Part shown: positions 1-54,044 of the stretch, in pieces
How positions within the stretch are numbered: the first letter of the stretch is position 1
Layout of the letters: each line of letters starts with the position of its first letter
From: Allobosea sp.
GTDB lineage: Bacteria > Pseudomonadota > Alphaproteobacteria > Rhizobiales > Beijerinckiaceae
Length of the DNA: 54,044 nucleotides
Assembly: GCF_017308015.1 (NCBI RefSeq)
Contig: NZ_JAFKFW010000032.1
Location: forward strand, 1 to 54,044
Direction of reading: 5' to 3'
Notes under the pieces: generated by a model
The model's input: the letters and a program-made list of their open reading frames with translations, nothing else
What the model was told of the DNA's origin: nothing
The model's database searches: none
Translations under genes and position numbers: made by a program

Positions 1-21
1 GGGACCCTTGGTCGCAGTCAT
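1..21 (-). CDS. Possible 5' end of a gene leaving the window
   Basis: Reading leftward on the minus strand, an ATG at 21 opens a frame that begins M-T-A-T-K-G-P and runs off the window. A GAGAA stretch about 7 nt upstream could be its ribosome binding site. It lies downstream of the terminator-like hairpin that closes the efflux operon, so it would be a separate transcript. Seven residues do not allow any family to be named. Confidence 0.3.
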
Positions 22-86
22 GGCTTGTTCTCGGTCTGCGGAAATCTGCGGGAAATCATGTACCGGCTTGCTTTGGGCCGGCACGC

Positions 87-136
87 AAAAACGGTTCGCC
101 TGAGACCGGCCGCGCAAAGGCGGCCGGTCTCAGGCG
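87..136 (-). terminator. Terminator-like hairpin after the efflux operon
   Basis: A perfect 17-bp inverted repeat (arms 97-113 and 120-136, 6-nt loop) is followed on the minus strand, after about 5 nt, by five T residues (87-91). It lies about 225 bp beyond the stop of the HlyD gene, and no gene is visible between. It fits an intrinsic terminator for the marR-emrB-emrA-type operon. The rest of the 22-361 interval shows no convincing gene. Confidence 0.55.
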
Positions 137-361
137 CCGGTAAGGCCTGCGGCAATGGAAGCCGTAAAGCGGCCGAAAAAACGCCAGGGCAGCCGGGCAT
201 GGTCGTGCAGCGCGGCAAAATCCTGCGTCGTCGGCAGGGGCGGCAGATGGCCCTCTGCCTGCACGGCGCTGAAGCGCTGCGAATGATGCTCACACGGCGA
301 CATGGCTAGTGTTTAGCAGTTCCAATCAAGCCGGACAATCGATGCCGCTGCAGCCGGGCCA

Positions 362-1405
362 TCAGCGCGACGCAGAGGTATCGACGCTGACGACCACCGA
401 CATGCCGGGGGCCAGGCGTTCGGCAAGCGGCTGGCCGGAGTCGACCGTGATGCGGACCGGCACACGCTGGGCGATCTTGATGAAGTTGCCGGTCGCGTTG
501 TCGGGCCGGATGACGCTGAATTCGGAGCCGGCCGCCGGCGAGAAACGCTCGATCTTGCCCGTGAGGCGGGCGTGGCGGAGCGCGTCGACAGTGAAGCTCA
601 CCGGCTGGCCTGCCCGCATGCCGGCGAGCTGCGTCTCCTTGAAATTGGCGATGACCCAAACCTGGTCCGGCACAAGCGCCATCAATTGCGTGCCGGCAGC
701 AACATATTGGCCGAGCCTGGCGGAGACCTCGCCCAGCCGCCCGTCCTGGGGAGCGGTGATGCGGGTATTGCTCAGGTCGATCTCGGCGAGATGGACCGCG
801 GCCTCCGCACCCTCGACCGCGGCGACCAACGACTGGCGGTTGACGATGGCGGTCTGGATGTCCTGGCGGGCGACATCGACGGCGGCATTGGTGGCGGTGA
901 TTGCGGCGCGAGCCTGGTCGAGCGCCTGCTGGCTCTGGTCGGTCGAGGTCTGGCTGACGACGCCGCGTTCGCGCAGGGGCTCGATGCGGCCCCAGTTGGC
1001 CTCGGCGGTGCGCAAGGCGGCCTCGGCACTGGCGACATTGGCTTCGGCGGCGCGCAGCCGGGCTTCGGCGGCGGCGCGCGACTGGTCGGAATTCGCGAGT
1101 GCGGCGCGCTGTGCGGCGAGGCCGGCCCGGGCCTGTCCCAGCTTCTGGGCGAAGATCCGGTCGTCGATACGCAGGAGCAGGTCCCCGCGGTGCACCGCGG
1201 CAAAATCCTGTACCGGCACTTCGGCGACATAACCGGCGAGCTGCGGCGCGATGATCGTGACCTGGCCGCGGACATAGGCGTTCTCGGTTACCTCGACGGC
1301 GCTGGTGAACGGCGGCAGCCGCCAAGCGTAGAGGATGATGCCGAGGCCGACGAGGCCGATGGCGAGTGCGACATAAGTCGAGACAGAGCGGAGGATGCGG
1401 GTCAT
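362..1405 (-). CDS. HlyD-family efflux periplasmic adaptor (EmrA-like)
   Basis: A membrane-fusion subunit linking an inner-membrane exporter to the outer membrane. The 347-aa protein has an N-terminal signal anchor (about residues 7-27), the first biotinyl-lipoyl half motif (TIIAPQLAGYVAEVPVQD), a long alanine/glutamine-rich alpha-hairpin (about 75-200), the second lipoyl half (ITAPQDGRLGEVSARLGQYV) and a beta-barrel (FKETQLAGMRAGQPV). This is the usual EmrA/HlyD_D23 order and length. Its ATG overlaps the stop of the upstream transporter gene (ATGA, 1402-1405), which implies translational coupling and joint function. The substrate is unknown; drugs or phenolics are typical for MarR-linked EmrAB pumps. 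Confidence 0.9.
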   Translation of the reverse strand: MTRILRSVSTYVALAIGLVGLGIILYAWRLPPFTSAVEVTENAYVRGQVTIIAPQLAGYVAEVPVQDFAAVHRGDLLLRIDDRIFAQKLGQARAGLAAQRAALANSDQSRAAAEARLRAAEANVASAEAALRTAEANWGRIEPLRERGVVSQTSTDQSQQALDQARAAITATNAAVDVARQDIQTAIVNRQSLVAAVEGAEAAVHLAEIDLSNTRITAPQDGRLGEVSARLGQYVAAGTQLMALVPDQVWVIANFKETQLAGMRAGQPVSFTVDALRHARLTGKIERFSPAAGSEFSVIRPDNATGNFIKIAQRVPVRITVDSGQPLAERLAPGMSVVVSVDTSASR

Positions 1406-3060
1406 TGCGGGGCTGAACGGTCAGGGGCGGGTTGAGCGCGGGTTGCGCCGGCACGCTGGCGCAACTGCAGAAAGGCGACGTGGCAGAGGAGCCCGACGAG
1501 TGCGAGACTGGCAATCGCCGAGATCAGCATGAAGGCGTCGTTGTAGGCGAGTACGATCGCCTCTTGCGTCGCGCGCTGCGCGAGCAGGGTGACGCCCTCC
1601 GCGCGCATCAGCGCGGGGTCGCTCAGGACATGGCCATAGACGCCGCCGAAGAGGTTGAGGCGCTGGACCAGGAGCGGTTCGGACAGCACGAAATGCTCGG
1701 TGAGCACGTTGAAGTGGAACGTGGTCCGCAGCGTGATGAAGCTGCCGAAAAGGGCCGAGCCGAGCAGGCCGCCGATGCTCTGCGTGAACAGGAAGACAGT
1801 GATGAAGCTCAGGATATAGATCGGACCGCGTACGATCGCGCCGCCCATGCCCTGAGCCATCGCCGCGGGCAGGAACAGGCCGGAGCCGTAGGCGACGAGT
1901 GCCTGGCTCAGCCGGATATCGTGCGGCCTTGTCAGGCTGGTGGCGCCGCTGTCCAGCCAGGCGCCGAGCGCGACACAGGCGAGCGCTGTGCCGTAGAACC
2001 AGTTTTCGCGCCCGGGCCGCAGCAGCAGCGCGCAGGTCAGGCCGCCGGCGAGGATCGCGCACAGGATAATCGCATAGAGCGGCATGGTCTGCTCGTTCTG
2101 GATGCCGAGCGCCTGGAAGAAGTTGGAGGCGCCGACCGTCTGCTCGGCGAGCACGATGCGCATCAGGAGAATGGCGCCGGCGAAATGCAACGTCGCCGGG
2201 CTGGTCAGCCAGCGAATGTCGATGAGCGGGCTGTCACGGTGCAATTCGACGATCACCGCCAGCGTCAGGCAGATGACGGCGAGAGCGAAGAGCATGCCGA
2301 GCCAGGGCGCCTCGAACCACCAGTAGATCCGGCCGAGGCTGAGCGCGACCGCGATGGCGCCGAAGCCGATCGCGATCAGCAGGTAGCTGACGATATCGAG
2401 CGGGCCGATCCATTTCACCCGCGGCGGTGTGGTCAGCGGCAAGGCGAAGACGAAGCCGAAGGCAACCATCGCCAGCCCCGTCTCGAACAGGGTGAGGCCA
2501 TGGAAGCCGCCGAGCTCGAGCAGCGGTGGCGAGAGCAACCGCGTCACCGGGATGCCGAGCGCGGTGTTGGTCAGCGCCAGTGACAGGCCGACGGTGAGCT
2601 TCTTCTGCGGGGGCAGCGGTTCGATCATGTAGAAGAAGGCGAGCGAGGACATCGGCGCAGCCGCCATGCCGCTCATGAAGCGCACGACCACCGCCGAGGG
2701 CAGGTCGTGCACGAAGACGAGATTCAGGAACGCGGCGAGGACGAAGCCGGCGAGGCTGATCTCGGCGAAATTGCGCAGGCCGTACTGCATCCTGATCTTG
2801 ATCAGGGCGAGCGAGAGCGAAACGTTCGGCGCCATATACGCGGCGATCAGCCAGTTGGTCTCGGCGATGGTGGCGCCGAGTTCGCCCTGGATCTGGTAGA
2901 CGTTGGTGTTGACGAGGTTCGCGCCGATCTGCTGCGTCATCGCCAACGTCACCGAAGCCAACATGTAGGCGAGCGCGCGGGCAGGCGGCATGGTCAGCCC
3001 TGCAGGGGCCGGTGCCTGCGGCGATGCGGTCGGCGCGGCGGAGGCTTCGGACGCACTCAC
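1402..3060 (-). CDS. MFS transporter, DHA2 family (EmrB/QacA-like)
   Basis: Inner-membrane proton-driven drug exporter, 552 aa with about 14 hydrophobic segments, the DHA2 number. N-terminal helix 1 contains 'GANLVNTNVYQIQGELGA', the region where DHA2 pumps start their first loop. The start is GTG at 3060 and overlaps the marR stop (GTGA); the end overlaps the adaptor start. The order marR, emrB-type, emrA-type differs from E. coli, where emrA precedes emrB. The three genes should form one transcript, induced when the MarR protein binds a ligand. Substrate is not predictable. Confidence 0.9.
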   Translation of the reverse strand: MSASEASAAPTASPQAPAPAGLTMPPARALAYMLASVTLAMTQQIGANLVNTNVYQIQGELGATIAETNWLIAAYMAPNVSLSLALIKIRMQYGLRNFAEISLAGFVLAAFLNLVFVHDLPSAVVVRFMSGMAAAPMSSLAFFYMIEPLPPQKKLTVGLSLALTNTALGIPVTRLLSPPLLELGGFHGLTLFETGLAMVAFGFVFALPLTTPPRVKWIGPLDIVSYLLIAIGFGAIAVALSLGRIYWWFEAPWLGMLFALAVICLTLAVIVELHRDSPLIDIRWLTSPATLHFAGAILLMRIVLAEQTVGASNFFQALGIQNEQTMPLYAIILCAILAGGLTCALLLRPGRENWFYGTALACVALGAWLDSGATSLTRPHDIRLSQALVAYGSGLFLPAAMAQGMGGAIVRGPIYILSFITVFLFTQSIGGLLGSALFGSFITLRTTFHFNVLTEHFVLSEPLLVQRLNLFGGVYGHVLSDPALMRAEGVTLLAQRATQEAIVLAYNDAFMLISAIASLALVGLLCHVAFLQLRQRAGATRAQPAPDRSAPQ

Positions 3061-3506
3061 GGTGCGGCGCTCCGGCCTGCAGCGATATTACGCGAGGTAC
3101 GGCGCAGGACGTCGAGCGCGGCTTCCAGTTCCTGGGGCGCGATGCCCTGCAGGATACCGGCGCGCAGCTCGGCAAGGAAATCCAGGATATCCTGTGCCTG
3201 GGCCCGCGCGCTCTCGGTCAGGAAGACGCGGCGCGCCCGCCGGTCGCCTTCGACCGCGCGACGCTCGATCATGCCATTGCGCTCCAGCCCGTCGAGCAAC
3301 CGGACCAGCGTTGGCTGCTCGATGTCGAGCAGGCCGGCGAGATCGGACTGGATCGGGCCGTCTTCCCGCGCAAGTTCCATCAGCAGACGCGCCCGCGACA
3401 ACGTCAGGCCCATGCCGCGGGCGCGGTCGTCGACGAGCGCCCTCAGCTTGCGGTTGACGGCGGCAAGTTCGCCGGTGAATGCGGCCTGAAGCTGGATAAG
3501 GTCCAT
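3057..3506 (-). CDS. MarR-family transcriptional regulator
   Basis: Winged-helix repressor of 149 aa. The recognition region reads 'LARAREDGPIQSDLAGLLDIEQPTLVRLLDGLERNGMIERR' in outline, followed by the MarR wing motif (EGDRRARRVFLTESA). First gene of the operon, overlapping the transporter start by 4 nt. It most likely represses its own promoter and the pump by binding the palindromes just upstream (3512-3608) and releases DNA on binding a pump substrate. That regulation is inferred from the architecture. Confidence 0.9.
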   Translation of the reverse strand: MDLIQLQAAFTGELAAVNRKLRALVDDRARGMGLTLSRARLLMELAREDGPIQSDLAGLLDIEQPTLVRLLDGLERNGMIERRAVEGDRRARRVFLTESARAQAQDILDFLAELRAGILQGIAPQELEAALDVLRRTSRNIAAGRSAAP

Positions 3507-3511
3507 AGCAG

Positions 3512-3608
3512 TGATATCAATAGTGTGCTAATGATTGTCTTGCTTATATCGGCGTTTGATGCATATCAAGGAATATATTTATCGAATGATATGCAAAAAA
3601 TGCATATC
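3512..3608 (-). promoter_or_regulatory. marR operon promoter region with repeated palindromes
   Basis: This AT-rich stretch stands out from the surrounding high-GC DNA. It holds TGCATATC at 3560-3567 and 3601-3608, its complement GATATGCA at 3588-3595 (the last two forming an 8-5-8 inverted repeat), and TGATATCA at 3512-3519 just upstream of the marR ATG. TTGAT-GCAT-ATCAA at 3557-3570 is also symmetric. Palindromes of this size upstream of an autoregulated marR gene are typical operators. The exact -35/-10 could not be assigned. Confidence 0.55.
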
Positions 3609-3627
3609 AGGCTTGGCCGCCGGCGAC

Positions 3628-3657
3628 AAAAAAACGCGGCCCCGAGGGACCGCGTTC
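3628..3657 (-). terminator. Intrinsic terminator of rplS
   Basis: On the minus strand a GC-rich stem (AACGCGG ... CCGCGTT around a TCGG-type loop) runs directly into seven T residues (3628-3634). It starts about 40 nt after the rplS stop codon. Confidence 0.85.
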
Positions 3658-3698
3658 CAATCTCTTCGCGCTGAGTTTCTCGGCGCTTGGGTTTCGGC

Positions 3699-4094
3699 TT
3701 ACTTGCCGGAGCCCTTCTGGCCCTTGGCGGGCTTGGCATCGATGCGCTCGGCGATACGGGCCGACTTGCCGCGACGATCGCGCAGGTAATACAGCTTGGC
3801 GCGGCGCACCTTGCCCTTGCGGATGACCTTGATCGAATCGAGATTCGGCGAGAACAGCGGGAAGACGCGCTCGACGCCCTCGCCATAGGAAATCTTGCGG
3901 ACGGTGAAGCTCTGGTTGAGGCCACCGCCGTTACGGGCGATCACGACGCCTTCATAGGCCTGGACGCGGCTACGCTCGCCTTCCTTGACCTTGACGTTGA
4001 CCTGCACGGTGTCGCCGGGCTGGAAGGCGGGGATGGCCTTGCCTTCGCTCAGCTTGGCAATCTGCTCGGCATCGATCTGCTCGATGATGTTCAT
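3699..4094 (-). CDS. rplS: 50S ribosomal protein L19
   Basis: Large-subunit protein at the 30S-50S interface. The 131-aa product carries the L19 signature: [20 protein letters not shown], the [12 protein letters not shown] loop, '[22 protein letters not shown]' and the basic tail [22 protein letters not shown]. An ATG at 4106 is in frame, but GGAGAG lies 5-6 nt upstream of the ATG at 4094, which also begins the conserved MNIIEQID, so 4094 is preferred. In many bacteria rplS follows trmD; here it sits alone, 16 kb away and on the opposite strand from rpsP-rimM-trmD. Confidence 0.96.
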
Positions 4095-4293
4095 GGGTCT
4101 CTCCATGGCCGTATTCGCGCGAAGGCGCGGGCTTTCGGCTCGCTGTTTTCAGTTGAGTGCGGGGCCTTACAGGAGCGCGCGAGATTTGTCGAGCGGCAAT
4201 GCCGGCCAGACGTTGAACCGGGGGGCGGCTTGTTGGCGACGCTGCGGGCATGCATAGCCTTTGTGGAAGCGACACGCCAGCGGACGACACGCC

Positions 4294-5082
4294 ATGACCG
4301 ACCAAGCCATCAGGACCGTTCTCGTCACTGGCGCGGCGCGTGGTATTGGTCTCGCGACGGCCAGGCGCTTCCTGACCGAAGGTTGGCAGGTCGGCCTGCT
4401 CGACATCGACGGGGCCGGGCTTGAACGGGCTGCGGCCGAGATCGCCACTCCCGAACGGACGCTGGTGCTGACCTGCGACGTGTCCATGCCGGCGCAGCTC
4501 GAATCGGCTTTTGCCGGCATGGCCAAGCGCTTCGGGCGGCTCGATGCGTTGGTCAACAATGCCGGGACGGCGGTGTTCAAGCCCATGCTGGACACCACGC
4601 ATGAGGAATGGCAGCGGGTGCTGGCGGTCAACCTGACCGGCCCGTTCCTGGCGACACAGCTCGCCGCCCGGGCGATGGCGGACAATGGCGGCGGTGCCGT
4701 CGTCAACATCACCTCGATCTCGGGCCTGCGCGCCTCGACGCTGCGTGTCGCCTACGGCACCTCGAAGGCGGCGCTGGCGCATCTGACCAAACAACAGGCG
4801 GTCGAGCTCGCGGGGCTGAGCATCCGCGTCAACGCGGTCGCGCCCGGGCCGGTCGAGACGGCGATGGCCAAGGCGGTGCACAGCCCGGAGATCCGGGCTG
4901 ATTATCGCGATGCCGTCCCGCTCGGCCGCTACGGGCTGGAAGAGGAGCTGGCCGAGGCGATCTTCTTCCTCTGCTCGGATCGGGCGACCTATGTCACCGG
5001 GCAGGTGCTCGCCGTCGATGGCGGCTTCGACGCCGCCGGAATCGGGCTTGCGACCCTGCGGGGCGAGCGGCGGAATTCCTGA
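4294..5082 (+). CDS. SDR-family NAD(P)-dependent oxidoreductase
   Basis: A classical short-chain dehydrogenase of 262 aa. Visible motifs are the nucleotide-binding TGAARGIG near the N-terminus, NNAG, the serine in 'NITSISG', the catalytic YGTSK and the PG motif 'VAPGPVETAM'. The C-terminal 'YVTGQVLAVDGGF' is typical of the FabG-like subgroup. The first-ATG choice (4294) follows the family's N-terminus; an upstream in-frame start at 4261 adds a basic non-conserved leader. It stands alone, so the substrate is not indicated. A dispersed palindromic element follows it. Confidence 0.88.
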   Translation: MTDQAIRTVLVTGAARGIGLATARRFLTEGWQVGLLDIDGAGLERAAAEIATPERTLVLTCDVSMPAQLESAFAGMAKRFGRLDALVNNAGTAVFKPMLDTTHEEWQRVLAVNLTGPFLATQLAARAMADNGGGAVVNITSISGLRASTLRVAYGTSKAALAHLTKQQAVELAGLSIRVNAVAPGPVETAMAKAVHSPEIRADYRDAVPLGRYGLEEELAEAIFFLCSDRATYVTGQVLAVDGGFDAAGIGLATLRGERRNS

Positions 5083-5122
5083 CGTTCGCGCGAAACGCCC
5101 GTCGCAGTGCAGCTTCGGTTCG

Positions 5123-5213
5123 GTCATGCTCGCCCATGTGGCGAGCCTCCACGTCCTGAACTCGATGTCCGACGAGGGACGACGTGGATGGTCGGGACAA
5201 ACCCGACCATGAC
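5123..5213. repeat. Dispersed nested-palindrome element, copy A
   Basis: A 91-bp imperfect palindrome. Outer arms GTCATG/CATGAC enclose GCTCGCC-catgt-GGCGAGC (5128-5146), a central stem TCCACGTC/GACGTGGA (5148-5155 with 5181-5188) and GGTCGGG-acaaa-CCCGACC (5190-5208). The same architecture and much of the sequence recurs at 14491-14582, and a shorter relative lies at 33892-33975. It lies about 40 bp after the SDR stop, between convergent genes, where it could also end transcription. Confidence 0.75.
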
Positions 5214-5225
5214 GGGGAGGGAACG

Positions 5226-5414
5226 CTACCCCATCGCCTCGCGCTTCTTGAGCAATTCGTTGAGCATGTCCTGCTGCTCGCTCAGCCGGTTCGCGAGGGC
5301 CTCCTCGACGGCGGCGCCGGAGGCTCCCGTCGCCTGCTCCATCAGTTCGGCGATATTGCGCCGGAGGAGGGCGATGCGCTCATCCAGTTCCATTCGCGAA
5401 GCGTTCTCAGGCAT
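5226..5414 (-). CDS. Small coiled-coil hypothetical protein
   Basis: A predicted 62-aa protein, nearly all helical and strongly charged (ELDERIALLRRNIAEL then ALANRLSEQQDMLNELLKKRE). Leucines at heptad spacing suggest a short coiled coil that may oligomerise. It starts with ATG at 5414, with GGAG 9 nt upstream; an in-frame ATG at 5429 lacks a usable spacing. Amino-acid composition and the lack of a competing frame suggest a real gene, but I recognise no family. It faces away from the EF-G-like gene across an interval (5415-5843) in which I see no other gene. Confidence 0.55.
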   Translation of the reverse strand: MPENASRMELDERIALLRRNIAELMEQATGASGAAVEEALANRLSEQQDMLNELLKKREAMG

Positions 5415-5843
5415 CGGCCGATTCTCCATGCTCCATCGCCGCCGCGCCGGCGGCTCCGTCCCGTAGAATGTCCGGCAACCCATCGGGTTCCGCGACAGCA
5501 GCGCCGGGACCGACGAGATCGCCGGGGCCGCTTCACGATGCGGGCAACCGGACGGAAGCCTGATGAAACCATACGTTGCTGCGCCGGGATAGTCGTCGCG
5601 GCATCGGCGCAGCCGGCGTCTCAGGTTCGGCGCAGCATCGCTGACAAAGCGCTTGCGTCCGCCACCGATCGGCGCGAACCTCTCCTCAACTGCCTCTCCG
5701 ACGGCCGCCCGACCCTGTCGGGCCCGAGCGACCGCCGCCCATCCGGCGCGAGCGCATTCGCGGTTCCCGCCGGGTTCCATCGCGCCGGAGCCGGGGCCGC
5801 TCGAACCTCTCCTCCATCGCGGCCAGCCCCGAAGGAGGAAGTC
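5415..5843. other. Intergenic interval upstream of the EF-G-like gene
   Basis: About 430 bp of high-GC DNA between two divergent genes. A plus-strand frame stays open through it into the EF-G-like gene, but its translation is arginine/proline-rich with no conserved features, while a strong AAGGAGG ribosome binding site precedes the ATG at 5844. I therefore read the interval as non-coding promoter and leader DNA. No clear -35/-10 pair or regulatory palindrome was found. Confidence 0.5.
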
Positions 5844-7928
5844 ATGCCCGCATCGGCACAGAATGGCGGTTCCGCAACCGGCACCCGACGCGCGGGGCCG
5901 CGATGCATCGCGATCGTCGGCCCCTTCCAGAGCGGCAAGACCACGCTGCTCGAAAGCATCCTGATGCGATGCGGCGCGCTCTCCCGTGCCGGCACGGTCA
6001 AGGCCGGCAACACAGTCGGCGATGCGGCTCCCGAGGCGCGCGCACACCAGATGAGCACCGAGCCCACGGTCGCAACCGTCGACTTCCTCGGAGACACCTT
6101 CCATTTCATCGATTGCCCCGGCTCGGTCGAATTCCTCCACGAGATGCGCCATGTGCTGCCGGCCGTCGATGCCGCTGTCGTCGTCTGCGAGGCGGATGAC
6201 AGGAAGGCTCCTGCGCTGGAACTCGTGCTGCGCGAGCTGGAGGAGGCCGATATTCCGCGCTTCCTGTTCCTGAACAAGATCGACACGGCTTCACGCCGGG
6301 TGCGGGAGACGCTCGGTATCCTGCAACGGGCCTCGCGCACGCCGCTGCTGCTGCGCCAGATTCCGATCTGGCAGAAGGGCATCGCGGTCGGCTTCATCGA
6401 TCTCGCCCTGGAGCGGGCCTTCATCTACCGCGAGCACGCGCCGAGCGAGATCGTGCCGCTGGCCGTCGACGAGGTTGGCCGCGAGAAGGAAGCGCGCTTC
6501 TCGATGCTGGAGCGGCTCGCCGATTACGACGACGAGCTGATGGAGGAATTGCTGGGTGACATGGAGCCGCCGCGCGATCGGGTCTTCGACGACCTCGCCC
6601 GCGAGTTGCAGCACCGGCATGTCGTGCCGGTGCTGATCGGTGCGGCCGAACGCGGCAACGGCGTCACACGGCTGCTCAAGGCGCTCAGGCACGAGGCGCC
6701 TGGGCTCGCCGAGACGCGGGGGAGGACCGGCATCCTCTCCGAAGGGCCGCCGCTGGCCCAGGTGATGAAGACCTGGCATTCGAGCCAGGGTGGCAAGCTC
6801 TCATTGGCCAGGGTGATGCGCGGGCGGCTGGCGGAGGGCGATGTGGTGACCTCTTCGGGCGGCGTCGAGGCACGCATCGCCGGGGTCGTCTCCCTCAAGG
6901 GTGCCGAACAGAGCCGCAAGCCCGCCGCGGAGGAGGGCGAGGTCGCCGGCTTCGCCAAGCTCGACGGCATCGCGACGGGCGAGGCCTTCATGCTCGGGAA
7001 GGCGCGGGCGAGCGTCGTCAGCGCGGTGGCGCCGCCTGAAGCGGTGCATGCCTTCGCCGTCGCGGTGAAGGATCGCAAGGACGATGTCAGGATGGCGGCG
7101 GCGCTGCAGCGCCTGACCGAGGAGGATACGGCGCTCGCAGTGACGCAGGTGCCGGAGCTCGGCGAAATCCGGCTCTCCGGCCAGGGCGAGATGCATCTGC
7201 GCGTCGCGCTCGAGAAGCTCGCCGGCCGCTATGGCGTGACGGTGACGAGCAAGCCGTCGCAGGTGGGCTACCGCGAGACGATCCGCAGCCAGGCCAGCGC
7301 GCGCGGCCGGCATCGCAAGCAGAGCGGCGGACATGGTCAGTATGGCGACGTGGTGATCGAGGTCGCACCGCTGGCGCGTGGCGAAGGTATCCAGTTCGTC
7401 GACAGGATCACCGGCGGCGTCGTTCCGCGCCAGTATATCGGCTCGGTCGAGGCCGGCATGCGCGACTTCTGCGAGAAGGGGCCGCTGGGCTTTCCGATCG
7501 TCGATGTCGCTGTGACGCTGACGGACGGCTCCTACCACACCGTGGATTCCTCCGACATGGCGTTCCGGCAGGCGGCCCGGCTGGCGATGAGCGAGGCGAT
7601 GCCGCAGGCGAAACCGGTTCTGCTGGAGCCGATCCTCTCGGTCGATGTCGTGATCCCCTCCGAGGCGATGTCGCGGGCCTCGGCCTTGATCTCCGCGCGG
7701 CGCGGTCAGATCCTTGGTTACGATACCCGTCCGGGCTGGCGCGGCTGGGACCAGATCAAGGCGCTGGTGCCGGAGGCCGAGATGACCGGACTGATCGTCG
7801 AGTTGCGCTCGGCGACATCGGGCGTCGGTTCTTTCAGCGCACGCTTCGACCATCTCGCGGAGCTCGCCGGCAGGCCGGCCGAAGCCGTCGTGTCCGCGCA
7901 GGCGCTGGCACTCGCGCAGGCGCGCTGA
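5844..7928 (+). CDS. Elongation factor G-like translational GTPase
   Basis: A paralogue of EF-G (694 aa). It has a P-loop GPFQSGKT (about 26-33), switch-II DCPGS (90-94), NKID (144-147), the beta-barrel domain 2 and EF-G domains III-V (SGQGEMHLRVALEKL, RHRKQSGGHGQYGDV, GSVEAGMRDFCEKGPLGFPI). Canonical EF-G has DTPGH at switch II; this protein has DCPGS, so the histidine that positions water for GTP hydrolysis is replaced by serine. The start is fixed by AAGGAGGAA just upstream. It is not beside rpsL-rpsG-tuf, so it is not the housekeeping EF-G. A specialised ribosome role is likely but unproven. Confidence 0.88.
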   Translation: MPASAQNGGSATGTRRAGPRCIAIVGPFQSGKTTLLESILMRCGALSRAGTVKAGNTVGDAAPEARAHQMSTEPTVATVDFLGDTFHFIDCPGSVEFLHEMRHVLPAVDAAVVVCEADDRKAPALELVLRELEEADIPRFLFLNKIDTASRRVRETLGILQRASRTPLLLRQIPIWQKGIAVGFIDLALERAFIYREHAPSEIVPLAVDEVGREKEARFSMLERLADYDDELMEELLGDMEPPRDRVFDDLARELQHRHVVPVLIGAAERGNGVTRLLKALRHEAPGLAETRGRTGILSEGPPLAQVMKTWHSSQGGKLSLARVMRGRLAEGDVVTSSGGVEARIAGVVSLKGAEQSRKPAAEEGEVAGFAKLDGIATGEAFMLGKARASVVSAVAPPEAVHAFAVAVKDRKDDVRMAAALQRLTEEDTALAVTQVPELGEIRLSGQGEMHLRVALEKLAGRYGVTVTSKPSQVGYRETIRSQASARGRHRKQSGGHGQYGDVVIEVAPLARGEGIQFVDRITGGVVPRQYIGSVEAGMRDFCEKGPLGFPIVDVAVTLTDGSYHTVDSSDMAFRQAARLAMSEAMPQAKPVLLEPILSVDVVIPSEAMSRASALISARRGQILGYDTRPGWRGWDQIKALVPEAEMTGLIVELRSATSGVGSFSARFDHLAELAGRPAEAVVSAQALALAQAR

Positions 7929-7953
7929 CCGGCACTTCAGGCCGCCATTTCCG

Positions 7954-7978
7954 CCGGGGAGCCGTCATCGGCCCCCGG
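7954..7978 (+). terminator. Hairpin after the EF-G-like gene
   Basis: CCGGGG-A-GCCG-tcat-CGGC-CCCCGG forms a 10-bp stem with one bulged A, starting 25 nt past the stop codon. There is no T-run after it, so termination may be Rho-assisted. Confidence 0.45.
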
Positions 7979-8139
7979 TTCGGGCTTGATTTCGTGCCGG
8001 ATGGACTGTTTAGATATAAACATTTTACAGGTAATGGTGGTCGACGCTTGCGCTGCCGGCCACTGTTCCGCACTGTATGATCATGAAAATGCACCGGAAC
8101 CTGCCGCGAGGCGGCCAACCGGGCAACAGGGAGGGAACG

Positions 8140-9855
8140 ATGACTGCGACCGGCGCCACGCAGGCGAGGAATGCCTCGCGTCCCTGGCTGGCGCATTATC
8201 CGCCAGCCGTGCCGCCGGAACTCGACGTTGCCAGGATCGGGACCCTGGTGGACCTGATCGGTTCCGCCTGCTCGAACTATGCCAACCGTCCGGCTTTCGA
8301 GAGCTTCGGCAAGGCGATCACCTTCGCCGAGACGCGTCAGGCGGCCGAGGCCTTTGCCGGCTGGTTGCAGGCCAAGGGGCTGAAGAAGGGCGATCGCGTC
8401 GCCTTGATGATGCCGAACATCCTGGCCTATCCGGCGGCGATCTTCGGTGCCCTGCTCGGCGGCTTCACCGTCGTGAACGTCAATCCGCTCTATACGGCGC
8501 GCGAACTGACCCACCAGATCAACGATTCCGGGGCGCGGGTGCTCGTGACGATCGAGAACTTCGCCCATGTCGTCGAGGAGGCGAAGCCGAGCCTGAAGCT
8601 CGACGTCATCGTCGTCGCCACGGCCGGCGACCTGATGGGCTTCAAGGGCAAGATCGTCAATTTCGTCGCGCGCCGCATCAAGAAGGTGGTGAAACCCTAC
8701 AACCTTCCGGGCTCGGTAGCCTTCCAGCAGATCCTGCGGAACGCGGCGCCGATGGCGCCGGTGACGATCGTGCCGGAAGACGTCGCCTTCCTGCAATATA
8801 CCGGCGGGACGACCGGCGTCGCCAAGGGGGCGACGCTGACGCATCGCAACGTCTCCGCCAATGTCCAGCAGGCCGCCTTATGGCTGGAATGGGTGCTGGA
8901 GCCGCCGCTCGGCCGCAGCGACTACCAGCATGTCATGGTGACGGCTCTCCCGCTCTACCATATCTTCGCGCTGACCTGCTGCTGCCTCTTCATGCTGCGG
9001 ATCGGCGCCAAGAGCCTGCTGATCGCCAATCCCCGCGACATTCCCGGCTTCATCAAGACGCTGAAGGCGAGCCGCTTCACGCTCTTCTCCGGGGTCAACA
9101 CGCTCTATAACGCTCTCGCCAACCATCCCGAGATCGAGCAGGTCGACTTCTCCGAGATGCGCTTTGCCGTAGCCGGCGGCATGGCGACACAGGCCGCGGT
9201 CGCCAAGCAGTGGAAGGCTGTGACCGGGCGCCCGATCATCGAGGGCTACGGCCTGTCCGAGACCTCGCCGATCGCCACGATCAACCGGCCCGACCTGACC
9301 GAATTCAGCGGTACGATCGGCTATCCGATTCCCTCGACGGACATCGCGATCCGCGATGCCGAAGGCAACGACATGCCGCTCGGCGAGGCCGGCGAGATCT
9401 GCATCCGCGGGCCGCAGGTGATGGCGGGCTACTGGAACCGGCCGGACGAGACCGTCAAGGCGATGACAGCCGACGGCTATTTCCGCAGCGGCGATGTCGG
9501 CGTGATGCTGCCGGACGGACAGGTCAAGGTCGTCGACCGGATGAAGGACATGGTTCTGGTCTCCGGCTTCAACGTCTATCCGAACGAGGTCGAGGACGTG
9601 CTGGCCTCCCATCCCGGCGTGCTGGAATCGGCGGTGATCGGCCTGCCCGACGAGCATTCCGGCGAGGCGGTCACCGCCTTCGTGGTGCGCAAGGACCCGA
9701 CGCTGACGGCGGATGTCCTGCGGGCCTACTGCAAGGAGAACCTGACCGGCTACAAGGTGCCCAGGCAGATCTTCTTCCGCGAAAGCCTGCCGAAGACCAA
9801 TGTCGGCAAGGTGCTGCGCCGGGCGCTGCGCGAGGAGGTCGTCGCCGGGCGCTGA
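8140..9855 (+). CDS. fadD: Long-chain fatty acid-CoA ligase, FadD type
   Basis: An AMP-forming acyl-CoA synthetase (571 aa) that activates fatty acids for beta-oxidation or lipid synthesis. Motifs are the P-loop YTGGTTGVAKGATLTH, the substrate-side 'PLYHIFAL', EGYGLSETSP, GEICIRGPQVMAGYWN, the 'GYFRSGDVGVMLPDG' hinge region and the C-terminal lysine in 'LPKTNVGKVLRR'. It starts at ATG 8140 behind GGGAGGG. An AT-rich patch about 8010-8090 probably holds the promoter. The gene is monocistronic; the downstream oxidoreductase starts 98 bp later. Confidence 0.92.
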   Translation: MTATGATQARNASRPWLAHYPPAVPPELDVARIGTLVDLIGSACSNYANRPAFESFGKAITFAETRQAAEAFAGWLQAKGLKKGDRVALMMPNILAYPAAIFGALLGGFTVVNVNPLYTARELTHQINDSGARVLVTIENFAHVVEEAKPSLKLDVIVVATAGDLMGFKGKIVNFVARRIKKVVKPYNLPGSVAFQQILRNAAPMAPVTIVPEDVAFLQYTGGTTGVAKGATLTHRNVSANVQQAALWLEWVLEPPLGRSDYQHVMVTALPLYHIFALTCCCLFMLRIGAKSLLIANPRDIPGFIKTLKASRFTLFSGVNTLYNALANHPEIEQVDFSEMRFAVAGGMATQAAVAKQWKAVTGRPIIEGYGLSETSPIATINRPDLTEFSGTIGYPIPSTDIAIRDAEGNDMPLGEAGEICIRGPQVMAGYWNRPDETVKAMTADGYFRSGDVGVMLPDGQVKVVDRMKDMVLVSGFNVYPNEVEDVLASHPGVLESAVIGLPDEHSGEAVTAFVVRKDPTLTADVLRAYCKENLTGYKVPRQIFFRESLPKTNVGKVLRRALREEVVAGR

Positions 9856-9953
9856 CGCTGTGCGACTGTCGACAGGCGGGCGAGCGACGTGTCATCTCTT
9901 GTCGGCTTTCGCTGGGCGGGTGACCGCCTTGCGCCGCCGGAGAACCTTGCCGC

Positions 9954-11060
9954 TTGCCCCATCGCCTCGTCGAACTGCCCCTGTTGCGCAGCCTGAAGCC
10001 CGGCCTCCATATCTACGAGGAGGAGGCGCTGAATGCCGAGCCGGCACTCGCGCTGCTCGACGAACCGATCACACCGGTCGATTCCTTCTTCATCCGAAAT
10101 AACGGCCATCTGCCGGAGATCGACGAGCGCGATTGGACGCTGACCATCGATGGCGAGGTCGAGCGCCCGGCCGTGTGGACCGTCGAAGGCCTGCATCAGC
10201 GCTTCGAAACCGTCACGGTGACCGCCGTCCTGGAATGCGCCGGCAATGGCCGCTCGCGCTTCTCGCCGGCGACCGACGGGCTGCAATGGCGGCTCGGCGC
10301 CGTCGGCTGCGCGCGCTGGACCGGGGTTCGGCTGGCGGATGTGCTGGAACATGCGGGCCCAAGGCGGAGCGCAGTCTACACCGCCCATCACGCGCCGGAT
10401 CGACAGATCGGCAAGCCGGAGAAGGCGGCGCTCTCGCGCGGCCTGCCCATGGCCAAGGCGGTGGCTCCGGAAACGCTGATCGCCTTCGCTATGAACGATG
10501 AGCCTCTGCCGCGCCTGCATGGCGGGCCCTTGCGTATCGTCGCGCCGGGTTATCCCGGCTCAGCCTGGCAGAAATGGCTGAACCGGATCAGCCTGCGCGC
10601 CATCGAGCATGACGGCGAGAAGATGCGCGGGACCGACTACCGCCTGCCGATCCGGCCGGTCCGCCCCGGCGAGCCACTCGATTCGGCAAATTTCGCCGTC
10701 ATCACCGACATGCCGGTCAAGTCGCTCATCGCCACGCCTCTCGACGGTTTCGTGGCGAGGCAGAGCGAGCGATTGAAGGTCGCGGGCTTCGCCTGGAGCG
10801 GAGCGATTCCGCTGGAATCGGTCGTCATCTCCAGCGATGGCGGCGAAAGCTGGCAGGATGTCGAATTGCAGGCCGGCGAGGGGCCTTTCGCCTGGCGCCG
10901 CTTCGAGGCGGAGATCGTGGCCGAGCAGCCGGGCCCCTTCGTGATCATGGCACGGGCACGGGATGCCGAAGGCAATGTCCAGCCGCTGGAGCCGGTCTGG
11001 AACCCGCGGGGCTATTGCAACAATCAGGTCCAGCGCGTGCGCGGCTCGGTCGTCGCATGA
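9954..11060 (+). CDS. Sulfite oxidase-like molybdopterin oxidoreductase
   Basis: A molybdopterin-dependent enzyme of the sulfite-oxidase family, 368 aa. 'LECAGNGRSRF' contains the cysteine expected to ligate molybdenum; 'HGGPLRIVAPGYPGSAWQKWLNRI' belongs to the cofactor domain; the C-terminal half ('SGAIPLESVVISSDGGESWQDV') is the Mo-co dimerisation domain. No signal peptide is seen, so it may be cytoplasmic, unlike SorA. The apparent start is TTG at 9954, with GGAGAA about 9 nt upstream and no in-frame ATG near it. The physiological substrate cannot be read from the sequence. Confidence 0.85.
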   Translation: MPHRLVELPLLRSLKPGLHIYEEEALNAEPALALLDEPITPVDSFFIRNNGHLPEIDERDWTLTIDGEVERPAVWTVEGLHQRFETVTVTAVLECAGNGRSRFSPATDGLQWRLGAVGCARWTGVRLADVLEHAGPRRSAVYTAHHAPDRQIGKPEKAALSRGLPMAKAVAPETLIAFAMNDEPLPRLHGGPLRIVAPGYPGSAWQKWLNRISLRAIEHDGEKMRGTDYRLPIRPVRPGEPLDSANFAVITDMPVKSLIATPLDGFVARQSERLKVAGFAWSGAIPLESVVISSDGGESWQDVELQAGEGPFAWRRFEAEIVAEQPGPFVIMARARDAEGNVQPLEPVWNPRGYCNNQVQRVRGSVVA

Positions 11061-11094
11061 GGCTTTGAACCTTTTGGCGGGCTGCCGCGTCTAA

Positions 11095-11167
11095 GGAATG
11101 GGTCTGCCATTCCGGGCATGGCTCTGCCGCCTCGGTCACTCCTCCTCCCATCGGCGACCGAGGCGGC
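11095..11167. terminator. Two hairpins between convergent genes
   Basis: GGAATGG-gtctg-CCATTCC (11095-11113) is followed by a 12-bp perfect stem GCCGCCTCGGTC/GACCGAGGCGGC (11126-11137 with 11156-11167, 18-nt loop). They lie between the stops of the molybdoenzyme gene and mtaB and could end transcription from both sides. No T-tract follows either stem on the plus strand. Confidence 0.45.
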
Positions 11168-11190
11168 CACTCTCCCCAGCAAAAACGCGT

Positions 11191-12513
11191 TCAGGCCGCC
11201 AGCAGGGCCTTGCCGTCGGCGGCGTGGCCGGTGACCGGCACGATCTCGCCGGGCGCGATATCGCTGCTGAAGCGGATCAGCGTGAAATCCTCGGCGCGGC
11301 CGGTGTTGCCGCGTTCCGTCAGGACGCTGAGGGGGCGGCCGATGCGCTCCGTCAGATGGTGTTGCTGTGCCGTGCTCGCCACCGCTCGCAACCGGGCGGC
11401 GCGCTCGGAGATGACCTCTCCCGAAAGTTGCGGCATCCGTGCGGCGGGCGTGCCGGGGCGGGCGGAGTAGGGGAAGACATGGACGAAGCTCAGCCCGCAT
11501 TCCCCGACAAGGTCGAGCGAGCGGGCGAACATCGCCTCGTCCTCGGTCGGGAAGCCGGCGATGAGATCGGCGCCGAAGACGATATCGGGGCGCAGTTCGC
11601 GGATCTCCGCGCAGAAGCGGATGGCGTCATCGCGGCTGTGGCGGCGTTTCATGCGCTTCAGGATGAGGTCGTCTCCCGCCTGCAGCGAGAGATGCAGATG
11701 CGGCATCAGACGCGCTTCGGTCGCGAGCAGGTCGCGCAGGGCGTCATCAACCTCGACGGCGTCGATCGAGGAGAGGCGCAGGCGCGGCAGATCGGGCAGG
11801 GCGCTCAGGATCGCTCCGGCGAGCCTGCCCAATGACGGCTGGTCGGCCAGGTCGCGGCCATAGCTGGTGAGATCGACGCCGGTCAGGACGATCTCGCGGG
11901 CGCCGGCTTCGAGCAGGGTACGGCATTGCGCGACGACATCGGCGATGGCGAGCGAACGCGAATTGCCGCGCCCGAAGGGGATGACGCAGAAGGTGCAGCG
12001 ATGATCGCAGCCATTCTGGACCTGGACGAAGCCGCGGGTATGGCTGGTAAAGCGGCCGGTGACGGGCGCGCGCATGGCAGTGCGGGCCATGATGTCGCCG
12101 ACATCGAGCTTGTCGGCCGCAGCGGTGTCAGAATGGCCGAGGCTGTTCGAGCGGGCGAGGACGGCCCAGTTCTCGGGCCGCAGCTTCTCGTCATTGCCGA
12201 GGACGCGGTCGACCTCCGGCATATCGGCGAAGCGCGCGGGCTCGATCTGCGCGGCGCAGCCGGTGACGATCACCGGCCTGTCCGGCTGCTCGCGCTTGAG
12301 GCGGCGCACGGCCTGCCGCGCCTGTCGGGTGGCCTCGGCGGTGACGGCGCAGGAATTGACGATGGCGGCATCCTTCAGCCCGGCGGCTTCCGCCTGGAGC
12401 CGCAGCGCCTCGCTCTCGACGATGTTGAGGCGGCAGCCGAAGGTGACGACCTCCAGAGCATCTTCGCGCTTCTCCGAACTGCGAAGATCCTCTGGGTTAT
12501 TGTTTGGTCGCAT
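11191..12513 (-). CDS. mtaB: tRNA t6A37 methylthiotransferase MtaB, N-terminus recoded by a repeat
   Basis: Radical-SAM enzyme that converts t6A37 to ms2t6A in tRNAs reading ANN codons. It has the N-terminal methylthiotransferase domain with three cysteines (FGCRLN, NSCAVT, VTGCAA), the radical-SAM cluster motif CDHRCTFC and a C-terminal TRAM-like segment. The conserved protein begins at EVVTFGC. All residues before that (about 20 from the ATG at 12513) come from an inserted palindromic element (12451-12557). The ancestral start, an ATG at 12563 overlapping the dapF stop, is now out of frame and ends after 14 codons at 12519. Translation may reinitiate at 12513, or start at GTG 12537. The catalytic parts look intact. 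Confidence 0.88.
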   Translation of the reverse strand: MRPNNNPEDLRSSEKREDALEVVTFGCRLNIVESEALRLQAEAAGLKDAAIVNSCAVTAEATRQARQAVRRLKREQPDRPVIVTGCAAQIEPARFADMPEVDRVLGNDEKLRPENWAVLARSNSLGHSDTAAADKLDVGDIMARTAMRAPVTGRFTSHTRGFVQVQNGCDHRCTFCVIPFGRGNSRSLAIADVVAQCRTLLEAGAREIVLTGVDLTSYGRDLADQPSLGRLAGAILSALPDLPRLRLSSIDAVEVDDALRDLLATEARLMPHLHLSLQAGDDLILKRMKRRHSRDDAIRFCAEIRELRPDIVFGADLIAGFPTEDEAMFARSLDLVGECGLSFVHVFPYSARPGTPAARMPQLSGEVISERAARLRAVASTAQQHHLTERIGRPLSVLTERGNTGRAEDFTLIRFSSDIAPGEIVPVTGHAADGKALLAA

Positions 12514-12557
12514 TTTCTTCACGCGAACCGGCACCACTTTGCTTGAAAATGCTCCAG
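12451..12557. repeat. MITE/RPE-like palindromic element inserted in mtaB
   Basis: An insertion of about 101 bp flanked by direct copies of CTGGAG on the minus strand (12557-12552 and 12456-12451). Its ends form imperfect terminal inverted repeats (GAGCATTTTC against GAGCATCTTC). Inside is a 14-bp stem with one mismatch (12454-12467 with 12481-12494). The central portion (minus strand, 12555 to about 12500) resembles a dispersed element I recall from many Rhizobiales genomes containing GGTTCGCGTGAAGAAAA. No coding capacity for a transposase, so it would be non-autonomous. Confidence 0.8.
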
Positions 12558-12562
12558 GGCCA

Positions 12563-13447
12563 TCACGCCGCGCTCGTGAACAGCGCCGGGTCCAGCGTAC
12601 CTTCCCATTCGAATTCGACCGGGCCGGTCATCAGGACATGGCCGTCGCGCTCGCGCCATTCGATGGCGAGATCGCCGCCGGGCAGGCTGACGGTCGCCTT
12701 GCGCGCGGTGAGCTCGCGGCGCACGCCCGCAACCAGCGCCGCGCAGGCGCCCGAGCCGCAGGCCTGGGTGATGCCGGCGCCGCGCTCCCAGACGCGCAGT
12801 ACGATATGATCGGGCGCCTTGACCGCGGCGAGCTCGATATTGGCGCGGTCGGGGAAGATTGGGTGGTTCTCGAGCAGCGGGCCGATCTGCTCGAGGTTGT
12901 AGGCATAGGGGTCTTGGACGAAGAAGACGGCATGCGGATTGCCCATGTTGACGGCGCAGGGCGTGTGCAGGATCGGATCGTCGATCGGACCGATCTGCAA
13001 TTCGAAGCGGCTGGTGTCCTCGAAGGGCTCGGCCAGCGGGATCTGGTCCCAGGCGAGGCGCGGGGCGCCCATGTCGACAGAGAAGAGCGTTTCGCCGTCG
13101 CGAACCGCCGGCAGCAGGCCGGCCTTGGTCTGGAGCGCAAGGCGGGTCTTGCTCGCATCGCCCATCCGAGGATCGGCGATCATGGCCCAGGCGACGCAGC
13201 GCGTGCCGTTGCCGCAGGCGCCGGCTTCCGAGCCGTCGGTATTGTAGATGCGCACGAAGGCGTCGGTGCCGGGCGTCGCGGCATCGTGCAGCACCATGAG
13301 CTGGTCGAAGCGGGCGCGCGGCTCGGAGGCGATGGCGCGGGCTTCGCTTTCGCTCACGACATGCTTGCTGCCGCGCAGATCCAGCACCGTGATCTGGTTG
13401 CCGAGCCCGTTCATCTTCAGGAACCGGCGATTGGCCAGAGCGTTCAT
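12563..13447 (-). CDS. dapF: Diaminopimelate epimerase
   Basis: Interconverts LL- and meso-diaminopimelate in lysine and peptidoglycan synthesis, in the cytoplasm. The 294-aa protein has both catalytic cysteines in family motifs: 'GACGNGTRC' and '[11 protein letters not shown]'. Also present are '[10 protein letters not shown]' and '[10 protein letters not shown]'. Start at ATG 13447 gives the usual length; an extension to 13510 is basic and unconserved. Its TGA overlaps the ancestral ATG of mtaB (TGATG), so the two genes were once tightly coupled before the palindromic insertion. Confidence 0.95.
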
Positions 13448-13588
13448 TTGGTCACACGTCCCGTGAATAGTGGGTCTATGGCGGAGGCGACGTGAAAAAG
13501 CCACCCTCACCCCCGTTCCTGAGACAAGGTGGACATTCTATGTTGCGCCGCAAGGGCGCGAATCGCGTGAAACTCTAAGGCCGTGACG

Positions 13589-14479
13589 ATGCGTGATTCT
13601 CGGCGGTATTCCCGGATCTGTGTTCTGGCGCTCCTGGCGAGTCTGCCAAGCGGATGGGTCTTCGCACAGGCGCGCGTCGCCCCGCCGTCGGCCGTCGAAA
13701 CCGCGCCGCTGGCGCCACCGCCCGGCGCCAGCCCGGCGCAGATGCCGTCGGTCCCCGCACAGGTCCCGCCCGCCGCGATGCCCGATTCCCAGCCCGGGCC
13801 GCAACCGGTCCAGCCGGCTCCGCCGCCACCGAACCCTGTGACCCCGCAGCCTGTTCAGCCTGCACCGACATTGCCGGGTCCGGCCGAGCCGCAGCCTGTG
13901 CAACCGCCGCCGACCCTGCCGCCGCCGGTGCTACCCGCGCCGCCGCCCGTGCAGCAGCAGACCGGCGTGCCCGATCCCAATGCCACGCTCGCCGGCAAGC
14001 GCGGCGATTCCAGCGATATCGACGAGGTCGCGCTGGTCGCCAAGCCGGTGCTGCTGCTGTCAGGACAAACGAGCTGGGACCAGGGCTTCCAGAAACTGTC
14101 CGAGAGCTTCAACACCTTACGCGAGGAAGCTCGGAAGGCGGGACTGCCTGTTGCCGGCCGGCCGCTGTCGCTTTTCGTGGAGACGACCGATGACGGCTTC
14201 CGCTTCGATGCCATGCTGCCGGTCGCAGCGCCCGCCAGCGGGCAGGTTCCGGCCTTCGGCGGCGGGGTGAAGCTCGGCGCATCACCGGTGGGGAAGGCGC
14301 TGCGTTTCCTGCACGTCGCGCCTTATGACGACATCGATTCCACCTACGAGACGATCACGGCCTATCTCGAGGCCAAGAGCATCACCGTGAAGGACGCCTT
14401 CCTCGAGGAATATGTCAGCGATCTCAAGGACCCCGGCGATCCGAATCTCGAGATCAACGTCTACGTCCAGCCGAAATAG
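13589..14479 (+). CDS. Secreted protein, proline-rich linker plus GyrI-like domain
   Basis: A 296-aa exported protein. Residues 1-26 form a signal peptide ending VFA|Q, about 27-128 are a proline/alanine-rich low-complexity linker, and about 140-296 form a GyrI/AraC effector-binding-like domain ('RPLSLFVETTDDGFRFDAMLPV', 'GKALRFLHVAPYDDIDSTYETI'). Such domains bind small hydrophobic or cationic molecules; the ligand is unknown. TAAGG lies 8 nt before the ATG. The linker may span the periplasm or peptidoglycan. Transcribed alone and divergently from dapF. Confidence 0.75.
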   Translation: MRDSRRYSRICVLALLASLPSGWVFAQARVAPPSAVETAPLAPPPGASPAQMPSVPAQVPPAAMPDSQPGPQPVQPAPPPPNPVTPQPVQPAPTLPGPAEPQPVQPPPTLPPPVLPAPPPVQQQTGVPDPNATLAGKRGDSSDIDEVALVAKPVLLLSGQTSWDQGFQKLSESFNTLREEARKAGLPVAGRPLSLFVETTDDGFRFDAMLPVAAPASGQVPAFGGGVKLGASPVGKALRFLHVAPYDDIDSTYETITAYLEAKSITVKDAFLEEYVSDLKDPGDPNLEINVYVQPK

Positions 14480-14490
14480 CGGGTTCCGAC

Positions 14491-14582
14491 GTCATGCTCG
14501 CCCTGGTGACGAGCATCCACGTCTTGCGCGCAACCTTCGACCAGTGAAGACATGGATGGCCGGGACAAGCCCGATCATCACG
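14491..14582. repeat. Dispersed nested-palindrome element, copy B
   Basis: Shares the layout of 5123-5213: GTCATGCTCGCCC start, ATCCACGTCTT paired imperfectly with AAGACATGGAT, then GGCCGGGACAAGCCCGATC and a CATCACG end. It begins 11 bp after a stop codon and has more mismatches than copy A, as if decaying. It sits between convergent genes. Confidence 0.7.
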
Positions 14583-14609
14583 AATGCTTGTGCGGGGTGA
14601 GGGGCGTTT

Positions 14610-15668
14610 TCAGACGCTCCAGCTCAAACCCGGCCGCATCGGCCGGAAGCGCTCTTCCGGCAGGCCGGCTTCGGCCAGCGCGGCCTTCAGGGCCTCGGGC
14701 GGGCGCTCGACGCCTTCGTCGGTGAGCTGGAACGTGCCCCAGTGATGGCCGATCGCCTGCTCAGCCCGCAGTGCGAGCATGACTTTCACGGCCTCGTTGG
14801 GGTTCATGTGGTTGTCCGACATGAACCAGCGCGGCTCATAGGCGCCGATCGGCAGCACCGCGAGGTCGAACGGCCCGTGCTGGCTACCGAGCTCCGCGTA
14901 GAGCGAGCCGTCATGGTAGCCGGTATCGCCGATATGGAAGACCTTCGCGGTCGGCGTTTCGAGAATGTAGGAGCACCAGAGCGCCATGCGCCGGTCGAAG
15001 GCGCCGCGCGCCGACCAGTGGTAGCTGGGTACCAGCGTGGCCGCGACCTTGTCGGAGAGCATCAGCCGGTCGTTCCAGTCATGCGCCTCGGTGCGGGCAT
15101 CGGGAATGCGGGCGCGGACGATCGAGTCGTTGCCGAGCGGCATGATCATGCGTGGCTGGTCTCTGGCATGCAGCAGTGCCAGCGTCTCGATGTCGAGATG
15201 ATCGTAATGGTTATGCGTCACCAGCACGACATCGATCCTCGGCAGATCGGCGAAGGCGACGCCGGGCGCGTTCACGCGTTTCGGGCCGATGAAGGAGAAG
15301 GGGCTCGCGCGCAGCGAATAGACCGGGTCGATCAGCAGGTTGAGGCCGGCGACCTGATAGAGGAAGGAGGCGTGGCCGAGATGGACGATCCTGGTGCCCT
15401 CGATGCTGGCGGGCGGCTTGTCCTGCGGCGGTGCCTGATAGGCGAGAGGGAAAGTCTCGCGCTCGCGCTTGCCGGTCTGCCAGCGCAGCACGTCGGCGAT
15501 GCCCTTGGTCACCGGGCGGCCGTCGCTGAAGACGAGACCGTTGAAATGGTCGCTGACCGGTCCCTGGTAATAGGGATTGCGCGAGCGGGAGATCGCAGCC
15601 CAGGCGGCGCCGGTCGAAGCCAGCAGCGCACCGAGGCCGACGAAGGAGAGAAGCTTGCGGCGGGTCAT
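14610..15668 (-). CDS. Metallo-beta-lactamase-fold hydrolase (NAPE-PLD/UlaG-like)
   Basis: A 352-aa exported or membrane-tethered hydrolase. The N-terminus (MTRRKLLSFVGLGALLASTGAAWA) is an export signal of RR type. The metal-binding motif THNHYDHLD, the downstream 'HIGDTGYHDG', 'NHMNPNEAVK' and 'IGHHWGTFQLTDEG' match the MBL subgroup of N-acyl-phosphatidylethanolamine phospholipase D. Start at ATG 15668 is chosen because the signal peptide begins there; the frame stays open far upstream without similarity. The substrate is unknown. It lies 56 bp after the LysE-family gene on the same strand. Confidence 0.85.
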   Translation of the reverse strand: MTRRKLLSFVGLGALLASTGAAWAAISRSRNPYYQGPVSDHFNGLVFSDGRPVTKGIADVLRWQTGKRERETFPLAYQAPPQDKPPASIEGTRIVHLGHASFLYQVAGLNLLIDPVYSLRASPFSFIGPKRVNAPGVAFADLPRIDVVLVTHNHYDHLDIETLALLHARDQPRMIMPLGNDSIVRARIPDARTEAHDWNDRLMLSDKVAATLVPSYHWSARGAFDRRMALWCSYILETPTAKVFHIGDTGYHDGSLYAELGSQHGPFDLAVLPIGAYEPRWFMSDNHMNPNEAVKVMLALRAEQAIGHHWGTFQLTDEGVERPPEALKAALAEAGLPEERFRPMRPGLSWSV

Positions 15669-15724
15669 GGCAAAAGAGGTAGGCCGCCGGGACCCTGCGT
15701 CAAGATGCGAACGCGAGCTGCCGC

Positions 15725-16351
15725 TCAGTTGCTGCCGGAGCGGATCGCGACCGTGGCGACGCCGGCGCCGATCAGGAGCGTGCCGCCGGCCTTGTTGAAG
15801 AGGCCGATCGCGCGCGGGTTGCTGACCACGGCGCGCGCCCGTGAGGCGATCAGCGCGTAGCCCATGGCGTTGGCGAAGGCGAGCGTGATGAAGGTCGCCT
15901 CGAAGATCAGCATCTGCGTCCAGAAATCGCCCCTGGTGTCGAGGAATTGGGGCAGGAACGCGACGAAGAAGGTGATGCTCTTCGGGTTCAGCGCCGTCAC
16001 CAGCCAGGCATGGCCGAGCATCTTCCAGCCGGGAGCGGCATCCTCGCGTGGCCTGGCATCGAGCGTGCCGCCGGCGCGGAAGAGCTTGACGCCGAGCCAG
16101 ACCAGATAGGCAGCGCCGATCCATTTCAGCGTGGTGAAGACCAGGGCGGAGGTGGCGAGCAGGGCGCCGACGCCGAGCATCGAGAGCGTCATGGCCGTGA
16201 AGTCGCCGAGCGCGACGCCGACGGCGATCGGGAAGGCGGTGCGCCAGCCCTGGCCGAGCGCGTAGGAAATCACGAGGAGGATCGTCGGTCCGGGGATGAC
16301 CAGGAGGACGGCCGTGGCGGCCGTGAAGGCGATCCAGGCTTCGAAGGTCAT
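15725..16351 (-). CDS. LysE/RhtB-family amino-acid exporter
   Basis: Inner-membrane exporter of 208 aa with about six hydrophobic segments. The motif 'VIPGPTILLVISYALGQGWR' and 'KWIGAAYLVWLGVKLFR' with 'NPKSITFFVAFLPQF' are diagnostic for the LysE superfamily. ATG 16351 is chosen over the upstream ATG at 16387, because family members begin near MTFEAW and GGAGCC precedes it at fair spacing. Substrate likely an amino acid or analogue. Confidence 0.88.
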   Translation of the reverse strand: MTFEAWIAFTAATAVLLVIPGPTILLVISYALGQGWRTAFPIAVGVALGDFTAMTLSMLGVGALLATSALVFTTLKWIGAAYLVWLGVKLFRAGGTLDARPREDAAPGWKMLGHAWLVTALNPKSITFFVAFLPQFLDTRGDFWTQMLIFEATFITLAFANAMGYALIASRARAVVSNPRAIGLFNKAGGTLLIGAGVATVAIRSGSN

Positions 16352-16411
16352 GATGGTGCTGGCTCCGCTAAAGCGCAGAGCCATCACCAGAAGCGGGTGC
16401 TTGTAAAGAGC

Positions 16412-16993
16412 CTATCGCGCCGGCTGCGGATTGTTTCCGAACCACATGACGGGCCCGGCACCCTGGGCGGCCATCTCGCGGCGCGCTTCCGGTTCCGCCG
16501 CGACGACCAGCGTCCACCAGACGCGATAGCTGGTGCGCGGGTCCTTGGAGAGCGCGATGCCGTAGCGGGTGGCTTCCTTCATCCGCAGATTGATGTCGTG
16601 GCCGGGGGATCTGCGCCAGCCGTCGAAGGCTTCCTCGACCGAGAAATAGCCGCCGCCGAGATTTTCCGCCGCGCGGGAGCTGTCGACGCCGGCAGCGAGG
16701 ATGCGGTCGCTGAAGCTGCCGCCGGCATCATGCGAAAGCGCGTTGGCCTTGACCATGGCATCGGCCTGGCGCTGTGCCATCGCCATCAGGCGCGGGTCCG
16801 GCCGGACCGGGCCCAGGCCCTGGCTGGAGCGATAAGCGTTGAGGATGCGTCCGGCCTGGGCGGGATCGAGAGAGACGGCAGCCACCTTCTCGACCATGCG
16901 CGGATCGAGCGTGCCTTCACGACGTGGGTCGCCGGCACAGGCGGCGAGCAGAAGAGTGAGGGCCAGCAGTGTCGAGGCGGGTTTCAGTTTCAT
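16412..16993 (-). CDS. CAP (SCP/PR1)-domain lipoprotein
   Basis: A 193-aa envelope protein. The N-terminus ends in a lipobox (LLLAAC), so Cys19 should be lipidated. The CAP domain is recognisable from 'LNAYRSSQGLGPVRPDPRLM', 'NALSHDAGGSFSDRIL', 'AAENLGGGYFSVEEAFDGW', 'SPGHDINL' and 'YGIALSKDP'. Its role in bacteria is poorly defined. It is followed on the same strand, after 60 bp, by the LysE-type gene. Confidence 0.82.
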   Translation of the reverse strand: MKLKPASTLLALTLLLAACAGDPRREGTLDPRMVEKVAAVSLDPAQAGRILNAYRSSQGLGPVRPDPRLMAMAQRQADAMVKANALSHDAGGSFSDRILAAGVDSSRAAENLGGGYFSVEEAFDGWRRSPGHDINLRMKEATRYGIALSKDPRTSYRVWWTLVVAAEPEARREMAAQGAGPVMWFGNNPQPAR

Positions 16994-17064
16994 GGACCGG
17001 CATGTCTTACGAATCGGGCGCGCAGCGATGCCGGTCGATAAGGGCCTTTCTGGGGCCGCGCGGA

Positions 17065-17493
17065 TCAGCCGCGCGCGCCGCCGATCACGCGGCAGAACGC
17101 CTTGCGAACGTAATCCTCCGGCGCGACCTGTCCGGCCTGGACCACGAAAACCGCATCGACACGGGTGCCCTTGCCGTTCTTGCGAGCGGTGATGCGCAGG
17201 GTCTGCGGGCGCCCCGAGCCGGTGGTTTCCTGGATGGCGAGGACGGCGCTCGTCGCCTTGTCGATGCGCATGTCGGCGAAGCCTTCAGCCGAAACGGCGG
17301 CGCCGAGATCGGCAAGGACGGAGGCCGGCTGGCGGTTGGGGATAAGGTCCCAGGTGCGGTAGCTCAGCCCCGTCACCATTGGCACGCCGTCGACCTTGAA
17401 GTTGCCGGCGCAGGGCTGAGCCATTGCAGGGGAGAGGCTGGCGAGCGCGAGGCCGGCGGCGAGGGGCATGCTGCGAAGGGCGGAAAAGCGCAT
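17065..17493 (-). CDS. Small secreted hypothetical protein
   Basis: 142 aa with a clear signal peptide (to about residue 25, ending AMA|QPC). The mature part has two cysteines (one near the start and one near the end, FCRVIGG) that could form a disulfide. GAGGAA 6 nt upstream fixes the ATG at 17493. I do not recognise the family. It is on the same strand as the CAP lipoprotein, with a 71-bp gap. Confidence 0.7.
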   Translation of the reverse strand: MRFSALRSMPLAAGLALASLSPAMAQPCAGNFKVDGVPMVTGLSYRTWDLIPNRQPASVLADLGAAVSAEGFADMRIDKATSAVLAIQETTGSGRPQTLRITARKNGKGTRVDAVFVVQAGQVAPEDYVRKAFCRVIGGARG

Positions 17494-17594
17494 CGTCGGT
17501 TCCTCAATCGTGAAATCGAACCACCCAGCAATGCGGGGACGGGGGCTGTCTTGCAATCCGGGCGTCATTTTCGTCGCGCCCTTGTCCCCAAAAC

Positions 17595-17623
17595 TTGACT
17601 TTCGCTACGGTCTTCCGCTTTAA
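17595..17623 (+). promoter_or_regulatory. Candidate housekeeping promoter of the ffh operon
   Basis: TTGACT (17595-17600), 17-nt spacer, CTTTAA (17618-17623), about 175 nt before the ffh ATG. It is the best match to a vegetative promoter in the 305-bp gap 17494-17798; the remainder is an uncharacterised leader with no visible gene. Confidence 0.55.
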
Positions 17624-17798
17624 GACCGCATCCGTTTCGCCGACATCGCCGAAACCACATCCGCCGACCGGGCCGCGCAGGCCGCTTTCATGAGCCCGGA
17701 GGTCAACGCCCGACAGCGCGATTGCGCCCTCGGGCGCGAAACCGCTTGGCGATGAGGTTCTGCGCTGAAGGCTTCCTGAGGCAAGCAGGCAGGTCCGC

Positions 17799-19385
17799 AT
17801 GTTCGGCACGCTGAGCGACAGGCTCTCCAGCATCCTCTCGGGGCTGACCCGCAGGGGGGCGCTGACCGAGGAGGACGTCAGCGCGGCCCTCCGCGAGGTG
17901 CGCCGCGCGCTGCTCGAAGCCGACGTCGCGCTCGAGGTCGTCCGCTCCTTCACCGACAAGGTGCGCGAGCGCGCCGTCGGCGCCGAGGTGCTGAAGTCGG
18001 TCACGCCCGGCCAGCAGGTCATCAAGATCGTCAACGACGTCCTGATCGAGACGCTGGGCGGCGAGGGCGAAGGCATCAATTTCGATGCCGTGCCGCCGGT
18101 CCCGGTCCTGATGGTCGGCCTGCAGGGCTCCGGCAAGACGACGTCGACCGCGAAGATCGCCAAGCGCCTGACCGAGCGCCACAAGAAGAAGGTGCTGATG
18201 GCATCGCTCGATACGCGACGCCCGGCCGCCATGGAACAGCTCGCCATCCTGGGCACCCAGGTCGGCGTGCAGACGCTGCCGATCGTCGCCGGCCAGTCGG
18301 CCGTGCAGATCGCCAAGCGCGCGGTCGAGGCGGCCCGTCTCGGCGGCTTCGACGTCGTGATGCTCGACACTGCCGGCCGCGTGACGCTCGACGACACGCT
18401 GATGGCCGAGGTCGCCGAGGTGAAGGCCGCGACCAATCCGCATGAAGTGCTGCTCGTCGCCGATGCGCTGACCGGCCAGGACGCCGTCAACACCGCGCGC
18501 GCCTTCGATGCCCGTGTCGGCCTCACCGGCATCGTGCTGACCCGCATGGACGGCGACTCGCGGGGTGGCGCGGCGCTCTCGATGCGCGCCGTCACCGGCA
18601 AGCCGATCAAGCTCGTCGGTATCGGCGAGAAGGTCGACGAGCTCGACGAATTCCATCCTTCGCGCGTCGCCAACCGCATCCTCGGCATGGGCGACATCGT
18701 CTCGCTGGTCGAGAAGGCGGCGCAGACGATCGATGCCGAGCAGGCGCAGGCCACGGCGCAGCGCATGGCCAAGGGCCAGTTCGACCTCTCCGACATGCGC
18801 GCCCAGCTCCAGCAGATGGAGAAGATGGGCGGCATCGGCGGCGTGATGGGCATGCTGCCCGGCATGAAGCAGGCGCAGTCGCAGCTCGCCAGCGCCGGCG
18901 TCGGCGACAAGATGTTCAAGAGCATGATCGCCGCGATCGACTCGATGACGCCGGCTGAACGCAAGAATCCCGACCTGCTCAAGAACAGCCGCAAGAAGCG
19001 CATCGCGGCCGGCTCCGGCACCACGGCCGAGCAGATCAACAAGCTGCTGAAGATGCATCGCGGCATGGCCGACGCCATGAAGATGATGGCCAAGCAGAAG
19101 GGCGGCATGCTCGGCAAGCTGGGCTCGATGTTCGGGCTCGGCGGTGGCATGGGCGCTGGATTGCCGGCCGGCATGCCCGATCCCTCGAAGATGGACCCGG
19201 CGCAGCTTGCGGAACTCCAGAAGCAGCTCGGTGCGGGCGGCGGCCTGCCCTCGATGCCGCCGGGCGGATTCCCCGGCCTGCCGAAGGGCGTCACCCCGCC
19301 GGCCGGGATGATGCCCAGGCTGCCGGGCCTCGGCGGCGGCGGGCTGCCCGGCCTGGGCGGGCCGTTCGGGGGTAAGAAGAAGTGA
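17799..19385 (+). CDS. ffh: Signal recognition particle GTPase Ffh (SRP54)
   Basis: Binds signal sequences as they leave the ribosome and delivers them to FtsY at the membrane. The N domain opens the protein ('GTLSDRLSSILSGLTRRGALTEEDV'), followed by the G domain with GLQGSGKTT, 'DTRRPAAMEQL', DTAGR and 'TRMDGDSRGGAALS', then a methionine-rich M domain ('MEKMGGIGGVMGMLPGM'). At 528 aa it is longer than E. coli Ffh because of a Gly/Met/Pro-rich tail of about 80 residues. First gene of the translation cluster; its stop overlaps the next start. Confidence 0.96.
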   Translation: MFGTLSDRLSSILSGLTRRGALTEEDVSAALREVRRALLEADVALEVVRSFTDKVRERAVGAEVLKSVTPGQQVIKIVNDVLIETLGGEGEGINFDAVPPVPVLMVGLQGSGKTTSTAKIAKRLTERHKKKVLMASLDTRRPAAMEQLAILGTQVGVQTLPIVAGQSAVQIAKRAVEAARLGGFDVVMLDTAGRVTLDDTLMAEVAEVKAATNPHEVLLVADALTGQDAVNTARAFDARVGLTGIVLTRMDGDSRGGAALSMRAVTGKPIKLVGIGEKVDELDEFHPSRVANRILGMGDIVSLVEKAAQTIDAEQAQATAQRMAKGQFDLSDMRAQLQQMEKMGGIGGVMGMLPGMKQAQSQLASAGVGDKMFKSMIAAIDSMTPAERKNPDLLKNSRKKRIAAGSGTTAEQINKLLKMHRGMADAMKMMAKQKGGMLGKLGSMFGLGGGMGAGLPAGMPDPSKMDPAQLAELQKQLGAGGGLPSMPPGGFPGLPKGVTPPAGMMPRLPGLGGGGLPGLGGPFGGKKK

Positions 19386-19897
19386 TTCCCGTTCTTGAAA
19401 CGGAGCGTCTGCGGCTGCGCGGCTGGACGGCCGCAGATTTCGACGTGCTCGTCGATTTCTATGCCGACGAGGAACTGACCCGCTATATCGGCGGCACCAG
19501 CGACCGACCGGATTCATGGCGCCGCCTCGCCGGGATGGCCGGGCATTGGGCGCTGCGCGGCCATGGCCTCTGGGCGCTGGAGGCGAAGGAGGACCAGCGG
19601 CTCGTCGGCTGGTGCGGTCTGCTCTCGCCGGAAGGCTGGCCCGAGCCCGAGATCGGCTGGAGCCTGTTCGCAGGCGAGCATGGGCGCGGCTACGCGACCG
19701 AGGCCGCGCTGCGCGTCCGTGACTATGCCTATCGAGACTTGGGATGGACCACGTTGATGAGCCTGGTCCATCCCGACAATCGACCCTCGATCCGTGTCGC
19801 CGAGCGTCTCGGCGCGCGCTTCGAGAAACCCTTCGTGATCCGTGGCACCGAGGTCGGCATCTACCGGCATCCGGCCGCCACGCCTGCGAAACACTGA
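19382..19897 (+). CDS. GNAT-family N-acetyltransferase (RimJ/RimL-like)
   Basis: 171 aa, with the family's beginning 'LETERLRLRGWTAADFD' and acetyl-CoA loop region 'GEHGRGYATEAALRVRDYAY', then 'SLVHPDNRPSIRVAERLGA'. The start is GTG overlapping the ffh stop (GTGA), so it should be translationally coupled to ffh. Relatives acetylate ribosomal or tRNA-linked amino groups, which would suit this neighbourhood, but many modify small molecules. rpsP follows after 30 bp. Confidence 0.85.
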   Translation: MIPVLETERLRLRGWTAADFDVLVDFYADEELTRYIGGTSDRPDSWRRLAGMAGHWALRGHGLWALEAKEDQRLVGWCGLLSPEGWPEPEIGWSLFAGEHGRGYATEAALRVRDYAYRDLGWTTLMSLVHPDNRPSIRVAERLGARFEKPFVIRGTEVGIYRHPAATPAKH

Positions 19898-19927
19898 ACC
19901 AAAACCAAACCTGACCGGAGAAAACCC

Positions 19928-20296
19928 ATGTCCCTCAAGATCCGCCTGACCCGCGGCGGCGCCAAGAAGCGCCCCTATTATCGCATCGTCGTCGCCGACT
20001 CGCGCTCGCCGCGCGATGGCCGCTTCATCGACAAGATCGGCTCCTATGATCCGATGAAGGCCAAGGACGCCGCTGACCGCGTCGTGCTCGACACCGAGAA
20101 GGTCCAGGCCTGGCTCGCCAAGGGCGCCCAGCCGACCGATCGCGTCCTGCGCTTCCTCGATGCCGCCGGCCTCGTCAAGCGCCCAGCCCGCAACAACCCG
20201 AACAAGGCTGTTCCCGGCGAGAAGGCCAAGGAGCGCGCCGAGAAGAAGGCCGAGAAGGCCGCTGCTCCGGCTGCCGAAGAAGCCGCCGAGGCGTGA
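19928..20296 (+). CDS. rpsP: 30S ribosomal protein S16
   Basis: Small-subunit assembly protein, 122 aa. It has the S16 core: '[32 protein letters not shown]', 'GSYDP', and '[18 protein letters not shown]'. The last 35 residues are a lysine/alanine/glutamate-rich tail common in alphaproteobacteria. Strong start with GGAG upstream. A terminator-like hairpin follows, which could set a higher level for rpsP than for rimM. Confidence 0.97.
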
Positions 20297-20318
20297 GCCT
20301 GCTCGTCCGCACGTCAGT

Positions 20319-20354
20319 CTCGGGCGAAGCGCAGCTTCGGCCCGAGCGTTTTCT
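20319..20354 (+). terminator. Intra-operon attenuator between rpsP and rimM
   Basis: CTCGGGC-GAAGC-gca-GCTTC-G-GCCCGAG (20319-20346) gives a stem of about 12 bp with one bulge, followed by CGTTTTCT. It lies 22 nt after the rpsP stop, in the middle of the operon, and may terminate part of the transcripts. Confidence 0.6.
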
Positions 20355-20395
20355 CGAGGAGATGTCCGGCTCAAGGCCGGGCGTGGCGTGCTGAC

Positions 20396-20917
20396 ATGAG
20401 CGACCTCATCCTGCTTGGAATCGTCGGCGCGCCTCATGGCGTGCGCGGCGAGGTCAGGATCAAGACCTACACCGGCGATCCGCTCGGGATCGCCGATTAC
20501 GGCCCGCTGACCGACAGCAAGGGCCGCAGCTTCGAGATCACCGATATCCGTCCTGCCAAGGAAGTGGTCGTCGCCCGGCTCAAGGGTGTGACGACCCGCG
20601 AGGCTGCCGAGGCACTGAACGGGACCGAATTGTTCGTGCCCCGCGACAAGCTCTCGGCGGATGAGGACGAGGACGAGTTCCTGCATGCCGATCTCATCGG
20701 CTGCCATGTCGCCGGGCCTGATGGAGCGGTGCTCGGCACCGTGACCGGAGTCGAGAACTATGGCGCAGGCGACCTGCTCGACATCAAGACGCCGGACGGA
20801 CGATTCGTTTTGATGCCCTTCACCAAGGCCTTTGCGCCGCGTATCGACATCGCCACGCGCCGGATCGAGGCCGAGCCCCCTTTGGGATTGTTCGAGCCCG
20901 ACGATGACAAGCAATAG
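20396..20917 (+). CDS. rimM: Ribosome maturation factor RimM
   Basis: Assists 30S head assembly by binding S19. The 173-aa protein has the N-terminal barrel ('ILLGIVGAPHGVRGEVRIKTYTG', 'TTREAAEALNGTELFV') and the PRC-barrel-type C-terminal half ('AVLGTVTGVENYGAGDLLDIK', 'VLMPFTKAFAPRIDI'). It precedes the HAD gene, whose ATG lies 14 bp inside the end of rimM. Confidence 0.95.
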   Translation: MSDLILLGIVGAPHGVRGEVRIKTYTGDPLGIADYGPLTDSKGRSFEITDIRPAKEVVVARLKGVTTREAAEALNGTELFVPRDKLSADEDEDEFLHADLIGCHVAGPDGAVLGTVTGVENYGAGDLLDIKTPDGRFVLMPFTKAFAPRIDIATRRIEAEPPLGLFEPDDDKQ

Positions 20918-21575
20918 GCCTGCCCGCGCGCTGATCTTCGACATGGACGGTACCATCGTCGACAATATGCGCTTTCATGACGATGCCTGGGAAAGCTGGC
21001 ACGTCAGCAATCAATTGCCCTTCGATCGCAGCACCTTCGCGGCGCGTACGGCCGGCATGGCCGGCAACGAGATCATCTCCTCCTATTTCCCGCAGGCCGC
21101 CGTGGCCGAGCTCGACGCGATGAGCGACGCCAAGGAAGCGCTCTATCGCGAGGCCTACCTGCCACACGTCGCCGCGACCGCCGGTTTCCTGGACCTGATC
21201 GCACGTGCCGAGAAGGCGGGTGTGCCGATGGCGGTCGGGACGGCGGCGCCCCCGGCCAATATCGAGGTTGTCCTCGATACGCTCGGCCTGCGCCAGCGCT
21301 TCGCGACGATCGTCTCGCCGAGCCAGGGCTTCCGCGGCAAGCCGCATCCCGACATGTTCCTGGCCGCCGCCGAGCGGATGAAAGTTGATCCGGCCGACTG
21401 CATCGTCTTCGAGGATGCGCCGCTGGGTGTCGAGGCCGCGCGCCGTGCCGGCATGCGGGCCGTGGCGCTGCTCACCATGCTCGGCCCCGAGGGGTTTGAG
21501 GGCTATGACAACCTGATCGCTTCGGCTCGCGATTTCACGGCGCTGGACGGGCTGCCGGCGCTGCGCTTTGCTTGA
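20904..21575 (+). CDS. HAD-superfamily hydrolase, beta-phosphoglucomutase-like
   Basis: A 223-aa HAD subfamily IA enzyme. Motif I is [10 protein letters not shown], motif II sits in 'AVGTAAPP', the lysine in '[11 protein letters not shown]' is motif III and '[18 protein letters not shown]' supplies motif IV. The helical cap between residues about 20 and 90 resembles phosphoglucomutase and phosphatase members. It overlaps rimM and ends just before trmD, an unusual insertion into the rimM-trmD pair. A sugar-phosphate substrate is likely but not established. Confidence 0.88.
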
Positions 21576-21579
21576 AGGC

Positions 21580-22275
21580 ATGTCCTTCCGCGCCTCGATC
21601 CTGACGCTCTATCCGGAGATGTTTCCGGGGCCGCTCGGCATCTCGCTGGCAGGCGAGGGGCTGCGCAAGGGGCTGTGGTCGCTCGATACCCATCAGATCC
21701 GCGAACACGGCATCGGCCGCCATCGCAATGTCGACGACAACCCGGCCGGCGGTGGCGCCGGCATGGTGCTGCGCTGCGACGTGCTGGCGGCCGCGATCGA
21801 TGCGGCGGTGCCGGCGGATGACCTGCGCCCGCGCCTGCTGATGTCTCCGCGGGGGCGCCCGCTCAAGCAGGAACAGGTCCGCGACTGGGCTGAAGGCCCC
21901 GGCCTCGTCATCGTCTGCGGGCGCTTCGAGGGCGTCGACGAACGGGTGATCGAGGGCCGCAACCTGATCGAGGTTTCGATCGGCGACTACATCCTCTCCG
22001 GCGGAGAGATGGCGGCGCTGACCCTGCTCGATGCCTGCGTGCGCCTGATCCCCGGTGTCATGGGCAAGGTCGCGTCCGGTGAGGACGAGAGCTTCGAGAA
22101 CGGATTGCTCGAATATCCGCACTATACCCGCCCGCGCGAATGGGAGGGCAGGGGCCTGCCGGATGCGCTGCTCTCCGGAGACCATGCCCGCATCGCGAAA
22201 TGGCGGCGCGAGCAGGCGGAGCGGATCACACGGGAGCGGCGGCCTGACCTGCTCGCCAGGCGCGATCAGGGATAG
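21580..22275 (+). CDS. trmD: tRNA (guanosine(37)-N1)-methyltransferase
   Basis: Adds the m1G37 methyl group needed to hold the reading frame at proline, leucine and arginine codons. The 231-aa SPOUT protein shows '[13 protein letters not shown]', '[16 protein letters not shown]', the trefoil-knot strings '[14 protein letters not shown]' and '[17 protein letters not shown]', and the catalytic '[18 protein letters not shown]'. ATG 21580 starts the conserved part; a TTG at 21568 would overlap the HAD gene. Its stop overlaps the convergent rhodanese gene by 10 bp. Confidence 0.96.
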
Positions 22276-22688
22276 GCCGACACCGGCAGCTTCTCGGCCA
22301 GCCAGCCGCCCGGCCCGAGCATGCCGCCGCGCACGCCGGCGAGATCGCGCCAGCCACGTCCGCCGAGCTTCTGCGCCACGGCGACCGCCTGCGCACCGGT
22401 CCGATCGATCAGGACGATGCGCTTGCCGGGATGGTCGAGGCGAAGCGCGGCGATCCTGACCTCGAATGCCGGCGCATCGAAGTCCAGCGCGACAGCGCCC
22501 TGCGGCAGGCCGGTATCGGCCCATTCCTGCGTACCGCGGATATCGATCAGCAGGATGCGCTTTGCCTGCGTCGCTTCATAAGCTTCGCGAGGCGAGAGCG
22601 TCGGCACCGACTGCCCGAAAACGAAAGAGGCCGGGAGCATGAAGCTCCCGGCCAGAACGACCCGGCGCGTTGCGGTGCCCTTGATCAC
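22266..22688 (-). CDS. Exported rhodanese-like protein lacking the catalytic cysteine
   Basis: 140 aa, starting with GTG at 22688, 5 nt after the aminotransferase stop. An N-terminal signal peptide (to about FVFGQ) is followed by one rhodanese domain ('[31 protein letters not shown]', '[16 protein letters not shown]', '[20 protein letters not shown]'). Where active rhodaneses have Cys at the start of the loop, this protein has Asp (DRTGAQ), so sulfur transfer is unlikely. It may bind a ligand or partner. Coupled to the upstream gene by position. Confidence 0.8.
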
Positions 22689-22693
22689 GAGGT

Positions 22694-23959
<1,266 letters not shown>

Positions 23960-24060
23960 TCAAGGCCAACGATCGCAAGCGCAACTGCTTGATGGTTTGC
24001 AGAAGCGTCATGAATTCCGGGCGGTTTGCCCTTGCGCTCCGGGCATGCGAAGGCCGGTCC

Positions 24061-24543
24061 ATGACGAATGCTGCCGGAACGATCGCGATCTATGTCGACG
24101 CCGACGCCTGCCCGGTGAAGGACGAGGTCTATCGTGTTGCCGGCCGCCACAGTCTGCATGTCTTCGTCGTCGCCAACAGCTTCCTCAACGTGCCGCGAGA
24201 ACCCTGGATCGAGCGGGTGACGGTGCCCGGCAGTTTCGACGCCGCCGACAACTGGATCGCGGAGCGGGTTTCGCGCGGGGCGATCGTGATCACCGCGGAC
24301 ATTCCGCTGGCCGATCGCTGCATCAAGGCCGGTGCCGATGTCATCGGGCCGACCGGAAAGCCCTTCACGGAGGCCTCGATCGGCATGGCGCTGGCGACGC
24401 GTGACATGATGGAGGACCTGCGCGCGATGGGCGGCGTGCAGGGCGGGCCGAAGCCGTTCTCGCAGAAGGACCGCTCGGCCTTCCTGCAGGCGCTCGACCT
24501 TTCGGTCCAGCGGTTGAAGCGGGCGGGCTTCTTCGGCGGCTAG
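24061..24543 (+). CDS. DUF188 protein (YaiI/YqxD family)
   Basis: 160 aa, recognisable from '[18 protein letters not shown]', '[17 protein letters not shown]' and '[15 protein letters not shown]'. The aspartate-rich N-terminus fits the NYN/PIN-like nuclease fold assigned to this family; the biological role is not known. ATG 24061 begins the conserved part; the frame is open 24 codons upstream but without similarity. A repeat element follows. Confidence 0.88.
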
Positions 24544-24564
24544 AGGCCTTCCGATCGGCATAAG

Positions 24565-24650
24565 CCGTCGTTGCGAGAAGCGCAGCGACGAAGCAATCCA
24601 GGGAGGGGCGATATTTCAGGTTCGTTCCCCCGATTGCTTTGCTGAGCTTG
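24565..24650. repeat. Dispersed palindromic repeat (GTCGTTGCGAG type)
   Basis: GTCGTTGC...GCAGCGAC (24567-24589) followed by AAGCAAT (24591-24597) paired with ATTGCTT (24633-24639). The core resembles a short intergenic repeat widespread in Bradyrhizobium and relatives. It lies about 25 bp after the DUF188 stop and could stabilise or end that transcript. Confidence 0.55.
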
Positions 24651-24774
24651 CCGTGGCGCGCGGCGCCGTGCCGCCCGCCATGACTTTGGCATTGCTGGAC
24701 GCATCGTGCCTTTGCCCCTAAACCTCCCGGTCAAAGCAGGCTCGCCATTCAGGCGGGCGCCCGGGAGGAAGCCC

Positions 24775-25749
24775 ATGTCGTTGACCCGCCGTTCCACGCT
24801 CGGCCTGATGGCCGGCGCCGTCTTTGCTCCGTCGATCGTCCGGGCCCAGAGCTTCCCCAGCAAGGTCGTCACTCTGGTTGTGCCCTATCCGGCGGGCGGG
24901 CCGACCGATGCCATCGCACGTTTCGTAGCGCAGGATCTCGCAGTGGCCTTCGGGCATAACGTGGTGGTCGACAACCGCGCCGGGGCGTCTGGCGCCGTCG
25001 GCACGCGCGCCGTCGCCCATGGCCCGGCCGATGGCTACACCATCGTCTTCGGCAACAACCAGACGCATGGCAACAACATGTTCCTGCTGAAGGAGCCCGG
25101 CTACGACGCGGTGAAGGATTTCGCGCCGCTCGCCGGCGTCGGTGCCTTCGAGCATGCCTTCGTCGTACGCAATGGCCTGCCGGTGAAGAACATCCAGGAG
25201 CTGATCGCGCTGGCCAAGGCCGATCCGGGCAAGCTCAACTACGGCTCGACCGGCGTCGGTTCCGGCTCGCATCTGGCGATGGAGCTGTTCATGCAGCGTA
25301 CCGGTATCAAGATGACGCACGTGCCCTTTAGGGGGGCGGCGCCGCTGGTGCAGGAGATCGTCGCCGACCGCATCGACATCGCCAACTCGACGCTGCCGAG
25401 CGTGCTGGAGCAGATCAACTCCGGCACGTTGCGCGCTCTGGCCCTGGCGAGCCCGGAGCGCAACCCGCGCGCCAAGAACATCCCGACACTGCGGGAGCAG
25501 GGCGTCAGCAATGCCGATGCCGATTCCTGGGCGGCCTTCTTCGTCCCGGCCAAGACGCCGGATGCCGTGCTCGATACCCTCTCCAAGGCGGTGCTCGCCT
25601 CGCTGAACAAGCCGGAGACGCGCGAGGCGATCCTGAAGCTCGGATTCACGCTCAAGGTGCGCGATCCCGCGGCGTTCAAGCCCTATCACGCGCAGGAAAT
25701 CGCCACGTGGAAGCAGATCATCACCGATGCCGGCGTGAAGCCGGAGTAA
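24775..25749 (+). CDS. Bug-family (TTT) tricarboxylate-binding receptor, orphan
   Basis: Periplasmic solute receptor, 324 aa. An RR-type signal peptide (MSLTRRSTLGLMAGAVFAPSIVRA) is followed by family marks 'VVPYPAGGPTDAIARFVA', 'VVDNRAGASGAVGTRAVA', 'YGSTGVGSGSHLAMELFM' and 'VPFRGAAPLVQEIVADRID'. GGGAGGAA lies 6 nt upstream of ATG 24775. No TctA or TctB membrane component is within the window, which is common for Bug paralogues. The ligand may be a carboxylate. Confidence 0.88.
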   Translation: MSLTRRSTLGLMAGAVFAPSIVRAQSFPSKVVTLVVPYPAGGPTDAIARFVAQDLAVAFGHNVVVDNRAGASGAVGTRAVAHGPADGYTIVFGNNQTHGNNMFLLKEPGYDAVKDFAPLAGVGAFEHAFVVRNGLPVKNIQELIALAKADPGKLNYGSTGVGSGSHLAMELFMQRTGIKMTHVPFRGAAPLVQEIVADRIDIANSTLPSVLEQINSGTLRALALASPERNPRAKNIPTLREQGVSNADADSWAAFFVPAKTPDAVLDTLSKAVLASLNKPETREAILKLGFTLKVRDPAAFKPYHAQEIATWKQIITDAGVKPE

Positions 25750-25800
25750 GAGCGACGCTCTCCCCATTCTCAGCGGGAGAAACCGCGTAAGCGGCCGTGT

Positions 25801-25845
25801 CGAGGGATGCGTCGATGATCTCGCAGCTTGCGGAAGCATCCCTCG
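25801..25845. repeat. Long-loop inverted repeat in the Bug-PAP2 gap
   Basis: CGAGGGATGC (25801-25810) pairs perfectly with GCATCCCTCG (25836-25845) around a 25-nt loop. It is either a terminator for the receptor gene or another member of the dispersed palindromes. Confidence 0.4.
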
Positions 25846-25946
25846 TTCGACGAAAGCGGTTGATCGACGCAGTTCGCGATCGGCTTGCGGGACTTTAACC
25901 AATCACCTTGACCTCGCCTTAAAGGCTGTCGTGCACGGTGCCGTGC

Positions 25947-26927
25947 ATGCTCCGGCGCGGTCAGATGGCGAGGTCCTCAGTGAGTGTGGCGCAACGATCG
26001 AATCGTTTGGCCTGGACCGTCATCGGGGCCTTGCTGCTGGCCGATCTCGCCTGGATGTCGCAGACGGCGATTTCCGTCGCCCCGTGGTCGCTGATCGGTC
26101 CGCTCGCAGTCGGTGCGGGCCTGGCGGGACTGGCCGCCTTTTATCGTGTTCGGCGGCGGGAACCGCGGCTGGCCGATGCGTTGGATCTCGTCGGGCAGAT
26201 GACTGCGTTCATGGTGCTCAGCGCGTTGTTCTCCTATCTTGTGGTGACGCCGGGCCTGCCGATGCAGGATTCCGTCCTCGACGCTGCCGATCGCGCGATG
26301 GGGCTGGATTGGCTCGCCTTTCTGCGATGGCTGGATGGCCATGCCTGGTTCGCCCGCATCCTGAGCTTCACCTATGCGAGCTTCATGCCGCAGATTCTGT
26401 TGCTGCTGGTCGTTCTGCCTTTCATGGGGCAGGGGCGAGCGGCACGAGTGACCGTCCTCGCCATGATCCTGGCCGGTGTCGTCACCATCTCGATCTCGGG
26501 CCTGCTGCCGGCGCTCTCGACTTTCGCCCATTACAGGGTCGACCTTGCCGAGTATCCGCAACTCAAGCCCGCTGCTGCCTTCATCCATCTGCCGGACCTG
26601 CTCGCCGCCCATGCCGGCCAACCGCTGCATCTCGACCTCATGAAGGCACACGGCATCATCACCTTTCCATCCTATCATGCGGCGCTGGGGCTGCTCGCGC
26701 TGCTGGGGGCATGGTCCAATCGCTGGCTGCGCTGGCCGCTTTTCGTCGTCAACGTCCTGATGATCGTCGCCACGCCGATCGATGGTGGGCACTATTTCAC
26801 TGACGTCCTGGGTGGACTGGCGATCGCGGCAGCCTGCCATGTCTGCGCACACCGCCTGCTCTTGCCGGTCGCGAGCGCGCAACGTGATGGAGGGCGTGTC
26901 CCGGCCGGAGTGCCTGCAGCTTCGTGA
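25947..26927 (+). CDS. PAP2-superfamily integral membrane protein
   Basis: About 326 aa with six or more hydrophobic segments. The phosphatase core is 'GIITFPSYHAALG' (S-x-H) and 'DGGHYFTDVLGG' (H-x3-D), as in the PAP2_3 branch that includes inositol-phosphorylceramide synthases and lipid phosphatases. A phosphate-transfer or phosphatase role on a lipid at the membrane is likely; the substrate is not shown. The start is uncertain: ATG 25947, ATG 25965 and GTG 25938 are in frame and none has a clear ribosome binding site. Confidence 0.78.
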   Translation: MLRRGQMARSSVSVAQRSNRLAWTVIGALLLADLAWMSQTAISVAPWSLIGPLAVGAGLAGLAAFYRVRRREPRLADALDLVGQMTAFMVLSALFSYLVVTPGLPMQDSVLDAADRAMGLDWLAFLRWLDGHAWFARILSFTYASFMPQILLLLVVLPFMGQGRAARVTVLAMILAGVVTISISGLLPALSTFAHYRVDLAEYPQLKPAAAFIHLPDLLAAHAGQPLHLDLMKAHGIITFPSYHAALGLLALLGAWSNRWLRWPLFVVNVLMIVATPIDGGHYFTDVLGGLAIAAACHVCAHRLLLPVASAQRDGGRVPAGVPAAS

Positions 26928-27028
26928 AGACGATTACCGGGTCAATCGTCGTTTTCGTCGATGTGCGGGCTGGCGGGGCCTCCTGGCGTTCCTATCTTGA
27001 AGGGGCCACGCTGCTTCAAGGATCTCCG

Positions 27029-28153
27029 ATGCGCTTACTGGCCTTCTCCGCTGCACTCCTGGCCATCATCATGCCGGCGTTGCCCGCGGTTGCCCAGAAG
27101 CTCTATCCCTCCAGTGCCGGCGGGCTTTCCGTCGAGACCGTCGCCAGCGGGCTGGAAAACCCCTGGGGTCTCGCGTTCCTGCCGGATGGACGCATGCTGG
27201 TCACCGAGCGGCCGGGGCGGCTCCGGTTAGTCGAGGCCGATGGCAAGCTCTCGCGGCCGATCAACGGGGTGCCCGGCGTGATGGCGCGCGGGCAGGGCGG
27301 TTTGCTGGGCATCGCGCTCGATCCGGCCTTCGCGCAGAACCGGCTGGTCTATCTCTCCTTCGCGGAGCCGCGCTCCGGCGGCAACGGCACGAGCGTCGCG
27401 CGCGGGCGCCTGAACGAGCAGGGCACGGCCCTGACGGCCGTCGAGGTGATCTTCCGCCAGATGCCGGCGATCAATTCCAATCTGCATTTCGGCTCTCGCC
27501 TCGTCTTCGACCGAACCGGGGCACTCTTCGTCACGGTGGGCGATCGCTACAGCCAGCGCGACCAGGCGCAGAACCCGGCCAATCATCTCGGCAAGCTCAT
27601 CCGCATCCGGCCGGACGGCTCGACGCCGGCGGACAACCCCAAGAAGGACGGCTGGGCGCCCGAGATCTGGTCGATCGGCCATCGCAATGTGCAGGGCGCG
27701 GCGCTGCATCCCGATACCGGACAGATCTGGACTGCGGAGCACGGCGCGCGCGGCGGCGACGAGATCAACACGCCCAAGGCCGGGTTGAACTATGGCTGGC
27801 CCGTGATCACCTATGGCGTCGACTATTCCGGCGCGAAGATCGGCGAGGGCACGGCCAAGCCCGGCATGGAGCAGCCGCTGTTCTACTGGGACCCGTCGAT
27901 CGCGCCGTCGGGCGCGGCCTTCTACACGGGTTCGGCCTGGCCGGCCTGGAAGAATTCGCTCTTCGTCGGGGCGCTGGCCGGGCAGATGCTGGTCAGGCTC
28001 TCGACGCAGGGCGAGAAGGTGACGGGCGAGGAGCGCCTGCTCACCGATATCGGCGCACGCATCCGCGACGTCGTGCAGGGGCCGGACGGCCTGATCTACC
28101 TGCTCAGCGACGATGCGGACGGGAAGGTGCTGCGGGTCCGGCCGGCCCGCTAG
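27029..28153 (+). CDS. PQQ-dependent soluble sugar dehydrogenase (Asd/YliI type)
   Basis: Periplasmic aldose dehydrogenase of 374 aa. A signal peptide ends PAVA|QKLYPS. The propeller contains 'SGLENPWGLAFLPDGRMLVTERPGRLR', 'GQGGLLGIALDPAF', 'HFGSRLVFDRTGALFVTVGDR', 'SIGHRNVQGAALHP' and 'TAEHGARGGDEIN', the usual PQQ- and calcium-binding neighbourhood. AAGGA lies 7 nt before the ATG. No PQQ synthesis genes are in the window. Confidence 0.9.
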   Translation: MRLLAFSAALLAIIMPALPAVAQKLYPSSAGGLSVETVASGLENPWGLAFLPDGRMLVTERPGRLRLVEADGKLSRPINGVPGVMARGQGGLLGIALDPAFAQNRLVYLSFAEPRSGGNGTSVARGRLNEQGTALTAVEVIFRQMPAINSNLHFGSRLVFDRTGALFVTVGDRYSQRDQAQNPANHLGKLIRIRPDGSTPADNPKKDGWAPEIWSIGHRNVQGAALHPDTGQIWTAEHGARGGDEINTPKAGLNYGWPVITYGVDYSGAKIGEGTAKPGMEQPLFYWDPSIAPSGAAFYTGSAWPAWKNSLFVGALAGQMLVRLSTQGEKVTGEERLLTDIGARIRDVVQGPDGLIYLLSDDADGKVLRVRPAR

Positions 28154-28160
28154 ACGCCGA

Positions 28161-28463
28161 TCAGGGACCGCAGTCCCATTCCCGCTCGATGACGAAGACC
28201 TTGCGCGTGGCGAGGCTGCCATTGGGATCGTAGAGGTCGCCGACATAGTATTCGGTGCCTGCTGCGTCGTGGGCGCTGCGCTCGACCTGGAGCGACCAGC
28301 CGTAGCCGACGCGCTTGCCGTTCTGCCAGTTGCGATGGGGCGTATCCGCCGAGGGGCCGGAGAGGATGCGTGCATTGTCGTCGCTCGGACTGCAGGTCGG
28401 GCCGGCCAGGGCTGCCGTGGAGAAGAGTACGAGGCCGCAGAGAATCAGTGCCGTCTTTTGCAA
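28161..28463 (-). CDS. Small secreted cysteine-containing protein
   Basis: 100 aa with a signal peptide (to about ALAGP) and a mature domain with two cysteines (TCSPSD and WDCGP) that could form a disulfide. 'NWQNGKRVGYGWSLQVERS' and 'YYVGDLYDPNGSLATRKVFVIEREW' suggest a compact beta-rich fold. The likely start is TTG at 28463. No family recognised. Convergent with the sugar dehydrogenase, stops 8 bp apart. Confidence 0.6.
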   Translation of the reverse strand: MQKTALILCGLVLFSTAALAGPTCSPSDDNARILSGPSADTPHRNWQNGKRVGYGWSLQVERSAHDAAGTEYYVGDLYDPNGSLATRKVFVIEREWDCGP

Positions 28464-28499
28464 GGCAGTCAGTCCTGTCGAAGATTTCGGAAGCGGGGC

Positions 28500-28856
28500 T
28501 CAGGCCTTGGCGTGGAAGATGAAGAAGGCGCCGGCCGCGATCAGGGCGAAGCCGACCGCATGGCTCCAGGTCAGCGATTCCTTCAGCCAGAATACCGAGA
28601 AACCGGCGAAGACGGTGAGCGTGATCACCTCCTGCATCGTCTTCAGCTCAGCGGCTGAATAGACGGCGGAGCCGATGCGGTTGGCGGGGACGGCCAGCAT
28701 GTATTCCGGCAAGGCGATCATCCAGCTCGCGAGGATGGCGAGCCAGATCGCGGTGCTCTTGTAGCTGAGATGTCCGTACCAGGCGAAGGTCATGAAGATG
28801 TTCGAGCCGAACAGCATCGCGATCGGCAGGAGATGGGCCAGGGATAGCGAGGGCAT
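28500..28856 (-). CDS. DUF486 / DMT-family small membrane protein
   Basis: 118 aa with four predicted membrane helices, the DUF486 arrangement. 'FGSNIFMTFAWYGHL', 'ASWMIALPEYMLAVPANRIGS', 'YSAAELKTMQEVITLTVFAGFS' and 'WSHAVGFALIAAGAFFIFH' match that family. Transport activity is assumed from resemblance to DMT carriers, not shown. Confidence 0.85.
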   Translation of the reverse strand: MPSLSLAHLLPIAMLFGSNIFMTFAWYGHLSYKSTAIWLAILASWMIALPEYMLAVPANRIGSAVYSAAELKTMQEVITLTVFAGFSVFWLKESLTWSHAVGFALIAAGAFFIFHAKA

Positions 28857-28908
28857 GCCGGAGGCTTTCTTCGCGACGACGGGGACAGGTATCGGCGCGT
28901 TCCGGCGT

Positions 28909-29169
28909 TCAGCCGAAGCGCAGCTTCATGGCGATGATGGCGAGGACCAGCAGCAGGGTCAGCGCATTGGCCGCGATGACTGGCCATGACAGGATCTGGA
29001 CCCCGTAGCTGAGCCACAGCGCGGTGCCCGCGGCGAACAATCCTTGCGTCCACAGCGAGATCGCGCGGGTGTCTCGGGTGCGAATGGTTCGCCAGGCCTG
29101 CGGCAACCAGCACAGGCTGGTCAGCGTGGCGGCGGCGAAGCCGAGGAGTTCGATGGCGGCTGGCGACAT
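28909..29169 (-). CDS. SemiSWEET/PQ-loop-type transporter
   Basis: 86 aa with three hydrophobic helices, the length of a bacterial SemiSWEET half-transporter. The PQ-loop region 'LCWLPQAWRTIRTRDTRAISLWTQGLF' contains the conserved PQ in helix 1. Such proteins act as dimers and move sugars passively. Upstream of the DUF486 gene on the same strand, 52 bp apart. Confidence 0.85.
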   Translation of the reverse strand: MSPAAIELLGFAAATLTSLCWLPQAWRTIRTRDTRAISLWTQGLFAAGTALWLSYGVQILSWPVIAANALTLLLVLAIIAMKLRFG

Positions 29170-29240
29170 GGCGGACGAATCGTGACGGGGATGCTGGCTT
29201 CCCCATAGCCGGTTTCGCCGCCTCGTGCCGCGAATCTCGA

Positions 29241-29260
29241 TGGTTAACCTCCCTTAACCA
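29241..29260 (+). promoter_or_regulatory. TGGTTAA-N6-TTAACCA palindrome
   Basis: A perfect 7-bp inverted repeat about 45 bp upstream of the transglycosylase ATG. Two TTAA cores resemble a CtrA box, but their spacing is 6 rather than the canonical 7, so the assignment is tentative. Confidence 0.3.
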
Positions 29261-29303
29261 CAGCGCCCTAGTTTTGCGTGAATTCTGCGATTCGGTGGAG
29301 ACC

Positions 29304-30488
29304 ATGCGCGCAATCACACTGGCCTTGCCACTCATCCTTCTCGCTTCCGCCGCCCCGGCGCAGAGCGGTTTCCAATCCTGCCTTGCCGGGCTGAAATCGG
29401 CCGCTGCCGCCAAGGGCGTTTCGGGCGCGACCTTCGATCGCGCCATGGCCGGCGTCGAGCCGGATATGAAAATCATCGAAGCCATGAACAACCAGCCGGA
29501 GTTCAAGACCCCGATCTGGGACTATCTCGGCACGCTGGTCGACGAGGAGAAGGTGGCGGAAGGCCGTTCGATGCTGCGCCAGTACGCTTCCGTCTTCGCC
29601 GCGGCCGAGCGGCGCTTCGGCGTCGACCGCCACACCATCGCTGCGGTTTGGGGTGTGGAGAGCGATTTCGGCAAGGCGCGGGGCAAATGGCCGTTGGTGC
29701 AGTCGCTTGCGACAGGCGCCTGTCTGGCGCCGCGCCGCAATGCCTTCTTCAAGGGCGAACTGATCGCCACGCTGCAGATCATCCAGCGTGGCGACGTCCG
29801 ACCCGAGCGGCTGTTCGGTTCCTGGGCCGGTGCGTTCGGCCATACCCAGTTCATTCCCTCGACCTATCTCAGGCTTGGCGTCGACGGTGACGGCGACGGG
29901 CGGCGGGATCTCGTCGATTCGATCCCCGATGCCCTGCATTCCACCGCGAATTTCATGGACAAGGCCGGCTGGGTCACCGGCGCGACGTGGGGCTACGAAG
30001 TCCGGGTGCCTTCGGGCTATTCCGGCCCGACCGGGCGCAACCCCAAGCATCCGGTATCGAGCTGGGCGTCGCGCGGCATCGTCAAATACGACGGCTCGGC
30101 GCTGACGGGCTCGGGCAATGCCGGTCTGCTGATGCCGGCAGGCCGCAACGGCCCGGCTTTCCTCGTCTTCAAGAACTACGATGCGGCCTACAGCTACAAT
30201 GGCGCGGATTCCTATGCGCTCGCCATCTCTCTCCTGTCCGATCGCCTCCGCGGCCGGCCGGGCGTGCAGGGCGACTGGCCGACCGACGACCTGCCGCTCT
30301 CCCGCGAGCAGCGCCGCGAACTGCAGCGCCTGCTGATCCAGCGCGGCTACAATGTCGGAGAGCCGGACGGCGCCGTCGGTTCGCTGACGCGCGCCGCGAT
30401 CAAGGAGATCGAGGCCAGGATCGGCATGCCCCAGACCGGGCGGCCGGGCGAGAAGGTTCTGCGCGCGCTCAAGGGCGGGCGGGTCTGA
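29304..30488 (+). CDS. Lytic murein transglycosylase, MltB type
   Basis: Cleaves peptidoglycan to give 1,6-anhydro ends. 394 aa: signal peptide (to APAQS), SLT_2 catalytic domain with Glu in 'AVWGVESDFGKARG' and the family strings 'SWAGAFGHTQFIPSTYLRLGVDGDGDG', and a C-terminal PG_binding_1 domain ('REQRRELQRLLIQRGYNVGEPDGAVGSLTRAAIKEIE'). No lipobox, so it is soluble and periplasmic. ATG 29304 is preceded by GGTGGAG. Confidence 0.92.
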   Translation: MRAITLALPLILLASAAPAQSGFQSCLAGLKSAAAAKGVSGATFDRAMAGVEPDMKIIEAMNNQPEFKTPIWDYLGTLVDEEKVAEGRSMLRQYASVFAAAERRFGVDRHTIAAVWGVESDFGKARGKWPLVQSLATGACLAPRRNAFFKGELIATLQIIQRGDVRPERLFGSWAGAFGHTQFIPSTYLRLGVDGDGDGRRDLVDSIPDALHSTANFMDKAGWVTGATWGYEVRVPSGYSGPTGRNPKHPVSSWASRGIVKYDGSALTGSGNAGLLMPAGRNGPAFLVFKNYDAAYSYNGADSYALAISLLSDRLRGRPGVQGDWPTDDLPLSREQRRELQRLLIQRGYNVGEPDGAVGSLTRAAIKEIEARIGMPQTGRPGEKVLRALKGGRV

Positions 30489-30563
30489 TCACGCAGAAAA
30501 CGGGTGGCGTCGCGGGAGGGCTTGAGGAAAGCGTTCCTGCCGCAACCAGCCTTCGGAGACGCC

Positions 30564-30953
30564 ATGAACCGCCGCCTGATTTCCACCGGCTCGCCCTTCG
30601 AGCGCAGCTTCGGCTATTCGCGCGCGGTGATCGACGGCGATCTCGTCTTCGTCTCCGGCACGACCGGCTACGACTATGCCACGATGACGCTGCCGGAGGA
30701 TGCCGCGGAGCAGGCGCGCAATATCTTCCGCACGATCAGCGCCGTGCTGGAGGAGGCCGGCTCCTCTCTCGCGCAGGTGGCCCGGGCGCAATATTTCGTC
30801 ACCGACCGCAGCTATTGCGAACCGGTTCTGGCTGTCTGCGGCGAGTTCTTCAGCGAGATCAGGCCGGCGGCTGCCATCTACGTCGTGTCGGGGATGCTGA
30901 AGCCCGAGATGAAAGTGGAGATCGAGGTCACCGCGCGTATCGGACGAGCCTGA
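30564..30953 (+). CDS. RidA/YjgF-family enamine/imine deaminase-like protein
   Basis: 129 aa with family marks 'VFVSGTTGYDY', 'AEQARNIFRTISAVLEEAG', 'QYFVTDRSYCEPVLAVCGEFF' and 'EIEVTARIGRA'. RidA proteins remove reactive 2-aminoacrylate; this member lacks the full archetype 'C/R' spacing at the end, so its substrate may differ. CGGAG precedes the ATG at 30564. Confidence 0.82.
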   Translation: MNRRLISTGSPFERSFGYSRAVIDGDLVFVSGTTGYDYATMTLPEDAAEQARNIFRTISAVLEEAGSSLAQVARAQYFVTDRSYCEPVLAVCGEFFSEIRPAAAIYVVSGMLKPEMKVEIEVTARIGRA

Positions 30954-31044
30954 CGGCAAGTTGTCGACAGACTGCCGACATTTGGTATATCCCTTATCTG
31001 GCGGTGCCCTTGGGGCACCCGCCTAAAAATGAGGGAGATCTGCC

Positions 31045-32634
31045 ATGTCGATTCGCCGTCGCACGGTCCTCAAAGGAGCTGGCGCGCTTGCCGCGACAGC
31101 CTTCATGGGCAACCGGGCCTTTTCGCAGGGGGCGGCGGCGACGCTGCGCTTCAACCCCTCGACGCCGCTGCCTTCGCTCGATCCGATCACGGCCACCAGC
31201 TACGTCATCCGCAATCACGGCTATCTGGTCTACGACACGCTTTTTGCCACAGACGCGAATTTTCAGATCAAGCCGCAGATGGTCGAGGCCTGGGAGACCG
31301 CGCCCGACGGGCTGAGCTGGACCTTCCGCCTCCGCGATGGCCTCGCCTTCCATGACGATGCGCCGGTCCGCGCGCAGGACTGCATCGCATCGATCGCCCG
31401 CTGGTCGAAGCGCGACGCCTTCGGCCAGACCTTCGCCACCTTCGTCGAGGGCTACGACGCCGTCGACCAGCGCAGCTTCCGCATCCGCCTGAAGAAGCCG
31501 TTCCCGATGATGACGGCCGCGCTCGGCAAGCTCTCATCCAACGTGCCCTTCATCATGCCGGAGCGTGTCGCGCAGACCGACCACATGAAGAACATCACGG
31601 AGGCGGTCGGCTCCGGCCCGTGGCGCTTCATGGACAAGCAGTGGGTGCCCGGCCAGAACGCGATCTACGAGCGCTTCGCCAAGTACAAGCCGCGCGAGGA
31701 GGCGCCGTCCTGGGCCGCTGGCGGCAAGGTCGCGCGGATCGACCGCATCGAGTGGCTGGCCCTGACCGAGGCCGCGGCCGCGGCCGGCGCCCTGATGCAG
31801 GGAGAACTCGACTGGTACGAGCAGCCGCCCGTCGACCTGATCCCGATGCTGAAGGGCAACAAGGACGTCGTCATCGAGAACGTGCCGCTCGGCCTGTTCC
31901 TGCTGATGCGCTTCAACCAGATGCAGCCGCCCTTCAACAATCCGGCGATCCGCCGGGCCGTGATGGCCGCCGTCAACCATACCGACTACATGGAGGCCGT
32001 CGTCGGCGACAAGGCGTTCTACAGTCCGGCCAAGACCTTCTTCACCCCTGGTTCGCCGATGTCGTCGGGGGCGGGCGGGGCGGCGGCCATGCCGGGCAAT
32101 CTCGAGAAGGCCAAGGCCATGCTCAAGGAGGCCGGTTACAAGGGCGAGAAGGTCGTCCTGCTCGCGCCGGCCGACCAGCCGATCGCCTATCAGCAGTGCA
32201 TGATCACCGAGGATGTGTTCAAGAAGCTGGGCATCAACTCGGAGTTGGTCGCGACCGACTGGGCGAGCTTCATCGGGCGCCGTTCCAACCGCGGCCTGCC
32301 GGACCAGGGCGGCTGGTCGGTGTTCCATACGCTGTGGTCCTGCGCCGACACGCTCAATCCGGCTCTGCATCCGCTGATGCGGGCCAATGGCGGCTCCGCG
32401 TGGTTCGGCTGGCCCGAGGATGGGAGGATCGAAGAACTCCGGGACGCCTGGATCGCGACGCCGGAGGAGGCGAAGCAGAAGGAGATCGCGGCGCAGATCG
32501 AGGAGCGCGGCTTCGAGGTCGTTCCCTATGTCCCTTGTGGCCTGGTCCAGCAGCCGATGGCGTTCCGCAAGAGCCTGACCGGCATGGTTCTCGCGCCGGC
32601 GCAGTTCTTCTGGAACATGGAGAAGAAGGCCTGA
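31045..32634 (+). CDS. ABC transporter periplasmic binding protein, SBP_bac_5, orphan
   Basis: A 529-aa dipeptide/oligopeptide-type receptor. The N-terminus has a Tat signal (SIRRRTVLKGAGALAATAF). Family regions are 'NPSTPLPSLDPITATSYVIRNHGYLVYDTLF', 'LSWTFRLRDGLAFHDDAPV' and 'RFNQMQPPFNNPAIRRAVMAAVNHTDY'. No permease or ATPase genes are adjacent, so it must work with a transporter encoded elsewhere or act as a chemoreceptor partner. GGGAG precedes the start. Confidence 0.9.
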   Translation: MSIRRRTVLKGAGALAATAFMGNRAFSQGAAATLRFNPSTPLPSLDPITATSYVIRNHGYLVYDTLFATDANFQIKPQMVEAWETAPDGLSWTFRLRDGLAFHDDAPVRAQDCIASIARWSKRDAFGQTFATFVEGYDAVDQRSFRIRLKKPFPMMTAALGKLSSNVPFIMPERVAQTDHMKNITEAVGSGPWRFMDKQWVPGQNAIYERFAKYKPREEAPSWAAGGKVARIDRIEWLALTEAAAAAGALMQGELDWYEQPPVDLIPMLKGNKDVVIENVPLGLFLLMRFNQMQPPFNNPAIRRAVMAAVNHTDYMEAVVGDKAFYSPAKTFFTPGSPMSSGAGGAAAMPGNLEKAKAMLKEAGYKGEKVVLLAPADQPIAYQQCMITEDVFKKLGINSELVATDWASFIGRRSNRGLPDQGGWSVFHTLWSCADTLNPALHPLMRANGGSAWFGWPEDGRIEELRDAWIATPEEAKQKEIAAQIEERGFEVVPYVPCGLVQQPMAFRKSLTGMVLAPAQFFWNMEKKA

Positions 32635-32648
32635 GCAGCGCTCACCGC

Positions 32649-32676
32649 GCCGGCGCATGGCCTGCCATGCGCCGGC
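32649..32676 (+). terminator. Hairpin after the binding-protein gene
   Basis: GCCGGCGCATGG-cctg-CCATGCGCCGGC, a perfect 12-bp stem with a 4-nt loop, 15 nt after the stop. No T-run follows. Confidence 0.55.
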
Positions 32677-32774
32677 TTCGCGCGCCTGCCGCTTGCGTCG
32701 TTACGGTTCCGCCCGTAATCACCGGCCAAGACCGGTAACCGGTTCGGTTCACGATCAAGCGCGAGGCGACGACC

Positions 32775-33884
32775 ATGGCGACCCACAAGCTCCTGCTGCT
32801 CCCCGGCGACGGCATCGGCCCCGAGGTGATGGGTCAGGTCGAGCAGATCGTCTCCTGGTTCGGCAAGCAGGGCCTCGGCTCCTTCGAGATCGAGAAGGGT
32901 CTCGTCGGCGGTGCGGCCTATGACGCCCACAAGCAGGCGATCTCGGAAGGCGACATGAAGCTGGCGCAGGACGCCGACGCCGTGCTGTTCGGCGCGGTCG
33001 GCGGCCCGAAATGGGCTGATGTGCCCTACCAGCATCGCCCGGAAGCCGGCTTGCTGCGCCTGCGCAAGGATCTCGGCCTGTTCGCCAATCTGCGTCCGGC
33101 GATCTGTTATCCGGCGCTGGCCTCAGCCTCCTCGCTCAAGCCGGAGGTCGTCGAAGGCCTCGACATCCTGATCGTGCGCGAACTCACCGGCGGCGTCTAT
33201 TTCGGCGAGCCGAAGGAGATCGTCACGCTGGAGGACGGCTCCAAGCGCGGCGTCGACACGCAGCTCTACACGACGCCGGAGATCGAGCGCATCTGCCGCG
33301 TTGCCTTCGAGCTCGCGCGCACCCGCCGCAACAAGGTCTCCTCGGCCGAGAAGCACAACGTCATGAAGACCGGCGTGCTCTGGAAGCAGACGGTCACCGC
33401 GCTGCATGCGGCCGAGTACAAGGATGTCGAGCTCGAGCACGTACTCGCCGACAACTGCGCCATGCAGCTCGTGCGCTGGCCGAAGCAGTATGACGTCATC
33501 GTCTGCGACAACCTGTTCGGCGACATCCTGTCGGACGTCGCGGCGATGTTGACCGGTTCGCTCGGCATGCTGCCCTCGGCCTCGCTCGGCGCCGAGGATC
33601 CGGCTACCGGCAAGCGCAAGGCTCTCTACGAGCCCGTCCATGGCTCGGCCCCGGACATTGCCGGCAAGGGCCTCGCCAACCCGATCGCGATGATCGGTTC
33701 CTTCGCCATGGCGCTGCGCTATTCGTTCGGCGCGGGCGAGGCGGCGGACCGTCTCGAAGGCGCGATTTCCGACGTGCTGGGCTCCGGCACCCGCACCAAG
33801 GACATCGCGGCGCCCGGTGCCAATGCCGTCTCGACCAGCGAGATGGGTACGGCGATCATCAAGGCACTGGAAGCGCGGGGCTGA
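32775..33884 (+). CDS. leuB: 3-isopropylmalate dehydrogenase
   Basis: NAD-dependent oxidation and decarboxylation of 3-isopropylmalate in leucine synthesis. 369 aa with '[13 protein letters not shown]', '[10 protein letters not shown]', '[16 protein letters not shown]', '[51 protein letters not shown]' and '[18 protein letters not shown]' in order. leuA, leuC and leuD are not in the window. Followed by a palindromic element. Confidence 0.96.
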
Positions 33885-33891
33885 TCATCAA

Positions 33892-33975
33892 CCGTCATGG
33901 CCGGGCTTGACCCGGCCATGACGGGAACCAGTCGAATTCGTCCGGAAATGGTCGGGTCCGGCCCGACCGTGACGG
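33892..33975. repeat. Dispersed palindromic element, copy C
   Basis: A perfect 14-bp stem CCGTCATGGCCGGG-cttga-CCCGGCCATGACGG (33892-33924) followed by GGTCGGG-tccgg-CCCGACC (33950-33968). It starts 8 bp after the leuB stop and shares the GTCATG and GGTCGGG parts of copies A and B. May serve as the leuB terminator. Confidence 0.65.
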
Positions 33976-34062
33976 CCGCGGGGAACCTCTCACCCTCGTG
34001 AATTGCCGTGACTCCGCTTTCGTGGCCTAAGTCCGCCGCGACGAAAACGGAGTATGTCCGTC

Positions 34063-35019
34063 ATGCTGATCAAGCGCCGTGCCGGCTGGGACATGCCGGA
34101 AAGTCAGGCCACGCCCGAGAGCGTGTTCCTCAATCGCCGCCAGTTCATGGCAGCCGGCGCCGGGGCGATCGCAGGTGCCGCAATGTCGGGCCGCGCGATG
34201 GCCGAAGGGGCCGATCCGACGCTCGACCTCTACCCGGCCAAGCGCAACGAAGCCTACAAGTTGGACGTGGCGCTGACGAAGGAAGACGACGCGGCGAACT
34301 ACAATAATTTCTACGAATTCGGCATGTCGAAGGACATCGTCGACGCCTCGAAGCGCCTCGCCGTGCGGCCCTGGAACATCCAGGTCGACGGTCTCGTCGA
34401 AAAGCCCTTCGAGATCGGTTTCGACGATCTCGTCCGCAAGCTGCCGATCGAGGAGCGGCTCTACCGCTTCCGCTGCGTCGAGGCCTGGGCGATGGCCGTG
34501 CCGTGGACCGGCATTCCGCTCGCCTCCTTCGTCGCACTGGCCAAGCCGCTTTCGGGCGCGAAATATATCCGTTTCGAGACCTTCATGAACCCGCGCGTCG
34601 CGCCGGGGCAGAACCAGCGCTGGTATCCGTGGCCCTATACGGAAGGGCTGACCATCGCCGAGGCGACGAACGAATTGCCGCTGCTCGTCACCGGGATTTA
34701 CGGCAAGCCGCTGCCGACGCAGCATGGCGCGCCGATCCGCCTGATCACCCCGTGGAAATACGGTTTCAAGTCGGTCAAATCGATCCGCAAGATCAGCTTC
34801 GTCGCCGAGCGCCCGAAGACCTTCTGGGAAGGCCTGCAGGCCTCGGAATACGGCTTCTGGGCCAATGTGAACCCGGCCGTGCCGCATCCCCGCTGGAGCC
34901 AGGCGAGCGAGCAGGTGCTGGGCTCGCGCGACCGGCGCCCGACCCAGATCTATAACGGCTATGGCGAGCAGGTCGCGGGGCTCTACAAGGGGCTGGAGAG
35001 CGAGAAGCTCTTCATGTGA
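34063..35019 (+). CDS. msrP: Protein-methionine-sulfoxide reductase catalytic subunit MsrP
   Basis: Periplasmic Mo-cofactor enzyme that repairs oxidised methionines. 318 aa. A Tat signal (NRRQFMAAGAGAIAGAAM) precedes the sulfite-oxidase-fold domain with 'LYRFRCVEAWAMAVPWTGIPL' (Cys ligand) and 'HGAPIRLITPWKYGFKSVKSI'. GGAG lies 10 nt before ATG 34063; the ATG at 34054 is too close to it. The heme partner msrQ, often next door, is absent from the window. Confidence 0.92.
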   Translation: MLIKRRAGWDMPESQATPESVFLNRRQFMAAGAGAIAGAAMSGRAMAEGADPTLDLYPAKRNEAYKLDVALTKEDDAANYNNFYEFGMSKDIVDASKRLAVRPWNIQVDGLVEKPFEIGFDDLVRKLPIEERLYRFRCVEAWAMAVPWTGIPLASFVALAKPLSGAKYIRFETFMNPRVAPGQNQRWYPWPYTEGLTIAEATNELPLLVTGIYGKPLPTQHGAPIRLITPWKYGFKSVKSIRKISFVAERPKTFWEGLQASEYGFWANVNPAVPHPRWSQASEQVLGSRDRRPTQIYNGYGEQVAGLYKGLESEKLFM

Positions 35020-35110
35020 GGCGCGAGCGTCGGCAGGTTTCGGGTGCCGTCTCCTGCCATCGCCGTGATAGACCTCATGTCATCCCTAGCCGGAACGACA
35101 CGGGTCGAGC

Positions 35111-35686
35111 ATGGCCAACCAGCATTTCCATCTGTTCGAGACCACGATCGGCGCCTGCGCGCTGGTCTGGGAAGACGGGTGCTTCATCGGCGCGCAACTG
35201 CCGGAGCGCGACGAGGCGGCGGCCCGCAAGCGCCTGGAGCGGCGGTTCCCCGAGGCTGACGAGACGGAAGCCGAGGGCTTCGTTGCGGAAGCCGTGGCCG
35301 GCATCCGCGCGCTGTTCGACGGCGAGAAGCGCGACCTGTCGTATCTGCCTGTGGCGCTGGACAGCGTGTCCGCGTTCAACCGCAAGGTCTATGAGGTTGC
35401 GCTCGCCATTCCGCACGGCGAGACGCTGACCTATGGAGAAGTCGCGCAGCGCATCGGTGAGCCCGGCGCGGCGCGGGCCGTCGGCGTCGCGCTCGGCCAG
35501 AATCCCTGGCCGATCATCGTGCCCTGCCATCGCGTCCTGGCGGCTGGCGGCAAGACCGGAGGCTTCTCGGCCGAGGGCGGCGTCGAGATCAAGCTCCGCA
35601 TCCTGACCATCGAGAAGGCGCGCACCAGCGCCGAGCCCGGCTTGTTCGACGCGCTGCCGTTGGCGGCGCGGCCGGGGCGGCATTAA
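35111..35686 (+). CDS. ogt: Methylated-DNA-[protein]-cysteine methyltransferase
   Basis: Repairs O6-alkylguanine by transferring the alkyl group to its own cysteine. 191 aa with the C-terminal DNA-binding domain 'YGEVAQRIGEPGAARAVGVALGQNPWPIIVPCHRVLAAGGKTGGFS'; PCHRV holds the acceptor Cys. A short N-terminal ribonuclease-like domain precedes it, the Ogt arrangement. The gene stands 91 bp from msrP. Confidence 0.93.
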   Translation: MANQHFHLFETTIGACALVWEDGCFIGAQLPERDEAAARKRLERRFPEADETEAEGFVAEAVAGIRALFDGEKRDLSYLPVALDSVSAFNRKVYEVALAIPHGETLTYGEVAQRIGEPGAARAVGVALGQNPWPIIVPCHRVLAAGGKTGGFSAEGGVEIKLRILTIEKARTSAEPGLFDALPLAARPGRH

Positions 35687-35805
35687 GGGCACTCAACAGA
35701 TCGCAGCTTGAAATCGCGCAATGTCGTCCTTGCAGAGCGGCGGCTTGCGCGGGGTGAGGCGTGGCCTCTACTCTCACGGCCTTTCCATCCTCACCGGGAA
35801 CTATC

Positions 35806-36357
35806 ATGGCCAAATTGAAGCTCGCAGTCATCGTGGGCAGCAACCGCCGCGAATCGATCAACCGCAAGCTGGCTCAGGCGCTGGCGAAGCTGGGTGAGGG
35901 CGCCTTCGATGCCACCTTCGTCCAGATCGACGATCTGCCGATGTTCAACCAGGACCTGGAGCCGAACCGGCCCGAGTCGACGCTCCGCCTGAAGCGGGAG
36001 ATCGAGGCTGCCGACGCTATCCTGATCGTCACGCCCGAGCATAACCGCTCGATTCCCGCCGTGCTCAAGAACGCCATCGACTGGGCCTCGCGCCCCTATG
36101 GCAAGAATTCCTGGGCCGGCAAGACCGTAGCCGTCACGGGCACCAGCGGCGGTGGCGTCGGCACCGCCGTCTCCCAGAACGAATTGCGGATGATCCTGAC
36201 GAATCTCGCCGGCGTCGTCGTCGGCAGCCAGGTCTTCATCACCTTCAAGGACGATCTGATCGACGCCCAGCACAACGTCACCAACGAGGGCACGCGCGGT
36301 TTCCTGCAGGGTTTCCTCGACAATCTCGCGAAGATCGCCGGCAAGCTCGCAGCCTGA
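35806..36357 (+). CDS. NADPH-dependent FMN reductase / flavodoxin-fold protein
   Basis: 183 aa with 'VIVGSNRRESINRKLA' (phosphate-binding loop), 'VTPEHNRSIPAVLKNAIDWASRP' and 'AVTGTSGGGVGTAVSQNELRMIL', as in the SsuE/azoreductase YieF group. Likely reduces quinones or flavins. Its 3' untranslated region contains CATCTGGCAAAAC (36365-36377), complementary to the candidate sRNA encoded just beyond on the other strand. Confidence 0.9.
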   Translation: MAKLKLAVIVGSNRRESINRKLAQALAKLGEGAFDATFVQIDDLPMFNQDLEPNRPESTLRLKREIEAADAILIVTPEHNRSIPAVLKNAIDWASRPYGKNSWAGKTVAVTGTSGGGVGTAVSQNELRMILTNLAGVVVGSQVFITFKDDLIDAQHNVTNEGTRGFLQGFLDNLAKIAGKLAA

Positions 36358-36382
36358 TCGGAGTCATCTGGCAAAACATACG

Positions 36383-36411
36383 AAAGGCGTCGTCTTCGGG
36401 CGGCGCCTTTT
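36383..36411 (+). terminator. Intrinsic terminator after the FMN reductase
   Basis: AAAGGCGTCG...CGGCGCCTTTT: a 7-bp stem with one G-U pair (GGCGTCG/CGGCGCC) ending in four T residues, 30 nt after the stop codon. Confidence 0.65.
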
Positions 36412-36553
36412 CCGTTTCTGGGCGGGCGGGCAGCTCGCGAGGCTGTGCTTTCGTTCCCGGAAAAGAGGCAACGAAACGGTGCCGATGGTCGGGCCGGAAG
36501 AGGCTGTGATGCCGTGGGAGGAGCGGGGGGATCGAAAGCAGCCGCATCCGGGC

Positions 36554-36693
36554 AAAAAAAGAGCCGGCGTCCCCGAGGGGAGCCGGCTTTGAAAGTTTGA
36601 AACATCTGGCAAAACGCCAAACATCTCAGAGGGGAACGGCTGAAACGAACTCAACGCCGGGAGGAGATTGCGGAGCCCGTCTCGAACAACCGT
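36554..36693 (-). ncRNA. Candidate trans-acting sRNA (cuckoo/AbcR-like)
   Basis: An RNA of about 140 nt predicted on the minus strand. It starts 7 nt after a TTGCAA-N17-GATATT promoter. Near its 5' end is CTCCTCCC (36666-36659), an anti-Shine-Dalgarno motif typical of alphaproteobacterial sRNAs, in a loop closed by CGGG/CCCG. A middle hairpin GGC-GTTTT-GCC follows, and the RNA ends in AGCCGGC-TCCCC/GGGGA-GCCGGCT with seven T residues (36554-36560). It contains 13 nt complementary to the FMN-reductase 3' UTR. No protein frame in it looks convincing. Its position next to lsrB suggests a functional link. Confidence 0.65.
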
Positions 36694-36699
36694 GAGTTC

Positions 36700-36764
36700 A
36701 ATATCGGCCATGGCCTGCCATTTTGCAATGCAACATATCTTGGGTCCGCCATGCAGTGGTTGCA
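36700..36764 (-). promoter_or_regulatory. sRNA promoter with LysR-type box
   Basis: -35 TTGCAA (36728-36723), 17-nt spacer, -10 GATATT (36705-36700), giving a start near 36693. A dyad ATGCA-gtggt-TGCAT (36751-36765) has the LysR-regulator form T-N11-A and is centred about 65 nt upstream, the usual recognition site for LysR activators. A second palindrome TTGCAATGCAA (36723-36733) overlaps the -35. Confidence 0.6.
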
Positions 36765-36960
36765 TGAACAAGGGGCATATGGTGCGAATTTGAGCCTAAA
36801 TGATTGAGAAATATGCATTCGCTGCAGGGTGGAGGCTGCGCGGGAAGGTTGCAGGGCCTGCAGAAATCGGGCTTTTGTCCGCTACTGAACAGTTTTCAGG
36901 CGAACAGTCCGATTTTGGCGCATGCGAGATGCTGGATTGGTCACAAAACCGCCAGAATCG

Positions 36961-36982
36961 AAAAGGGCGCCTTGCGGCGCCC
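36961..36982 (-). terminator. Intrinsic terminator of lsrB
   Basis: On the minus strand GGGCGCC-gcaa-GGCGCCC runs into four T residues, 27 nt after the lsrB stop. It separates lsrB from the downstream sRNA promoter. Confidence 0.8.
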
Positions 36983-37008
36983 GATTCCCCTTTGCCCCCA
37001 AGGCGTAA

Positions 37009-37899
37009 TCAATAGGTCCAGCGCTGGGCTTTCTGGATGAGGAAGTCGCGGAAGACCTGGACGCGGGCGACCGACTTCATCTCCTCGGGGTAGACCAGAT
37101 AGCTTTCGAGCTGCGGCATCTCGGTCTCGCGCATCAACTGCACGAGCGGGGAGCCGGTCTCGATCAGGTAGTCCGGCAGCACGGCGATGCCGGCGCCCGA
37201 ATCGACCGCGCGCTTCATCGCGGTGATGTTGTTGACCGTCAGATGAATCGGCCGCGGGTTGCGCTGGTCCCGCCCCATGGTGCCGAGCCAATGCACTGCC
37301 GTCAGGTAAGAGGGCGAGGTGCCGCCGAAGGAGAGGATGCGGTGGTTGTCGAGATCGTCGTAGCTCTTGGGCTCGCCGAAGCGCTTCACATAGGCCGGCG
37401 AGGCGTAGACGTGGAAGTGCACGGTGAAGAGCTTGCGCTGGATCAGGTCCGGCTGCTGCGGCTGGCGCAGGCGAATGGCGATATCGGCTTCGCGCATCGA
37501 CAGGTCGAGTTCCTCGTCGGTGAGGATGAGTTCGACCCGGATGTCGGGATAGAGGTCCATGAACTCCGAGAGGCGCGGCGTCAGCCAATGGCCGCCGAGA
37601 CCGCGGGTCGCGGTGACCTTGAGCTCGCCGGAAGGATGCTCACGCGTCTCGGAGAGCTGCGAGCGCGTGCGTTCCAGCCGCTGAGTCATCTCGCGGGCGG
37701 CGCGCCAAAGCAATTCGCCCTGCTCGGTGAGGATCAGGCCGCGCGTATGGCGGTGGAACAGCGGTGCGCGCAGCTCCCGCTCCAGCGCGCCGATCTGGCG
37801 GCTGACGGCCGATTGACTCAAGCCCAGAACATCGCCAGCTTTCGTGAAGCTGCCTGACTCTGCGACCGTATAAAAGATTCTAATGCGGTCCCAATCCAC
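37009..37899 (-). CDS. lsrB: LysR-family regulator, LsrB/VtlR type
   Basis: A redox- and metabolism-linked LysR regulator. 296 aa: HTH 'RIFYTVAESGSFTKAGDVLGLSQSAVSRQIGALERELRAPLFHRH', then the effector domain with the subgroup signature 'AIRLRQPQQPDLIQRKLFTVHFHVYASPAY' and the ending 'FRDFLIQKAQRW'. These and the trxB neighbour match LsrB (Sinorhizobium) and VtlR (Brucella, Agrobacterium), which control envelope stress and AbcR sRNAs. GGGGGAAG sits 5 nt before the GTG at 37899, where homologues begin (VDWDR), so this start is preferred to ATG 37929. Confidence 0.92.
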   Translation of the reverse strand: MDWDRIRIFYTVAESGSFTKAGDVLGLSQSAVSRQIGALERELRAPLFHRHTRGLILTEQGELLWRAAREMTQRLERTRSQLSETREHPSGELKVTATRGLGGHWLTPRLSEFMDLYPDIRVELILTDEELDLSMREADIAIRLRQPQQPDLIQRKLFTVHFHVYASPAYVKRFGEPKSYDDLDNHRILSFGGTSPSYLTAVHWLGTMGRDQRNPRPIHLTVNNITAMKRAVDSGAGIAVLPDYLIETGSPLVQLMRETEMPQLESYLVYPEEMKSVARVQVFRDFLIQKAQRWTY

Positions 37900-37941
37900 C
37901 GCGCTTCCCCCGTTATGCGTTTTTTGCATGATGGAGGATAA

Positions 37942-38034
37942 AGGCGTTGTTCGTCAACGCCTGTATGGCAGGCAGACCCTGTTATTCGCACTGAATCTGG
38001 TGACGCAACCCATCAGAGTCCGTGATGGGTTGCG
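37942..38034 (-). terminator. Two hairpins between trxB and lsrB
   Basis: A 12-bp perfect stem CGCAACCCATCA/TGATGGGTTGCG (38004-38034) lies just after the trxB stop, and AGGCGTTG-ttcgt-CAACGCCT (37942-37962) just before lsrB. Neither has a T-run. They may separate the two transcripts or form part of the lsrB regulatory region. Confidence 0.45.
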
Positions 38035-38043
38035 CCGAGGGCT

Positions 38044-39054
<1,011 letters not shown>

Positions 39055-39095
39055 TCAGATACGCCGGCGCGGCGCCGAAACAAGGGCTGCCGGGT

Positions 39096-40106
39096 TCAGG
39101 AGCGCGTGCATCCCCGTGCTGCCCGGTGGCGCAGCCAGCCTTCCCGTATCGCATCGGCTATGACCGGCGTTGAGTCTATCGGTTCGTAAGCCTCCCCTTC
39201 AAGGCGTCCACAGAAGCGATGCACAACGCCCTCGCGCTGCAGCGCGGCGACCAGCGCCGTGATCTTGGGGTGGCCGCCCGTGGGCTCGAAGACCAGCACG
39301 GGCCGGCCGGCCGCCGCGGCCTCGCCGATCATGGTGGTCGAGTCGGCCGTCACCACCACCGCATCGGCATTGGCCAGCAGGGCGAGGAAGGGATTTTCGC
39401 CTGTCCCGTCCCACCACCAGCCGCCGTGTCGCTTGAAGACAGTCGCGACGGCCGCGGCGAGCGCCGGCGCGGTTCGCCGAGAAGGCGAGCCCATCAGGCT
39501 GACGCCCGATCGGGCGAGTTCGTCGAGCTGTTTCGCGAGGCGCTCGATATCGGAGGGGGTGAAGCGGTGATGCCGGCTGTCGCCGCCGACGAGCACGGCG
39601 ACGCGAGGGCTGCGCAGATTCGCGATGGCTACAGGCGGCGCGGCACGGGCGGCGGCGAGCCTGCCCGGCGTCAGGCGATGCGGCGAGGTCGTGGTGACCA
39701 GCACATTGTCGCCGCGCAGCCTGTCATGGCCGGAGACCCAGATCAGGTCGGCGGTGCCGGAGCCGGTGCGCGGGTCCTTGAGGAAGACGGTGTAGGTCGC
39801 GCCGTTCGAGGCCTGCTTCAGCGCCCGCAAATAGGCGACCGCGCGCCGGCCGGAGGCGATGGCGATATCCGGGAAAGGGGGGGAGAGCGGGCTTGCCGGC
39901 CGATCCGGCGCCTCGCGCGGATCGATCGGCCCGCGCGGCATCAGCCAGGCCCAGGGTCGGCGCGGCTTCACCCGGCGGATTTCAGGCGCGACGCCGAGAC
40001 GCTCGGCGACGCCCAGGCATTGCAGTTCGTCGCCGGCCTTGCCGTCGGTCAGGACCCAGACGGTTGGCTCCGGATTGTCGTGAATGGCGGTCTGCGCTCG
40101 TGGCAT
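39096..40106 (-). CDS. Mitochondrial-fission ELM1-family protein
   Basis: 336 aa of the ELM1 (DUF1022) family, named after a plant protein whose bacterial homologues are restricted mostly to alphaproteobacteria. Recognisable parts are 'VWVLTDGKAGDELQCLGVAE', 'WVSGHDRLRGDNVLVTTTSPHRLTP', 'ALLANADAVVVTADSTTMIGEAAAAGRPVLVFEPTGGHPKI'. The last segment resembles a glycosyltransferase nucleotide-sugar site. Function in bacteria is unknown. ATG 40106 is preferred to GTG 40127. Divergent from the Lrp gene. Confidence 0.87.
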   Translation of the reverse strand: MPRAQTAIHDNPEPTVWVLTDGKAGDELQCLGVAERLGVAPEIRRVKPRRPWAWLMPRGPIDPREAPDRPASPLSPPFPDIAIASGRRAVAYLRALKQASNGATYTVFLKDPRTGSGTADLIWVSGHDRLRGDNVLVTTTSPHRLTPGRLAAARAAPPVAIANLRSPRVAVLVGGDSRHHRFTPSDIERLAKQLDELARSGVSLMGSPSRRTAPALAAAVATVFKRHGGWWWDGTGENPFLALLANADAVVVTADSTTMIGEAAAAGRPVLVFEPTGGHPKITALVAALQREGVVHRFCGRLEGEAYEPIDSTPVIADAIREGWLRHRAARGCTRS

Positions 40107-40167
40107 GCGCCTTGTATCGCCTGCCACTGCCGTCTACACCAGCGCGACCTTCATGCGAGGATACTCG

Positions 40168-40632
40168 TTGCGCCCCAAACTCGACGATCTCGACCTGCGC
40201 ATCCTGCGCGAGCTGCAGGCCGATGGGCGCATGACCAATGTCGAGCTCGCCAGCCGCGTCGGCATCTCGCCCCCGCCTTGCCTCAGGCGCGTGCGCGCAT
40301 TGGAGGAGGCCGGGCTGATCCGCGGCTATCATGCCGATCTCGACGAGCGGAAGCTGGGCTTCGAGGTGGTCTGCTTCGCCTTCGTGCATCTGGCGAGCCA
40401 GGCCGAGGCCGATCTCGTCGCCTTCCAGGATCGGATTCGCAACTGGCCGACGGTGCGCGAATGCTGGACGCTCTCCGGCGATATCGACTTCGCCCTGAAA
40501 TGCGTCGCGCCGGACCTGAAGGCCTTTCAGGATTTCGTCGCGGAACTGACCGCGATGCCGAATGTCCGCAATGTCCGGACCGCGCTCGCCCTCGACAGGG
40601 TCAAGGACGAGCCGATCGTGCCGTTCGGCTGA
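40168..40632 (+). CDS. Lrp/AsnC-family transcriptional regulator
   Basis: 154 aa. HTH 'LDDLDLRILRELQADGRMTNVELASRVGISPPPCLRRVRALEEAGLIRGYHADLD' and an RAM/AsnC ligand domain ending 'VRTALALDRVKDEPIV'. A TTG at 40168 with GAGGA 6 nt before it fits better than the ATG at 40153. It may respond to an amino acid; its target is not evident, though it shares a promoter region with the ELM1 gene. Confidence 0.88.
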   Translation: MRPKLDDLDLRILRELQADGRMTNVELASRVGISPPPCLRRVRALEEAGLIRGYHADLDERKLGFEVVCFAFVHLASQAEADLVAFQDRIRNWPTVRECWTLSGDIDFALKCVAPDLKAFQDFVAELTAMPNVRNVRTALALDRVKDEPIVPFG

Positions 40633-40641
40633 CAGCCGGCC

Positions 40642-41133
40642 TCAGCCCGCGATATAGCGCCTGACCCACCAGGCATTGTTGCGAGCCAGCGCCCTCAGGC
40701 GGAACCAGTCGGCCTCGGGCAGGGGCAGAAGACCGGCGCCGGTGGCGGGTTCCGTGGAACGGATCGGATAGCTGGCCAGCGGCCTGCCGCTGCGATCATA
40801 GAGTGTGGCGGTGCTTTCGAGGAAATCCTCGTGGGCTCCGGTCAGGCCGGTGCCCCTTGTGCTGCTGGAGAGCCACAGGCGCCCGATGGTGACGACGAGC
40901 CTGGTCCCGGCGCCGGGCTGCAGCGAGGGGCCGAGAATCTCCACCAGGGTTCGCTTCAGCTCGGCCTGCACCATCGGCAGGTTGGGGCCCCAGGCCTCCA
41001 CGACCGAAGGCAGTGCGTCCACGCGGATCGTGCCCACCGCCGAGCCTTGCGCGAAAGCGGAGGGAACCGGGGGCGCCAGGGCCAGCGCGGAGGCCCCGAG
41101 CGCGGATGCCAGTGCCTGTCGACGGGTGATCAT
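40642..41133 (-). CDS. Tat-exported hypothetical protein
   Basis: 163 aa with an RR-type signal (MITRRQALASALGASALAL, cleaved near AFAQ). The mature domain has no strong motif ('TRLVVTIGRLWLSSS', 'NNAWWVRRYIAG'); it resembles uncharacterised alphaproteobacterial exported proteins. Convergent with the Lrp gene. Confidence 0.65.
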   Translation of the reverse strand: MITRRQALASALGASALALAPPVPSAFAQGSAVGTIRVDALPSVVEAWGPNLPMVQAELKRTLVEILGPSLQPGAGTRLVVTIGRLWLSSSTRGTGLTGAHEDFLESTATLYDRSGRPLASYPIRSTEPATGAGLLPLPEADWFRLRALARNNAWWVRRYIAG

Positions 41134-41332
41134 GGCCGGATCTCCGAAAAAGCCTGTCGCTTCAATGTAGGGGCGGGGCCGCGAGAGTCCATGACCACGG
41201 CGTCACGCTGCACGGGGCAGGCGTCATGCTCGGGCAAGAGCCACAGCATACCTGGCCAGGGGAGGCTCCGGCGCCTCCCTCTCCTATGACTCGCGGGTCT
41301 GCGCCTGGCTTCGCCCGCGACCGACTTTGATC

Positions 41333-41806
41333 TCAGCGGAAGACGACGCTGACGACCTCGTAGGACTTGCCGCCGCCAGGCGTGTTGACCTGGACGGAAT
41401 CGCCGACCTTCTTGCCGATCAGCGCACGCGCGATCGGTGAGCCGATCGAGACCTTGCCGGACTTCACGTCCGATTCCGGCTCGCCGACGATCTGGTAGCT
41501 CTTCTCTTCCTCGGTGTCGTCGTCGATCAGCTTGACGGTGGCGCCGAACTTGATCGTGTCGCCGCCGAGCTTGGCGACGTCGATGATGTCGGCGCGGCCG
41601 ATCAGCGATTCGAGTTCCATGATCCGGCCTTCGTTGAGCGACTGCGCTTCCTTGGCCGCGTGATATTCCGCGTTCTCGGAGAGATCACCCAGCGCGCGCG
41701 CCTCGGCGATCGCGGTGATGATGCGCTGGCGCTGGACCTGCTGACGGTCCTTCAGTTCGGCCTCCAGGGCGGCGAAGCCGCCCGCGGTCATCGGAACCTT
41801 TTCCAT
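41333..41806 (-). CDS. greA: Transcription elongation factor GreA
   Basis: Rescues backtracked RNA polymerase by stimulating transcript cleavage. 157 aa: N-terminal coiled coil with the acidic tip '[27 protein letters not shown]' (the D/E pair) and the C-terminal globular domain '[33 protein letters not shown]'. ATG 41806 begins the conserved [10 protein letters not shown]. Downstream of carB on the same strand, with a palindromic element between. Confidence 0.96.
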
Positions 41807-41886
41807 ACCTTCCGTCCCATAAGCTTCGAAAGCGCGGCTCACCGGCGGCATATCGGCCGCCGGTTCCCGCGCTTCCGCTCAATCCC

Positions 41887-41986
41887 TAGATCATCGCGCG
41901 TCCGATCGGACGCGATAACGATGATCTATTCTAATGGTTTCGCATCGGATTTTTCGAAAAGTGGATTCCACTTTTCGGTCCGATGC
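41887..41986. repeat. Dispersed double-palindrome element between carB and greA
   Basis: Two palindromes in 100 bp. The first pairs TAGATCATCG (41887-41896) with CGATGATCTA (41919-41928) around the perfect 18-bp CGCGTCCGATCGGACGCG. The second pairs GCATCGGA (41942-41949) with TCCGATGC (41979-41986), and inside it CGAAAAGTGGA with TCCACTTTTCG around one T. I recall AAAGTGGA-type repeats of this kind in many Rhizobiales genomes. Confidence 0.75.
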
Positions 41987-42011
41987 TATGGAATTCGCGC
42001 CGAGCGGCCGG

Positions 42012-45329
<3,318 letters not shown>

Positions 45330-45516
45330 GATCTCGACCGGTCTTGGACAGGCGCGCGCAAGGCCGGTCCGATCGGGCGAGCGGAGGCGAGGCGAGCGTC
45401 TGAATGAATGCTAGGCGCTCGCTATAGACGGCGAAGGCGCCGGGGGGAAGCTAAAAGGAGCGGCACGGCCAGATGTGCACGGCTTCGTTAGGGCACTTGC
45501 CAGTGGCGGGTATCTT

Positions 45517-45542
45517 ATGAAAGTTATGTTATAACATTTCAT
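45517..45542 (+). promoter_or_regulatory. Zur box
   Basis: A 26-bp imperfect palindrome beginning ATGAAA and ending ATTTCAT, with the core GTTATAACAT, is 16 bp before the COG0523 GTPase ATG. It agrees closely with the alphaproteobacterial Zur operator (a GAAATGTTATA half and its complement). Zinc-loaded Zur should repress the downstream gene. Confidence 0.75.
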
Positions 45543-45558
45543 ATAGAGGTTCCGCCCC

Positions 45559-46770
45559 ATGTCACGTCTGCCCGTCACCGTCCTGTCCGGCTTCCTCGGA
45601 GCCGGCAAGACGACCCTTCTCAACCACATCCTGAACAACCGCGAAGGCCGCAAGGTCGCGGTCATCGTCAACGACATGAGCGAGGTGAATATCGACGCCG
45701 ATCTGGTGCGGGAGGGCGGCGGCAAACTCTCGCGCACCGACGAGAAGCTGGTCGAGATGAGCAATGGCTGCATCTGCTGCACCTTGCGCGACGACCTGCT
45801 CGCGGAAGTGCGCCGCCTCGCGGAGGAAGGGCGGTTCGACTATCTGCTGGTCGAGGGGACGGGCATCGCCGAGCCCTTGCCGATCGCCGCGACCTTCGAG
45901 TTCCGCGACGAGGGCGGGCTTTCGCTGTCGGATGTCGCGCGGCTCGACACGATGGTCACGGTGGTCGATGCCGCGAGCCTGCTGCGGGACTACGGCTCGC
46001 GCGATTTCCTGCGTGAGCGCGGCGAGACGGCCGGGGAAGGCGACGAGCGCACGCTGGTCGACCTCCTGGTCGAGCAGATCGAGTTCGCCGACGTGGTCGT
46101 GGTCAACAAGATCTCGGAGGCCACACCCGAGCAGCGTGATGCCGTCAGCAGGATCGTGCGCGCGCTCAATCCGGATGCAAGGCAGGTCGAGGCGGATTTC
46201 GGCAAGGTGCCGCTCGCCGCCGTGCTCGATACCGGCCTGTTCGATCATGAAAAGGCGCAGGAACACCCGCTCTGGCACAAGGAGCTGTATGGCTTCAAAG
46301 ACCATGTGCCGGAGACGGAGGAGTACGGCATTTCCTCCTTCGTCTACCGGGCGCGGCGACCGTTCCATCCCGAGAAGTTCAATGCTTTTCTGGGCCGGAC
46401 ATGGCCGGGACTGATCCGCGCCAAGGGGCATTTCTGGCTGGCGACCCGGCCGGACTGGGTCGGCGAGATGTCGCTGGCCGGCAGCATCTGCCGCACCGAG
46501 GCGATGGGCTTCTGGTGGGCGGCGGTGCCACGCTCGCGTTGGCCCGACCATCCCGAGTGGAAGACGATCCTGAACCGCAACTGGCATTCCGTCTGGGGCG
46601 ACCGCCGGCAGGAGCTGGTCTTCATCGGCACGGAGTTGGACGAGGCGGCGATTCGCGCCGCGCTCGACCTCTGTCTCGTCGGCGATGCCCTGCCGCTGCG
46701 CTTCAACCCCGAGCGCTACCGCGACCTGCCGGACCCGTTCCCGGCCTGGCGGCGGGCGGAAGCGGCCTGA
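45559..46770 (+). CDS. zigA: COG0523 zinc-chaperone GTPase (ZigA type)
   Basis: A GTPase that delivers zinc to client proteins during zinc starvation. 403 aa: P-loop '[17 protein letters not shown]', the metal motif '[13 protein letters not shown]' (CxCC), the '[13 protein letters not shown]' switch and '[17 protein letters not shown]' as G4, plus the C-terminal CobW_C domain ('[32 protein letters not shown]'). The Zur box 16 bp upstream supports a zinc role over a cobalt or nitrile hydratase role. Convergent with the MFS gene. Confidence 0.9.
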
Positions 46771-46785
46771 TCCGCCCGCACCCTC

Positions 46786-47994
46786 TCAGCTTCGAGCCGG
46801 CGCTGCCGTTTCCGGGAGGGGCGGCGCGCCCTTGGCGGCGCGCTTGCGATAGAACGTGAATGCGAGCACCGCGAGCGCCGCAACCTCGCAGGCGGCGCCG
46901 ACGAAGCCGAGCGGCCAGGTGCCGGCATGGCGCATCACCTGCTGGCCGAGTGCCGCGCCGGCCGCGATGCCGAAATAGAGCGCGGAGGCGTTGAGCGAGA
47001 GCGCGACTACGGTCGCATCCGGCGCCATCGCCGCCAGTCGGGACATCTGCGAAGGGTGGCCGGCCCAGCCGGCCGCGCTCCAGACGAAGAGCACGAAGGG
47101 GATCGGCCAGATCGCCAACGCCGGCGGCAGGCTGACTGCGATCAGCGAGGCGCTAGCCAGCGCGGCGGCCAAGATCGACAGCACCACGCTCAGCGAGCGC
47201 TCGGGGCCGAAGCGGTCGCTGGCGATGCCGCCGAGCTGGTTGCCGATCGCCGAGCCGAGGCCGGAGACGACCAGCGTCGCGGCGAGCCACGGCCCCGTGA
47301 TGCCGGCGTGGTTGGTCAGGAAGGGCGCGATATAGGTGTAGAGAACGAAGGCGCCGGTGGTCCACAGCATGGTCGTGGCGAGCGCCAGCAGCACGTCGCC
47401 CCGCGCCGCTACCTGCAGCCGTTCGCGCAAGGTGTTGGTGCCGCGCGGCAGGCCACGCGGAAGCTTGACCAGCAGGCCCGCCAGCGAGAGCGCGCTCAGG
47501 CCCGCCACGATCAGGAAGGCGAGATGCCAGCCGCCGAAGCCGACGACTGCCGTACCGATCGGAATGCCGAGAATCAGCGAGACGGTCATGCCACCGGTGA
47601 CAAGCGCGATGGCGCGGCCGCGCCGCTCGGGGGGCGAGACCGCGACGGCGACGGCGTTGGCGGCGGGCATGAAGACGCCGGCCGAGAACGCCATCACGAT
47701 CCGGGCCGCCATCACCACCCAGAAATCGGTGGCGAAGGCGGCGCCGAGATTGGCGAGGCCGAAGACGGTGATCGCGCCGGCCAGCACCGTCTTGCGATCG
47801 GCATCGCCCAGAACGGTGGAGAGGATCGGCGAGCCGACCGCATAAGCCAGCGCGAAGATCGAGATCAGCAGGCCGGCGGTGTCGATCGAGACGGCGAGGC
47901 CGGAGGCGAGATGGGGCAGGATGCCGGTGACGATCAGGCTGCCCGTGCCGATGGCGAAGGCGCCGCCGGCAAGCGAGAGAAGGCGCGTATCCAT
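46786..47994 (-). CDS. MFS transporter, DHA1-like
   Basis: 402 aa with about 12 membrane segments. Family marks include 'GILPHLASGLAVSIDTAGLLISIFALAYAVGSPILSTVLGDADRKTVL' and 'PPERRGRAIALVTGGMTVSLILGIPIGT'. AAGGA precedes ATG 47994. Divergent from the ArsR-family gene, with twin operators between, so the ArsR protein probably controls it. The substrate is unknown; arabinose- or drug-type exporters are relatives. Confidence 0.88.
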   Translation of the reverse strand: MDTRLLSLAGGAFAIGTGSLIVTGILPHLASGLAVSIDTAGLLISIFALAYAVGSPILSTVLGDADRKTVLAGAITVFGLANLGAAFATDFWVVMAARIVMAFSAGVFMPAANAVAVAVSPPERRGRAIALVTGGMTVSLILGIPIGTAVVGFGGWHLAFLIVAGLSALSLAGLLVKLPRGLPRGTNTLRERLQVAARGDVLLALATTMLWTTGAFVLYTYIAPFLTNHAGITGPWLAATLVVSGLGSAIGNQLGGIASDRFGPERSLSVVLSILAAALASASLIAVSLPPALAIWPIPFVLFVWSAAGWAGHPSQMSRLAAMAPDATVVALSLNASALYFGIAAGAALGQQVMRHAGTWPLGFVGAACEVAALAVLAFTFYRKRAAKGAPPLPETAAPARS

Positions 47995-48042
47995 GGGAGT
48001 GATCCTTGCGGATGATCGCTGTTTCGAAAGCTGGGTTCGAAA

Positions 48043-48107
48043 TTCAATGATCGTTGAATTAAGCCTGCCTGGCGATTGCCGCAAGGATAATTTCAATGAA
48101 TGTTGAA
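48043..48107. promoter_or_regulatory. Twin palindromic operators between MFS and ArsR genes
   Basis: Two copies of TTCAA-N6-TTGAA, at 48043-48058 and 48092-48107. Both read TTCAATGA-NN-NN and end GTTGAA in the same register, 49 bp apart (start to start). Each would lie near one of the divergent start codons. They fit operators for the ArsR-type dimer. Confidence 0.7.
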
Positions 48108-48145
48108 TATTGTCAGGAGCGGCGGCATCGCCTATCTCGGAGGTC

Positions 48146-48535
48146 ATGAAGCCGGTTTTCCACCCCGATATCGAGGATGTGGCGCCCGCCGACGTATTCG
48201 GAGCATTGGCCGATCCGATCCGGCTCGGCATCCTCGTCGCGCTCTCCGACCTCAACGACGTCGACAGGGCGCGCTGCAGCCATTTCACGGCCTTCGCTTC
48301 TCCTTCGCTGTTGTCCTATCACTTCGCCAAGCTGCGCGAGGCCGGCATCACCCGCATGCGGGTCGAGGGCACGTCGCGCTACCTGAGCATCCGGCGCGAG
48401 GAACTGAACCAGCGCTTCCCCGGGCTGATCGACAGCGTGATCGAAACGGCGCGGCGCGATCCCAACCTGCCGCGGCTCGGCCCCGAATGGCTTTCGGGCG
48501 GGGAACAGGCTCAGGGTCAGACTTCGTCACGTTGA
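48146..48535 (+). CDS. ArsR-family transcriptional regulator
   Basis: 129 aa winged-helix protein: 'VFGALADPIRLGILVALSD', 'FTAFASPSLLSYHFAKLREAGITRMRVEGTSRYLSIRREEL'. No ArsR metal-binding Cys pair is obvious, so it may sense an organic ligand. GGAGG is very near ATG 48146; a TTG at 48110 is an alternative start. It probably represses itself and the divergent MFS gene through the two TTCAA-N6-TTGAA sites. Confidence 0.87.
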   Translation: MKPVFHPDIEDVAPADVFGALADPIRLGILVALSDLNDVDRARCSHFTAFASPSLLSYHFAKLREAGITRMRVEGTSRYLSIRREELNQRFPGLIDSVIETARRDPNLPRLGPEWLSGGEQAQGQTSSR

Positions 48536-48632
48536 CAGGCTCGCGCACGGGTCTAGCGTTCCTGCTTCCGCGATGGCGTCGAGCCGGATCGCGATACGGC
48601 ACCGGCCACGCCCGAACCCGAGGAGCATGGCC

Positions 48633-49694
48633 ATGCGTGCTGCCGACCCTCAGAAACTCGATGATTTGGTGGGGCGTCTCGTCGGCGACGTCGGCGCCTC
48701 CGTCACAGGGGCCCTGATCGTTCTGGGCGACCAGCTCGGCCTCTACAAGGCGATGGCCGACGGCAGGCCCGTCACCTCCTTGCAACTGGCCGAGAAGACC
48801 GGCCTCAAGGAGCGCTATCTGCGCGAATGGCTCGCTGGCCAGGCTTCGGCCGGCTACGTCGATTATGACGAGGGCAGCGACAGCTTCAGCCTCTCGGCCG
48901 AGCAGGCCATGGCCTTCGCCGAGGAGGACAGCCCGGCCTTCTTCGCCGGCGCCTTCGAAATCGTCCAGTCGATGTGGCTCGACGAGCCGAAGGTCGAGGA
49001 GGCTTTCCGCAACGGTTCGGGACTCGGCTGGCACGAGCACAGCAAATGCCTGTTCCGGGGGACCGAGCGCTTCTTCCGTCCGGGCTACAATGCCCATCTC
49101 ACAACGGACTGGATTCCGGCGCTCAGCGGCGTTCAGGTGAAGCTGATGGAGGGCGCGACCGTCGCCGATGTCGGCTGCGGGCACGGCTCCTCCACCATCC
49201 TGATGGCGCAGGCCTACCCGCAATCGCGCTTCCACGGTTTCGACTATCACGGGCCTTCGATCGAGCGGGCGCGGGAGGCGGCGGAGAAGGCCGGTGTCGG
49301 CGACCGCATCGTCTTCGAGCGCGCCACGGCCAAGGATTTCCCGGAGCGGAAATACGACCTTGTGACGATGTTCGACTGCCTGCACGATATGGGTGACCCC
49401 GTCGGCGCCGGTAAGCATATACGCGATGTGCTCGCGGAGGACGGGAGCTGGATGATCGTCGAGCCCTTCGCGCACGACCATCTCAAGGACAACCTGAACC
49501 CGGTCGGGCGGATCTTCTACGGGGCCTCGACGATGATCTGCACGCCGGCCTCGCTCTCGCAGGAGGTCGGGCTGGGTCTCGGCGCGCAGGCCGGCGAGAT
49601 GCGCTTGCGGAAGGTCGCGATGGATGCGGGCTTCCAGCATTTTCGCCGGGCGACCGAGACGCCGTTCAACATGGTGTTCGAGGTCAGGGCCTGA
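48633..49694 (+). CDS. Class I SAM methyltransferase with N-terminal winged helix
   Basis: 353 aa. A winged-helix-like part ('GDVGASVTGALIVLGDQLGLYKAMADGRPVTSLQLAEKTG', 'YLREWLAGQASAGYV') precedes the Rossmann methyltransferase domain with motif I 'VADVGCGHGSSTILMAQAYP' and 'YDLVTMFDCLHDMGDPV'. This layout is typical of small-molecule methyltransferases (rRNA or tRNA enzymes usually lack it). Start: the ATG at 48633 is 7 nt after AGGAG; 48627 is too close. It follows the ArsR gene by 97 bp. Confidence 0.85.
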   Translation: MRAADPQKLDDLVGRLVGDVGASVTGALIVLGDQLGLYKAMADGRPVTSLQLAEKTGLKERYLREWLAGQASAGYVDYDEGSDSFSLSAEQAMAFAEEDSPAFFAGAFEIVQSMWLDEPKVEEAFRNGSGLGWHEHSKCLFRGTERFFRPGYNAHLTTDWIPALSGVQVKLMEGATVADVGCGHGSSTILMAQAYPQSRFHGFDYHGPSIERAREAAEKAGVGDRIVFERATAKDFPERKYDLVTMFDCLHDMGDPVGAGKHIRDVLAEDGSWMIVEPFAHDHLKDNLNPVGRIFYGASTMICTPASLSQEVGLGLGAQAGEMRLRKVAMDAGFQHFRRATETPFNMVFEVRA

Positions 49695-49796
49695 GGCGAT
49701 TTGGCTGATCGCTGTTCGGCAGGCGCCTCGCGGGCGCTTGCCGGACGCGCTGCCTTATCCACCGGCGGCGCGGAAGCGGGTTGAGTTCGCCGTGTG

Positions 49797-49822
49797 GTTA
49801 TGTAACGTTATATCATTGCATT
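49797..49822 (+). promoter_or_regulatory. Zur-like site upstream of aztD
   Basis: GTTATATCAT (49807-49816) differs from the GTTATAACAT core of the Zur box at 45517 by one base, with a TAACGTTA palindrome (49803-49810) beside it. It lies about 25-35 bp before the GTG start. Weaker match than the first box. Confidence 0.5.
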
Positions 49823-49841
49823 ATTACCTTGGAGCTCTCCC

Positions 49842-51152
49842 GTGCCTTCCTCCCGCTTCGCTGCCGCCGGCCTGGTCGGCTGCCTGCTCGCTTCTGCGGC
49901 TTTCGCCCATGACCATGCCCCGCTGCGCGGGCGCCTCGTCTTCGCCGATCACGAGAAGCCGGTCGTCCGCATCCTCGATCTCGACAGCGGCGAGGTCACG
50001 CACAGCTTCGACATGCCGAAGGCCAATCCCGGTTTCGCCGGCGTGTCCGGCGGGCGCTATGTCGTGGTCAAGACCGGCGACGAGGCGGGCACGCTGCGTA
50101 TCCTCGATACCGGGCTGATCGCGGAATCGCATGGCGACCATGTCGATCTCGACAAGGCGTCGCCGAAGCTGCTCGATTTCGCGGTGAAGGGCGACCGGCC
50201 GGCGCATGTACTCTCCGGCCATGGCCAGCTCGCGCTGTTCTTCGACGGTCTGCGGCCCTGGGAAGGCAAGAGCGAGCCGAAGGCCGTGCTGGTCGCGATC
50301 GACAGCCTCGCCAAGGAGAAGCCTACCGCGACGACCTGGCCGAGCCCGGCGCCGCAGCACGGCGTCGCGGTGCCGCTCGGCAACCGGCAATGGCTGATGT
50401 CGATCCCGAACCCGGCCTATGCCAAGGGCGACGATCGCAGCGCCTCGTCGCGGCCGAACGGCTTCGAGATTCTCGCGGAGGGTAAGGACTGGAAGCGCGT
50501 CGCGCTCTTCGACGACGCGGCAAAGCCCGATGCCTCCTGCAAGCTCTTCCATGGCTCGGCCGCAGCGCGCGGCGGCCGCCATATCTTCGGCTGCGCCGAG
50601 GGCGAGGGCGGTGGCTTGCTGGTGCTGTCCAAGGCCGGCAAGGGGGCTGCCGCGAGCTGGAGCGGCCGCAAGCTCGGCTATCCCGACGAGCGCCGTGTCA
50701 GCGCGTTGAAGTCGCGCGACAACGGGCGCCATCTCGTTGGCAATTACGGTCTGAAGGCGCCCTATGACGCGCTGCTGCGGATCGACCCGGAGGCGAAGGC
50801 GCTGAAGATCGAGGACGTGCTGGCCGTGCCGGGCGGGCAGGCCGCCTGCCAGTTCGAGCTCAGCGGCAATGGCAGCCGGCTCGCCAACCTGACGCCGGAC
50901 GGCAAGCTGCGGATCTACGAGATCGCGCCGGTCTGGAAGGACCTCGCGGCCTTCGATGCCGTGCCGGCCTTCGACTGCGCCTACGGAGCCAAGACGCCGA
51001 CGCCGAGCCTCGCCGTCATCGGCAGCAGCGCCTTCGTCAGCGACCCGACCAACGGCCGCATCCGCGAGTATCATCTCGATACGCTGAAGCAGGGACTGGA
51101 CATGCCGGTCGGCGGCATGCCGGCCAATCTCGCCGGCAGCGACGCGGGCTGA
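49842..51152 (+). CDS. aztD: Zinc metallochaperone AztD-like protein
   Basis: A periplasmic beta-propeller protein that passes zinc to the AztABC receptor. 436 aa: signal peptide ending AFA|HDHAPL, so the mature protein starts with a histidine-rich patch, then propeller strands ('GVSGGRYVVVKTG', 'HVLSGHGQLALFFDG', 'HGVAVPLGNRQWLMSIPNP', 'GSAAARGGRHIFGCAEGEGGGLLVL'). GTG start with TTGGAG upstream. A Zur-like site supports the zinc role. The ABC genes are not in the window. Confidence is lower in the exact name than in the fold. Confidence 0.78.
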   Translation: MPSSRFAAAGLVGCLLASAAFAHDHAPLRGRLVFADHEKPVVRILDLDSGEVTHSFDMPKANPGFAGVSGGRYVVVKTGDEAGTLRILDTGLIAESHGDHVDLDKASPKLLDFAVKGDRPAHVLSGHGQLALFFDGLRPWEGKSEPKAVLVAIDSLAKEKPTATTWPSPAPQHGVAVPLGNRQWLMSIPNPAYAKGDDRSASSRPNGFEILAEGKDWKRVALFDDAAKPDASCKLFHGSAAARGGRHIFGCAEGEGGGLLVLSKAGKGAAASWSGRKLGYPDERRVSALKSRDNGRHLVGNYGLKAPYDALLRIDPEAKALKIEDVLAVPGGQAACQFELSGNGSRLANLTPDGKLRIYEIAPVWKDLAAFDAVPAFDCAYGAKTPTPSLAVIGSSAFVSDPTNGRIREYHLDTLKQGLDMPVGGMPANLAGSDAG

Positions 51153-51192
51153 CGGGCTTCCGCGAACCTGCGGCATCCTCTACGAAGCGCGG

Positions 51193-51597
51193 ATGCCGCT
51201 TCGCCAGTATCCACGCCAGATCCGCCAGCTCGCCGCCTATGTCCTGGCCGGCGGGCTGACGGCGGTCGCGCATTACGGCGTTCTGATCGGGCTGGTCGAG
51301 CTGACCCATGTCGAGCCCGTGCCGGCGACGCTGGCCGGCTTCATCGTCGGGGCGCTGGTTTCCTATGGCCTCAACCGCTGGATGACCTTCGATGCGACCC
51401 GCAGCCATGCCCAGGCCGGCTGGCGCTTCGCCCTGATCGCGGCCGGCGGCTTCGTGCTCACCGGCATCCTGATGCATCTGTTCGTTGCGCGGGCGGGTCT
51501 GCCCTATCTGCCGATGCAATTCGTCACCACCGGCGTGGTGATGGTGTTCTCGTTTCTCGGCCACAAGTTCTTCAGCTTCGCGGACAGGGCCGGCTAG
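51193..51597 (+). CDS. GtrA-family membrane protein
   Basis: 134 aa with four hydrophobic segments and the family's 'LAAYVLAGGLTAVAHYGVLIGLVEL', 'FIVGALVSYGLNRWMTFDA' and 'FVTTGVVMVFSFLGHKFFSF'. Such proteins move polyprenyl-linked sugars or glucosyl groups across the membrane. It follows aztD by 40 bp and may be in the same transcript. Confidence 0.85.
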   Translation: MPLRQYPRQIRQLAAYVLAGGLTAVAHYGVLIGLVELTHVEPVPATLAGFIVGALVSYGLNRWMTFDATRSHAQAGWRFALIAAGGFVLTGILMHLFVARAGLPYLPMQFVTTGVVMVFSFLGHKFFSFADRAG

Positions 51598-51635
51598 CTC
51601 ACGCGGCTTCGAGGGAGCTCGGGTGCGGCCCGGCG

Positions 51636-51893
51636 CTATCGCCCCGAGCCCGTCGCGCAGTTCATGAACGCCATATGTGCCCCGGTTCCAACCTTGGGGC
51701 TCCGCCAGTTCATCCGGCCGATGCGGTGATGATCCGGCACGATCCTGCCGCCATTGTCGAGCGCACAACTGCAGGAATGCGGATTGCCCATGCTGCGGCA
51801 TTCCGGCCTGATCCTGCCGGACTGCGCTGAAGCGCCCGGCAAAGTGCTCCATGCTGCGGCGAGCAAAGCCGCCGTCACCAGCCAATATTTCAT
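51636..51893 (-). CDS. Small secreted cysteine-rich protein
   Basis: 85 aa: a signal peptide (MKYWLVTAALLAAAW..., to GASAQ) and a short mature part with four cysteines ('CRSMGNPHSCSCALDNGGRIVP', 'AFMNCATGSGR'). No family recognised. The frame is open upstream to 52022, but the conserved-looking signal begins at ATG 51893. Convergent with GtrA. Confidence 0.55.
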   Translation of the reverse strand: MKYWLVTAALLAAAWSTLPGASAQSGRIRPECRSMGNPHSCSCALDNGGRIVPDHHRIGRMNWRSPKVGTGAHMAFMNCATGSGR

Positions 51894-51991
51894 CCGTGCC
51901 CCCAGGGCGGCGCCAGGGTTTCGCGCCTGCCGGCAGGAGTTCATCACATGGCGGCAGGCAAGGCACGAAGCTTGCGCTACGACCATGTGAT

Positions 51992-52020
51992 GAGGGCGGG
52001 CCATTCGATGACCGGCCCTC
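51992..52020 (-). terminator. Hairpin after the exported-protein gene at 52.0 kb
   Basis: GAGGGC and GCCCTC arms with a GGCC inner pair close a loop of about 10 nt, directly after the stop at 52027 on the minus strand. No clear T-run. Confidence 0.45.
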
Positions 52021-52026
52021 AATGTC

Positions 52027-52497
52027 TCACGGGGTCGGGGCGACGGTCAGCGTGAGCTGCCTGCGGCCGATCCGGCCTTCCTTATCGGCGGCCTCGATCT
52101 CGAGGGTATGGCTGCCGCTGGGGACGACGACGGAGGGCGCGTCGATCCCGGCCGGCGTGATGAACGGCTTGATGCGCTGGGTGATATCGACCGGAGGATC
52201 GCGCCGGTAGAAGACGCGCACGGTCGCCGGGTCGATCGGCACGCCGTTTGCGGGCATGAAGCGCACGGCCAGGCGGAATGGCTTGCCGTCGACGCCCTTG
52301 TCCGGGGTCGGCAAGGTGTCGATGCCGGGTCCGCGCGTCAGGTTGCGGGTGCTGGCCGCGGCCTTGGGCGCGGTCGGCAGGCCCGCTTCCTCGCGGGTGA
52401 TCAGATGGATCGGGTCGGCGGCTTGGGCCGCCGTCAGCATGGCGGCGGTGGCGAGAACGGCAGGCAGAATGTGCCGAACGAGCACAGACTTCATCAT
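52027..52497 (-). CDS. Exported hypothetical protein
   Basis: 156 aa with a signal peptide (to AAQAADP). The mature part looks like one beta-sandwich ('FRLAVRFMPANGVPIDPATVRVFYRR', 'SGSHTLEIEAADKEGRIGRRQLTLTVAPTP'), similar to domains that act in periplasmic adhesion or assembly. ATG 52497 and 52494 are adjacent; AGGA spacing favours 52494. It follows the upstream zinc-ribbon gene by 4-7 bp, so they form an operon. Confidence 0.7.
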   Translation of the reverse strand: MMKSVLVRHILPAVLATAAMLTAAQAADPIHLITREEAGLPTAPKAAASTRNLTRGPGIDTLPTPDKGVDGKPFRLAVRFMPANGVPIDPATVRVFYRRDPPVDITQRIKPFITPAGIDAPSVVVPSGSHTLEIEAADKEGRIGRRQLTLTVAPTP

Positions 52498-52501
52498 CGT
52501 C

Positions 52502-53299
52502 CTATTTCACTCCCAGGATTGCGGCGATGAGGCCGGCGATCGCCGAAATGGCGGTGCCGGCCATCAGGATGGTGGTTTCGATCGTCTTCAGCGTGTCCAT
52601 CGGCACCTTGCCGTGGACGGCCTGCAGCCCTTTCCGCAGTTCCGGCAGCGAGACGAGGCCGCGCGCGGTCAGCGCAGCCTGCGTCACGCGCAGCAACATC
52701 CCCGAGAACATGGAGGCGCCGATGCTCAGCGCGTAGAACGAGGTCTCGCGCCAGGCCACCGACCCTTGCGGAAGGAGCGGTATGTTGTCGTGCCAACCCA
52801 GCAACGCGTTCATGGTCGCGACGGAAAAAATCGCAAAGACGAAGGCGATGCCGATATCGAAGGCAATCAGGCGCGGGCGGATGCCGAAATAGACGAAACC
52901 GGTGAAGAACGGGATCGCGATCGAGGCGAGACGCAACGTCCAGAGCGGCAGGTCGAGCCAGAGAATGACCGCCCAATAGGCGAGCAGCAGCAGCACAAGA
53001 CCGAAGGGCAAGACCCAGAAGCGCCGGCGCGCGAGCCCTGCGGTGGCCGGCGCGGCCTCCGCAGGGGCTGCTGCGGGCGTGAAGGCCGAAGCCCGTGCCG
53101 GCTCTGCCGTCCGGGCTGCTGCGAGCGCGGCGCGGTCTTCGTCCATACGCTTCTCGGCGGCGGCGAGGCGTTCTTCCAGAGCATCGAGGCGGCGCAGCAG
53201 CGGCAGCACGGGCGTGAGGTCGCGCCCGCAGCTACGGCATGACAGCACGCCGTTGTTGAGCGCTGCTTCGCAATAGGGACAGATGAACTGGTCCTGCAC
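52502..53299 (-). CDS. Zinc-ribbon, coiled-coil membrane protein
   Basis: About 265 aa. An N-terminal zinc ribbon (CPYC...CRSC) is followed by a coiled-coil-like stretch ('LLRRLDALEERLAAAEKRMDEDRAAL'), an alanine-rich linker, and five hydrophobic segments in the last two-thirds. I do not recognise the family. A GTG at 53299 with GAGA upstream is the preferred start; a TTG at 53317 adds six residues. Probably an inner-membrane protein with a cytosolic metal-binding tip, cotranscribed with the exported protein. Confidence 0.7.
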   Translation of the reverse strand: MQDQFICPYCEAALNNGVLSCRSCGRDLTPVLPLLRRLDALEERLAAAEKRMDEDRAALAAARTAEPARASAFTPAAAPAEAAPATAGLARRRFWVLPFGLVLLLLAYWAVILWLDLPLWTLRLASIAIPFFTGFVYFGIRPRLIAFDIGIAFVFAIFSVATMNALLGWHDNIPLLPQGSVAWRETSFYALSIGASMFSGMLLRVTQAALTARGLVSLPELRKGLQAVHGKVPMDTLKTIETTILMAGTAISAIAGLIAAILGVK

Positions 53300-53426
53300 G
53301 GAAATCTCGCGGGGCAAGCCGCGGTCAAAGCCATATTTGAAGCGTCAGATCAAGGCTTATGACGATATTCCGCAAGGGAATGTTGGTGTGGGGGAGTCGG
53401 ATTCCCGGCTCGAATTCTACTTTCGT

Positions 53427-54044
53427 CTATGCTTCGGGCCTGGTTGCCCTAAACGTCATGCGATGCGGATTGTGCCCGAAATTCTTCGGACGCTGCACAT
53501 CCGCGAAGCCCGCCTCACGGATGAGGGCGGTGATTGCCTCGGCCGTATAGGTCGACAGGCCGTATTGCGCCCGGAGCTTGCGATAGTCCGAGAAGGCGGT
53601 GCGGACGAGGCCGCCGAGCGCCGCCATGAGGAAGCCGCCGCGCCAGGCGAAAGCGAGAAGCTGCGAGGCGTCGGTCAGCGGGCTGACATCGGGCGGGATG
53701 ACGTCGGCGACGATCAGCGAACCGCTGGGCTTCAACCGGTCGCGCCAGATTTCCAGCAACGCCTTCAGTTCGTCGCGCGAGAGGTACTGGAGCAAGGAAT
53801 TGGCGACGACGAGGTCGAGCGAGGCTGGCGGCAGGGCCTCGACCTCTTCCGGCGAGACCACGACGATGTTGTCCTTGCGGCCGAACTGCGCTCGCAGCTT
53901 GTCGCGCACGGTCGGCGCCGCCTCGCAGAGATAGAGCTTGCCGCAGGAGGCGGCGACGCGAGCGGCGTCGAGTGCCTCGCCGCAGCCATGGTCGAGGACG
54001 GTCGCCTCGGTCGAGGGGATATGGCCGATCAGGTCCGTCGCGAT
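53427..54044 (-). CDS. Class I SAM methyltransferase, 3' part
   Basis: The C-terminal 205 residues of a methyltransferase that begins beyond the window. Motif I is 'VLDHGCGEALDAAR', followed by 'SLDLVVANSLLQYLSRDELKALLEIWRDRLKPSGSLIVADVIPP' (motifs post I-III). The end 'FGHNPHRMTFRATRP' resembles methyltransferases linked to polysaccharide or lipid modification. Reads leftward to a stop at 53427. Confidence 0.8.
   Translation of the reverse strand: MATDLIGHIPSTEATVLDHGCGEALDAARVAASCGKLYLCEAAPTVRDKLRAQFGRKDNIVVVSPEEVEALPPASLDLVVANSLLQYLSRDELKALLEIWRDRLKPSGSLIVADVIPPDVSPLTDASQLLAFAWRGGFLMAALGGLVRTAFSDYRKLRAQYGLSTYTAEAITALIREAGFADVQRPKNFGHNPHRMTFRATRPEA

Follow-up and report, generated by a model that had tools for sequence, protein, structure and literature searches.

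A predicted AbcR-type sRNA gene downstream of a cysteine-free LsrB regulator in Bosea

Gene order and anatomy of the sRNA locus

The window (the whole stretch of 54,044 nucleotides that was analysed) carries, on its minus strand, the thioredoxin reductase gene trxB (38044 to 39009; TIGR01292 above cut-off) and, downstream of it, a gene for a LysR-type regulator of 306 amino acids without cysteine (37009 to 37929). The preliminary description had recognised an LsrB/VtlR ortholog in the latter, and the best PDB match of the protein is indeed 9hh1 (E 3.4e-112, the next match having 1.3e-37), which we take to be the structure of A. tumefaciens LsrB. Between the end of lsrB (37009) and the end (36357) of an FMN-reductase-like ORF, the convergent neighbour on the far side, there is a gap of 651 bp, and the minus-strand elements described below lie within it, as had been stated for a gap of 0.65 kb.

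The gene found there is predicted to produce an RNA of 140 nt from the minus strand (36554 to 36693, with the predicted +1 at 36693), starting 316 nt downstream of lsrB and on the same strand. In the predicted fold, this RNA forms three hairpins with -60.9 kcal/mol, i.e., a stability z of -5.2 against 200 dinucleotide shuffles (mean -41.75, sd 3.68), none of which was as stable. Stem-loop 1 (36636 to 36693, RNA positions 1-58), in which compensatory changes are seen, carries in its loop the anti-Shine-Dalgarno motif aSD1, CUCCUCCC (36659 to 36666), which is where the anti-SD motif first reported for this gene was located (CTCCTCCC, 36666-36659), and the second motif, aSD2, UUCCCCUC (36629 to 36636), lies between stem-loops 1 and 2, with seven of its eight bases unpaired in that fold. 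Both are identical to the aSD1 and aSD2 of S. meliloti AbcR, taken from an excerpt of PMC8844928, and both are invariant in an alignment of 38 sequences, formed by the window and 37 Bosea-like loci (L034-L070, for the most part labelled Bosea, whose LsrB is 93-100% identical, or 87% in L070). They are followed, always on the minus strand, by stem-loop 2 (36598 to 36628, RNA positions 66-96), by an unpaired A/U-rich stretch (36589 to 36597) resembling an Hfq site, whose role is proposed by analogy with the A/U-rich stretch that precedes the terminator and the U tail in AbcR (excerpt of PMC3712013), and by stem-loop 3 (36554 to 36588), predicted from the fold and from covariation to be an intrinsic terminator followed by U7. 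The latter corresponds, as originally described, to a GC-rich hairpin (36588-36562, with a bulge) and then T7; a simple promoter/terminator scan reported neither this terminator nor the promoter of the sRNA.

The position of the sRNA on the lsrB strand, shortly downstream of that gene, would also suit an RNA cut out of the 3' part of a trxB-lsrB transcript and not transcribed from its own promoter. This is very improbable, given that a terminator-like hairpin directly after lsrB (36965 to 36982, minus strand, terminator scan) makes a separate transcription unit likely for the sRNA, that the spacing of the conserved promoter elements does not vary in the Bosea-like alignment, and that contigs C7 and C8 of this genome carry similar RNAs around which the examined stretches contain no lsrB. 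Still more improbable is a short protein-coding gene, or a part of the 135-aa ORF at 36771-36364, as the explanation for the one frame that no stop interrupts along the RNA, in the window as in several relatives: that frame is shifted by a 1-nt deletion in 8 of the 37 Bosea-like loci, which keep the seeds, and is interrupted by a stop in L061, the loop of hairpin 2 differs in length among these loci, the stems covary, and the 135-aa ORF matches no NCBIfam family. The statement that the gap holds no convincing protein frame was therefore correct.

The promoter and the putative LsrB site

The promoter reads, as anticipated, TTGCAA-N17-GATATT on the minus strand, with the -35 at 36728-36723, a spacer of 17 nt and the -10, supported by the Bosea-like alignment, at 36705-36700, both hexamers being weak by the E. 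coli rule. The -35 is contained in a palindrome, ATGTTGCATTGCAAAA (36721 to 36736), that resembles the activation-site part of a LysR-type promoter; the element TTGCATTGCAA, which had also been pointed out, spans the -35, and ATGYTGCATTGCRA, over the same hexamer, is near-invariant in the Bosea-like alignment. Upstream of them, the LysR-type dyad CATGCAACCACTGCATG (36766-36750) is centred at about -65, in agreement with the preliminary description, and has the form ATGC-N7-GCAT, its GCAT (36751-36754) being placed at -61 to -58. At the level of sequence, the T-N11-A dyad near -65 and the second site near -35 reproduce the layout of a LysR-type promoter. The GCAT at -61, the ATG of the dyad, both seeds and most stem positions are invariant when the window is aligned with the Bosea-like loci.

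The published VtlR box, GCAT-N3-TG-N3-T, starts with its GCAT at -61 in the S. meliloti PabcR1 (excerpt of PMC8844928), which places it at approximately -61 to -49. No instance of it is found in 36681-36900 at 0 or 1 mismatch, and the window promoter keeps only the GCAT half, with the TG and the T lost. When the six MAG loci L071-L076 are set aside, 52 promoters linked to LsrB remain from other genera; among them, a dyad near -70, i.e., ATG-N6-8-GCA starting between -76 and -64, is present in 42 (shuffled mean 0.58), GCA-N8-ATG likewise in 42 (0.82) and TTGC[AG]TTGC in 22 (0.05), and 12 contain the strict form of the published box (0.28). A box matrix made from these 52 promoters places the window site fourth among 108,030 positions, with a score of 3.38, only marginally above the next position (3.38 as well), and one made from the 58 promoters outside L034-L070 (L071-L076 included) places it third. 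In both runs the two top positions fall in AT-rich inverted repeats (3578-3618) before a MarR-like gene, which is followed, as judged by eye, by an MFS-type transporter gene; these repeats are probably the operator of the MarR-like regulator itself.

With the published box only half present, with the other-genus matrix placing the window site fourth and close to background, and with a precedent in the second S. meliloti copy, AbcR2, which requires RpoH1 rather than LsrB (excerpt of PMC8844928), it could be argued that the sRNA is of AbcR type and yet not under LsrB, the dyad serving another regulator and the core promoter mainly setting expression. This is unlikely, considering that the dyad near -70 accompanies the lsrB-linked sRNA in the great majority of the other-genus promoters, far above the shuffled mean, and that the ATG and the GCAT of the dyad are invariant in the Bosea-like alignment, the GCAT being at the published position.

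Family assignment, covariation and range

Among 4227 Rfam families, the best for the window sRNA is ar15 (AbcR1/2, RF02345), matched over its full length with 28.4 bits and E 0.0018 in 1.3 kb, and a search of the own genome with the Rfam model gives the same place as the best one for ar15. The AbcR covariance-model search that had been suggested thus returned the expected family, although the score stays below the gathering score of 40, a cut-off that is an annotation threshold and not a biological feature. The second Rfam match, ErsA/Pseudomon-1 (24.7 bits with a cut-off of 50, 36637-36546), was rejected, being below ar15 and without hairpin 1. Elsewhere in the window, Rfam finds the ffh sRNA (RF01793) at 17692-17744 on the plus strand with 61.7 bits. 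As for the features of AbcR membership, three hairpins with a Rho-independent terminator are found, both anti-Shine-Dalgarno seeds (8 nt each) that S. meliloti AbcR1/2 carry stand at the equivalent structural places (aSD1 in the first loop and aSD2 between hairpins 1 and 2), and regarding Hfq binding the predicted fold has the A/U-rich unpaired stretch and the U tail. R1, a covariance model built from the 38 sequences, also matches L114-L117 at 26.6-43.0 bits, and since these are themselves above the Rfam cut-off, both ends of the family are linked. Judged by its sequence, this Bosea locus (36693-36554) encodes an sRNA of the AbcR (alpha-r15) type, the relation that had been proposed, and the stability of its fold, its seeds and its occurrence in all the Bosea-like loci agree with this.

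The presence of the sRNA in the 37 Bosea-like loci, 182-555 nt downstream of LsrB, was seen with blastn using 351 bp of the window. In the 38-sequence alignment, 7 of the 44 predicted pairs have a sequence changed on both sides. When 45 R1 matches from 42 sources are considered, in an alignment that leans to R1 because it is fitted to it, 91.4% of the cells are paired and 42 of the 44 pairs show two-sided changes (0 of 500 shuffles reach the observed values), including 11/11 pairs of the stem-loop 3 helix, each changed on both sides in some sequence; sliding the partners makes the paired cells fall to 32-45%.

Regarding the range, 77 of 80 LsrB loci have an R1 match downstream of lsrB on the same strand, and trxB is upstream of lsrB on the same strand in 77 of the 80. 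The 37 Bosea-like loci match by construction, because R1 was built from them; outside this training group, the match is present in 40 of 43 LsrB loci, 84-580 nt downstream and on the same strand, the 43 including the six MAGs L071-L076, which may be of the same genus, at least two of them being identical in sequence to same-genus genomes (G030, G033). At the LsrB loci L106, L109 and L113 no R1 match was found. These counts substantiate the suggestion that the module extends beyond Rhizobiaceae and Brucella. Across the order, with the own genome counted among the 297 searched, the Rfam ar15 model gives matches in 75 at E <=0.05, 17 over the cut-off, with LsrB beside the match in 22 of 30 loci among the matches listed, and R1 gives matches in 82 of the 297, with 15 of 19 further distinct loci LsrB-linked; absences in both scans mean little because the filters were strict and few candidates were scored per genome. 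At the DNA level, 27 of 61 genomes have no match to the sRNA, among them three same-genus genomes (G025, G030, G033); the R1 rescan recovered LsrB-linked copies in G030 and G033, and G025 gave no LsrB-linked R1 match either. In 11 genomes of other genera of the same family, no LsrB-linked R1 match was found in the fetched stretches with more candidates scored, seven of them giving unlinked R1 matches (best E 0.0031 to 0.84) and four giving none. The LsrB-AbcR module is thus widespread yet not universal, or has diverged beyond R1 in some genera.

The genome itself holds two further AbcR-like RNAs, one at C7:166516-166389 (R1 E 3.3e-9; L174 3390-3517, G000:C7) and the other at C8:98113-98237 (R1 E 9.4e-7; L175 2614-2738, G000:C8). 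The C7 copy has both seeds; in the C8 copy, CCCCTCCC replaces CTCCTCCC and the predicted stem 1 differs, and its score in the genome-wide ar15 search is weak (19.7 bits, E 0.25). An Rfam scan of both stretches at E up to 0.5 listed neither. Each has a GCAT at -61 from its predicted start, and the 58-promoter box matrix scores the C7 promoter -32 and the C8 promoter -23, so only this GCAT speaks for LsrB there; the two copies may belong to the same LsrB circuit as the window sRNA. A third putative copy, G000:C21:97538-97621 (R1 E 8.7e-4), was discarded as GC-rich hairpins without seeds. One or two extra DNA-similar sRNA copies are also found elsewhere in G003, G007 and G028, of the same genus.

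Multiplicity is likewise one of the points in which the described systems differ from the window. S. meliloti AbcR1 and AbcR2 share with it the three hairpins with CUCCUCCC in loop 1 and UUCCCCUC between hairpins 1 and 2, the Rho-independent terminator, the lsrB neighbour and the GCAT at -61, but they form a tandem pair where the window locus has one copy, and measure 114-120 nt (excerpt of PMC7143759) instead of 140; the window promoter, unlike theirs, is without the TG and the T of the VtlR box and has TTGCATTGCAA covering the -35, and its sRNA scores below the Rfam cut-off. The A. tumefaciens locus has the same order of trxB, LsrB/VtlR and AbcR (excerpt of PMC7486931), with a second tandem copy and then arsR, whereas the window has one copy and then the convergent FMN-reductase-like ORF. 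In Chelatococcus (L078 5042-5421, L079 5040-5420), the same R1 model matches at the same place downstream of LsrB, with two tandem copies, like S. meliloti, the first of which keeps a further ATGC half-site of the box.

The adjacency of regulator and sRNA is therefore not new, and the idea that it is special to this genome was overstated: the order trxB-vtlR-abcR1-abcR2 has been published for A. tumefaciens (excerpt of PMC7486931), S. meliloti abcR1/2 adjoin lsrB (excerpt of PMC3712013), and a passage of PMC8844928 describes the AbcR1 region as highly syntenic across alphaproteobacteria. What is new is the wider range, the half-kept VtlR box with a LysR-type dyad and a -35 element, and the cysteine-free regulator. 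In the open-access literature, to which the search was confined, no paper was found that treats AbcR1 together with Bosea.

Candidate targets, the regulator and the meaning of the module

The complements of aSD2 and aSD1 shortly before an ATG, GAGGGGAA-N2-9-ATG and GGGAGGAG-N2-9-ATG, occur 11 times each in the genome; after dropping ORFs <80 aa (2/11 and 5/11), 15 ORFs remained. Three control patterns gave 27 distinct ORFs, after dropping those <80 aa (4/7, 19/30 and 4/21) and leaving out L235, L236, 3 of the 33 sites of one control, and the duplicates L232 (of L231) and L255 (of L199). According to a Pfam scan, 8 of the 15 target ORFs encode solute-binding proteins (DctP, SBP_bac_5 twice, SBP_bac_3 twice, SBP_bac_6, Peripla_BP_6 and TctC) versus 2 (or 3) of the 27 control ORFs (one-sided Fisher p 0.0016, or 0.0048 with the optional third control, L238, which is 106 aa long and contains a receptor domain), in a small test whose patterns were chosen once 9-mers had already been inspected. 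Two of the eight are TRAP- or TTT-type and not ABC; one further target ORF is an ABC ATPase, and any transporter gene is found in 9/15 targets versus 5/27 controls (p 0.0087). A solute-binding-protein gene was seen in two control sets, and the one solute-binding ORF of the control GAAGGAGGA (7 sites), L196 (SBP_bac_5), was counted. L185, among the target sites dropped, lies antisense to the C8 sRNA. The window sRNA would most likely turn down nutrient-uptake genes.

The regulator differs from the one best described in a specific way. A. tumefaciens LsrB has four cysteines, reported to form a thiol switch, and its C144/C273 pair is conserved in A. tumefaciens, S. meliloti and B. abortus LsrB, whereas the window LsrB has none and holds I150 and V279 where the equivalents of C144 and C273 would be (A. 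tumefaciens data from an excerpt of PMC11975290). An alignment with L116 gives the same picture, the columns of its four cysteines being occupied by I150, V242, V250 and V279 in the window protein. These four cysteines of L116 are presumably the four of A. tumefaciens LsrB. Among 117 distinct loci, the C144/C273-equivalent pair is present in four (L114-L117), and 93 have an LsrB without cysteine after the first five aligned residues, although these shares are no census, because the loci were chosen by likeness to the Bosea LsrB or sRNA. A protein without cysteine cannot act as the Agrobacterium thiol switch; the window protein is an LsrB by descent, but not one of the thiol-switch kind. It can also be observed that trxB still adjoins lsrB, though most loci examined lack the redox-switch cysteines of A. 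tumefaciens.

The anatomy of the gene, its conservation, its covariation and the gene order trxB-lsrB-sRNA have been established by computation. Beyond them, 36693-36554 is most likely the Bosea counterpart of AbcR1, a trans-acting alpha-r15 sRNA that would be activated by LsrB and would silence uptake genes. LsrB from the adjoining gene would bind both the dyad centred near -65 and the -35 element, and would thereby activate transcription of the sRNA, carried out by the housekeeping RNA polymerase. Probably together with Hfq, this 140-nt RNA would then expose CUCCUCCC in loop 1 and UUCCCCUC in the linker, and these seeds would pair with the ribosome-binding sites of mRNAs, mainly those that encode solute-binding proteins of uptake systems of the ABC and similar types, whose translation would be blocked and whose decay would be accelerated.

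A broader and clearly more tentative reading is that LsrB-AbcR may be a widespread Hyphomicrobiales module for nutrient uptake, whose regulator, cysteine-free in most lineages seen, would respond not to thiol oxidation but to another signal, probably a small-molecule co-effector. Agrobacterium and Sinorhizobium would then have a lineage-specific thiol switch, and a single cysteine-free LsrB in Bosea might activate all three AbcR copies, of which two lie on other contigs. Within that reading, it is the lack of cysteines in the regulator that implies a signal other than thiol oxidation. The LsrB-AbcR module is carried beyond Rhizobiaceae and Brucellaceae into free-living genera, in which neither virulence nor symbiosis complicates the study of its basic role. 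Moreover, a cysteine-free LsrB separates the two jobs proposed for this regulator, i.e., the activation of AbcR sRNAs and redox sensing, and which of them is the general one becomes directly testable.
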